Assembly (NCBI RefSeq): GCF_014174165.1
Contig: NZ_JABEQN010000033.1
Location: forward strand, 1-42,545
Direction: 5' to 3'
DNA length: 42,545 nt
Source: Gluconacetobacter dulcium
Lineage (GTDB): Bacteria > Pseudomonadota > Alphaproteobacteria > Acetobacterales > Acetobacteraceae
The notes beneath the pieces are model-generated. The model was not told where the DNA came from. It made no database searches and worked only from the letters and a program-made list of their open reading frames with translations. Position 1 is the first letter of the stretch. Each line of letters starts with the position of its first letter. Shown here piece after piece: positions 1 to 42,545 of the stretch. Made by a program: the position numbers and the translations under genes.

Positions 1-33
1 GCTATGGTCCAGCCCGGGCGACCCGTCCCCTTC

Positions 34-67
34 CCGTTCAGCCGGGGTGGCCACCCCGGCTGAACGG
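34..67. repeat. 34-bp perfect palindrome
   Basis: Two 17-bp arms (CCGTTCAGCCGGGGTGG and its exact complement) abut with no loop. The palindrome lies 3' of the decayed Rieske gene, which is read leftwards and ends at 177. No clear T-run follows on either side (TCCTTTAT on the plus side, GGGAAGGGG on the minus side), so it is a poor intrinsic terminator. It could be a terminator relic, a protein-binding palindrome or a dispersed repeat. Positions 1-176 hold no gene that I can support. Confidence 0.6.
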
Positions 68-176
68 TCCTTTATCGCTCAACGCGACAAAAAAATCATA
101 AGACAAGCCCTCAGTATGCGTGCGGGTGGCTTGGTGGTGAGCGCGCGGCGGGCCGGCAATGATGCTGGTGGAGTTT

Positions 177-838
177 TCAGCGGCGGTCCTGCGCCAGGAT
201 TTCGGGTTCCTTGTCCGACCATATCGGCGTTGCCGGCTCGTGGGTCGGCTCCCGTTGCAACAGCCAATGCTGGAGGCATTGGCCGGGCATCGTGGGAACA
301 TGGTGGAGGACGAGCCTGAAGGCTTCGCCGCCTCCGACCGTCACCCGGTCGGGCAGGTCGAAGAGCGGCAGCGTGCCGGGCGCGCTTATGGTCAATCCTC
401 CCGGATCGGTCGCCAGGTCGTACCGGGTCGGCTGGAACCGGCGGCCTGTGCGCGGAACCATTGCATGTGCGGGTGGGTGAATGCCGCGTGGCAGATGTCG
501 AGATTGTTCTCGATCGGCATGATTGCTTCACAGGCGAGCGCCGTTGCGCCTTGCAGCCAAGTATAACGATCGAACCCCTGGATCGGCAGCGGTTGCCCTG
601 TCGGTGCGCCCTGACCCGTCCATACCCAGACATAGCCGGCGCGATCGGCCGTGGGGTAGGTGCGCGCTGGCGCCGTCTTGACCGGCTGTTCGGGACGCAG
701 GGAGGGGATGTGCCGGCAGCGCCCCGTGCCGTCGAACCGCCAGCCATGATAGGCGCAGGCGATCAGGCCCTGGGATACCGTACCGAGCGACAGGGCGACG
801 CCGCGATGCGGGCAGCGTTTCACGGTCGATGCTGCCAT
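177..838 (-). pseudogene. Rieske [2Fe-2S] oxygenase remnant (5'-truncated, frameshifted)
   Basis: This is the remains of a Rieske non-heme iron oxygenase alpha-subunit-like protein. The Rieske ligands are intact just after the apparent start (CPHRG, then CAYHGW), followed by IENNLDICHAAFTHPH, which looks like the start of the catalytic iron-site region. In family members the first Rieske Cys normally lies several dozen residues in; here it is residue 9, so the 5' end is missing. A stop codon lies three codons upstream of the apparent ATG. Near 430-445 the frame changes: the upstream part ends at 392 as a short tail, while the family-like continuation (FQPTRYDLATDPGG and onward) lies in another frame and ends at 177. 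The ligand pattern makes the family assignment firm. Substrate is unknown, and the protein is almost certainly non-functional. Confidence 0.7.
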
Positions 839-1196
839 GCGCGCTCAGATGCCGGCGGGCGCGACCGATCAGCGACAGGGTTTCACGGATGCGCGCCTGC
901 TGTTCTGTCAAGGCTTCGGCCTGAAGGTCCAGCATGGCTGCGAGATCGGGTTGCCCTGCGGCAAACATTTCAGCAATGCGGGCAATCGTCAGGTCGAAGC
1001 GTCGCAGCAGGAGGACGAGGTGAAGCCGCTCGCACTCCGCCTGACCGTAAGTCCGCCAGCCATGACCGTTCCGCACCGGCCGGATCAGCCCCGCTTCCTC
1101 GTAGACACGGAGGGCTTTTACCGTCACCCCGAAGCGGCGGGCGACGGCGGCCGCTCCGTCTGGAAAGGGTGACGCCATGGAGTGATTTTTTGCCAT
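528..1196 (-). CDS. MerR-family regulator with out-of-frame C-terminal tail
   Basis: Residues about 10-80 form a MerR winged HTH (VARRFGVTVKALRVYEEAGLI, then GWRTYGQAECERL). A helical dimerisation segment follows to about residue 120. After about position 833 the frame runs antiparallel in meaning to nothing known: it overlaps the Rieske remnant in a different frame and stops at 528, so the last ~100 residues are probably not native. This fits a deletion that joined the regulator's 3' end to the interior of the Rieske gene. The DNA-binding part may still work. The start is ATG at 1196; ATG at 1178 is also possible and would leave a normal leader behind the promoter at 1205-1234. Confidence 0.6.
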   Translation of the reverse strand: MAKNHSMASPFPDGAAAVARRFGVTVKALRVYEEAGLIRPVRNGHGWRTYGQAECERLHLVLLLRRFDLTIARIAEMFAAGQPDLAAMLDLQAEALTEQQARIRETLSLIGRARRHLSAHGSIDRETLPASRRRPVARYGIPGPDRLRLSWLAVRRHGALPAHPLPASRTAGQDGASAHLPHGRSRRLCLGMDGSGRTDRATAADPGVRSLYLAARRNGARL

Positions 1197-1204
1197 GGAG
1201 TCGG

Positions 1205-1234
1205 TGGTAAGGTCATCCTCAGGGGATGACGCAA
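1205..1234 (-). promoter_or_regulatory. Candidate MerR-type operator/promoter
   Basis: Read on the minus strand there is a TTGCGT (-35-like), an 18-bp spacer and TTACCA (-10-like). The spacer contains the inverted repeat GTCATCC-N5-GGATGAC (1212-1230). A palindrome in a slightly long -35/-10 spacer is the classic MerR-family operator geometry. The site lies directly upstream of the MerR-like gene, which suggests autoregulation. The promoter hexamers are weak matches and no experiment supports them. Confidence 0.45.
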
Positions 1235-1284
1235 GCTGTTTCTTGCGATGGGTTTCGCATGTTCCTGGTTCGGGCGATGGGCTC

Positions 1285-2628
1285 TTAGTGGATGAAGAGT
1301 GAGGCCAGCAGACAGAAGACCAGGCCCAGTACCGCGATCAGGGTCTCGACGACCGACCAGGTCTTGATGGCCTGGCCGACGGTGAGGCCGAGATATTCCT
1401 TGATCTGCCAGAAGCCGGCATCGTTCATCGGGCCCAGGGCGACCGAGCCGGCGCCGGTGGCCAGCACCATCAGTTCAGGCGACGTGCCGTGGCTGTGCAG
1501 CAGGATCGGGCCGACGATGCCCGATGCGGTGCTCATGGCCACGGTGGCCGAGCCCGCCGCGACGCGGACCACCACCGCCACCAGCCATGCCAGCACCAGC
1601 AGCGGCACGTGCGCGCCCACCGCGACATCGGTGATGGCCTTCGACACGCCGCTGTCGATCAACTCGCGCCCGAAGCCGCCGCCGGCGCCGACCAGCAGCA
1701 TGATCAGCGCCGTAGGGCCGAGACATTCGGTGGTGAAGTGCAGGATCGTCTCACGCGAGAAGCCGCGCGCCAGGCCGAGCACGTAGAAGGACAGGACCGT
1801 GGCCAGCAGCAGGGCGATGTCGGTATTGCCCACGAAATGCAGGGCGGTGTTCGGCATGCTGCCGGGAGGCGTGACCAGGTCGGCGGCCGAGCCCAGCAGC
1901 ATCAGCAGCACCGGCGCCAGGATGGTCAGCACCGTGGTGAGGAAGGGCGGCATGTCGGTTGGCCGGTCCTTGCTGGCGAACTGCTCGGCCAGTGCGGCCT
2001 CGCCTTCCAAACGGATGTGCGGCGTGATGAAGCGGGCATAGACCGGGCCGGCGAGGGCTGCGATCGGCGTACCGATGATCACGCCCCAGAAGATCGTGCG
2101 GCCGGTATCGGCATGATATGCCGCCAGCGCCAGCAGGGTGGCCGGATGCGGCGGGACCATCGCATGGGTGACGGAGAGCGCCGCCGCCATCGGCAGCGCT
2201 ACCAGCAGCAGGGGCGTGGATGTGCGCCTGGCCAGGGTGAAGGCCAGCGGGATCAGCAGCACGAAGCCGACCTCGAAGAATACCGGCAGGCCGATCAGCA
2301 GGCCGATGACCATCATGGCCCAACTGATGCGCTTTTCACCGGCCAGGCGGGTGATGGTGAGAGCAATCTGGTCCGCGCCGCCGGATTCGGCCAGCATCTT
2401 GCCCAGCATGGTGCCCAGCGCGATGACGGTTGCGATATGGCCGAGCACATGGCCCGCGCCTTCTTCGAACGAGGCGATGGCCTTCTGGGGCGGCATGCCG
2501 GCGCAGATCGCCAGCAGAATAGAGACGCAGACCAGCACGATGAAGGGATTGAGCTTGTAGCGCCCGATGAGGAGCACGACCGCACCAATCGCCGCGGTCG
2601 CTAGGGAAATTGCCAGAATTGGGGACAT
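1285..2628 (-). CDS. GntP-family gluconate:H+ symporter
   Basis: A 447-residue, very hydrophobic permease, the usual length for the GntP family (inner-membrane uptake of gluconate and related sugar acids). Family-like features are the SFEEGAGHVLGHIATVIALGTMLGKML segment near residues 65-95 (split here as SFEEGAG and ALGTMLGKML), LPVFFEVGFVLLIPL, HAMVPPHPA, and a conserved C-terminal GPMNDAGFW. Acetic acid bacteria make gluconate in the periplasm, so a gluconate importer fits. I chose the ATG at 2628 (MSPILAISL); an in-frame start at 2667 would add 13 poorly hydrophobic residues. It is divergent from the sugar porter at 2931. Exact substrate is inferred from family. Confidence 0.88.
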   Translation of the reverse strand: MSPILAISLATAAIGAVVLLIGRYKLNPFIVLVCVSILLAICAGMPPQKAIASFEEGAGHVLGHIATVIALGTMLGKMLAESGGADQIALTITRLAGEKRISWAMMVIGLLIGLPVFFEVGFVLLIPLAFTLARRTSTPLLLVALPMAAALSVTHAMVPPHPATLLALAAYHADTGRTIFWGVIIGTPIAALAGPVYARFITPHIRLEGEAALAEQFASKDRPTDMPPFLTTVLTILAPVLLMLLGSAADLVTPPGSMPNTALHFVGNTDIALLLATVLSFYVLGLARGFSRETILHFTTECLGPTALIMLLVGAGGGFGRELIDSGVSKAITDVAVGAHVPLLVLAWLVAVVVRVAAGSATVAMSTASGIVGPILLHSHGTSPELMVLATGAGSVALGPMNDAGFWQIKEYLGLTVGQAIKTWSVVETLIAVLGLVFCLLASLFIH

Positions 2629-2930
2629 TGGACCGCGTCTGTAGTGAATGTGAACGTGTATCAGCACGGAACGGATGCACGATTGTCAATGGTTTCGCTT
2701 TCATATCCGGGAGAGGTGGATCGGTTCACTGTCCGGGCATTTTTTTTCTTCGCGGGGCGGCGTGGCATGGTGTCTGGCCATGCGTGTGGATTTGGTTCCA
2801 TAACGGAGCGATTTCCCTGCTTCGCGGTGCCGGGATCGGGTTTGCATGGAACGACACAGGTCAGATAGGGCGGGAGACAACCCGCCTGGACGCCCCGCCG
2901 GGCGCCGAATCCGGGAAAGGACACCATGAC
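2629..2930. promoter_or_regulatory. Divergent intergenic region, gluconate permease / sugar porter
   Basis: About 300 bp without a gene. It should hold promoters for both divergent transporters. Visible elements are ATGCACGATTGTCAAT at 2675-2690, which matches one side of the cys palindrome at 27730-27745 in 15 of 16 bases, and a small inverted repeat GCATGG-N7-CCATGC at 2765-2783. No GntR-type ATGTTACCGGTAACAT site was seen. Confidence 0.4.
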
Positions 2931-4382
2931 ATGACAGCGGATCAGAGGAAGGTACCCCAGCCGGCAGTGGGGCAGCCAGCAGCGGGCGAGACGGCGACGG
3001 GGCTGGCGGCGGGCGGGTCGCATGCGGCCGCGCGGGCGGTGGTGGTCGGCATTCTGGCGGCGATGGCCGGTCTGATGTTCGGGCTGGATACCGGCGTGAT
3101 CGCCGGGGCGCTGGGCTTTATCGGCGATGAATTCCATGCCGCCGCCCGGACGCAGGAGTGGATCGTCTCGTCGATGATGGCCGCCGCCGCGCTGGGGTCG
3201 GTGGTGGCGGGGCGCATCTCGTTCCGGCTGGGGCGGCGGCGGGCGCTGCTGGCGGCGTCGCTGCTGTTCGTCGTGGGCTCCGGGTTGTGCGCGCTGGCGC
3301 CGTCGGTGGCGGTGCTGATCGTCGGCCGGGTGCTGCTGGGGCTCGCCGTCGGGATCGCTGCGTTTGCGGCGCCGCTCTATATCTCGGAAATCTCGCAGGA
3401 ATCGGTGCGTGGGGCGATGATCTCGTTCTACCAGCTCATGGTCACGCTCGGCATCTTTCTCGCCTATGTCACCGACAGCCTGCTCGCCTATGGCGGGCAC
3501 TGGCGCTGGATGCTGGGGCTGATGGCGGTGCCGGCGGCGCTGTTCTGTGCCGCCTGCCTGTTCCTGCCCGACAGCCCGCGCTGGCTGATGATGCGGGGCG
3601 AGCGGAGCCGGGCCAGCCAGGTGATGCGGCTGCTGCGCGTGAGCCCGGCGGAGGCCGATGCGGAAATCCGCGACATTGCGCAGGAACTGAAGCGGGGAGG
3701 GAGCAACGGGCTGGCGTTCTTCCGCAGCAACCCGAACTTCCGCCGCTCGGTGCTGCTGGGGGTGGCGTTGCAGGTGATGCAGCAGGTCACCGGCATCAAC
3801 GTGCTGATGTATTACGCGCCGAAAATCTTCCAGGCCGCACATTTCGGCGTGTCCGCCGCGACCTGGGCCACGGCGCTGATCGGGCTGGTCAACATGGCCG
3901 CGACCGGTCTCGCCATTGCCTTCATCGACCGCTGGGGGCGGCGCCCGCTGCTGGTGCTGAGCTGCGCGATCATGACCGCCGCGATGCTGATGGCCGGTGG
4001 ACTGGCCGCGATCGGCGGGGAGTCGACGCTGATCCTTGGGGGCATGGTGGTGGCGCTGCTGCTGTTCGTGGCCGGGTTCGCCATCGGGGCGGGGCCGATG
4101 GTGTGGACGCTGTGTTCGGAGATCCAGCCGCTGCGGGGACGCGATTTCGGCATTGCGTGCTCCACCTTCACCAATTGGGCGGCCAACTGGCTGGTCAGCA
4201 ACATTTTCCTGAGCGTGATGGCGGCGCTGGGGCAGAGCTGGACCTTCTGGCTGTTTGCCATCATGAACGGTGTGTTCATCCTGATCACCCTTGCCTACGT
4301 GCCCGAGACCAGGGGCGTGTCGCTGGAGGAGATCGAGGCGCGGCTGATGGCGGGCCGTCGGCTGCGGGATCTGGGACGATAG
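2931..4382 (+). CDS. MFS sugar porter (sugar:H+ symporter)
   Basis: A 483-residue, 12-TM sugar porter family member (GalP/XylE/AraE type). Diagnostic motifs are RLGRRRALL after TM2, PDSPRWLM before the central loop, QQVTGINVLMYYAP in TM7, DRWGRRPLL after TM8, and PETRGVSLEEIE at the C-terminus. The ATG at 2931 follows GGAAAGGA at good spacing; the open frame extends upstream to 2610, but that part is not family-like. It is likely to import a hexose or pentose at the inner membrane. The exact sugar cannot be told from sequence. The next gene starts 15 bp downstream on the same strand. Confidence 0.9.
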   Translation: MTADQRKVPQPAVGQPAAGETATGLAAGGSHAAARAVVVGILAAMAGLMFGLDTGVIAGALGFIGDEFHAAARTQEWIVSSMMAAAALGSVVAGRISFRLGRRRALLAASLLFVVGSGLCALAPSVAVLIVGRVLLGLAVGIAAFAAPLYISEISQESVRGAMISFYQLMVTLGIFLAYVTDSLLAYGGHWRWMLGLMAVPAALFCAACLFLPDSPRWLMMRGERSRASQVMRLLRVSPAEADAEIRDIAQELKRGGSNGLAFFRSNPNFRRSVLLGVALQVMQQVTGINVLMYYAPKIFQAAHFGVSAATWATALIGLVNMAATGLAIAFIDRWGRRPLLVLSCAIMTAAMLMAGGLAAIGGESTLILGGMVVALLLFVAGFAIGAGPMVWTLCSEIQPLRGRDFGIACSTFTNWAANWLVSNIFLSVMAALGQSWTFWLFAIMNGVFILITLAYVPETRGVSLEEIEARLMAGRRLRDLGR

Positions 4383-4397
4383 GGCGGGGCGACGGCG

Positions 4398-5144
4398 ATG
4401 ATACTGCGCGGGGACGAAATACAGGATATCGCGACGGCGACCGGCCCGATGCGGCTGCATGTGCTGCGCCCGGCGGCGGAAGGGCGCTTTCCCGGCGTGG
4501 TCCTGTTTTCCGAGATCTATCAGGTGACGGCGCCGATTCGCCGGCTGGCCGCGATGGTCGCCGGGATGGGCCATGTGGTGGCGGTGCCGGAAGTCTATCA
4601 CGAATACGAGCCGGCCGGCTGCGTGCTGGCCTATGACACGCCGGGGACCGATCGCGGCAATGCGCTGAAATATGCCAAGCCGCTGGCGGCCTATGACGAC
4701 GATGCCCGTGCGGCCGTGGCGTGGCTGGCGGCGCATCCGGCCTGCACCGGGCGGATCGGGACGATGGGGGTGTGCCTGGGCGGGCATCTGGCGCTGCGGG
4801 CGGCGATGAACCCCGCCGTGCAGGCGGCGGCGTGCTTCTATGCCACCGACATTCATTCCGCGTCGCTGGGCGAGGGGCGCGCCGACGATACCCTGTCGCG
4901 GCTGGACGAGATTGCCGGCGAGGCGATGATGGTTTGGGGACGGCAGGACCCGCATGTGCCTTTCGCGGGGCGGCAGACGATCCGTGCGGCGTTGGAGGGG
5001 GCCGGGGTTCGGCACGAATGGTACGAGGTGAATGGCCAGCATGCCTTTCTGCGTGACGAGGGGCATCGGTTCGACCCTGCGCTGTTCCTTCAGGCCATGG
5101 GATGGGTTCAGGCGCTGTTCGCCCGTGCCCTGCGGGCGGACTGA
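4398..5144 (+). CDS. Dienelactone hydrolase family protein
   Basis: A 248-residue cytoplasmic alpha/beta hydrolase. The DLH catalytic triad is visible: Cys126 in GVCLGG, Asp184 in GRQDPHVP and His215 in NGQHAF, with Glu39 in FSEIYQ matching the family's supporting Glu. Family members hydrolyse dienelactones or related small esters and lactones. No other aromatic-degradation gene is nearby, so the substrate is unknown. The gene lies between a sugar porter (15 bp upstream) and a multidrug MFS (6 bp downstream) on the same strand, so all three are probably co-transcribed. Confidence 0.88.
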   Translation: MILRGDEIQDIATATGPMRLHVLRPAAEGRFPGVVLFSEIYQVTAPIRRLAAMVAGMGHVVAVPEVYHEYEPAGCVLAYDTPGTDRGNALKYAKPLAAYDDDARAAVAWLAAHPACTGRIGTMGVCLGGHLALRAAMNPAVQAAACFYATDIHSASLGEGRADDTLSRLDEIAGEAMMVWGRQDPHVPFAGRQTIRAALEGAGVRHEWYEVNGQHAFLRDEGHRFDPALFLQAMGWVQALFARALRAD

Positions 5145-5150
5145 GCGGCC

Positions 5151-6530
5151 ATGACGGGGAAAACCCTGCACGAAGGCGAGGGGCTTTACGGTCTGCCCAG
5201 GGCGCTGGCGATGTTCGCCGTGGCGCTGTCGGTCCTGCTGTCGGTGCTGGATTATGCCATCGCCAACGTTGCGTTGCCGACGATCGCGCAGGATATCCAT
5301 GCCAGCCCGTCTTCGTCGATCTGGGTGATCAACGCCTATCAGATGGCCTGTTTGGCGACGCTGCTGCCGCTGGCCTCGCTGGGGTCGCGGCTGGGCTTCG
5401 CGCGGCTGTGCCGGATCGGGCTGGCGACGTTCGTGGTGGCGTCGGTGTTCTGCGCGATGTCGCATACGCTGCTGGAGCTTGCGCTGGCCCGCGCGCTTCA
5501 GGGCATCGGCGGCGCGTGCATCATGAGCGTGAATATCGCGCTGGTGCGCTTCATCTACCCCCATGCCGAGATCGGCAAGGGCATCGCGCTGAACGGGGTG
5601 GTGGTGGCGACGGGTGTGGCGTTGGGGCCGACCATTGCCTCGGCGGTGCTGTCGGTGGCGGACTGGCCGTGGATTTTCCTGATCAACCTGCCGCTGGGCG
5701 GGGCGGCGATGGTGGCGGCACTGGTTTATCTGCCCGTCACGCCGCGCAGCCTGTCGTCATTCGACCTGCCCAGCGCAGCCCTGAACGTGGTGGCCATCGG
5801 CTGTCTGGTGGTCGGGCTGGACAGTCTGGCGCATCGCAGCGGCCCGGTGGTGGCGGTGTGGCTGCTGCTGATCGGCGGCGCCGCGTTCTTCCAGCTCGCG
5901 CGGCGGCAGACGGGGCGTTCGGACCCCATGCTGCCGCTGGACCTGCTGGCGGCGCCGGATTTCCTGATCGCGTTCAGCGTCGGCTCGCTGGCGTTCGTGG
6001 CATCCAATTTCTTCATCATCTCCATGCCTTTTACGCTGGAGACGGTGCTGCATCGCTCGGCGGTGGCGACCGGGCTGCTGATCACGCCTTGGCCGGTAGG
6101 CATCGTTGCGATCTCGCCGCTGGTCGGGCGGCTGGCGGACCGGGTGCCGGCGGGCATTCTCTCGTCGATCGGGCTGTGCGTGACGGGGACGGGCTTCCTG
6201 CTGCTATGCCTGCTGCCGGCGGATGCCGGGAATTTGGACATCGCCTGGCGGATCGCCATCGCCGGGATGGGATTCGGAATTTTCCAGGCGCCGAACAATC
6301 GCGCGATGATGGTGGCGGCGCCGCGTGGGCGCTCGGGCAGCGCCAGCGGCATGGTCTCGGTCGCGCGGCTGTGGGGGCAGACGATGGGGGCGATGTTCGT
6401 GGCCCTGACCTTCGGCTTCGTCCGTCATGATCCGACGCTGCGTTGCCTGGAACTGGCGGCGGCCTGCGCCTATGGGGCGGCGCTGATCAGTTCCAGCCGC
6501 CTGGTGCGCGAGCGGCATCGGGGCGGCTGA
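5151..6530 (+). CDS. MFS transporter, DHA2 (EmrB/SmvA-like) drug efflux
   Basis: A 459-residue membrane protein of the drug:H+ antiporter-2 group. The N-terminal motif LDYAIANVALPTIAQDI in TM1 and WVINAYQMACLATLLPL in TM2 are typical of EmrB/SmvA/QacA-like pumps. The motif-C-like GVALGPTIASAVLSVADWPWIFLIN (given in parts: GVALGPTIAS, then WPWIFLINLP) is also present. It is expected to export lipophilic cations or other toxic compounds across the inner membrane. No membrane-fusion or outer-membrane partner is adjacent. It starts 6 bp after the hydrolase gene. Confidence 0.87.
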   Translation: MTGKTLHEGEGLYGLPRALAMFAVALSVLLSVLDYAIANVALPTIAQDIHASPSSSIWVINAYQMACLATLLPLASLGSRLGFARLCRIGLATFVVASVFCAMSHTLLELALARALQGIGGACIMSVNIALVRFIYPHAEIGKGIALNGVVVATGVALGPTIASAVLSVADWPWIFLINLPLGGAAMVAALVYLPVTPRSLSSFDLPSAALNVVAIGCLVVGLDSLAHRSGPVVAVWLLLIGGAAFFQLARRQTGRSDPMLPLDLLAAPDFLIAFSVGSLAFVASNFFIISMPFTLETVLHRSAVATGLLITPWPVGIVAISPLVGRLADRVPAGILSSIGLCVTGTGFLLLCLLPADAGNLDIAWRIAIAGMGFGIFQAPNNRAMMVAAPRGRSGSASGMVSVARLWGQTMGAMFVALTFGFVRHDPTLRCLELAAACAYGAALISSSRLVRERHRGG

Positions 6531-6873
6531 GAAGCTGTTTGCATGGTTACACCGTGCCGGCGTGTTCTCCGTGCCCGGTGTTGCAGGCATCTGGGCTGCT
6601 CCGCCCGGATGCGCGACAAGATCCGCCAGCCATGCTGCCTTCCGGCACGCACGCTCGGCAGGATGAGTGTTTGAGCAGCCTCTGACCATAAAGGCCAGTT
6701 GCTGGCATCTGGGGTTGCTCCCGCTTGCCAGCCTACTTTTTCGGTCAGGCTGTGAGAACGTGATCGGAATTTGAGCAATTGTTTGAATTCATGAATATGA
6801 CGCTGGCGCGGCGTGGGTTTTCGGTCAATCTTGTGCGGAATGTAATTTTCTATTTCGAGAGCTGGACTATCTG
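6531..6873. other. Intergenic region of 343 bp with no supported gene
   Basis: The stretch is less GC-rich towards its right end. The minus strand stays open across it and into both neighbours, but that reading frame has no recognisable domain and overlaps the ends of two well-supported genes, so I do not call it. It must hold the promoter of the GGDEF/EAL gene. It may be a decayed repeat. Confidence 0.4.
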
Positions 6874-9800
6874 ATGCGTCTGCCGCGCGTTTTGTTGCCT
6901 GCATCGCGTCGTCGCCTTGCGACGCAGGCCGAAGGCGAACCCGAGCGCAGCGGTGAGGACGGCGGCCCACGCCATCGCAGGCGGTTTCAGCAGCTTTATC
7001 GTCTGAATGGCTTCAATAGTTTCCTGGCGCGTGTCGGCATGGCGTTCGATCCTGCATCGGACGAAACCGCCATATTGAGTGCGGCGTGTGAGGCCGCGAC
7101 CCGGAATGCGCGGCTGCGGGCGGCCTTTATCGCCCGGCCGGATGCGCAGGGGGCGTTTCATCTGCTCGCGGAAAGTGGGCCGGTCGTGCAATTGCATGAT
7201 CCTGTTTTTTCCGCCCGCCCGGACATGGCGGGACGGTACGGTCTTGTCGGGCGTGTCTGGCATGGGGGGCAGCCGGTCTTTTGCGCCGATGTGGCGCGGG
7301 AGGACGCGTTGCTGCCCTGGCGGGCGCGGATGCGGGAACTGGGGGTGCGATCGTGCGCGGTGCTGCCGCTGTGGCGCGGTGGCGAGGTCTGGGCCGTGTT
7401 CGGCGTTTATGACGGGCAGGCGGATGCGTTCGATCCCGCGATCTCGACGATCTTGCTGGAGGCGGCGACCAGCCTTTCGCGTGGGCTGAAGACGCTTGAC
7501 GAGCGGCGACTGAAGGCCGCCCAGATCGACCGGGCACAGGTGGGGATCGTGCTGCTGCGCGATGCGCGCATCCATGCCGCGAACAGCTTTGCCGCCGGTC
7601 TTGCGGGTTGTGCGCCCGATGGCCTGCATCACGCGCCAGCGGAACGCATTGTGGGTGGCGATGAAGCCCGGCTGGAGCAGGCGCGGGCGCAATTGCGGGA
7701 GACGGGTCGGGCCAGGCTCTCCGGTGTGCCGCTGCCCCGGCCGGACGGGCATGACCTGATTGCCGATCTTTCCGCCGTGGCGTTGGACGATACGCCGAGT
7801 GCGGACTCGGTGTGGACGATGGAGGACGTGACCGGGCGCGATGAAACGGAGCGTTTGTACCGCGCGCTGATCAATGCCGTCTCCGCCATGCTGGCCGCCG
7901 AGGACGAGGCGGAAAAATGTCGTGCCGTGTGCGAGACGCTGGTGGATGGCACGCTGTTCAATGCCGTGTGGCTCGTGCGGCCCGACCTGTCCGGCCGGAT
8001 GGTGGTGCGGGCGCACGCGGGCCGGGGCGGAGACATGATCGCCCGGCTGAACTGGCGGATCGATCAGGATTCCGGCCCCCTGCCGGTGACGGTGCGGGCC
8101 TGGCAGAACGCGTGTCTGGTCCATACCAATGATATGGCGACCGATCTTGTCGGGATCCCGGGATATGGGACGGTGATGCGCTACGGATGGCGCGCCGTGC
8201 TGTCGGTTCCAGTACTGCGGAGTGGGCAGATCTGGGCCGTGCTGACGCTCACGACGCTGCGGGCCAGCGGCTTCGAGGACAAAAGCATCACGCTGTGCCG
8301 GCGGCTGGCGGAATTGCTGGGCCGGAGCTTCGATCGGCTGGATACCAGCCGCAATCTGGAACAGTTGCGGCAGGAGGAAGCGAGGCGGGCCCGGCGCGAC
8401 GTGCTGACCGCGCTGCCCAACCGGCTGGCGCTGGAGGAATATCTGCCCAGGGCACAGGAACGGGCACGGGCACGCGGCATGTCCGTGGCAGTGGGGCTGA
8501 TGGATCTGGACGGATTCAAATCCGTCAACGACACCTATGGCCATGCGGCCGGGGACAAGGTGCTGGTCGAACTCAGCCGGCGGTTATGGGAGGCGCTGCG
8601 CGAGAACGGCTATGTCGCCCGGCTGGGAGGCGACGAGTTCGTGGTCGTTCTGGAAAATCTCGACAAGGATACGGCGAGCGAGCAGGCCGCGGCGGAACTG
8701 GACCGTCTGTCGTCGGTCGTGGGAGAGCCGTTCATCCTGGAAGATGGGACCACCGCGAGGGTGGGGCTCGCCATGGGGGTGGCGTTTTATCCGCAGGACG
8801 GTGAAAAGCCGGAGACGTTGCTGCGCCAGGCCGATAACGCGATGTACCAGGTCAAGCAGAGCCAGGAGCCGCGCGATGCCAACTGGCATTTCGCAGGAGC
8901 CCTCGACGAAGCGCGGATTCTCGATGATGAAGCGGCCGCGGACCTGTTGCCGATCACGCCCTACGGGGCGGTCGCCGCCGACCTGCTGGGGCAGGTGGCC
9001 GCGGTCGTCGCGCGGATTGGCGAGCGCATTCGCCAGGGTGTGATTCCGGCGCTGTGGCAGAAAAGCGGCGGCGCAGCGGTGCTGGCTAATCTGACGGCCG
9101 AGCAGCATGAGCGCCTGACCGAGCGCGAGGTGAAGCATCTGGAATTCGTGGTCGCGCCCGCGATCGTCCGGGAGGACCTGCTCGGGGAAGCGCGGAGGCT
9201 GGGTTCGATGTATGCCCTGTTCGGCGTCGATCCGGTCGTGTTCGTCGCCGAACAGGGCTTCTACCTACGCCTGCTGCTGGCGGAGATGGAAGCCGGCGGC
9301 ATGGACGGCGATGACCGCTATCGCGTGCAGCAGATCGTCGAAGCCCGCTATCGGGATGATCGCAGGATGCGGCGCATGATCGCGCAGCGGGTGCGCAAGG
9401 CCTATATCGCCGCCCTCTCTGACGAGATGCCCGGCGGCGCGTGGAGCGCGATCAGTAACGACGCGCTGACCGCGCTTGCGAAACTGCCCGGTATTCAGTC
9501 GGCATTTCTGATGCGCCCCAACGCGGCGGGAGAACTGGTCGCGCAGACCATTGCCGGAACCTGTGCCACGGTGCTGGACGAGGCGCTGCTGCGTAGCGAG
9601 GTGCGGCCCGTGATTGCCGCCAATGCGCGCCGGGGCAGCTTTATCGGCGCCCAGGCATGGCGCACGGGTGCGTGGCAGAGTTGTCCGTCGGTCGAGCTGG
9701 ATGGTGCCATGGCACCGTGGCATGCGCTGATGGCCAATCTGCGGATCCATTCGGCCATGAGCGTGCCGATCCGGCGCCTCGACGGGACGACGGCGCTGGT

Positions 9801-10953
9801 GTTGACCCTGTTCGGTGCATGCCCCAACCAGTTCGAATCCGCCGACATGCGGCAGTTCATCGTTGGATTGCAGGAAAAATGGGAACGCTTGTGGCGGGAT
9901 GGGCAGGACATTTCCGACGCGCGTGCGGCCCGCCTGCGCGAGCGCCTGTTCTCCGGGGGGCTGCGCATGTTCATGCAGCCCGTCATCGACCTGCGCACCG
10001 GGCAGTTGCTGAAGGTGGAGGCGCTGGCGCGGCTGCAGGATGCCGACGGCACCATCCTGCCGCCCGCGACCTTTCTGGCATTGCTGGGGCATGATGAACT
10101 GGACCGACTGTTCCAGTTCGGGCTTGAGCAGAGCCTGTCATGGCTGCGGTCGTGGGACGGCAAGGGTCTGTCGACCGAAATGTCGGTCAATCTGCCGCCA
10201 TCCTGTCTGTCGAACACCAATGTGTTGCGCATGGTCGACGACATGCTGAACCGTCACGATATCGCCCCCCGCCGGCTGACGCTGGAAGTGCTGGAGACCC
10301 AGGGCCTCGATTCCGCCAAGCAGAAGGCGGCGCTGCGGGATTTCCGCTCCAGGGGCGTGCAGATGGCCATCGACGATCTCGGGGCCGGCCATAGCACGCT
10401 GCTGCGGCTTTCCGCGGCGCCCTTCGACTGCATCAAGGTGGATCAGGGCCTGTTGCGCTATGTCCGCGACGTGCCCTTGCAGGTCTTCAGCGTGATCCGC
10501 TCGCTACGGGAAATGGGCCGTGATCTGCACAGCCAGGTGGTGGTGGAAGGGCTGGAAGATGCCGACATGATCGAGGCGATCCGTCATCTTGGCTGCCGGT
10601 ACGGGCAGGGGTTCGGCATCGCCCGGCCCATGCCGCCAGATGATTTCCTGGACTGGCATCGTGCCTATGCGGAGCGTGATCCGGGCCGCGACCGGGTGGA
10701 AGAGGACAGCGAAATCCGCAGCGTTCTCGGTGCGCTGGCCTGGCTGTGGACGGCTACGCGCGACTGCCCGCCATTGGGGCAGTTCGCGTTCGGGGACGGA
10801 CCGCTGACGCGATGGCTGGAACGGTTGGGTCGCGACGATGCCGAGGCAGCGCGATGGTACCGCATCTGTTCCGCCGGCCCGGTGCCGGAGGAGATGGCGC
10901 GCGACATGCGGGACTGGCTGGAGGACCGCGTGGTCAACGCCGCGCGCGGATGA
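6874..10953 (+). CDS. Multidomain c-di-GMP protein (GAF-PAS-GAF-GGDEF-globin-like-GAF-EAL)
   Basis: A 1359-residue, apparently soluble protein for c-di-GMP synthesis and/or breakdown. Domains in order: GAF-like 47-205, PAS-like 215-330, GAF-like 330-500, GGDEF about 505-665 with intact RLGGDEF (584-588), a helical globin-coupled-sensor-like segment 690-850, GAF-like 860-1005, EAL about 1025-1262, and a 95-residue tail. The product-inhibition site RxxD before GGDEF is RENG, so it is lost. The EAL domain keeps EAL (1049-1051), SVNLPP, EVLE, DDLGAGHS, KVDQGLL and VVEGLED, so phosphodiesterase activity is likely. In the globin-like segment the motif LGxxHxxxGV reads LGSMYALFGV, with Tyr where a heme-ligating His would be expected. 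The gene stands alone, which is common for such regulators. Confidence 0.9.
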   Translation: MRLPRVLLPASRRRLATQAEGEPERSGEDGGPRHRRRFQQLYRLNGFNSFLARVGMAFDPASDETAILSAACEAATRNARLRAAFIARPDAQGAFHLLAESGPVVQLHDPVFSARPDMAGRYGLVGRVWHGGQPVFCADVAREDALLPWRARMRELGVRSCAVLPLWRGGEVWAVFGVYDGQADAFDPAISTILLEAATSLSRGLKTLDERRLKAAQIDRAQVGIVLLRDARIHAANSFAAGLAGCAPDGLHHAPAERIVGGDEARLEQARAQLRETGRARLSGVPLPRPDGHDLIADLSAVALDDTPSADSVWTMEDVTGRDETERLYRALINAVSAMLAAEDEAEKCRAVCETLVDGTLFNAVWLVRPDLSGRMVVRAHAGRGGDMIARLNWRIDQDSGPLPVTVRAWQNACLVHTNDMATDLVGIPGYGTVMRYGWRAVLSVPVLRSGQIWAVLTLTTLRASGFEDKSITLCRRLAELLGRSFDRLDTSRNLEQLRQEEARRARRDVLTALPNRLALEEYLPRAQERARARGMSVAVGLMDLDGFKSVNDTYGHAAGDKVLVELSRRLWEALRENGYVARLGGDEFVVVLENLDKDTASEQAAAELDRLSSVVGEPFILEDGTTARVGLAMGVAFYPQDGEKPETLLRQADNAMYQVKQSQEPRDANWHFAGALDEARILDDEAAADLLPITPYGAVAADLLGQVAAVVARIGERIRQGVIPALWQKSGGAAVLANLTAEQHERLTEREVKHLEFVVAPAIVREDLLGEARRLGSMYALFGVDPVVFVAEQGFYLRLLLAEMEAGGMDGDDRYRVQQIVEARYRDDRRMRRMIAQRVRKAYIAALSDEMPGGAWSAISNDALTALAKLPGIQSAFLMRPNAAGELVAQTIAGTCATVLDEALLRSEVRPVIAANARRGSFIGAQAWRTGAWQSCPSVELDGAMAPWHALMANLRIHSAMSVPIRRLDGTTALVLTLFGACPNQFESADMRQFIVGLQEKWERLWRDGQDISDARAARLRERLFSGGLRMFMQPVIDLRTGQLLKVEALARLQDADGTILPPATFLALLGHDELDRLFQFGLEQSLSWLRSWDGKGLSTEMSVNLPPSCLSNTNVLRMVDDMLNRHDIAPRRLTLEVLETQGLDSAKQKAALRDFRSRGVQMAIDDLGAGHSTLLRLSAAPFDCIKVDQGLLRYVRDVPLQVFSVIRSLREMGRDLHSQVVVEGLEDADMIEAIRHLGCRYGQGFGIARPMPPDDFLDWHRAYAERDPGRDRVEEDSEIRSVLGALAWLWTATRDCPPLGQFAFGDGPLTRWLERLGRDDAEAARWYRICSAGPVPEEMARDMRDWLEDRVVNAARG

Positions 10954-11021
10954 GGAGCGGTGCGGGCCGATGGTGCAGGAAGTGTGTGTCGGATCGTCGC
11001 CTGCGCCTGTTTCCAGGCGGA

Positions 11022-11672
11022 TCAGGGGGTGACGCGGTAGAGGGTGGTGCGTCTTGCGTCGCGGTCTTCGAGTTCGCGGGTGGTCGGGATGTCGCGGGTG
11101 ATGATCGGGTGCAGACCGGCGCGGGGCAGGTAGGCGCGGCCGGGATCGGCGATCCAGACCTCGGCGGTGCGCGCGCACGCGCGCAGCCAGGGGAGAATAT
11201 GCTCCGTCATCGGGTTTTCGTAGCAGACATCGCCGCACAGGATCAGGTCCCAGCGCGGCGTGGTGCCGACGAGGTCCTCGCCAGTGGCGGTGACGGCCAC
11301 GCCGTTGGCGCGGGCGTTCAGCGTGATGGCGGCGACGGCCAGCGGGTCGATTTCGGCGGCCTCCACCATGCTGGCGCCGGCCCGTGCGCAGGCGATGGCG
11401 GCGACGCCGCAGCCCGCCGCGAAATCCAGCACCCGGCGGCCGGCGACCAGGGCGGGATTGTCCAGGATATGGCGGGCCAGCAACTGGCCGCCCGGCCAGG
11501 CGAAGGCCCAGAAGGGGGGCTCGATATCCTGCCGGGTCAGCCAGTCCTCGCTGGCCTGCCAGATCGGGGTGATCTCGGTGGCCAGGTGCAGCGTGATTTC
11601 GGGCACCAGCTGGGCGTGGGCCGGGCTGGTATTGGCGAGGATGAAGGATTCGGGATCGGGGCGGGTGCTCAT
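11022..11672 (-). CDS. Class I SAM-dependent protein methyltransferase (ETF-beta lysine MTase/PrmA-like)
   Basis: A 216-residue Rossmann-fold methyltransferase. Motif I is VLDFAAGCGVAAIACARAGA (residues 81-100), an acidic EIDPLA follows at strand 2, and LILCGDVCYENP (about 143-154) resembles the GDxxY signature of the METTL20/ETF-beta lysine methyltransferase and NNMT-like group. The N-terminal FWAFAWPGGQ is also typical. A likely role is lysine methylation of electron transfer flavoprotein, but this is by family only. Its ATG overlaps the ubiA stop by 4 bp (ATGA), so the two genes are translationally coupled. Confidence 0.8.
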   Translation of the reverse strand: MSTRPDPESFILANTSPAHAQLVPEITLHLATEITPIWQASEDWLTRQDIEPPFWAFAWPGGQLLARHILDNPALVAGRRVLDFAAGCGVAAIACARAGASMVEAAEIDPLAVAAITLNARANGVAVTATGEDLVGTTPRWDLILCGDVCYENPMTEHILPWLRACARTAEVWIADPGRAYLPRAGLHPIITRDIPTTRELEDRDARRTTLYRVTP

Positions 11673-12583
11673 CGGCCGGTCAGTCCGGCCAGGATGGCCA
11701 GGGCCACGGCCAGCCCCGTCTCGCGGTTGGAGCGGAACAGCATCAGGCAGCGGCGCGGATCGGTGCTGTGGAGATGCGCGACCTGCCAGGCCAGTGCGAT
11801 GGCGGGCAGCACCATCGCCACCCAGAAGCCGATGGTGCAGCCAGCCAGCCAGCCCGCCAGAAGCAGGGCGGCCACGGCCAGCCCGTAGCAGGCCCCGACG
11901 AACTGGCGGGGTTGGCCCGCCCATAGGCGGGATGTCGATTTGACGCCGATGCGCGCGTCGTCCTCCATGTCCTGGAAGCCGTAGATGGTGTCGAAGCCGA
12001 GCTGCCACAGGACGGTGGCGGCATAGAGCGCCGCCCATGCGGTGTCGATCCGCCCGGCCGCCGCCGCGTAGCCCATCGGGGCGCCGAAGCCGAAGGTGAA
12101 GCCCATGACGAGCTGGGGCCACCAGGTGAAGCGTTTGGCCAGCGGATACAGCCCCACCAGCAGCAGCGAGCCCACGCCCAGCAGGCGGCAGAGCCCGTTG
12201 AGTTGCAGCAGGATGACCAGTCCGATCGCCAGCAGCAGGGCGAGGAACCAGGCGGCCTGGCGCATGCGCAGCGCACCGGAGGCCAGGGGGCGGCCCGCCG
12301 TGCGCGCCACCATCCGGTCGATATCGCGATCCCACATGTCGTTGACCACGCAGCCGGCCGACCGCATCACCACGCTGCCGATCCCGAACAGCAGCGCCAG
12401 CCGCAGGCGCTCGCCGGCCTCGACCCCGCCGGGCAGCAGGATGCCCCACAGGCCGGGCAGGAACAGCAGCCAGGTGCCGATGGGCCGGTCCAGCCGTGCC
12501 AGCAGCGCGTAAGGGCGCAGCGCCGCGGGCAGGCGGCTGATCCAGCCTGTTGTCCGGATGTCGGTATGGGGGAGCGGGGTCAC
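11669..12583 (-). CDS. ubiA: 4-hydroxybenzoate polyprenyltransferase UbiA
   Basis: An integral-membrane prenyltransferase that attaches the polyprenyl tail to 4-hydroxybenzoate in ubiquinone synthesis. Both Mg-prenyl-diphosphate motifs are present: NDMWDRDID with ARTAGRPLASG after it, and YGFQDMEDDARIGVKS. Ubiquinone is essential to the oxidative fermentation of acetic acid bacteria. I chose the GTG at 12583 (VTPLPHTDI), because CGGAGA lies 8-9 bp upstream; the frame is open to a TTG at 12676, but that would place the large inverted repeat at 12602-12648 inside the coding region. Length is 304 residues, near the family norm. The methyltransferase gene follows with a 4-bp overlap. Confidence 0.9.
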   Translation of the reverse strand: MTPLPHTDIRTTGWISRLPAALRPYALLARLDRPIGTWLLFLPGLWGILLPGGVEAGERLRLALLFGIGSVVMRSAGCVVNDMWDRDIDRMVARTAGRPLASGALRMRQAAWFLALLLAIGLVILLQLNGLCRLLGVGSLLLVGLYPLAKRFTWWPQLVMGFTFGFGAPMGYAAAAGRIDTAWAALYAATVLWQLGFDTIYGFQDMEDDARIGVKSTSRLWAGQPRQFVGACYGLAVAALLLAGWLAGCTIGFWVAMVLPAIALAWQVAHLHSTDPRRCLMLFRSNRETGLAVALAILAGLTGR

Positions 12584-12601
12584 GCTGGGGTCTCCGTCTG
12601 G

Positions 12602-12648
12602 ACACGCGGGCACAATAGAGGCATCGGGAGCGGCTTGTGCCCGCGTGT
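12602..12648. promoter_or_regulatory. 14-bp perfect inverted repeat between ubiA and rsmE
   Basis: Arms ACACGCGGGCACAA (12602-12615) and TTGTGCCCGCGTGT (12635-12648) are exact complements with a 19-bp spacer. The right-hand gene rsmE starts 79 bp away, and the ubiA GTG lies 18 bp to the left. It may act as an operator for a dimeric or tetrameric regulator, or as a leader hairpin in the ubiA transcript. If ubiA really starts upstream, the repeat would be coding. Confidence 0.5.
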
Positions 12649-12726
12649 GAATGGGGCGCGGGATGGAAGCGGTCAAGGGCCGGGTGCGGGAGGGCGCGTT
12701 CCCGGCCGGTCGGAGGTGGTGTCGTC

Positions 12727-13479
12727 ATGAAGGATTGTCCTCGCCTGTTCGCCGATCCGGCCGGAAAGCCGCCGATGGAGGCGGATGCGGTGCGCGATCT
12801 GGAGCCGGGGCAGGCCCATTACCTTGGGACCGTGATGCGGCTGGCGCCGGGGGCGGAGGTCGCGCTGTTCAATGCCGGGGACGGGGAATGGCTGGCCAGT
12901 CTGGTGGCGGTGCGGCGCGACCGCGCGCAGGTGCGGCTGCTGCATCGCCGTCGCGCGCCCGAACCCGTATGCGGGCCGGTGCTGCTGTTCGCGCCGCTGA
13001 AACGCGATGCCACCGACATGGTGGTGCGCATGGGCACCGAACTGGGAGTGACGCGCTTCCTGCCCGTGCTGACCGAGCGCACCAATACGCATCGCGTCAA
13101 TGTCGGGCGGCTGGAAGCCATTGCGATGGAGGCGGCGGAGCAGTGCGAGCGCCTGGACGTGCCGACGATCGGCGAGCCCGCGCGCCTGCCCGAGCAACTG
13201 GCGGCGTGGCCGGCCGGGAGCACCCTGTTCGTGGCGGCGGAGCGCGGCGGGCCGGATGACGGGGTAGGGGAGATCGACCGCGTGGCCGATGGCGACGGGC
13301 TGCTGGTCGGCCCCGAGGGTGGGTTTTCCGACGCCGAGCGGCGCATGTTGCGTGCGCGGCCGTTTGTCAGGATGATCACGTTGGGAAAACGGATCCTGCG
13401 GGCGGATACGGCGGCGGCATGCGGCCTCTCCCTGATGGGGGCTGGCTTCCGGCGCGCGTCTGGTGCAGATTCGCGCTAA
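12727..13479 (+). CDS. rsmE: 16S rRNA (uracil(1498)-N3)-methyltransferase RsmE
   Basis: A 250-residue SPOUT-class methyltransferase for U1498 of 16S rRNA. The C-terminal knot motifs are clear: LLVGPEGGFSDAE (about residues 195-207) and ITLGKRILRADTAA (about 217-230). The mid-protein ERTNTHRVNVGRLEAIAMEAAEQCERLDVP region (here quoted as AMEAAEQCER) is characteristic. ATG at 12727 is preceded by GGAGG 10 bp upstream. It is divergent from ubiA and is followed 75 bp later by gshA on the same strand. Confidence 0.92.
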   Translation: MKDCPRLFADPAGKPPMEADAVRDLEPGQAHYLGTVMRLAPGAEVALFNAGDGEWLASLVAVRRDRAQVRLLHRRRAPEPVCGPVLLFAPLKRDATDMVVRMGTELGVTRFLPVLTERTNTHRVNVGRLEAIAMEAAEQCERLDVPTIGEPARLPEQLAAWPAGSTLFVAAERGGPDDGVGEIDRVADGDGLLVGPEGGFSDAERRMLRARPFVRMITLGKRILRADTAAACGLSLMGAGFRRASGADSR

Positions 13480-13554
13480 CCGACCGGTCGGTCGCATGGC
13501 TGCGGCGGACCCTTCCGTCGATCCGTTCTGTCTTTGAAGGCTTGTTCAGAAACG

Positions 13555-14967
13555 ATGTCGAACCCCGGCGAGCAAGATACCACCCCTATTGAATCGATCG
13601 GCCAGTTGGCCGGGTTGCTGGCGGATGGGGGCAAGCCGCGCGAACGGTGGCGGATCGGCACCGAGCATGAGAAATTCGGCTTTGTCCTGCCGGCCGCCGC
13701 CGGGCCGGCGCGGGCGCCCTGGATGCCGCCGCCCTATGCACCTGACGGAATCGGCGAGGTCCTGACCGACCTGAACCGCCAGGATGGCGGCGGCAGATGG
13801 GAAGCGATCGAGGACAAGGGAAAGCTGATCGGGCTGAAGGGAATCGGCTCGGAACGCGGTGGGTCGGTGTCGCTGGAGCCGGCGGGGCAGTTCGAACTGT
13901 CGGGCGCGCCGCTGGCCAGCCTGCATGATACGAGCCATGAGATGGCCCGGCATTTCGAGGCGATCCGCCCCATCAGCCGCTCGCTGGGCATCGGCTTCGC
14001 GCCGCTGGGCTTCCACCCGATGGCGCGGCGCGCGGATATGCCGTGGATGCCCAAGAGCCGCTACGCGATCATGCGCAACTACATGCCCAAGGTCGGCACG
14101 CTGGGGTTGGACATGATGACGCGGACCTGCACCGTGCAGGTCAATCTGGATTTCGCCTCGGAAACCGACATGCTGCGCAAGCTGCGCGTGTCGCTGGCGT
14201 TGCAGCCGGTGGCGACCGCGTTGTTCGCCAATTCGCCGTTCTATGAGGGGAAGCCGAACGGGCTGCTCTCGAACCGTGCGCATGTGTGGACCGATACCGA
14301 CAATGCGCGCTCGGGCATGCCGTTGGCTTTCTTCGATCCGTCATTCGGGTTCGAGGCTTATGTGGAATGGCTGCTGGATGTGCCGATGTATTTCATCGTG
14401 CGCGACGGGCAGATCCTGGATGTGGCCGGGCGGTCGTTCCGGGCGTGGATGAAGGGCGAGCGCCAGGAGGGGCTGGAGGGTCTGGTGCCGACCATCGGCG
14501 ATTTCGAGGACCACATGACCACCGCCTTTACCGATGTGCGGCTGAAGCGCTTCCTGGAAATGCGCGGCGCGGATGCGGGGTCGCCCCAGATGATGCTGGC
14601 GCAGTCCGCGCTGTGGGTGGGCCTGCTGTATGACGATGCGGCGCTGACGGCGGCCGATGCGCTGGTGCGCGAGCGGGACTGGGCGGACTATGTCACGCTG
14701 CGTGCCGCCGTGCCGCGCCAGGGGCTGGACGCGCCCTGGGCCGGAGGGGTGGCGCGCGACCTGGCCGCCCGGATGGTGGCGATCGCGGCCGAGGGGCTGC
14801 GCGCGCGGGCGGTGACGGATGGCAACGGGCGGGACGAGAGCCATCTGCTGGCGCCGTTGCAGGCGATCGCGGCCGGCGCCCCGACCCAGGCCGAGCATTG
14901 GCTGGAGCGGTATCATGGCGCGTGGCAGGGCGATGTGAGCAGGATATTCGCCGAAGCGGCGGTTTGA
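13555..14967 (+). CDS. gshA: Glutamate-cysteine ligase (class II, alphaproteobacterial/plant type)
   Basis: A 470-residue ATP-dependent ligase for the first step of glutathione synthesis. The N-terminal RIGTEHEKFGF at about residue 40 is the diagnostic motif of this class. Further family features are GSVSLEPAGQFELSG, the RYAIMRNYMP segment and DMMTRTCTVQVNLD. I chose ATG at 13555 (MSNPGEQ); an in-frame TTG at 13534 is less likely. The gene follows rsmE at 75 bp and is monocistronic or the end of that unit. Glutathione links it functionally to the sulfate assimilation genes further right. Confidence 0.93.
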   Translation: MSNPGEQDTTPIESIGQLAGLLADGGKPRERWRIGTEHEKFGFVLPAAAGPARAPWMPPPYAPDGIGEVLTDLNRQDGGGRWEAIEDKGKLIGLKGIGSERGGSVSLEPAGQFELSGAPLASLHDTSHEMARHFEAIRPISRSLGIGFAPLGFHPMARRADMPWMPKSRYAIMRNYMPKVGTLGLDMMTRTCTVQVNLDFASETDMLRKLRVSLALQPVATALFANSPFYEGKPNGLLSNRAHVWTDTDNARSGMPLAFFDPSFGFEAYVEWLLDVPMYFIVRDGQILDVAGRSFRAWMKGERQEGLEGLVPTIGDFEDHMTTAFTDVRLKRFLEMRGADAGSPQMMLAQSALWVGLLYDDAALTAADALVRERDWADYVTLRAAVPRQGLDAPWAGGVARDLAARMVAIAAEGLRARAVTDGNGRDESHLLAPLQAIAAGAPTQAEHWLERYHGAWQGDVSRIFAEAAV

Positions 14968-14991
14968 CCGGTCTCTGATTTGTTGTAGTCG

Positions 14992-15053
14992 ATAACGCGA
15001 GTTATTCTCACGATATCGAAACGTCTTGTGTATGCCGGGAGAGTTCCGGCATA
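14992..15053 (+). promoter_or_regulatory. mbfA upstream operator candidate and SD-bearing hairpin
   Basis: Two structures lie within 70 bp of the mbfA start. First, ATAAC-GCGA-GTTAT at 14992-15005 is an inverted repeat in an A/T-richer patch and could be an iron-regulator (Irr/Fur-type) site, though it matches no consensus closely. Second, TATGCCGG-N7-CCGGCATA at 15031-15053 is a perfect 8-bp stem whose loop region carries GGGAGAG, the only purine-rich SD-like sequence nearby. The stem ends 8 bp before the ATG. Confidence 0.45.
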
Positions 15054-15061
15054 CAGTTCCC

Positions 15062-16021
15062 ATGCGCAAATTCACGACGCTGAACGATCGGGAGATCCTT
15101 GCCCTCGCCATTTCGAGCGAGGATGAGGACGCGCGGATCTATGCCGATTTCGCCTATGTGCTTCGGGAGAAATATCCCGACACCGCCAGTATATTTACGG
15201 ATATGGCGCATGAGGAAAACGAGCACCGGCGCGATCTGATCGATCTGTATGTCGAGCGGTTCGGCCAGCATGTTCCGCTGATTCGCCGGCAAGATATCGC
15301 GGGCGTGATGGTGCGGCGGCCGGCCTGGCAGGTGCAGAGCCTGGGAATCGAGGCCGTGCGCCGGCATGCGTGCCAGATGGAGACGGACGCGGCGCGGTTT
15401 TATCGTCAGGCGGCGTTGCGCACGAATGATGCCGCCACGCGCAAATTGCTGGGCGATCTGGCGGTGGCCGAGGATCGGCACGAGCAGGCGGCGGGGGTGA
15501 TCGAACTGAAGCGCCTGCCGGCCGGCAAGCGTGAAGACGAGGACGAGGACGCGCGGCGGCGCTTCGTGTTGCAGGTGATCCAGCCCGGTCTGGTTGGGTT
15601 GATGGATGGGTCGGTCTCCACGCTTGCGCCGGTCTTTGCCGCTGCCTTCGCGTCGCATCGGCCGTGGGAGGCTTTTCTGGTCGGGATCGCGGCGTCGGTG
15701 GGGGCCGGGATTTCCATGGGGTTTGCCGAAGCCTTGTCGGATGACGGCAAACTGTCGGGGCGCGGGGCGCCGGTACTGCGCGGATTGATCTGCGGGCTGA
15801 TGACGACCGCCGGCGGGATCGGCCATACGGTGCCGTTCCTGATCGACCGGTTCCCGGTTGCCATGAGCGTGGCGATGGGGGTGGTCGTGGTCGAGTTGCT
15901 GCTGATTTCGTGGGTGCGGTGGCGGTATCAGGATACGCCGTTCGGCTCCGCCGTGGTGCAGATCGTGTTCGGTGGGGCGTTGGTATTTGCCGCCGGCATT
16001 CTGATCGGGTCGGCGGGGTGA
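15062..16021 (+). CDS. mbfA: Membrane-bound ferritin MbfA (ferritin-like + VIT1 domains)
   Basis: A 319-residue two-domain protein. Residues about 10-160 are a ferritin-like four-helix domain with ExxH metal motifs in HEENEHRRDL and AEDRHEQAAG. Residues about 170-319 are a VIT1/CCC1-like membrane domain (LVGLMDGSVSTLAPVFAAAF, then SVGAGISMGFAEALSDDGK). In other alphaproteobacteria MbfA exports iron and protects against iron/H2O2 stress, under Irr control. The acidic KREDEDEDARRR linker separates the domains. I chose ATG at 15062; an upstream TTG at 15026 is in frame but sits before the hairpin. Confidence 0.9.
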   Translation: MRKFTTLNDREILALAISSEDEDARIYADFAYVLREKYPDTASIFTDMAHEENEHRRDLIDLYVERFGQHVPLIRRQDIAGVMVRRPAWQVQSLGIEAVRRHACQMETDAARFYRQAALRTNDAATRKLLGDLAVAEDRHEQAAGVIELKRLPAGKREDEDEDARRRFVLQVIQPGLVGLMDGSVSTLAPVFAAAFASHRPWEAFLVGIAASVGAGISMGFAEALSDDGKLSGRGAPVLRGLICGLMTTAGGIGHTVPFLIDRFPVAMSVAMGVVVVELLLISWVRWRYQDTPFGSAVVQIVFGGALVFAAGILIGSAG

Positions 16022-16026
16022 GTCTT

Positions 16027-16050
16027 CTTCTTTTTCTGAAGAAAAAGAAG
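16027..16050. terminator. A/T-rich inverted repeat after mbfA
   Basis: CTTCTTTTTCT and AGAAAAAGAAG are exact complements separated by GA, six bases after the mbfA stop. The effective hairpin is a 10-bp stem with a TGAA loop. It is followed by CAAAAAGACTTTT. It may act as an intrinsic terminator, although the stem is weak. The rest of the gap to 16256 holds a second weak repeat (AACGAA/TTCGTT near 16110-16130) and presumably the lolA promoter. Confidence 0.45.
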
Positions 16051-16256
16051 CAAAAAGACTTTTGATCCGTGCAGGGGCGTTGTGTGGCTCCAGTACACGG
16101 TTCCTTAACGAAACAGTTTTTTTCGTTCTCTTTTTAAAGAACATTTCCGTCGGGTCGGCGCCTTGATCTTGCCGGAATGATCGGGCAACGAAGTCGGGCT
16201 GGACCGGTGCCTGCGCGAGGTGTCGGCTGGCGACCTCCTGCGACCGACCGGGTGCC

Positions 16257-16916
16257 ATGACGCGACCGAACCGCCTGCCTTTCCTGCCGACCCGTCTTGC
16301 GACCTGCCTGCTGGGCGGGTTGATGGCCGGGGCCTGTCTGCCTGTGGCCGCGCTGCATGCCCAGACGGCGGCCGCGACGCTCTCGACCGCCGATCGCGGG
16401 TGGGTGCAGCGTATTCAGACCTATCTGGACGGAATTACGACGCTGGAGGCGCAGTTCCAGCAACTGGCGCCGGATGGCAAGCGGGCCACAGGCACCGCTT
16501 GGCTGAACCGGCCGGGGCGGATGCGCTTCGAATATGACAAGCCGAGCCCGTTGTTGCTGGTGGCCAATCATGGTCAGGTCGTCTTCAATGACAGCCAGTT
16601 GGGCCAGACCACGACGCTGCCGCTGGACAAGACGCCGCTGGGGCTGCTGCTGCGCCCCGGCCTGCAACTGTCGGGCGACGTGACCGTTACGGCTTTCACG
16701 CATGCCAACGGGCTGGTGCAGGTTACGCTGGTGCGGACCGCCTCGCCGGGGGACGGGAGCCTGACATTGGTATTCCATGACAATCCATTGTCGCTGCGCT
16801 CGTGGAGTGTGGTGGATGCGCAGGGGCAGGCGACGCAGGTCGATCTGTTCAATGTCCGTCTTGGCGGCGGCCCGATGCCCGATGGGCTGTTCGATACGAA
16901 TATTGGTGACCAGTAA
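16257..16916 (+). CDS. lolA: Outer-membrane lipoprotein carrier protein LolA
   Basis: A 219-residue periplasmic chaperone that shuttles lipoproteins from LolCDE to the outer membrane. The N-terminus has a signal peptide (basic start, hydrophobic LATCLLGGLMAGACLPVAA) with likely cleavage after ALHA at residue 36. LolA features follow: LEAQFQQ, GTAWLNRPGRMRFEYD and the concave-sheet segment PLLLVANHGQVVF. It is convergent with rsmI, whose stop lies 29 bp away. Confidence 0.9.
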   Translation: MTRPNRLPFLPTRLATCLLGGLMAGACLPVAALHAQTAAATLSTADRGWVQRIQTYLDGITTLEAQFQQLAPDGKRATGTAWLNRPGRMRFEYDKPSPLLLVANHGQVVFNDSQLGQTTTLPLDKTPLGLLLRPGLQLSGDVTVTAFTHANGLVQVTLVRTASPGDGSLTLVFHDNPLSLRSWSVVDAQGQATQVDLFNVRLGGGPMPDGLFDTNIGDQ

Positions 16917-16944
16917 GCGGGATGGATCGGCCGGGCATCGGGGG

Positions 16945-18009
16945 CTAGCGATGCGGGCCCTGGGAGCCGGCATCGCGGGCCAGTTCCAGCGCGCGGGCAT
17001 AGACCGTGCGGCGCGGCAGGTTGATCGCGCCGGCGACCAGCGACGCCGCATCCTTGACCGACAGGGTGGCCAGTGCCGCGCGCAGCCGGTCGTCCAGATC
17101 GTCGGCGCCGCCGTCATCCTCGGCGGGCGGCCCCAGCAGGACGGTGATTTCCCCGCGTGCCCGATTGTCGGCGTACCAGGCGGCCAGTGTGGCGACCGGG
17201 CCACGCCGCACTTCCTCGAACCGTTTTGTCAGTTCGCGCGCCACGGCGGCGGGACGGTCGGCGCCGAAAATGTCGGCGAGGTCGGCCAGCATCTCGGCCA
17301 GCCGGTGCGGGGCCTCGTGCCAGATCAGGGTGGCGGACAGGCCGGCCTGCTCGGCGGCGCGCAGTCTGGCCAGCGTTTCGCGCCTTGCCGCCGTGCGCGG
17401 CGGCAGGAAACCCGAGAACATGAACGGATGCGGCGGCAGGCCGGACAGGGTCAGCGCCGTGATCGCGGCGTTGGGGCCGGGGACCGCCGTCAGCGTGATA
17501 TCGGCCGCGATCGCGGCGCGGGCCAGGCGAAAGCCGGGGTCGGAGAGCAGAGGCGTGCCGGCGTCGGAAATGATGGCGATGCGGCGACCGCGTTCCAACT
17601 GGCCGATCAGGGCGGGAATGCGCTGCTGCTCGTTATGGTCGTGCAGGGGCTCGGTGCGGGTGGTGATGCCGCGCGCGGTGAGCAGGCGCGCGCTGGTGCG
17701 GGTGTCCTCGCACAGGATCAGGTCGGCTTGCGCCAGGGTGGCGGCGGCGCGGTCGCTGAAATCGCCGAGATTGCCGATGGGTGTGGAGACGAGAGTCAGC
17801 ACGCCACGGCCGGGATGGCCGGTGGGAGGGGTGTCGTCTTCCTCTTCGGTGTGGGTTTCGAACGGGTCCTCCGTCGGAGGCGTGTCCTCGTGCGTGTCGG
17901 GGGCATGACGGGCGAGGTCGGCTCCGCTATGGGAAGATGGCGCAGGGCTGGAGGACGCGGCTTCATGAGGCGCGTGGAAAGGCAGGGACGAGGAAGATGA
18001 ATCGGTCAT
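16945..18009 (-). CDS. rsmI: 16S rRNA (cytidine(1402)-2'-O)-methyltransferase RsmI
   Basis: A 354-residue tetrapyrrole-methylase-fold enzyme that 2'-O-methylates C1402. Family motifs are VSTPIGNLGDFSDRA (about residues 75-89), LCEDTRTSARLL, IISDAGTPLLSDPG and VPGPNAAITALTLSGLP. The first ~69 residues are low-complexity (Ser, Pro, Asp/Glu, Thr-rich) and not part of the domain. From the ATG at 18009 the reading frame overlaps the divergent lppC start by 13 bp. A GTG at 17802 just before the conserved domain is an alternative start that would leave a normal intergenic promoter region. The rsmI/lppC pairing is common in proteobacteria. Confidence 0.88.
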   Translation of the reverse strand: MTDSSSSSLPFHAPHEAASSSPAPSSHSGADLARHAPDTHEDTPPTEDPFETHTEEEDDTPPTGHPGRGVLTLVSTPIGNLGDFSDRAAATLAQADLILCEDTRTSARLLTARGITTRTEPLHDHNEQQRIPALIGQLERGRRIAIISDAGTPLLSDPGFRLARAAIAADITLTAVPGPNAAITALTLSGLPPHPFMFSGFLPPRTAARRETLARLRAAEQAGLSATLIWHEAPHRLAEMLADLADIFGADRPAAVARELTKRFEEVRRGPVATLAAWYADNRARGEITVLLGPPAEDDGGADDLDDRLRAALATLSVKDAASLVAGAINLPRRTVYARALELARDAGSQGPHR

Positions 18010-19403
18010 TCGCAACCCGGATGCAGAAACAGCCCGTAGAGTCAGCCCGTCATGGCCTGTCTGGCAAGGCCGGACTGCTGCTGGTGGCCTCGTTGGCCGG
18101 TCTGGCCGCCTGCGCCGGCCCCGAGAGCGGCCCGACGACGGTGACCCCGCCGGTTCCGGCGGCAGTGGTGCCGGGGCGGACGGTGGGCGTGCTGCTGCCG
18201 CTGAGTGGCGGGAACGCACGGTTGGGTCAGGCGATGCTGTCGGCGACGCGCATGGCGCTGGGCAGCCCGACGGCGCCGCCGCTGGATATCCGCGACACGG
18301 GTGCCCCCGGTGGCGCCGGGGCGGCGGCGCAGGCGGCCCTTGCGAATGGTGACGGCGTGATCCTCGGGCCGCTGACGGCGGCCGAGACCGGGCAGGCTGC
18401 CGCGGTCTCCACCACGGCGTCGGTGCCCATGCTGGCCTTTACCAGCGATGTGTCGGTCGGTCGGCCTGGGGTTTGGGCGCTGGGGATCGCGCCGGAGCAG
18501 CAGGTCGAGCGGATGGTGATGGCGGCGCAGGCCGAGGGGCGGCAGCATTTTGCCGCCTTCCTGCCCGAGACGGCGCTGGGCCGGGCGATGGGCCGGGCGC
18601 TGACACGGAATTGCGCGGCGCGGGGCCTGGCCGTGCCGCAGATCGTCTATCATGCCGACAGCCCGGCCAGCATCACGCAGGGGCTGAAGACCCTTTCCAA
18701 TTTCGACGTGCGCGCGATGGCGGCGCAGCCTGCCGCCCAGGCCGCGTTGCCGCCTGACGCGGCCGCGGCGGTCGATCCGGTGGGGGGCGCGGTGCAGCAG
18801 GCGCAGCCGGCGCCCGCACCCTCGCGGCTGGGGCCGCCGCCCTTCGATGCGCTGCTGCTGGCCGATACCGGGCTGCAACTGGCGTCGGTGATCGAGGCGC
18901 TGCAATCGTTCCAGGTGATCGGCGTGCCGCCGGTGCCGGGTGCGGTGGCGACGGCCGATGGGGCCGCGCCTGCGGCGGCGCCGGTGAATGCCGGCCTGCC
19001 GCCGGTGCGAATCCTGGGGACGGCGCTGTGGGCGTCATTCGCCGGCAAGCTCGGCCAGTTGCAGGGCGCATGGTACGCGGCGCCCGACCCGACGGCGCGG
19101 CAGCGGTTCGTCCAGCTTTACATGGCGCGCTATCACACCATGCCGACGCCCCTGAGCGATCTGGCTTATGACGCCTCGGCACTGGTTGGGGCGCTGGATC
19201 GCGCGCGGCCGGCGGACAGGCCGAACGGCTACACGGTCGAAGCCCTGACGCGGCCGGATGGATTTTCGGGGGTGGATGGCGTGTTCGGGCTGACACCGGA
19301 TGGTCAGACACGCCGGGATCTGGCGATTTTCCAGATCCAGCCAGCGGGAGGCGGGCGGATTGTCAGTCCCGCGGCGGGCCGTCTGGCGCGGGAACAGAGC
19401 TGA
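17997..19403 (+). CDS. lppC: LppC/LpoA-like penicillin-binding protein activator lipoprotein
   Basis: A 468-residue predicted outer-membrane lipoprotein. A basic N-region and a hydrophobic stretch end in the lipobox LAAC with Cys39. The rest is a periplasmic-binding-protein-like (type I) fold: VGVLLPLSGGNARLGQAML, then ILGPLTAAETGQAAA and VPMLAFTSD. LpoA (YraM) activates PBP1A in gammaproteobacteria; in this family the role is inferred. An Ala/Pro-rich insert (about residues 240-285) interrupts the fold. ATG at 17997 has GAGGAAG directly upstream and is divergent from rsmI, a conserved neighbourhood. Confidence 0.83.
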   Translation: MNRSFATRMQKQPVESARHGLSGKAGLLLVASLAGLAACAGPESGPTTVTPPVPAAVVPGRTVGVLLPLSGGNARLGQAMLSATRMALGSPTAPPLDIRDTGAPGGAGAAAQAALANGDGVILGPLTAAETGQAAAVSTTASVPMLAFTSDVSVGRPGVWALGIAPEQQVERMVMAAQAEGRQHFAAFLPETALGRAMGRALTRNCAARGLAVPQIVYHADSPASITQGLKTLSNFDVRAMAAQPAAQAALPPDAAAAVDPVGGAVQQAQPAPAPSRLGPPPFDALLLADTGLQLASVIEALQSFQVIGVPPVPGAVATADGAAPAAAPVNAGLPPVRILGTALWASFAGKLGQLQGAWYAAPDPTARQRFVQLYMARYHTMPTPLSDLAYDASALVGALDRARPADRPNGYTVEALTRPDGFSGVDGVFGLTPDGQTRRDLAIFQIQPAGGGRIVSPAAGRLAREQS

Positions 19404-19417
19404 CGGGCAGAAAAGCG

Positions 19418-19436
19418 GCGGCGGTCAGGCCGCCGC
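19418..19436. terminator. GC-rich hairpin between convergent genes
   Basis: GCGGCGG-TCAGG-CCGCCGC forms a 7-bp perfect stem. It overlaps the stop codon of the minus-strand gene at 19425. Read on the minus strand it is followed by CTTTTCTG, so it may terminate that gene, and possibly lppC on the other strand. Confidence 0.4.
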
Positions 19437-19781
19437 AGTCGCGCCGCAGGCCAGGACGGGGCGGATTGCGTAGAGCGCCGCTTCGAAGGTCTTGAAGGTG
19501 CCCAGACGGTGGTCGCGCAGATTGTCGACCAGAACCCAGTTCATGCCCTCGGGACGCAACAGATAGGCCGGATCGGCGTTCTCACGTACCCAGACCAGCA
19601 CATGCTCGATCGGGCCGTTGCCGGAGCGGGGGGAAACATCGACGTCGCACAGTCCCATACAGGTTCCGGCGTCGAGCCAGCGCATCAGATATTCCCGATG
19701 GCGGGGCAGGAAATTCGCGCGCAGCGAAACGACGTTGTCGGTGGAGAAAGTGGTCGCCTTCAGGGTCATCGTCGCGGGCAT
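19425..19781 (-). CDS. Small conserved-looking protein of unknown function
   Basis: A 118-residue soluble protein that I do not recognise. It has no signal peptide or membrane segment. It contains a Trp-rich centre (HVLVWVRENADPAYLLRPEG, then NWVLVDNL) and two Cys (TCMGLCDVD). It is convergent with lppC, and its own upstream gap is about 330 bp. A second in-frame ATG lies at 19769. The coding call rests on a clean start, codon-position GC bias like its neighbours and lack of an alternative gene on the other strand. Confidence 0.6.
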   Translation of the reverse strand: MPATMTLKATTFSTDNVVSLRANFLPRHREYLMRWLDAGTCMGLCDVDVSPRSGNGPIEHVLVWVRENADPAYLLRPEGMNWVLVDNLRDHRLGTFKTFEAALYAIRPVLACGATAAA

Positions 19782-20108
19782 CTGTCATGTCCTCGGAGTA
19801 TGGGCGGAACGGGGGAACGCTAGTGCGCGGTGCCGGGCATTGCCAAATTGAATCTGGTGGAAGTCGCCACTCAAAAAGGCAGAAGTTCGGACATGTGGCA
19901 AAAAAGCAATGATTTGTTGCAGGAAAGACCTAATTTTAGGCACGAAATGGTGCATATGATCGTAACGTAATCAGCGAACAGACGCGGGCTTCATTTCTTT
20001 GTCACATTTCTGGCGTGGATTGCCTATGATTGAAGCGATTGTGAGACGAATCTGCCCGCGATCGACCCTGCTTGGAGCGGGGATCGGAATGGGCGCATGG
20101 CCTGTGGG
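19782..20108. other. Intergenic region of about 330 bp
   Basis: Noticeably A/T-richer than its surroundings, especially 19850-20030. It lies upstream of the minus-strand small gene and downstream of the LPS operon, and probably holds the small gene's promoter. A 30-codon frame starting near 20026 has no clear ribosome-binding site and I do not call it. Confidence 0.4.
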
Positions 20109-21032
20109 TCAGGTGTAGGAGGATTTGGGCCAGCGGCGATGCAGCCACAGCCAGGTGCCGGGGCGGGCGCGGACCCAGCGTTCCAGCCGGTCGTTGACGG
20201 CCTGCGTCAGGGCCAGGATGTCGGTCTGCCGGTCGCCGCTGTCGGGCAGGGCGAGCGGGGGTTCGACATGGATGCGCAGGCGGGCCGGGCCAAGTCGCTC
20301 GACATAGCCGGGGATGACCGGGCAGCGATAGCGCAGGGCCATGGCGGCCAGGGCGGGGGCGGTCATGGCCGGGTGGCCGAAGAGCGTCGCCTCGATGCCG
20401 TCATTCATCTTCTGGTCGACCAGCATGCCCAGCCGGCCGCCGCGCGCGATATGGGCCAGCGCGCCGCGCGCGCCGCGCGCGCCCTTGGCGAACATGGGCA
20501 CCGTCTCGCCCATTGCCGCTTCGCGTAGCGCGCGGATCAAGCCGTCGACCAGCGGATTGCCGGCGGCGCGGTAGAACGAGGCGAAGGGCAGCCCGTGGCG
20601 GGCCACGCCGGGCGGCAGCATCTCCCAGTTGCCGATATGGCCGGACATGAAGATCACCGGGCCGCCGCGCGCGACCTGCGCCGCCAGATGTTCGGCCCCG
20701 ACGACATCCCAGCCCGGCCCCGATGTCGGGTTTTCCGGCAGGGCGGCGATATGCGGGAACTCGCCGACCGTGCGGCCCAGATTGTCCCACACCGCGCGGA
20801 TCACCGCCCGGCGGGCGGAGGCGTCCAGTTCCGGCATGGCCAGGCGCAGATTGGCGTCCGCGATGCGCGAGACCGGCAGGCGCGGGCCGATGATGCGGCA
20901 GACGGCGCCGCCGGCGTTCGAGGCACCGACCGGACCCAGGCGGCGCAGCACTGCCAGGGCTGTGCGCGCTGCCAGGGCTTCCAGCCGCATCAGCCGGGTG
21001 ACGGGGCGGGTTTCGTCGCGGGGCGTGCTCAT
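20109..21032 (-). CDS. Lipid A late acyltransferase (LpxL/HtrB family)
   Basis: A 307-residue membrane-associated acyltransferase that adds a secondary acyl chain to lipid A. The catalytic HxxxxE-type motif is HIGNWE (about residues 141-146), followed by FYRAAGNPLVD and LVDQKMNDG, as in HtrB/LpxL proteins. An N-terminal hydrophobic helix is expected to anchor it to the inner membrane. Its ATG overlaps the lpxK stop by 4 bp (ATGA), so it is the last gene of a tightly coupled waaA-lpxK-lpxL operon. Confidence 0.87.
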   Translation of the reverse strand: MSTPRDETRPVTRLMRLEALAARTALAVLRRLGPVGASNAGGAVCRIIGPRLPVSRIADANLRLAMPELDASARRAVIRAVWDNLGRTVGEFPHIAALPENPTSGPGWDVVGAEHLAAQVARGGPVIFMSGHIGNWEMLPPGVARHGLPFASFYRAAGNPLVDGLIRALREAAMGETVPMFAKGARGARGALAHIARGGRLGMLVDQKMNDGIEATLFGHPAMTAPALAAMALRYRCPVIPGYVERLGPARLRIHVEPPLALPDSGDRQTDILALTQAVNDRLERWVRARPGTWLWLHRRWPKSSYT

Positions 21033-22024
21033 GAGGTGCTGTTTTCCGGTCTGCCTGCCAGCCATTGGTCCAGCAGCCGTTCCGGAGTGGCTGGGTCGGA
21101 CCATGCCAGCCCGACGCCGATGCTCAGGACCTGGGCCTGCATGGTTTCGGGCAGGCGCGCGGCATCTTTCGGCGTGGTCAGCAGCGCCGCGCCGTGGGTG
21201 GTGGCCAGGCCCCGCAGGCGATTCAGGTCGCGGGGGGTGTAGGGGTGGTGATCGGCGAAGGGGACGCAGGCCGCCGGTGCGATGCCCTGTTCGCGCAGGC
21301 CGTCGAAGAATTTTTCCGGGCGGCCGATGCCGGCGAAGGCGATGGCGGGGCGGCCGGCCAGCAGGGCTGTTGGGTCCTGCATCGCCAGGCTGGCGTGCAG
21401 GATCGGCAGGTGGCCGGGCAGGTGAGTGAGGGCGCCGGTGTGGTCGTCGCCGATCAGGATCGCGGCTTGGGCGCGGGCGGCGCCGGTCGCGACCGGTTCG
21501 CGCAGGGGGCCGGCGGGGATGACGCGGCCGTTGCCGAAGCCGCTGGCGCCGTCGATGACCAGCAGTTTCATGTCCTGAAAGAGGCTGGGATTCTGGAAAC
21601 CGTCGTCCATGAGCAGGCAGTCCGCGCCTTCGGCGAGCGCGGCCCGGGCGCCGGTCGCGCGGTCGGCCGAGACGTGGGTGGGGGCGAGGGCGGCCAGCAG
21701 GAGGGCTTCGTCGCCCACATCGGTGGCGTCGTGGCGGGTGGGATCGACCCGCAGCAGGTCGGCGCGGCGGCGGCCGTAGCCGCGTGTCAGGATATGGACG
21801 CGCCGGCCGCGCGCGATCAGCCGGGTTGCCAGATCCAGCACCAGTGTCGTCTTGCCCGCGCCGCCGGCGGTGAGGTTGCCGCAGCACAGGACCGGGATCG
21901 GGGCGCGCCAGCCGGGTTGGCGCAGGCGGCGCGCGGTGGCCCGCGCGTAGAGGGCAGCGGCGGGGGTCAGAAGCCGGGCCGGCCAGCCGCCATCCGCCGC
22001 GTACCAGAAACGCGGGGCGCGCAT
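21029..22024 (-). CDS. lpxK: Tetraacyldisaccharide 4'-kinase LpxK
   Basis: A 331-residue P-loop kinase that phosphorylates the lipid A disaccharide at the 4' position on the inner membrane. Motifs are PVLCCGNLTAGGAGKTTLV (Walker A at about residues 49-60), RGYGRR, VGDEALLLA, DCLLMDDGFQNPSL and VIPAGPLREP. The ATG at 22024 shares its A with the waaA stop (TGATG), and its stop overlaps the next ATG, so the three LPS genes are translationally coupled. Confidence 0.92.
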   Translation of the reverse strand: MRAPRFWYAADGGWPARLLTPAAALYARATARRLRQPGWRAPIPVLCCGNLTAGGAGKTTLVLDLATRLIARGRRVHILTRGYGRRRADLLRVDPTRHDATDVGDEALLLAALAPTHVSADRATGARAALAEGADCLLMDDGFQNPSLFQDMKLLVIDGASGFGNGRVIPAGPLREPVATGAARAQAAILIGDDHTGALTHLPGHLPILHASLAMQDPTALLAGRPAIAFAGIGRPEKFFDGLREQGIAPAACVPFADHHPYTPRDLNRLRGLATTHGAALLTTPKDAARLPETMQAQVLSIGVGLAWSDPATPERLLDQWLAGRPENSTS

Positions 22025-23979
22025 CAGCGTGCGTCCATCAGGGCGAGCAGGCGTGTGGCCAGACGGTTGGGAAGGGTGGAATCGGCGTGGGTCGCCGCTG
22101 CGGCCTGTTGCCCGGCCCCGGCGCGGCGGGCGGGGTCGGCCAGCATTGTTTCCACCCATTTGGCGAGGGCGTCGGCATCGGGCACGATCTGTACCGCATT
22201 GCCCAGGCGGGTGAAGGCGTCGAGGAAGTTTTCCGTCTCGGGGCCGGTGGCCAGCGTGGCGCCGAAGCGGGCCGGCTCCAGCGGGTTGTGGCCGCCGCGC
22301 CGGCCGGGGCCGGGCAGGCTGTTGCCGATGAAGACGATCGGCACCGCCTGGTAGAACAGGCCCAGTTCGCCCAGCGTATCGCAGATCCAGAAGGCATCGT
22401 CCGGGCCAGGTTCCTGCCCGGCCGCGCGGCGGGGGGCCTTGTCCAGGCCCTCGGCGATGGCCGGGCCGCGCTCGGGGTGGCGGGGGACGATGACGGTCAG
22501 CAATGTGGGGTAGCGGGTGCGGATCTGCCGGGCGGCCTTGGCGATATCCTCTTCCTCGCCTTCATGCGTGGCGGCGGCCAGCCAGACGGGGCGGTGGGCG
22601 AGGAGCGTGCGGACATGGGCGAGTGCCGCCGGGTCGACCGGCAGGGGGCCGGCGGCGTTCTTGAGGTCGCCCGGCGTGTCGATCCGTTCGGCGCCCAGGG
22701 TCCGGAACCGGGCGGCGTCGCGATCGGAACGGGCAGCGATCCAGGCGAAGCGGCCCAGCATGCGCGCGGCCAGGCCGGGCACGCGGCCCCAGCCGGCCCG
22801 CGCGCGGTCGGACAGGCGCGCGTTCAGCAGGGCCAGCGGGATGCCGTGGCGGTGGCAGGACTCGATCAGGTTGGGCCAGAGTTCGCTTTCGGTCAGGGCG
22901 GCGGCGTTCGGGCGCCAGCGGCGGAGGAAGCGGCCGATCCAGCGGGGGACATCCAGCGGGATGAACTGATGGATTACCCGCGTGCCGCCTTCGATGTCGG
23001 CCAGCCGCTGTTTCAGCAGGGTGGCGGCGGTGACGGTCGCGGTGGTGACCAGCACATGCAGGCTGGCATCCTGGGCCAGCAGGTCCGCGATCACGGGCAG
23101 GATCGACAGGGTTTCGCCCACGCTGGCGGCGTGCAGCCAGACCAGTTTGCCGGGAGGGCGGGGCTGTGTGGTCAGGCCCATGCGCTCGCGCTGGCGGCCG
23201 CGTATTTCCTTGCCACGGGCGAGGCGGCGGTGCAGCAGCAGCGTCAAGGCCGGGGCCAGCAGGGTGGCCAGTCTGGCCCAGAGCCGTTGCGCCGCGCGGG
23301 CCGGGGCGGGGGCCGCGGCGTGCATGGCCGCATCGAGGGCCGTGGCGAGGGTGGCGCGGGCTGTGTCCTGATCCGCACGGGTGACGGTGATCGGCGCGCC
23401 GCAGACGATCCGGCCGCGTCCGAACGGCAGGGGGAGCATCATGCGGTCCCAGCCGCCCAGCCGCCAGTGCGCGCACCAGCCGCCCACCGGCACGATCGGG
23501 GCGCCGGACAGGCGGGCCAGGCCGATCGTGCCCTGTTCGACCTGCCGGCGCGGGCCGCGCGGGCCGTCGGGGGTGATGACGACGGGCTCCCCGCTCCGGA
23601 TCAGGGCCAGTAATTGGCGCAGGGCTGCGGCGCCGCCCTTGTCCTTGCCCTTGCGGTCGGTCGAGCCGGCGATGGTGCCCGCACCCCAAGGGGCGATGAT
23701 GTCGGCGATCAGCCGGCCGTCGCGATTGCGGCTGATCAGGACGTGCGGCCGCATGGCGGGGTTGCGGGTGAGGGACCGGCGGAGCAGGGCCGGGGTGAGG
23801 GCCAGCGTTTCGTGCCAGAAGGCCACCAGCACGGAATGGTCGCCCTGCCCGGTCAGGAGCGGCTCGGCATCCGGGTGGATGTCGAAAGTCCAGCGTGTGG
23901 TGCCGATCGCCAGTCGCAGATAGGACCGCAGCAGCACGATCGCCGCCGGGCGGGCCGTCCAGGAAAGGCGTCGGGTCAT
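22024..23979 (-). CDS. waaA: DUF374 acyltransferase-like / Kdo transferase WaaA fusion
   Basis: A 651-residue fusion of two proteins usually encoded by neighbouring genes. Residues 1-245 are a DUF374 lysophospholipid-acyltransferase-like domain (FWHE at 54-57, STDRKGKDKGG, TPDGPRGP at 137-143). Residues about 255-651 are the GT30 Kdo transferase WaaA: LHAASVGET with the likely general base Glu289, LTESELWPNL, NARLSDRA, GDLKN, and a C-terminal IGNSLPGPGRRGGHNPLEPA. WaaA adds Kdo to lipid IVA at the cytoplasmic face; the DUF374 role is unknown but linked to LPS by context. ATG at 23979 was chosen over an upstream frame extension to 24084 that is basic and Pro-rich. Confidence 0.9.
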   Translation of the reverse strand: MTRRLSWTARPAAIVLLRSYLRLAIGTTRWTFDIHPDAEPLLTGQGDHSVLVAFWHETLALTPALLRRSLTRNPAMRPHVLISRNRDGRLIADIIAPWGAGTIAGSTDRKGKDKGGAAALRQLLALIRSGEPVVITPDGPRGPRRQVEQGTIGLARLSGAPIVPVGGWCAHWRLGGWDRMMLPLPFGRGRIVCGAPITVTRADQDTARATLATALDAAMHAAAPAPARAAQRLWARLATLLAPALTLLLHRRLARGKEIRGRQRERMGLTTQPRPPGKLVWLHAASVGETLSILPVIADLLAQDASLHVLVTTATVTAATLLKQRLADIEGGTRVIHQFIPLDVPRWIGRFLRRWRPNAAALTESELWPNLIESCHRHGIPLALLNARLSDRARAGWGRVPGLAARMLGRFAWIAARSDRDAARFRTLGAERIDTPGDLKNAAGPLPVDPAALAHVRTLLAHRPVWLAAATHEGEEEDIAKAARQIRTRYPTLLTVIVPRHPERGPAIAEGLDKAPRRAAGQEPGPDDAFWICDTLGELGLFYQAVPIVFIGNSLPGPGRRGGHNPLEPARFGATLATGPETENFLDAFTRLGNAVQIVPDADALAKWVETMLADPARRAGAGQQAAAATHADSTLPNRLATRLLALMDAR

Positions 23980-24168
23980 CCGTCTGGCGGTAGCATGGGT
24001 GTGCCGTGGGTGGAAGAGGGGAGACGGGCGGGTGGGCGGGCGACGGCGGAGAGGGTGGGAAGGGTTATGGAGCGGGGTGCGCAAAGGGGCGTGCAGGGTA
24101 TCTGGAGAGGCGCGCGCATGATATGGTGCGCATGGTTCATTTTGGTTCGCGAACGGCGAGCCGGAGAC

Positions 24169-25113
24169 ATGACGGGCATGCGTGGCGTCGCTGGATTCGT
24201 TCTCTTTGTCTGCCTTCTTTCATGTGTGCGGATGCCCGTCGCTCTGGCGACGGATTGGGCGGCGCGGATGGTCGAACATGATGTCGCGCCGCAGGATACG
24301 GACCCGGCCATCCGGAAAACCGATGCCAATAATGTGGCGGCCTATCTGCCCGATACGGGGGAGAGCGGTCGGCTTCTGGTCTTTTTCGGGGGCGCGCCGT
24401 CTCTGCGCCGCTCTCCGACCATTCCGTTTCTGGCCGATGCGCTGACGCGGCATTATCGGGTGCTGATGGTCGATTACACGTATAATCCGCCCGGTGTGCA
24501 ACTCTGCTCCAGCGGGCGGGACCCTTGCTTCGAACAATACCGCTACGCGAAGATTTTCGGCGGGGCGCCGATGCCGGGTCTGAGCATCGCGCCCTCGGAA
24601 GGGCTGGTGTCCCGGACGGCGGCCATGCTGCGCTATCTCGCGCGTGAATGGCCGGCGGAACATTGGGATCGCTACCTCGAAAACGGGCAGCCGCGCTGGG
24701 GCGACATGACCGTGAGCGGATTTTCGCAGGGGGCCGGGCTGGCGGCGTTTCTGGCCACGCGGATTCCGGTCGGGCGTGTCGTTCTGCTGTCCAGCCCCTG
24801 GGATCATTACCAGCAGACGGGGAGCCTTGCTGCGTGGCTGTCCGGCCCGTCCGCCACGCCGGGCGTGCGCTGGTGGGGCATGTATTCGGCGCATGAGGCG
24901 CAGGCACCGTGGATGGCAAAGACCTATGCGGCCCTGGGTCTGGCACCCGACCATATCCGCATCGTGACGGATGCCGCGCAATGTGCGCCGCGACCCGGCG
25001 TGTTCATGCCCAACCATTGGGCGGTCGCGGAACTGGGATGTACCCCGCGCGACGAGGCGGGGCGTTTCCTGGAACAGCCTTTATGGGATGCGGTTCTCGG
25101 CTCCGGTGGCTGA
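24169..25113 (+). CDS. Secreted alpha/beta-hydrolase-fold protein
   Basis: A 314-residue protein with a signal peptide (GVAGFVLFVCLLSCVRMPVALA, shown here in outline) and a mature serine-hydrolase fold. The nucleophile elbow is SGFSQGAG near residue 186, preceded by LLVFFGGAP (oxyanion region). Likely acid and base residues lie in the last 80 residues (IVTDAAQC, then MPNHWAV). Four or more Cys suggest disulfides in the periplasm. Some uncharacterised bacterial lipase/esterase-like families look similar; substrate unknown. The start is ATG at 24169, with ATG at 24178 as an alternative. It is divergent from the LPS operon. Confidence 0.72.
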   Translation: MTGMRGVAGFVLFVCLLSCVRMPVALATDWAARMVEHDVAPQDTDPAIRKTDANNVAAYLPDTGESGRLLVFFGGAPSLRRSPTIPFLADALTRHYRVLMVDYTYNPPGVQLCSSGRDPCFEQYRYAKIFGGAPMPGLSIAPSEGLVSRTAAMLRYLAREWPAEHWDRYLENGQPRWGDMTVSGFSQGAGLAAFLATRIPVGRVVLLSSPWDHYQQTGSLAAWLSGPSATPGVRWWGMYSAHEAQAPWMAKTYAALGLAPDHIRIVTDAAQCAPRPGVFMPNHWAVAELGCTPRDEAGRFLEQPLWDAVLGSGG

Positions 25114-25131
25114 TGAGGGCTGGCCGGGCGG

Positions 25132-25620
25132 TTAGAGAACGCGCCGCATGGTGAAGCCTTCGGCGCGTTCGCCACGGACCGACGGCTGATAGGCGATACG
25201 GAATCTTGTGTGAGCACGAGCCCAGATTTCCGGATCGCTGCCGGCGGGCAGGGCGACCGTGGAGACGCCGCAGCGCAGGAGAAATTCGTACTGGTCGGGC
25301 AGGGGCTTGCCGGTGGCGCGGATTTCGCCGGTGAAATGCAGGTGCTCGCGCAGGGCGCGGGCCTGGCTGAAGGCGCGGCCGTCGCGGAAGATCGGGAAGG
25401 TGACCGCCACCAGCGACAGGCGGGGCAGGGCGGTGCGCAGCGTGTCGATTTCCGTGTCCGGCGCGAGGGCTACGCCCAGTTTTTCGCCGGGCGCGCGGGC
25501 CAGCCCTTCCTCAAGCCGGGACAGCGGCACGATGACCGGGCCGGTGGCGGGGAGGGGGGAGTCCGCGTCCAGCGTCGTCCAGGTGTCGGGGACGAGCTGT
25601 CCGTCTTCAAGCAGTGGCAT
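25132..25620 (-). CDS. DUF934 protein, sulfite reductase-associated
   Basis: A 162-residue soluble protein of the DUF934 family, which in alpha- and betaproteobacteria sits next to cysI-type sulfite reductases. Family-like features are PLSRLEEGLA, LVAVTFPIFRDGRAFSQARALRE (shown in part as FPIFRDGRAFSQAR), FTGEIRATGKPLPDQ and a C-terminal IAYQPS. The start ATG at 25620 overlaps the cysI stop by 14 bp, so the genes are co-translated. Function is unknown; context implies a role in sulfite reduction. Confidence 0.85.
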   Translation of the reverse strand: MPLLEDGQLVPDTWTTLDADSPLPATGPVIVPLSRLEEGLARAPGEKLGVALAPDTEIDTLRTALPRLSLVAVTFPIFRDGRAFSQARALREHLHFTGEIRATGKPLPDQYEFLLRCGVSTVALPAGSDPEIWARAHTRFRIAYQPSVRGERAEGFTMRRVL

Positions 25621-27301
25621 AGACGGCATCCTTGAACAGGGCGGCGCCCAGGCGCCGGTAGGTATCGAGGAAGCGTTCGCCCCCCGTGCGGTGGACCAGA
25701 TAGGCATCGACGAGGCGCGCGATGGCGTCCACCGTCGCGTCCTCGGGCAGGGCCGGGCCGAGGATCTGGCCAACCGAGGCGTCGCTGCCCGGCGAGCCGC
25801 CCAGCGTGAGCTGGAAGAATTCCTCGCCCTTCTTGTCCACGCCCAGAATGCCGATATGGCCGGCATGGTGATGGCCGCAGGCATTGATGCAGCCGGAAAT
25901 CTTGATTTCGATCGGGCCGATCGTCTCCTGGAGTTCGGGGCTGGCGAAGCGGGCGCCGAGTTTCTGGGCGATCGGAATCGAGCGCGCATTGGCCAGCGCG
26001 CAGTAATCGAGGCCGGGGCAGGCGATGATGTCGCCGATCAGCCCGATATTGGCCGAGGCGAGGTCTGCCGCGCGCAGGGCCTGCCACAGCGCATGCAACT
26101 CGTCCTGCCGCACATGGCCCAGCACGAGATTCTGCATGTGCGTGACGCGGATTTCGCCGAAGGCGTAGCGGTCGGCGAGGTCGGCCACCGTATCCATCTG
26201 CGCCGAGGTGGCGTCGCCGGGGATGCCGCCGGCGGGCTTGAGCGAGATGACGGCGGAGATGTAGCCCGGCGCGCGGTGCGGATGCGTGTTGGTGCGCACC
26301 CAGCGGTCGAAGGCCGGGTCGGCGCGGCGGGCGCGGTCGAGCCGGGCGGCCGCGTCGTCTGGCGCGTTCAGGTCCGGCGTGCCGAAGCGGGCGCGGATGG
26401 CGGCGACCGTCTCGGGCGGCAGGCGGTAGCGGGCGCGGTTCATGGACGCGAACTCGGCATCGACCTTCTGACGGTAGCCTTCGGTGCCCAGCGCCTGGAC
26501 CAGGATCTTGATCCGCGCCTTGTAGATATTGTCGCGGCGACCGTACTCGTTATAGACGCGGACCATGGCTTCCAGATAGGCCAGCAGGTCTTCTTCCGGC
26601 AGGTCGTCGCGCAGGTGCACGCCCACGATGGGCGTGCGGCCCATGCCGCCGCCTACGAAGACGTCGAACTGCGTGCCGCCGTCGGGGGCTGGCTTGGCCA
26701 CCAGCCCGATATCGTGGAAGCGGGCGGCCACGCGGTCGTTGGGGCTGCCGCTGATCGCGATCTTGAACTTGCGCGGCAGGAAGGTGAATTCCGGATGCAG
26801 CGTGGACCATTGCCGCAGGATTTCGGCATGGACGCGCGGATCGACCAGTTCGTCCTGTGCCGCGCCGGCGAACTGGTCGCAGGTGACGTTGCGGATGCAG
26901 TTGCCGCTGGTCTGGATGGCGTGCATGTCCACCGCCGCCAGCCGGGCCAGGATGTCGGGCGTGTCTTCCAGCCTGATCCAGTTGAACTGGAGGTTCTGGC
27001 GGGTGGTGAAATGGCCGTAATCGCGGTCGTAGGTGCGGGCGATATGGGCCAGTTCGCGCATCTGCCGGGAATCGAGCACGCCGTAGGGGACGGCGATGCG
27101 CAGCATGTAGGCGTGCAGTTGCAGATACAGGCCGTTCATCAGGCGCAGGGGCTTGAACTCGTCCTCGGACAAGGTGCCGGCGATGCGGCGGGCGACCTGA
27201 TCGCGGAACTGCTCTACCCGGTCGGCCAGGAAGGCGCGGTCGACCTGATCGTAGCCGTAATGCCCGACGGGCAGCGCGGGTGCTGGGATGGTGTCAGGCA
27301 T
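25607..27301 (-). CDS. cysI: Nitrite/sulfite reductase hemoprotein (assimilatory sulfite reductase)
   Basis: A 564-residue siroheme/[4Fe-4S] enzyme that reduces sulfite to sulfide. The cluster/siroheme ligands are Cys428 and Cys434 (CPGLDYC) and Cys471 and Cys475 (SGCINACGHHH). The N-terminal TTRQNLQFNW and GNCIRNVTCD segments are typical. No CysJ flavoprotein gene is in the window, so the electron donor may be ferredoxin or another protein. It overlaps DUF2849 by 8 bp upstream and DUF934 by 14 bp downstream. The cys neighbourhood favours sulfite over nitrite as substrate. Confidence 0.9.
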   Translation of the reverse strand: MPDTIPAPALPVGHYGYDQVDRAFLADRVEQFRDQVARRIAGTLSEDEFKPLRLMNGLYLQLHAYMLRIAVPYGVLDSRQMRELAHIARTYDRDYGHFTTRQNLQFNWIRLEDTPDILARLAAVDMHAIQTSGNCIRNVTCDQFAGAAQDELVDPRVHAEILRQWSTLHPEFTFLPRKFKIAISGSPNDRVAARFHDIGLVAKPAPDGGTQFDVFVGGGMGRTPIVGVHLRDDLPEEDLLAYLEAMVRVYNEYGRRDNIYKARIKILVQALGTEGYRQKVDAEFASMNRARYRLPPETVAAIRARFGTPDLNAPDDAAARLDRARRADPAFDRWVRTNTHPHRAPGYISAVISLKPAGGIPGDATSAQMDTVADLADRYAFGEIRVTHMQNLVLGHVRQDELHALWQALRAADLASANIGLIGDIIACPGLDYCALANARSIPIAQKLGARFASPELQETIGPIEIKISGCINACGHHHAGHIGILGVDKKGEEFFQLTLGGSPGSDASVGQILGPALPEDATVDAIARLVDAYLVHRTGGERFLDTYRRLGAALFKDAVYATA

Positions 27302-27632
27302 GGGCTTCGAGCTCGGCTGCGGGCGTGAAATCGGGATGGACGGTGGGGCCGAAGGCGCGGATGCGCTCGCGCACCGTGACGGGGGTCGGCGTGGCTTCGT
27401 CGGATTCGATCTGCACGCCGTAGACGCCGACCAGGCCGTCGGCCTGCTGGCGGGCGGCGGCCTGGGCGATGGCGGCCTCGATCTCCGCGTTCGGGATGAT
27501 CCGCGCGTCCTTGATCATGGGGGACCAGTCGCCTTCGGCCACCTGCCAGACGATGCGCCCGTCCAGCAGCCGGTTGGCGGTGATCACGCTCGAACCGCCG
27601 GCCTCGCGGCGGTTGTTCCTGACATCGCTCAC
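27294..27632 (-). CDS. DUF2849 protein, sulfite reductase-associated
   Basis: A 112-residue soluble protein of DUF2849, usually encoded just before cysI in alphaproteobacteria. The core VITANRLLDGRIVWQVAEG is recognisable at about residues 16-34. Start is GTG at 27632 with AGAGG 9 bp upstream. It opens the DUF2849-cysI-DUF934 operon and overlaps cysI by 8 bp. Function is not known. Confidence 0.82.
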   Translation of the reverse strand: MSDVRNNRREAGGSSVITANRLLDGRIVWQVAEGDWSPMIKDARIIPNAEIEAAIAQAAARQQADGLVGVYGVQIESDEATPTPVTVRERIRAFGPTVHPDFTPAAELEAHA

Positions 27633-27728
27633 TGGTCCGTACCTCTTATGTCCGATCCGGCCGATGCCGACAGGATGTCGCCCCGTTCTACAGAGGCATT
27701 AGGGGTTTCATGCGCGCAATACAAGAGG

Positions 27729-27753
27729 AATGCACGATTGTTAATCGTGCATT
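27729..27753. promoter_or_regulatory. Palindromic operator candidate upstream of the cysI operon
   Basis: AATGCACGATT-GTT-AATCGTGCATT is a perfect 11-bp inverted repeat, 97 bp upstream of the DUF2849 GTG. A candidate promoter (TTGTAT-N17-TAATGC on the minus strand) follows directly, which places the site just upstream of the -35. The same palindrome recurs before cysH at 31244-31268. Confidence 0.65.
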
Positions 27754-27784
27754 GCGCTCTGTCTATCTGCCTCGGCCCGTCCGC

Positions 27785-29662
27785 TCAGGAGCGGCGGCGG
27801 GTGGCTTCGGCCAGTGTGACGCTATCGGCCACATAGCCGGCCAGACGGTCCGCGACGTCGCCCACGCTGCCGGCACCGGTGGCCAGATGCAGGTCCGGTG
27901 TGGCCGGAACGTCGTAGGGCGCGTCGATGCCGGTGAAGCCGCTGATCCGCCCGGCGCGGGCGGCCTGATAGAGGCCCTTGGGGTCGCGGGCCTCGCAGGT
28001 GGCCTGATCGGCATCCACGAAGATTTCGTGGAAGCCTTCGCCCACCACCTGACGGGCCAGTTCGCGGTCGGCGGCACGCGGCGAGATGAGCGCCACCAGC
28101 ACCACCTGACCGGTTTCGGCCAGGATGCGGGCGACGGCGGCGGCGCGGCGCACGTTCTCGGTGCGGTCGGCCTCCGAGAAGCCCAGATCGGCGCACAGGC
28201 CGGCGCGCAGCGTGTCGCCATCCAGCACCGAAACGTCGATCTTTTGCGCGAACAGGCGGGATTCCGCCGCGCGGGCGATGGTGCTTTTGCCGGCGCCGGG
28301 CAGGCCGGTCATCCAGAATACGCCGCCGCGATGGCCGCGCGCCTGTGCGCGGTCCCACAGCGAGACGGTGCTGTCGGTGGGGTGGATGGCCTTGGTGCCG
28401 CTGGCGATTTCGGCCGGGCCGATCAGCGGCGCGCCGCCGACGATGCGCTGGTGACGATCGACCAGCACGCCGCGCCCGTCGGTGGTGCCGGGGGTGAAGG
28501 CATCGAACAGGATGCTCTCCGACGCCGCCAGCGTGATCTCGGCGAAGCCCTCGGGCGGGACGTGATCGGATGCGTGTTCGGTCAGGTCGTCCAGCCGCAC
28601 CACGGAATCAATCGAGGCGACGGTAACCTGATGTTCGGCGGTGGCCAGGCGCAGGCGGAAGCTCTCGCCCACGCGCAGCGGCTCCTGCCGCAGCCAGAAC
28701 AGGCGCGAGCGGATGCGCGCGGTGCGGATCGGCGCTTCGTCCGGCCGGTGCAGCAGGTCGCCGCGATCGGGGATGACATCCGGCTCCAGCGTGATGGCGA
28801 CCGACTGGCCGGCGACGGCGGAAATCTGCGGGGCGGTGTGCCAGCTTTCGATGGAGGCGACGCGGGCGGTGGTGCCGTGGGTGCCGATGACCAGCGTGTC
28901 GCCGACCGAAACACGGCCGCGCTCGATGCGGCCGGCGACCACGCGCTTGCTGTCGAAGCGGTAGACATCCTGCACCGGCAGGCGCAGCGGCAGGTCCGCG
29001 CGGCCGGCGGGGGACGGGACCAGGGCCAGGGCCTCGGTCAGGGTCGGGCCCTTGTACCAGTCCATCCGCGGGGAGCGGGAGGCGATGTTGTCGCCCTCGC
29101 GCGCCGAGGCGGGGATGAACAGGCTGGGTTCGATGTCGAGCTGTTTCAGCAGGGCGGCGACCGCCTGTTCCGAAGCGGCGATCTTGTGCTCGTCGTACTC
29201 CAGCAGGTCCACCTTGTTCATCAGCACGACGACGTGGCGGATGCCGATCAGGCGCAGCAGCATGGCGTGGCGGCGGGTCTGTTCCTGCGCGCCCTCGGCG
29301 GCGTCGATCACCAGTACGGCGGCCTCGGCATCGGCGGCGCCGGTGATCATGTTGCGCAGGAACTGGCGGTGGCCGGGGGCGTCCACGATCACGAACTGCC
29401 GGTTGCCCAGCAGGAACGGGATGCGGGTGGAATCGACGGTCACGCCCTGGTCGCGCTCGATCTGAAGGCTGTCGAGCAGGAAGCTCCACTCCACCTTCAG
29501 GCCGCGCTTGCGGCTGGATTCGATGATCTGCGCCACCCGGCCCTCGGGCAGATTGTCGGTGTCATGCAGCAGGCGGCCGATCAGGGTGGATTTGCCGTGA
29601 TCGACATGGCCGACGATGACGATGGGGGTGGCCGCGTCCTGGCGAAGGATATCGTTGCTCAT
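27785..29662 (-). CDS. cysNC: Bifunctional sulfate adenylyltransferase GTPase subunit / APS kinase CysNC
   Basis: A 625-residue fusion. Residues 1-430 are the CysN GTPase that drives ATP sulfurylase; residues about 440-625 are CysC APS kinase ([10 protein letters not shown], then [12 protein letters not shown], and [12 protein letters not shown]). The GTPase part is unusual: G1 is GHVDHGKST rather than the common CysN GSVDDGKST, and the G3 region is [15 protein letters not shown] (G4) is present. I chose ATG at 29662; a GTG at 29692 overlapping the cysD end is possible. It is the third gene of cysH-cysD-cysNC. Confidence 0.9.
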
Positions 29663-29688
29663 GATGTGTCTCGATCCGTCCGCTGGGT

Positions 29689-30483
29689 TCACAGATAGCC
29701 GGCGACGCGCAGCCGCTCGAACGCATCTTCCGATTCATGGTCCATGGCGCGGCCCGCGCGCTCGGAGGTGCGGGTGGTCTGCAACTCCGCGATCACTTCG
29801 GCCACCGTCGCAGCCTCGCTCTCGATCGGGCTGGTGATGTCCTGATCGCCCAGCGAGCGGTACCGCTTGCCGTTTTTGGAGAAATACAGGTCGACCAGCG
29901 GGATGCCCTCGCGCTCGATATAGCGCCAGATGTCGATCTCGCGCCATGACAGCAGCGGGTGGACGCGGATATGCACGCCCTCTTCATGCGGGGTGGCGTA
30001 CTGGTCCCAGAATTCGGGGGGCTGGTTGCGGACATCCCATTTATGGCTCGATCCGCGCGGGCTGAACACGCGCTCCTTCGCGCGGGTGGCCTGCTCGTCG
30101 CGGCGGATGCCGGCGATGACGCCTTCCAGCTTGTATTTCTCGATCATCGCCGCCAGGCCGGCGGTCTTGCGCGCGGCGGAGCGGGCGGCCGGAGGGAGCG
30201 TCGGGTCGATCTCCTCGACCGGCGGGCAGTCGCCCAGCAGCAGTTCCAGCTCCCACTTTTTTACATATTCGTCGCGGAAGCGGTACATCTCGGGGAATTT
30301 CTTGCCGGTATCGACATGCATCACCGGGAACGGCACCCGGCCGAGGAACGCCTTGCGCGCCAGCCACAGCATGACGTTGGAATCCTTGCCCAGCGACCAC
30401 AGCATCGCCAATGGCTTCAGCTTCCGGTACGCCTCGCGCAGGATGTAAACGCTCTGGGCTTCGAGTTGGTCGAGATCGTCCAT
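29689..30483 (-). CDS. cysD: Sulfate adenylyltransferase subunit 2 CysD
   Basis: A 264-residue PP-loop ATP-pyrophosphatase that makes APS from sulfate and ATP, in complex with the CysN GTPase. The PP-motif is [17 protein letters not shown] (about residues 30-46), followed by [29 protein letters not shown] and the C-terminal [16 protein letters not shown] at 30483 has AAGG about 10 bp upstream. It lies between cysH (57-bp gap) and cysNC (26-bp gap). Confidence 0.94.
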
Positions 30484-30539
30484 GGGGGCGCTACCTTGCA
30501 GGTTCGGCAAAAGGGGGTCGGGGTCGTCGCGGCGGGTGG

Positions 30540-31223
30540 TCAGACGTGGATGCCGCATTCGGTCTTGGCCAGTCCGGCCCAGCGGCCGGCGCGGGGGTCC
30601 GCGCCTTCGGCGACCGGTTGCGTGCAGGGCGCGCAGCCGATCGAGCGGTAGCCCAGGGCGGCCAGCGGGTGACGCGGCAGGGCGCGGCGGGTCATTTCCG
30701 CATCCAGTTCCGCCGCGTTCCAGCGTGCCAGGGGGTTGATCTTGAAACGGCCGTCCGCCTGCGGCTCGATGACCGGCAGGTGGGCGCGGGTGGCGGCCTG
30801 GCTGCGCTTGCGGCCGGTGATCCAGGCGTCGAAAGGGATGATCGCCTCGTCCAGCGGTTCGACCTTGCGCAGGGCGCAGCAGGCGTCCGGGTCGAACGCC
30901 CAGAGCTGGCCCTGCGGGTCGCGGGCCGCGATCTGGGCCGGGTCGGGGTGGATGTCGCGCACGCCGGTCAGGCCCAGATGCGCGATCAGCCGGTCGCGAT
31001 AGGCAAGCGTCTCGGGGAAATGCTGCCCGGTTTCCAGGAACAGCACCGGCACCGAAGGGTCGATCTCCGCCGCCATGGCCAGCAGGACGGCGGATTCGGT
31101 GCCGAAGGACGACACGAGGCCGATGCGCCCGCGCGGCATTGCCCCCAGCGCCGCGCGCAGGATCGCCGGCGCATTTTCGCCGGCGGCTTCTATGGCATGG
31201 ATGATCGACGGTTCAAGACCCAC
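30540..31223 (-). CDS. cysH: Adenylyl/phosphoadenylyl-sulfate reductase CysH
   Basis: A 227-residue thioredoxin-dependent reductase that gives sulfite. It has the CCx(80)CxxC arrangement (Cys115, Cys116, Cys197, Cys200) of the [4Fe-4S] APS reductase type, and the catalytic Cys223 in KTECGIH near the C-terminus. The nucleotide-binding VSSFGTES lies at 37-44. With an APS kinase domain also present downstream, the pathway may use APS, PAPS or both. Start is GTG at 31223; no in-frame ATG lies nearby. The candidate operator at 31244-31268 is just 20 bp upstream. Confidence 0.92.
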   Translation of the reverse strand: MGLEPSIIHAIEAAGENAPAILRAALGAMPRGRIGLVSSFGTESAVLLAMAAEIDPSVPVLFLETGQHFPETLAYRDRLIAHLGLTGVRDIHPDPAQIAARDPQGQLWAFDPDACCALRKVEPLDEAIIPFDAWITGRKRSQAATRAHLPVIEPQADGRFKINPLARWNAAELDAEMTRRALPRHPLAALGYRSIGCAPCTQPVAEGADPRAGRWAGLAKTECGIHV

Positions 31224-31243
31224 GGTGCAGACCCATATTCCTC

Positions 31244-31268
31244 AATGCACGAGGTGTAATCGTGCTTT
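31244..31268. promoter_or_regulatory. Palindromic operator candidate upstream of cysH
   Basis: AATGCACGA-N7-TCGTGCTTT has the same 9+7+9 layout as the site before the cysI operon and differs in one arm base. Both copies also share TAA just before the right arm. It is 20 bp from the cysH start, so it should overlap the promoter or transcription start, unlike the cysI copy. Confidence 0.65.
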
Positions 31269-31360
31269 GAGTGGCATCTAATCCTTCCTTGATCCATATT
31301 CAAGTGAAATATACGTCTGATGGTCGTGGTATTTGGGCATGGCACCAATGATGAGAGGGA

Positions 31361-32245
31361 TCAACGACTCATCAGCACGGGGATTTCGGCATTCTCCAGA
31401 ACGTGGCGTGTAACGCCGCCGAGAATCAACTGGCGCAGGCGGGAGTGGGAATAGGCGCCCATGGCCAGCATGTCGGCGCCGAAATCGTGGCAGGCGGCCA
31501 GCAGGCTGGCGCCCACCGTCTCGTCCGGGTCGCCGAATTCCACCAGGTCGGCGTGGATGCCGTGGATGGTCAGGTAGTCGGCGGCATCGCGGGCTTCGGG
31601 GCCGCGGCGCTGGTAGTCGCCGGAATAGAGGATGCGCACGGCCCCGGCCTCGGCCGCCCAGGGCAGGATATGGTGCAGGGCCGCCGTGGATTCCGACGTG
31701 CCGTTCCAGGCGATGCAGATCCGCCGGCCGGCGGTGGCGGGCACGCGGCGGGGGGCGATGACGACCGGGCGGCCGCTGTCGAACAGGATGGCGTGCAGGG
31801 TTTCGGACGACGAGATTTCCTCGCCCGAATCCGGGTGGGGGACCACGGTGACATCGGACAGGCGGGCGCGGTAGGTCACGACCTCATGCTCGCGGCCCGT
31901 CATGGTGACGAGGCTGGCCGAGGCGCTGCCGACGGGATTGCCGGAGAAGGGCGGGATCATGTCCGTGACCTTCACGCCGTGGGCGGCGGTGAAGCGGTCG
32001 AAGATCTCGCGCACCGCCAGGGCGCGGCGGGAGCCTTCGCGCTCGGCGGCGGACATCATGTCCTCGACCATCGCGCCCGACAGGCCCTCGCCGGCCAGGG
32101 GGGCGACATCGCGGCTGTCGGCGCGCACATGCAGCCCCGCGATGTGGCCGCCGAACTGCCGGGCGAAGAGCAGGGCGGTGGCCAGGGCGGCCTCGGCATT
32201 GGAGGTTCCGTTCAGAGGCAGCAGGACTTTCTGTATATTTTTCAA
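31361..32245 (-). CDS. Universal stress protein, tandem UspA domains
   Basis: A 294-residue protein with two Usp folds (about 1-145 and 150-294). The first starts with KVLLPLNGTSNAEAAL. The second has the ATP-binding signature GAYSHSRLRQLILGGVTRHVL at the C-terminus (shown in part as GAYSHSRLRQ and LGGVTRHVL). Two-domain Usps of this form are found in many proteobacteria as stress proteins of unclear mechanism. It follows pdxH on the same strand by 42 bp and precedes the cysH operator region. Confidence 0.85.
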   Translation of the reverse strand: MKNIQKVLLPLNGTSNAEAALATALLFARQFGGHIAGLHVRADSRDVAPLAGEGLSGAMVEDMMSAAEREGSRRALAVREIFDRFTAAHGVKVTDMIPPFSGNPVGSASASLVTMTGREHEVVTYRARLSDVTVVPHPDSGEEISSSETLHAILFDSGRPVVIAPRRVPATAGRRICIAWNGTSESTAALHHILPWAAEAGAVRILYSGDYQRRGPEARDAADYLTIHGIHADLVEFGDPDETVGASLLAACHDFGADMLAMGAYSHSRLRQLILGGVTRHVLENAEIPVLMSR

Positions 32246-32287
32246 TGTTATTCTCCAGAATGCCAGGAACGTGGACGGGGAAAGGGG

Positions 32288-32896
32288 TCAGGGGTAGAGG
32301 CGCGTGGTCTCCCATGCCGCATCCGGTGCCGGGCGGCGCCAGACCGCTCGGTCGTGCAGCCGGTGGGCGCGATTCTGCCAGAATTCGATCCGCTCTGGAA
32401 TCAGGCGGAAGCCGGACCAGTCGGCGGGACGGGGGATGGGCGCGCCTTCGGGGTAGCGGGCCTCTTCCTCGGCCAGCCGATGCTCGAACAGCGCGCGGTC
32501 GGCCAGGGGGCGGGACTGGTCGGAGGCGATGGCGCCCAGCCGCGACAGGCGCGAGCGGCTGGCGAAATAGGCATCGGCCTCCGCGTCCGTGACCGGTTCG
32601 ACCGGGCCTTCGATGCGGATCTGGCGCATCAGGCTCTTCCAGTGGAACAGCAGGGCGGCCTGCGGATTTTCGACCAGTTCGCCGGCCTTGCGGCTTTCGA
32701 GGTTGGTGTAGAAGACGAAGCCGCGCCGGTCGGCGCCCTTCAGCAGGATCATCCGCACCGACGGGCGGCCGTCGGGCGTGGCCGTGGCCAGGGCCATGGC
32801 ATTGGGATCGTTGGGTTCGGCGGCCTCGGCCGCGCGCATCCAGTGGGCGAAAAGGGCGAACGGGTCGGAGCCCAGGTCGATCAGCGGCGTGGTCAT
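32288..32896 (-). CDS. pdxH: Pyridoxine/pyridoxamine 5'-phosphate oxidase PdxH
   Basis: A 202-residue FMN enzyme that makes pyridoxal 5'-phosphate. Family motifs are RMILLKGADRRGFVFYTN (FMN/substrate site), KAGELVENPQAALLFHW, RQIRIEGPVE, and the C-terminal signature EFWQNRAHRLHDR. I chose ATG at 32896 (MTTPLIDL); an ATG at 32911 is in frame. It is divergent from fabI and followed by uspA. Confidence 0.92.
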   Translation of the reverse strand: MTTPLIDLGSDPFALFAHWMRAAEAAEPNDPNAMALATATPDGRPSVRMILLKGADRRGFVFYTNLESRKAGELVENPQAALLFHWKSLMRQIRIEGPVEPVTDAEADAYFASRSRLSRLGAIASDQSRPLADRALFEHRLAEEEARYPEGAPIPRPADWSGFRLIPERIEFWQNRAHRLHDRAVWRRPAPDAAWETTRLYP

Positions 32897-33066
32897 GACG
32901 GTCGGTCCCATTCTGGCCGGGCGGGAGGCGGAGACATGGCCGGCATGCCACGCATTCGGTGAAACCGGGGCTGCACGGCCGCTCGGACCTTGTCCGACGC
33001 GCGCGCTTGTGCAACCACGGCGCCAATCCGATCATGCCATATTCCATCCATTCCGAGGATTCTATC

Positions 33067-33906
33067 ATGTCAGATGGCGCGTCCAAAGCCCCGCCCGCCG
33101 GCACCCTGATGAAGGGCAAGCGCGGCCTCGTAATGGGTGTGGCCAACGACCGCTCGATCGCCTGGGGCATTGCCAATGCCGTGGCGGCCCAGGGCGGCGA
33201 ACTGGCCTTTACCTACCAGGGCGAGGCGCTGGGCAAGCGCGTCCGCCCGCTGGCCGAGCGCGTGGGGTCGTCGCTGGTGCTGCCGTGCGATGTGTCCGAC
33301 GACGCGGCGATGGACGAGACCTTCGCCCGGATCGAGGAAGAATGGGGGCGGCTCGACTTCCTCGTCCATGCCATCGGCTGGGCGGACAAGCAGTTCCTGC
33401 GCGGGCGTTACCTGGACACGCCGCGCGATGCCTTCCTGACCGCGATGGACATCTCGTGCTACTCGTTCACCGCCGTGGCGCGGCGGGCGGCGCGGCTGAT
33501 GACCGATGGCGGCTCGATTCTCACCCTGTCCTATCTCGGCGCCGAGAAGGTGATGCCGCATTACAACGTCATGGGCGTGGCCAAGGCGGCGCTGGAAGCC
33601 TCGGTGCGTTACATGGCCGCCGATCTGGGCGGCGACGGCATTCGCGTCAACGGCATTTCGGCCGGGCCGGTCATGACGCTGGCGGCCAACGGGATCGGCG
33701 ATTTCCGCTATATCCTGAAATGGAACCAGTACAACGCGCCGCTGGAGCGCAACGTGGCGCTGGAAGAAGTCGGCGGGGCGGGGCTGTACATGCTCTCCGA
33801 CCTGTCGGGCGGCGTGACCGGCGAGATCCATCATGTGGATTGCGGCTACAACATCGTGGGCATGAAGAACCCCAAGGCGCCCGACATCAGCGTCACCAAC
33901 GACTGA
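33067..33906 (+). CDS. fabI: Enoyl-[acyl-carrier-protein] reductase FabI
   Basis: A 279-residue NADH-dependent SDR that completes each round of fatty acid elongation. The FabI signature is present: GVANDRSIAWGIA at about 24-36, the catalytic YNVMGVAKAALE (Tyr-x6-Lys) at about 176-187, and GISAGPVMTLA. ATG at 33067 has GAGG 8 bp upstream. A 6-bp inverted repeat (TCGGAC-CTT-GTCCGA, 32983-32997) lies in the divergent pdxH/fabI gap. The stop codon abuts the repeat at 33907. Confidence 0.94.
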   Translation: MSDGASKAPPAGTLMKGKRGLVMGVANDRSIAWGIANAVAAQGGELAFTYQGEALGKRVRPLAERVGSSLVLPCDVSDDAAMDETFARIEEEWGRLDFLVHAIGWADKQFLRGRYLDTPRDAFLTAMDISCYSFTAVARRAARLMTDGGSILTLSYLGAEKVMPHYNVMGVAKAALEASVRYMAADLGGDGIRVNGISAGPVMTLAANGIGDFRYILKWNQYNAPLERNVALEEVGGAGLYMLSDLSGGVTGEIHHVDCGYNIVGMKNPKAPDISVTND

Positions 33907-34068
33907 AAACCTGACCGGAAACGGGCGCTGGCGGCGATCCGACGCGCGTTTCCTGCGCTTCGGTGCTCACGGCCATCAAGGCCGCTCCGCTCCGATGCTC
34001 GGAAACACACGACGGGCGCGGCCCTGCGGGCCGCTCTCACTCGCCAGCCCCCGTTTCCGGTCAGGTTT
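33907..34068. repeat. 162-bp inverted-repeat cassette between fabI and aroC
   Basis: The outer 27-bp arms (33907-33933 and 34042-34068) are complementary with a single mismatch. They start with AAACCTGACCGGAAACGGG on the left and end with CCCGTTTCCGGTCAGGTTT on the right. The 108-bp interior is itself self-complementary in parts, including GCGGCCC-TGC-GGGCCGC (about 34017-34033) and GGCC-ATCAA-GGCC. It begins at the base after the fabI stop. It could be a terminator-bearing repeat, a MITE or a paired REP element. Confidence 0.65.
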
Positions 34069-34105
34069 TACGAACTGGGGATCGTAGCAAAGGGATTATC
34101 GGGTC

Positions 34106-35194
34106 ATGTCGGATAACAGTTTCGGGCATCTGTTTCGGGTGACGACCTGGGGGGAGAGTCATGGGCCGGCCATTGGCTGTGTGGTCGATGGCTGCCCGCC
34201 GCGCATTGCGCTGTCCGAGGCCGATATCCAGCCCTGGCTGGACCAGCGGCGGCCCGGCCAGTCGAAATTCACCACCCAGCGGCAGGAGCCCGATACCGTC
34301 GAGATCCTGTCCGGCGTGTTCGAGGGGAAGACGACCGGCACCCCGATCTCGCTGCTGATCCGCAATGTGGACCAGCGGTCGCGCGATTACGGCGATATCG
34401 CCGAACGCTATCGGCCGGGCCATGCCGATGTGGCCTATGACCTGAAATACGGGATTCGCGATTATCGCGGCGGCGGCCGGTCCTCGGCCCGCGAGACGGC
34501 GATGCGGGTGGCGGCGGGTGCGGTCGCGCGGCAGGTGCTGGGCGCGGGCGTGCGGATTCGGGGCGCGCTGGTGCAGGTCGGCACCCATGCCGTGGACCGG
34601 GCGCGCTGGGACTGGGACGCGGTGGGGGACAATCCGTTCTTCTGTCCCGACCCGCAGATGGTGCCGGTGTGGGAAGAGTATCTGGGCGCCGTGCGCAAGG
34701 CGGGATCGTCGGTCGGCGCGGTGGTCGAGATCATGGCCGAAGGGGTGCCGCCGGGGCTGGGGGCGCCGATCTACGGCAAGCTGGATTCCGATCTGGCGAT
34801 GGCGCTGATGAGCATCAATGCCGTGAAGGGGGTCGAGATCGGGGACGGGTTCGCCGCCGCCGCGCTGACCGGTGAGGAAAACGCCGACCCGATGCGGATG
34901 GAAGACGGGCGACTGGTCTTCGACGCCAATCATGCGGGCGGTGTGCTGGGCGGGATTTCGACCGGCCAGCCGCTGGTGGCGCGGTTTGCGGTGAAGCCGA
35001 CCAGCTCGATTCTGACGCCCGTGCCGTCGGTGACGCGGAGCAGGGAGAATGTGGCGGTTTCGACGCGCGGGCGGCATGATCCGTGCGTGGGGATTCGGGC
35101 CGTGCCGGTGGGCGAGGCGATGATGGCGTGCGTGCTCGCCGATCATCTTCTACGCCATCGCGGTCAGACGGGGCACGATCCGCGCCCCGCCTGA
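34106..35194 (+). CDS. aroC: Chorismate synthase AroC
   Basis: A 362-residue FMNH2-dependent enzyme for the last shikimate-pathway step (EPSP to chorismate). Signatures are [20 protein letters not shown] near the N-terminus, [51 protein letters not shown] (as [11 protein letters not shown]) and the C-terminal [17 protein letters not shown]. The start ATG at 34106 follows a weak SD. It is convergent with the OsmC gene, 12 bp away. Confidence 0.95.
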
Positions 35195-35206
35195 CGGGCG
35201 AGAGGG

Positions 35207-35638
35207 TCAGGCTTTCAGCGTCGCTTCCAGCGTGATTTCGGCCTTGAGTAGTTTGGAGATCGGGCAGCCGGCCTTGGCCTTGGCGGCGAGTTCCTGGAAC
35301 TGCTCTTCGGTGATGCCGGGGATGGTGGCCGTCAGCGTCAGGTGGGCGGCGGTGACGGCGAAGCCTTCGGCCTGCTTTTCCAGCGAGATGACCGATTTCG
35401 TATCCAGCGCGGTGGCGGTGAGGCCGGCGCCGCCGAGGATGCCCGAGAGGGCCATGGCGAAGCAGGCGGCGTGCGACGCGCCGATCAGTTCCTCGGGGTT
35501 GGTGCCGGCGACGCCCTCGAAGCGGGTGTTGAAGCCGTAGGGCTGGGCGGACAGGGCGCCGCTTTCGGTCGAGACGGTGCCTTTGCCCTCCTTGATGCTG
35601 CCTTCCCAGTGGGCGGTGCCGAATTTCTTGATGGTCAT
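35207..35638 (-). CDS. OsmC-family peroxiredoxin
   Basis: A 143-residue thiol peroxidase for organic hydroperoxides. The two redox Cys are Cys59 in HAACFAM and Cys125 in AGCPISK, with Arg39 and Glu50 as expected for the peroxide site. Length and Cys spacing match the OsmC rather than the shorter YhfA-type group. Expressed proteins of this family work as cytoplasmic dimers. It is divergent from metX across a 208-bp gap. Confidence 0.9.
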   Translation of the reverse strand: MTIKKFGTAHWEGSIKEGKGTVSTESGALSAQPYGFNTRFEGVAGTNPEELIGASHAACFAMALSGILGGAGLTATALDTKSVISLEKQAEGFAVTAAHLTLTATIPGITEEQFQELAAKAKAGCPISKLLKAEITLEATLKA

Positions 35639-35661
35639 GGCGTCGGTTCCTTCGATGGTTG

Positions 35662-35721
35662 GCCGCGTGCCCGACCTTAACGCGGCATCGTGCGGGAGGG
35701 ACCTGCGCGGCCGCGCACGAT
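35662..35721. promoter_or_regulatory. Inverted repeats in the osmC/metX divergent region
   Basis: Three repeats crowd this stretch. GCCGCGT-N11-ACGCGGC spans 35662-35686. ATCGTGCG-N19-CGCACGAT spans 35687-35721. A 14-bp palindrome TGCGCGGCCGCGCA (35704-35717) lies in the second. The half-site GCACGAT of the cys palindrome appears here, but in everted orientation. No SAM riboswitch of the types common before metX was seen. Confidence 0.4.
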
Positions 35722-35846
35722 CCTGTGAGAGGGGGCGTGGTGCGGGTGCGGTGCAGGCGCCTGTTGCGTGCGGCGGGCGCTGGTGCCATAGGACGACCGG
35801 ACCGTGACAGGGATATTGCCCGCTTCCCGCAATCGCTCATGACGGA

Positions 35847-37016
35847 ATGCCTGCCCGCGCAATGGACCAGACAACGCCCGCCCATATCGAACATGCGCAT
35901 ATGCTGTTCCCCGAGGGGATGCAGCTTGAGTGCGGCTTTCTGCTGGCGCCGGTCCGGGTTGCCTATCGGACCTATGGCACGCTGTCGGCGGCGCGCGACA
36001 ATGCGATCGTGGTCTGTCATGCGCTGACGGGCGACCAGTATCTGGCGGAGACCCATCCGCTGACCGGCAAGCCGGGATGGTGGGGCCGCATGGTCGGGCC
36101 GGGGCTGCCGATCGATACCGACCGGTTCTTCGTGATCTGCATGAACGTGCTCGGCGGCTGCATGGGCTCGACCGGGCCGCGCGATGCGCGCCCCGACATG
36201 CCGGGCGAGCCGTGGGGCACCGATTTTCCGCCGATCACCATCCGCGACATGGTGCGGGCGCAGAAGCTGGTGGTCGATGCGCTGGGGATCGGCCGGCTGT
36301 TTGCCGTGGTCGGTGGCTCGATGGGCGGGATGCAGGTGCTGGAATGGGCCGCGACCTTCCCCGAGATGGTTTTCGCCGCGATGCCGATCGCGACCTCGCC
36401 CTTTCATTCGGCGCAGAACATCGCCTTCAACGAGGTGAGCCGGCAGGCGATCTTCGCCGACCCCGAATGGCATGGCGGGCGCTACTGGGAGCAGGGGGCG
36501 ATACCGGCGCGCGGGCTGGCGGTGGCGCGGATGATGGCGCACATCACCTATCTGTCCGAAGAGGCGCTGACGCGGAAATTCGGCCGCCGGGTGCGGCGCG
36601 ACCCGTACAACCAGGCGGGGGCGATGTCGCTGTTCGGCGAGATCTTCGAGGTGGAGAGCTATCTGCGCCATCAGGGGTCGTCGTTCGTGCGGCGGTTCGA
36701 TGCCAATTCCTATCTGACCATCACCCGTGCCATGGATTATTTCGACCTCGGCGCCGAGCATGACGGGGACCCGTCGCGGCCCTTCCATGGCACGCGCACG
36801 CGCTTCTGCATCGTTTCGTTCACCTCCGACTGGCTGTTTCCGACCTCGCAGGCGCGGGTGCTGGCGCGGGCGCTGAACCGGGCGGCGGCCAACGTGTCGT
36901 TCGTCGAGATCGACAGCGACAAGGGGCATGATGCGTTTCTGCTCGACGAGCCGGATTTCGACCGGACGGTGCGCGGTTTCCTCTCCGGCGCCGCCGAACA
37001 TGCACGGATCGGCTGA
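35847..37016 (+). CDS. metX: Homoserine O-acetyltransferase MetX
   Basis: A 389-residue alpha/beta-hydrolase-fold enzyme that acylates homoserine for methionine synthesis. The catalytic triad is Ser158 (GGSMGG), Asp328 (SDWLFP) and His361 (KGHDAF). Other signatures are [21 protein letters not shown] and [11 protein letters not shown]. Acetyl rather than succinyl donor is the family default but was not tested. ATG at 35847 was used; ATG at 35862 is also in frame. metW follows 3 bp later, a common alphaproteobacterial pair. Confidence 0.92.
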
Positions 37017-37019
37017 CCC

Positions 37020-37625
37020 ATGCGCCTAGACCAGCGGCTGATCGCCGACATGATCCGTCCCGGCACGCGGGTGCTCGACATCGGCAGCGGTGACGGGACG
37101 TTGCTGGATTATCTGTTCCGCACCCGTGGCTGCGATGCGCGGGGGATCGAGATCGACATGCGCGAGGTCACGCGCTCGGTCGCGCACGGGCTGCCGGTGA
37201 TGCATGGCGATGCCGACCACGATCTGGCGCATTATCCCGACGAAGCCTTCGATTACGTGGTGTTGCAGCGCACCTTGCAGGCGGTCGAGCGGCCGCGCGA
37301 GGTGCTGCGCCAGATGCTGCGGATCGGGCGGCATGCCATCGTCTCGTTTCCCAATTTCGGCCACTGGCAGTTGCGGCTGAAGCTGCTGACCAGCGGGCGC
37401 ATGCCGATGACTGCCGTGTGGCATACGCCGTGGTACCAGACGCCCAACATTCACCCCTGCACCATCCTCGACTTCCTGATGCTGTGCCGGGAAGAGGGCT
37501 ATGTGGTCGAGCAGTGGATGGCGGTGGACGAGGATGGCGAGCGCGCGCCCTGGCGCCGCTCCATCCGGCTGGCCAATCTGTTCGGCGAGCAGGCGCTGTT
37601 CCTGCTGCGGCGCCGGGGGCGCTGA
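37020..37625 (+). CDS. metW: Methionine biosynthesis protein MetW
   Basis: A 201-residue methyltransferase-fold protein. Motif I is VLDIGSGDGTLLDYL at about 16-30, and FDYVVLQRTLQAVERP and SFPNFGHWQLRLKLL are MetW hallmarks. MetW works with MetX in homoserine acylation in some bacteria; its exact chemistry is unclear. It starts 3 bp after metX, so the genes are co-transcribed. The kinase gene follows 30 bp downstream. Confidence 0.92.
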   Translation: MRLDQRLIADMIRPGTRVLDIGSGDGTLLDYLFRTRGCDARGIEIDMREVTRSVAHGLPVMHGDADHDLAHYPDEAFDYVVLQRTLQAVERPREVLRQMLRIGRHAIVSFPNFGHWQLRLKLLTSGRMPMTAVWHTPWYQTPNIHPCTILDFLMLCREEGYVVEQWMAVDEDGERAPWRRSIRLANLFGEQALFLLRRRGR

Positions 37626-37655
37626 AATGATGCGACGGGACGGGGCGGGCCGCTC

Positions 37656-38546
37656 GTGACGGTCCGTACGCTTCTGGTCGGGATCGACGGGGGTGGGACG
37701 CGGACGCGCCTGCGGCTGGCGACGCCCGAAGGCACTGTGCTGGCCGATGGCGACGGCGGCCCGGCCAATATCGCCCTCGATGCCGGGCCGGCGCGGGAGT
37801 CGATCCGGCAGGCGCTGGATCTGGCGCTGTCGCGCGTCGGGCTGCTGGGGGCGGACTGCCGGCTGATCGCGGTTGCCGGGCTGGCGGGGGCCGAGGCGAC
37901 CGGGGCGGTGGCGCGCTTCAACGCCCGGCCGGCGATGTTCGCGCGGCTGCGGATCGTCTCGGATGCCTATACGTCCTGCGTGGGGGCGCATGCGGGCGCG
38001 GACGGTGCGATGGTCGCGGCCGGGACCGGGACGGTCGGGCTGGCCATTGCCGGCGGGGCGACGCGGCGGGTCGGCGGCTGGGGCTTTCCGCAGGGGGATG
38101 AAGGCGGCGGCGCCTGGATCGGGTTGCAGGCCATCCGGCTGATGCTGCGCGCCGGCGATGGCCGCATTCCCCGCACCCTGTTGAGCGAGGCCGTGCGGGC
38201 GCGGCTGGCGGATGGCGGGGCGGACCCGATGCTGTGGGCGGTCGGGGCGCGGGCCGCCGATTTTGCCGCGCTGGTGCCGATGGTCGCCGCGCTGGCCAGG
38301 GACGGGGACGCGGAGGCGCGGGACCTGCTGGGCCGGGCCGGGGCGGAAATCGAACTGCTGCTGGGTGCCCTGCGGGCGGCGGACGGGTTTGCCTCCTTGC
38401 CCTGCTGTGTGCTGGGTGGGTTGGCGCCGCTGGTGCTGCCCTATCTTTCCCCCGCCACGCGGGCCGGGCTCTCCGCGCCGAAGGGCGATGCCATCGACGG
38501 GGCGATGAGGCTGGCGAAGCGGCTGCACGAGACGCCGCCGGCCTAG
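37656..38546 (+). CDS. BadF/BadG/BcrA/BcrD-type ATPase, likely N-acetylglucosamine kinase
   Basis: A 296-residue ASKHA-fold kinase. The phosphate-1 motif is LLVGIDGGGTRTRLRLA, with phosphate-2 AAGTGTVGLA and the loop GGWGFPQGDEGGGAWIG, typical of bacterial N-acetylglucosamine/glucosamine kinases. The C-terminal LGGLAPLVLPYL is the adenosine motif. Start is GTG at 37656. It may salvage amino sugars from cell-wall recycling. It follows metW by 30 bp. Confidence 0.8.
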   Translation: MTVRTLLVGIDGGGTRTRLRLATPEGTVLADGDGGPANIALDAGPARESIRQALDLALSRVGLLGADCRLIAVAGLAGAEATGAVARFNARPAMFARLRIVSDAYTSCVGAHAGADGAMVAAGTGTVGLAIAGGATRRVGGWGFPQGDEGGGAWIGLQAIRLMLRAGDGRIPRTLLSEAVRARLADGGADPMLWAVGARAADFAALVPMVAALARDGDAEARDLLGRAGAEIELLLGALRAADGFASLPCCVLGGLAPLVLPYLSPATRAGLSAPKGDAIDGAMRLAKRLHETPPA

Positions 38547-38861
38547 GCGCTCGGGCGGGGCCGCTGGGCTGCCATCTGGAATAAGGACTTGCGGTGGAGG
38601 CGGCATGCGGGTAGAAGCCCGGCCGTGGACGGCCCCCGCCTGTCCCGTATCTGGACTTGTACGCGCGTGCCTTGATTGATGCGGGGGGCACGGACTGGAC
38701 GGACAAGAGACCCTTTCTGACCCACGGATTACGGTGAATGACAGCGTGTCCTGCCTTTGCAGGGACGCGGGCCGTGCGTCGTGTTTTTTTCGAGTTTTCC
38801 GGATGCTCATCCTGTCGTGAGGAATCCGGCCTTTGCCGAGTGCCCGGAGGCGCTTCATTTC
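38547..38861 (+). promoter_or_regulatory. Long leader region before the RhlE-type helicase
   Basis: A 315-bp gap on the same strand as its neighbours. It holds a strong hairpin, GGCCG-TGGA-CGGCC (38621-38634), nested in GCGGG/CCCGC, and a T-run near 38780-38790. A 24-codon frame at 38605-38679 starts with ATG behind GGAGG and overlaps the hairpin. Cold-induced DEAD-box helicase genes often have long structured leaders, so a regulatory 5'-UTR is plausible. Confidence 0.4.
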
Positions 38862-40139
38862 ATGACGACTTTTGCCGACCTTCAGCTTGCCGAGCCGTTG
38901 CTGCGTGCGCTGAACGAGGAGGGATACACCACCCCGACCCCCATCCAGGCCGGGGCCATCCCGCACCTGCTGGCCGGCCGGGACCTGCTGGGGCTGGCGC
39001 AGACCGGCACCGGCAAGACGGCGGCCTTCGCGCTGCCGATCCTGCACCGTCTGCTGACCCATCAGCGTCGCGCGGCCCCCAAGGGCGCGCGCGTGCTGGT
39101 GCTGGCGCCGACGCGCGAACTGGCGTCGCAGATCGACGAGAGCTTCAAAGCCTATGCCCGCCATATGCGCCTGAGCCATGCCGTGATCTTCGGCGGCGTC
39201 GGCCAGGGCCGGCAGGTCGAGGCGATGCGCCGTGGCGTGGACGTGCTGGTCGCGGCCCCCGGCCGCCTGCTGGACCTGATGGGCCAGGGCCATATCGACC
39301 TGTCGGGCCTGGAAGTGCTGGTGCTGGACGAGGCCGACCGGATGCTGGACATGGGCTTCGTCCGCGACATTCGCCGCATCGTGGCCGAACTGCCGCGCGA
39401 CCGGCAGACGCTGCTGTTCTCGGCCACCATGCCGCGCAGCATCGCCGAACTGGCGCACGGCCTGCTGCGCGACCCGGCCACCGTGCAGGTGACGCCGCCG
39501 TCCAGCACCGTTGACCGGATCCGCCAGGCGGTGATGTTCGTCGATACCGACAAGAAGCGCGATGCGTTGCAGATGCTGGTGGATTCGCCCAAGGTCGAGC
39601 GCGCCGTGGTGTTCACGCTGATGAAGCATGAAGCCAACAAGGTCGCCGCCTTCCTGAACGACCATGGCATCGTGGCCGAGGCGATCCACGGCAACAAGTC
39701 GCAGGGCGCGCGCGAGCGGGCGATGTCGGGCTTCCGCTCCGGCGCCGTCAAGGTGCTGGTGGCGACCGACATCGCGGCGCGCGGCATCGACGTGGACGAC
39801 GTGACGCACGTCTTCAACTACGACCTGCCCAACGTGCCGGAAAGCTATGTCCACCGGATCGGCCGGACGGCGCGTGCCGGGCGTGATGGCTGGGCGGTGT
39901 CGCTGTGCGATGCCGAGCAGCGGGCGTGGCTGCGCGACATCGAGAAGGCGATCGGCAAGCCGATCCCGGTGGTGATGGAGCATCCGTACCATTCCGAGGC
40001 GGCCGAGAAATCGACCATGCGTCCGCCGGTGCTCGGCGGTGGCGGCGGCCGGGGCCGTGGGGGTGGCGGCGGTGGCCGCAACCAGTCCCGCTCGGGTGGC
40101 GGGCAGCATCGCGGTGGCGGTTCGCGCCGGGTTGCGTGA
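38862..40139 (+). CDS. rhlE: DEAD-box RNA helicase, RhlE type
   Basis: A 425-residue ATP-dependent RNA helicase for ribosome assembly and RNA turnover. Motifs in order: TTPTPIQ (Q motif), AQTGTGKT (I), PTRELA (Ia), LDEADRMLDMG (II), FSATMP (III), VVFTLMKH (IV), ATDIAARGIDV (V) and HRIGRTARAGRDG (VI). A Gly/Arg-rich tail (about residues 390-425) probably binds RNA. I chose ATG at 38862, behind CGGAGG; the frame upstream is not family-like. Confidence 0.93.
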   Translation: MTTFADLQLAEPLLRALNEEGYTTPTPIQAGAIPHLLAGRDLLGLAQTGTGKTAAFALPILHRLLTHQRRAAPKGARVLVLAPTRELASQIDESFKAYARHMRLSHAVIFGGVGQGRQVEAMRRGVDVLVAAPGRLLDLMGQGHIDLSGLEVLVLDEADRMLDMGFVRDIRRIVAELPRDRQTLLFSATMPRSIAELAHGLLRDPATVQVTPPSSTVDRIRQAVMFVDTDKKRDALQMLVDSPKVERAVVFTLMKHEANKVAAFLNDHGIVAEAIHGNKSQGARERAMSGFRSGAVKVLVATDIAARGIDVDDVTHVFNYDLPNVPESYVHRIGRTARAGRDGWAVSLCDAEQRAWLRDIEKAIGKPIPVVMEHPYHSEAAEKSTMRPPVLGGGGGRGRGGGGGGRNQSRSGGGQHRGGGSRRVA

Positions 40140-40155
40140 GAGCGAACAGGTGCAT

Positions 40156-40195
40156 GCGCGCCGGGGGTGACCCGGCGCGCTTGTCCTCGTTTTTT
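40156..40195 (+). terminator. Intrinsic terminator after rhlE
   Basis: GCGCGCCGGG-GGTGA-CCCGGCGCGC is a perfect 10-bp stem with a 5-base loop, 17 bp after the rhlE stop. It is followed by TTGTCCTCGTTTTTT. It is the clearest rho-independent terminator in the window. Confidence 0.8.
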
Positions 40196-40225
40196 CCGGT
40201 TTTTCTGTTTCCGGTATTCGCGGCG

Positions 40226-41140
40226 TTACCGATACAGGCGGACCAGTTCCGCCGTGATCAGGTCGTGCAGGGATGCGGCAACTGTCCTGACCGGCTCGCT
40301 GACCGATTTGGGGTCGCGGACGAAGAAATTCAGTTCCGTGCTGAGGTCCATGTCGGCCAGCGGAACGAAGACCAATGTCGCGGCATGGACGTCGTTCCAG
40401 ACATCGACCTCGTTCATGAAGGAAATGCCCCGGTTGTGCTTGATGGTTTCGCGGATCAGGCGCATCGAGTTCGTGCGCAGGGGGGCGATGCGCAGGCGTT
40501 CGGGCAACGCGCTCCGCACCAGACGCCCCAGGGTCATGCTGCGTTCGGGCAGGAGCATCGTTTCCGGATAGCATGCCTCGACAGGGATCGCGCCACGCCC
40601 GGCCAGCCTGTGGCCGGGCGGCACGATGACGCCGACCCTGGTCGTGATGCTGTGTATTTTCCAGATATCGTCATCTGATATGTTCTGGGCGAAGGCGACC
40701 ATCAGGTCGATCTCGCGGGATTTCAGTTTCCGGACCAGATCCTCGGCGAGAAAATAGACTCGGATATTGATCTTGATGCGCGGGTTGCGCTCCGTGATCG
40801 CGGCCAGCAGATCGGCGAAAGTGCTGCCGACCAGGCAATCCATGATGCCGATGGTGATTTCGATGCGCTCCCCGACCCGGAGATTTTCCAGTTCGGTATG
40901 CAGCGAGTCGATCTGGTCGCGGCACTGACAGAGTTTTTCCCACACCATTGTGCCGACACCGGTCAGTCGGACGCCGCGTGGCAGGCGCTCCAGCAGGCGG
41001 ACGCCCAGTTCGTCCTCGAAATTGAGAATCTGGCGGTTCACGGCCGATGCCGACAGGTTCAGATGGACCGCCGCCTTGCGGATGGAACCGACTTCGGCGA
41101 CTTCGAGAAAGCAGCGGGCGCCGGTGGTCAGGATCGGCAT
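40226..41140 (-). CDS. LysR-family transcriptional regulator
   Basis: A 304-residue LTTR. The N-terminal winged HTH (about residues 5-65) reads RCFLEVAEVGSIRKAAVHLN then SASAVNRQILNFEDELGVRLLERLPRGVRLT (quoted in pieces). The rest is a two-lobed periplasmic-binding-like effector domain, with DLMVAFAQ and VPPGHRLAGRG. ATG at 41140 follows GGAGGAACG. It is divergent from a TonB-dependent receptor gene and may control it. The effector is unknown. Confidence 0.88.
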   Translation of the reverse strand: MPILTTGARCFLEVAEVGSIRKAAVHLNLSASAVNRQILNFEDELGVRLLERLPRGVRLTGVGTMVWEKLCQCRDQIDSLHTELENLRVGERIEITIGIMDCLVGSTFADLLAAITERNPRIKINIRVYFLAEDLVRKLKSREIDLMVAFAQNISDDDIWKIHSITTRVGVIVPPGHRLAGRGAIPVEACYPETMLLPERSMTLGRLVRSALPERLRIAPLRTNSMRLIRETIKHNRGISFMNEVDVWNDVHAATLVFVPLADMDLSTELNFFVRDPKSVSEPVRTVAASLHDLITAELVRLYR

Positions 41141-41291
41141 CGTTCCTCCAGTGTGCAGTTTTCCTGCACGGACCTGATCGAAAATACAGCTTGTTCTATT
41201 TATTCTGATACTGCACCAATGTTCCGTGCATCGCTAGCGGTATTGATATGATTTCTTCCGCTGATGTTAAATATTTCTTGGAACAAAAGAA
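41141..41291. promoter_or_regulatory. Divergent LysR / TonB-receptor promoter region
   Basis: A 151-bp A/T-rich gap. A candidate receptor promoter is TTGATA (41243-41248), an 18-bp spacer and TTAAAT (41267-41272). Two dyads may be LysR sites: GTGCAG-TTTTC-CTGCAC (41153-41169) and TGCAC-N9-GTGCA (41212-41230). Confidence 0.5.
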
Positions 41292-42461
41292 ATGTTCAAT
41301 GTTGAAAAACGACATATTGCGAAGATATCATCCAATATCGTTCTTGTGACGTCATTGGTTTCCCTGTCCTGTATCGACAATGGCGTGCGCGCGGAAACGC
41401 TGCACAAGTCGCGCCGGGCCGCCGCGTCGCCGCCTGTGGCGCGGCCGCAGGCGGAGCGTGTCGATATCGTCGGCACGCTGGGCCGCGACGTGCTGGGGGG
41501 CGGGTTCATGACGGTGCATCGTGACACGCACGCGCAGAGCACCGTGACCCAGGCGGCCATCGCCCGGCTCAGCCCCAGCCCCAACCCCCTGCAATATATG
41601 GCCACCATGCCCGGCGCGACCGTCGCCAATGCCGACCCGTTCGGCATGGCGCAGGGTAATATCAGTGTACGTGGCATGAACAGCGACCAGATCGGCTTTA
41701 CGCTGGATGGCGTGCCGTTGAACGATGTCGGAACTTACATGGTTTTTCCGAACCAGTATGCCGATACGGAAAATCTTGGCCGGATCAGCCTGCAACCCGG
41801 TGCGTCCGATGTCGAGACGCCGGTGACCGGGGCTTCCGGCGGGTTGGTGAGCATGGAGCTTGCGGACCCGGACAGGAAAGCGGGCGGGTTCGTATCGGCG
41901 TCCGGCGGGTCGTTTTCGTACAATCGCGAATTCATCCGGTTGCAAAGCGGGGAAATCGGACGGTCGGGCGTGCGGGCCTATGCGTCGGCCTCGCACATCT
42001 CGGACAATCATTTCCGGGGACCGGGCTGGGATCGGCGGACGCATGTCGATTTCAAGCTGTTGAAGGATTGGGACAATGGCTCGACGAGCCGGGTTTCGAT
42101 GACATACGACAACGCCACGAAGACCCAGTATCTGAACCCGAGCCTGGCCGCCTGGCAGGCGCAGGGGGTGAACGCCAATCTCGCGGGGGCCTATACTGGG
42201 CGGAACGCGGATTATTTCGGACTGCATATCAATCCGTTCGTGACCATCACGGTCAGCGCGCCGCAGCATGTCGTCCTGAACCGGCACCTGACGGCCGCGT
42301 TCCGGCCGTATCTTTACTATACGTCGGGCACGCTCGCGGGGGCGTCGGTGCTGAATGGCGGATCTTTGTGGTACGGGCCGCGGAACGTGACCGGTTCGGT
42401 AGTCGGTGCGCCGGCAGGGGCGTTCGTGGCGTATACCCCCAATACTGTTCACTTAGAGTGA
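41292..42461 (+). pseudogene. TonB-dependent receptor, 3'-truncated
   Basis: The first 389 residues of an outer-membrane TonB-dependent receptor. After a leader (NIVLVTSLVSLSCI) comes a plug domain: PLQYMATMPGATV, ISVRGMNSDQIGFTLDGVPLND, and GASDVETPVTGASGG. Barrel strands begin at about residue 195. Receptors of this type are usually twice this length. The frame ends abruptly at AYTPNTVHLE just as the barrel should continue, and the sequence after it is unlike a receptor. I infer disruption by an inserted element near 42446. The substrate is unknown. Confidence 0.72.
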
Positions 42462-42498
42462 TAATCTGCTAGGTTCTCTCCGATGGGAGGGAAGCGGC
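42446..42498. mobile_element. Probable left end of an inserted mobile element
   Basis: The receptor's family-like sequence stops at about 42446. What follows is unrelated, begins with the small palindrome CACT-TAG-AGTG, and leads within 50 bp to a new start codon behind GGAGG. This fits the end of an insertion sequence. The right end and target duplication lie outside the window, so this is inference. Confidence 0.45.
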
Positions 42499-42545
42499 AT
42501 GGCGCGAATAGCAGCGGCGTTCGATGGAGACGCGGGAATTGGTGA
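42499..42545 (+). CDS. Start of an unidentified gene running off the window (possible transposase)
   Basis: ATG at 42499 has GGAGG 8 bp upstream and opens a frame (MARIAAAFDGDAGIG) that runs to the window edge. Only 15 residues are visible, too few to assign a family. Its position just inside the break in the receptor gene suggests a transposase. Confidence 0.4.
   Translation, partial: MARIAAAFDGDAGIG

Follow-up and report, generated by a model that had tools for sequence, protein, structure and literature searches.

Two groups of cys genes, cysH-cysD-cysNC and DUF2849-cysI-DUF934, are each preceded by a copy of one palindrome in the DNA studied here, a stretch of 42,545 nt (the window). This raises the question of whether the palindromes are operators of a common regulator, and which protein would bind them.

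The palindromes and their surroundings

The pattern AATGCACGA-N7-TCGTGC(A/T)TT was confirmed before both operons (Table 1). Allowing three mismatches it occurs at two places in the window (four strand matches), against a mean of 0.03 matches in 100 dinucleotide shuffles of the window, none of which reached four. An earlier note on this DNA had reported the pair and had seen no third full copy in the window, and both statements hold. In the whole genome (4,412,138 bases) no third copy was found with up to two mismatches, and three mismatches gave one additional place, C14:37781, with no sulfur gene seen around it by eye. Site 1 is better described as AATGCACGATT-GTT-AATCGTGCATT, with perfect arms of 11 bp, while site 2 reads AATGCACGA-GGTGTAA-TCGTGCTTT, where the arms are 9 bp with one break.

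Table 1. Positions of the two palindromes, the cys genes and the candidate promoters in the window.
Feature	Position	Strand	Remarks
Operator 1	27729..27753	.	25 bp palindrome 11-3-11, between cysNC stop and DUF2849-cysI
Operator 2	31244..31268	.	25 bp palindrome, upstream of cysH-cysD-cysNC
cysH, phosphoadenylyl-sulfate reductase	30540..31223	-	Pfam PAPS_reduct; NF002537 above cut-off
cysD, sulfate adenylyltransferase small subunit	29689..30558	-	Pfam PAPS_reduct; NF003587 above cut-off
cysNC, sulfate adenylyltransferase large subunit / APS kinase fusion	27785..29692	-	Pfam GTP_EFTU and APS_kinase
DUF2849 gene, first in cysI gene group	27294..27632	-	Pfam DUF2849
cysI-like sulfite/nitrite reductase hemoprotein	25607..27301	-	Pfam NIR_SIR
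ORF with DUF934	25132..25989	-	Pfam DUF934 at ORF residues 172-275
Candidate cysH promoter, TTGAAT-16-TTAGAT	31276..31303	-	Upstream of operator 2; inferred from conservation only
Candidate DUF2849-cysI promoter A, TTGTAT-17-TAATGC	27696..27724	-	Just downstream of operator 1; putative
Candidate promoter B, TAGACA-17-AACAAT	27737..27765	-	Promoter scan; -10 inside operator 1

The cys genes are all on the minus strand. The cysNC product scores above the cut-off of the apsK model TIGR00455 and at 331.8 against a cut-off of 336.1 on the CysN model TIGR02034, and the cysI-like protein reached the cut-off of none of the NCBIfam models searched. The true start of the DUF934 gene probably lies inside the called ORF.

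Operator 2 starts 7 bp after the -10-like TTAGAT (31281-31276) and leaves 20 bp to the GTG start codon of cysH (31223). Similar boxes are found in the genus, and G142 and G073 of other genera have TTGCAT/TTAACT; the consensus scan did not call this candidate promoter. Operator 1 lies in addition 31 bp past the cysNC stop codon (27785), and on its other side 3-4 bp separate it from a conserved -35-like element, CTTGTA/TTGTAT. This element belongs to promoter A, which is kept in most of the genus, has a similar layout in G048 and was likewise not called by the consensus scan. Promoter B is a second promoter-like match, whose -35 is little conserved across the genus; with this promoter the -10 would fall within site 1.

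Conservation in Gluconacetobacter

At least one site is kept in all 14 Gluconacetobacter genomes searched, with a drifting spacer. All 14 have operator 2 (that of G159 lies next to usp where a contig ends, with cysH outside the sequence), and its symmetry extends as CTCAA...TTGAG in most of the genus. Operator 1 is kept in nine, degenerate in three (G123, G152 and G158) and lost in one (G160) of the 13 genomes where the region is present, a count that leaves out G159. An insert of about 164 bp was observed in G151 and G157.

Among the candidates scored in these 14 genomes (in the covariance scan 150 per genome, out of 685-1119 from a first look) 26 sites are strong. Of these, 23 adjoin cysH or DUF2849-cysI, including the one at a contig end. 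The remaining three are at genes resembling sulfonate genes, which score under the curated thresholds for SsuA/SsuD or are matched by none of these models. Within the genus the sites are neither scattered at random nor unconserved where the operons stay, and this conservation and placement support the suggestion that the palindrome is the operator of a common sulfur regulator.

Rrf2c as the candidate regulator

The regulator had been called unidentified, with no gene for it adjacent. We agree that none is adjacent in this genome (G000), but a candidate can now be named: Rrf2c, a member of the Rrf2 family that lacks conserved cysteines. Its gene is located elsewhere (G000:C31:22791-23237) and runs divergently from cysK. 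It adjoins cysK in 14 of 14 genus genomes and was found in 111 of 150 genomes of the family, with loci in Gluconacetobacter, Komagataeibacter, Acetobacter, Gluconobacter, Asaia and others; cysK is divergent from it in 62 of 80 named loci. In all seven Gluconobacter loci Rrf2c precedes DUF2849-cysI in the same orientation at a distance of about 0.2 kb, and ACGA-N7-TCGG is found 65-69 bp before Rrf2c.

Rrf2c scores above the cut-offs of the Rrf2 superfamily profiles (PF02082, 78.5 bits against 30; TIGR00738, 76.5 against 73.3). The AlphaFold model of G. liquefaciens Rrf2c (99% identical) has a winged-helix fold with pLDDT 85.8, and the leading Foldseek matches of its monomer were Rrf2 proteins, IscR and CymR at the top. 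No invariant or nearly invariant Cys was found in 31 aligned Rrf2c, and the proteins of the 80 named loci have 0-2 Cys each. The C-terminal residue is isoleucine in 80 of 80 named and 55 of 55 unnamed loci (the latter including three genes fetched twice), on a conserved tail predicted to be disordered (pLDDT <50).

Two other Rrf2 genes of this genome were set aside, the suf-linked one (G000:C7; TIGR02944 above cut-off) and one beside a flavohaemoglobin-like gene (G000:C34, by eye). The Rrf2 set of G160 holds the suf type and Rrf2c only, and this genome has site 2 without the flavohaemoglobin-associated gene.

We then consider the dyads upstream of Rrf2c, searched with one sequence per genus and with no cys-operon sequence or motif used. 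The sample comprised 69 of the 111 Rrf2c-bearing genomes minus six second genus members, that is 63 of 75 Rrf2c genera. Among all palindromic dyads tested, CAC-N11-GTG ranked first (20 of 63 genera against 1.2 expected, z 17.9) and ACG-N9-CGT second (17 of 63 against 1.5, z 12.3); the largest z reached by a dyad in 200 shuffled sets was 7.2. The window palindrome contains both of these top dyads. They also hold ranks 1 and 2 in the 80 named loci, which are partly redundant and overlapping (34 of 80 against 1.9 expected). It should be noted that a recurring CAC...CGTG had already been noticed in part of these sequences by a motif-guided score before the dyad search, that the exact form of both dyads is absent in 36 of the 63 genera, and that the Rrf2c-cysK gap of the own genus has only a weak version, ATCACACCA-AACAGAA-GCGTGGATC, with six of eight core letters. 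As the regulator's own promoter shares their dyads, the window sites are very probably Rrf2c operators, at which binding is predicted.

Sites in other Acetobacteraceae

Exact-pattern scans of the family gave few sites because the arms drift, hence a covariance model (R1) was used in their place; a sequence-only model (R2) was built and left unused. R1 was built from 21 sites and six of these reversed, and by construction it recovers 24 of the 26 strong sites of the genus as well as those in G009, G073 and G142. Fourteen genomes of other genera have a site at E<=0.02, the three just named having contributed sites to the model, and all 14 have Rrf2c (background 111 of 150; chance about 0.015). 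In six of the 14 the sites are beside no evident sulfur gene. Among the weak-site stretches, 17 of 20 were read.

Of 73 genomes with a cysH match, 69 supplied the upstream regions. Among those bearing Rrf2c, 12 of 53 cysH promoters have a site, against 0 of 16 others (Fisher p 0.03), five of the 12 coming from genomes whose cysH sites defined the motif; without these five the counts are 7 of 48 and 0 of 16 (p 0.12). A clear site is absent in 41 of the 53, and most cysH promoters of genera other than Gluconacetobacter are without one. The dyad search upstream of cysH (39 genera with Rrf2c) did not recover the motif: other dyads came first, ACG-N9-CGT had z 3.0 at rank 29 and CAC-N11-GTG rank 74. 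A relaxed AC[GT]A-N7-T[AC]GT, picked post hoc after that failure, occurs in 9 of 53 against 0.1 in shuffles, and in 0 of 16 others.

Alternative explanations

The palindromes might belong to another sulfur-responsive factor, for example of the LysR, MarR or TetR type, with Rrf2c merely having a similar dyad. Four genomes (G042, G123, G152 and G158) have sites that separate a LysR gene from a gene resembling an alkanesulfonate monooxygenase gene (profile searches were made on the G042 pair), and on C14 of G000 a MarR-looking gene is adjoined by TGCACGA-N5-TCGTGCA. However, that LysR was found in 9 of 150 genomes at E<=1e-30 and not among the candidates scored in G000 (25 of 45 first-look candidates), which carries both sites, and it was therefore set aside. 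The MarR-side site has a different spacer and occurs in G000 alone among the matches listed. As the dyad search links the motif to Rrf2c over 63 genera, we find another factor unlikely.

Considerably less credible is a role as RNA hairpins, with site 1 serving as the intrinsic terminator of cysNC and site 2 as a hairpin in the cysH leader. RNA folding is strong at both sites (z -4.2 at site 1, z -2.3 at site 2), and site 1 is terminator-like with the tail CCTCTTGTAT, but the terminator scan gave no match at operator 2, so a stem with a T-rich tail is not present at both. Also, the Rfam search gave no match, the same half-site letters recur ahead of other genes, and an unpaired A/A persists in the stem of the cysH copy in 11 of 11 sequence versions of the genus; it is the letters themselves that are conserved, not just the pairing. 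Chance or a dispersed repeat is practically excluded by the shuffle expectation, by the lack of more copies at up to two mismatches in 4.4 Mb and by spacers that vary between copies and species.

Proposed mechanism

We consider it likely that both palindromes are operators of the cluster-free Rrf2c, which would repress both cys operons with CysK-linked sensing. A CymR-like repressor reading sulfur status via CysK is proposed because of the terminal isoleucine on a tail predicted to be disordered; CysE also ends in isoleucine. At ample sulfur Rrf2c would occupy the operators and shut cysH-cysD-cysNC and DUF2849-cysI-DUF934, probably steadied by CysK, which would grip the isoleucine tail in its active site. 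Operator 2 would act from directly after the -10, covering the transcription start of cysH-cysD-cysNC, and operator 1 from the -35 edge, or over the -10, of DUF2849-cysI-DUF934. When sulfide is short, O-acetylserine would accumulate and displace the tail, Rrf2c would depart and sulfate reduction would be expressed. We infer that Rrf2c binds, that it represses (instead of activating from operator 1), that CysK docks on it and that O-acetylserine is the signal; if promoter A is right, the position of operator 1 would suit an activator. In relatives, genes for sulfonate, taurine and homocysteine use are probably also controlled.

For the Acetobacteraceae as a whole we see an even chance that a cluster-free Rrf2 repressor, its Ile tail read by the CysK active site in competition with CysE, governs a sulfate, sulfonate, taurine and homocysteine regulon. 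Acetic acid bacteria gain a candidate master regulator of sulfur assimilation, with an operator, likely targets and a sensing idea; among the open-licence literature matches listed, none describes such a regulator in its title or abstract start. If true, the CymR-CysK gauging of cysteine need known from Firmicutes would also exist in Proteobacteria, as a counterpart with its own operator code in which a single enzyme, CysK, reports the sulfide/O-acetylserine balance, and such regulators would be recognizable by a free isoleucine ending a transcription factor.

Comparison with known systems

Rrf2c resembles the CymR-CysK system of Bacillus subtilis and Staphylococcus aureus in having the Rrf2 fold without a cluster, with CymR among its sequence and fold matches, in its likely targets, which are sulfur and cysteine genes, and in the cysK link. 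In Bacillus, CymR and CysK form a complex for which OAS is the signal (PMC2940859). An isoleucine-bearing C-terminal motif is reported for CymR, and a terminal Ile is the anchor of CysK partners (PMC12895370). Unlike CymR, Rrf2c is found in Acetobacteraceae (Alphaproteobacteria) with its gene beside cysK or cysI, has 26-28% identity to CymR in fold alignments and reaches 51.7 bits on NF047409, the NCBIfam model of CymR, whose cut-off is 195. It fails the family model and is therefore regarded as CymR-like in working and not filed as CymR. The C-terminal Ile and the cysK adjacency speak for a putative CymR-type complex, in which a docked CysK would tighten DNA binding.

The free N7 of the window palindromes matches the central 7 bp without base contacts in Rrf2-DNA structures (PMC9338935). 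By sequence, the closest solved relatives of Rrf2c are IscR structures (4CIC, 4CHU and 4HF1). The operators of IscR likewise consist of two arms spanning about 25 bp. Unlike IscR, Rrf2c has no conserved cysteine in the alignment of 31, so the three Cys ligands are not there; it scores 60.9 against 207.6 on the IscR model, and the suf-linked Rrf2 of this genome is a separate gene.

In enterobacteria, the control by CysB and Cbl (LysR family) has a sulfonate part. Rrf2c comes from another protein family, but would, like them, place the cys genes jointly under an acetylserine signal; for CysB this is N-acetylserine (PMC11329422).

Two palindromes upstream of the cys operons

The earlier note had described two palindromes, one before each of two cys operons, and both are present where it placed them, with chance ruled out. 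On the minus strand the genes run cysH-cysD-cysNC, operator 1, DUF2849-cysI-DUF934. No third copy at two mismatches or fewer was found in the whole G. dulcium genome (G000), and only operators 1 and 2 score above 21 bits in a covariance model, with which 150 of 1119 first-look candidates were scored.

Positions of the operators, the candidate regulator gene and adjoining or similar features (C, contig; L, fetched DNA stretch)
Feature	Position	Remark
Operator 1	window 27729-27753	before DUF2849-cysI-DUF934
Operator 2	window 31244-31268	before cysH-cysD-cysNC
Universal-stress-protein gene	window 31361-32245	adjoins cysH operator; same in 14/14 genus loci read
Rrf2c gene	G000:C31:22791-23237	candidate binder of both palindromes
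Palindrome TGCACGA-N5-TCGTGCA	G000:C14:105368 (L165)	same arms, different spacer; adjoins gene resembling MarR type
Weak site AAACAACGATTTTTTGTCGTTTAAT	G000:C18:49030 (L155)	20.8 bits; 15 bp before TonB-dependent receptor gene of unknown substrate

All 14 Gluconacetobacter genomes carry at least one site at three mismatches or fewer. R1, our covariance model of the site, gave 26 distinct sites of at least 26.7 bits across them: 14 on the cysH side (counting G159, whose contig ends before cysH), nine before DUF2849 and three elsewhere. Of these three, two lie before an NMT1-type binding protein gene, in G153 and G154, and the G042 one separates a LysR gene from a luciferase-type monooxygenase gene (best-matching model alkanesulfonate monooxygenase, at 219.7 bits below its cut-off of 510). 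By sequence 24 of the 26 are present in R1, only the G153 and G154 pair being independent of it. The arms are conserved, with drift in the 7 bp spacer. G151 and G157 have about 164 additional bp between an intact operator 2 and the start codon, an arrangement that argues against any function linked to the ribosome site. This insert (L138, L143) has inverted ends, GGCTGCTTGCAAAGTC... / ...CTTTGCAAGCAGCC, and resembles a mobile palindromic repeat of small size.

A degenerate operator 1 is seen in G123, G152 and G158, and in G160 the region compared across the genus lacks the operator. In G123 (L115) cysNC and DUF2849 are separated by genes that, by eye, resemble those of a sulfate ABC transporter, as if a single operator now served a longer operon; the cysNC-DUF2849 distance is as long in G152 and G158.

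Some genus sites below 22 bits lie at sulfur-looking genes: a TauD-family gene (PF02668 match; only 218.5 on the taurine dioxygenase model, whose cut-off is 313), SsuA-like binding proteins (SsuA_fam 80.7 against 163.5) and a monooxygenase/LysR gap. Others lie at genes that do not look sulfur-related (NarK-like MFS, aldo-keto reductase, peroxiredoxin, TonB receptors), the names at these weaker sites being assigned by eye and a few checked by profile. Site pairs 73-84 bp apart, possibly looping pairs, were seen in G042 (L107) and G123 (L157) between LysR and alkanesulfonate-monooxygenase-like genes.

In the 150 Acetobacteraceae genomes R1 matched at E<=0.02 in 17, 14 of them outside the genus. 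A firm sulfur gene lies behind the site in four of these 14, namely cysH (G142, G073), DUF2849-cysI (G009) and an O-acetylhomoserine sulfhydrylase gene (G062; TIGR01326 above cut-off); the G009, G073 and G142 sites had contributed to R1. In G142 a second site precedes ssuD (TIGR03565 above cut-off) by 0.4 kb. Three more have a likely sulfur-source gene, for an ABC permease resembling ssuC (G052), an NMT1-type binding protein (G070) or an NtaA/DmoA-family monooxygenase (G003), and the G033 site lies between PF04143 sulfur transporter and flavocytochrome-like genes. An evident sulfur link was not seen at the sites of G059, G060, G063, G079, G084 and G122.

Rrf2c as the candidate regulator

The 25 bp, 11-3-11 plan of the site pointed to the Rrf2 family as candidate binder. 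The genus carries Rrf2 genes of at least three types, and one of them, Rrf2c, is divergent from cysK in 14/14 genomes; two of the 16 stretches fetched (second copies, G151 and G152) carried a different Rrf2. Rrf2c is present in 111 of the 150 family genomes. In G018, G109, G015 and G106 no more than about 2 kb separates it from DUF2849-cysI, and at 7/7 Gluconobacter loci it is about 0.2 kb upstream of DUF2849-cysI on the same strand.

We searched the gap upstream of Rrf2c for dyads, taking 64 trinucleotides as palindromic pairs with spacers of 0-20 in one sequence per genus (63 genera), cys-operon sequences excluded. The top dyad was CAC-N11-GTG (20/63 against 1.2 expected, z 17.9) and the second ACG-N9-CGT (17/63 against 1.5, z 12.3), the maximum z of any dyad in 200 shuffled sets being 7.2. 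Both are contained in the window palindrome AATGCACGA-N7-TCGTGCATT, and they again rank first and second in 80 named Rrf2c loci, which overlap the 63-genus set. Either dyad is present in 27 of the 63 genera; in G101 a full ACGA-N7-TCGT site precedes Rrf2c by 37 bp.

Upstream of cysH, the palindromic dyad search placed dyads other than those of the window palindrome first. A core-plus-symmetry score of at least 10 was reached by 12 of 53 cysH promoters from Rrf2c-bearing genomes (1.8 in shuffles; 7 of 48 without the five motif-defining genomes) and by 0 of 16 from genomes without Rrf2c (0.6 in shuffles), counts that run in the right direction for a link to Rrf2c and fall short of proof. The cysH promoters of G101, G061, G074 and G118 (L406, L411, L422, L423) show, post hoc, the same geometry with ACTA-N7-TAGT or close replacing ACGA-N7-TCGT, perhaps a drifted operator code.

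Mode of control and sensing

Operator 2 directly follows a -10-like box, recognised by conservation alone, and such a placement would be a repressor's. Operator 1 immediately precedes a conserved CTTG -35-like box or, on a second promoter-like match, covers the -10; activation at this operator is a less probable alternative. Repression at both operators is the reading we favour, and we consider it fairly probable.

No conserved cysteine was found in the aligned Rrf2c sequences, hence an Fe-S cluster is unlikely. Isoleucine is last before the stop at all Rrf2c loci checked (55 unnamed and 80 named), mostly as FSI or FAI, and residues 143-148 are predicted to be disordered. CysE and other partners are anchored in CysK by a terminal isoleucine, and CymR is listed among proteins with such a motif (PMC12895370, PMC4961446). 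In the 14 genus genomes each of the 28 CysE proteins scoring above cut-off likewise has a C-terminal isoleucine, so CysE and Rrf2c could compete for CysK. We infer that Rrf2c may sense through CysK, with CysE as competitor.

In Bacillus, CymR on DNA is steadied by CysK, with sensing via O-acetylserine (PMC2940859). By profile Rrf2c is an Rrf2 protein, but neither CymR nor IscR; as far as can be read, it would work like CymR.
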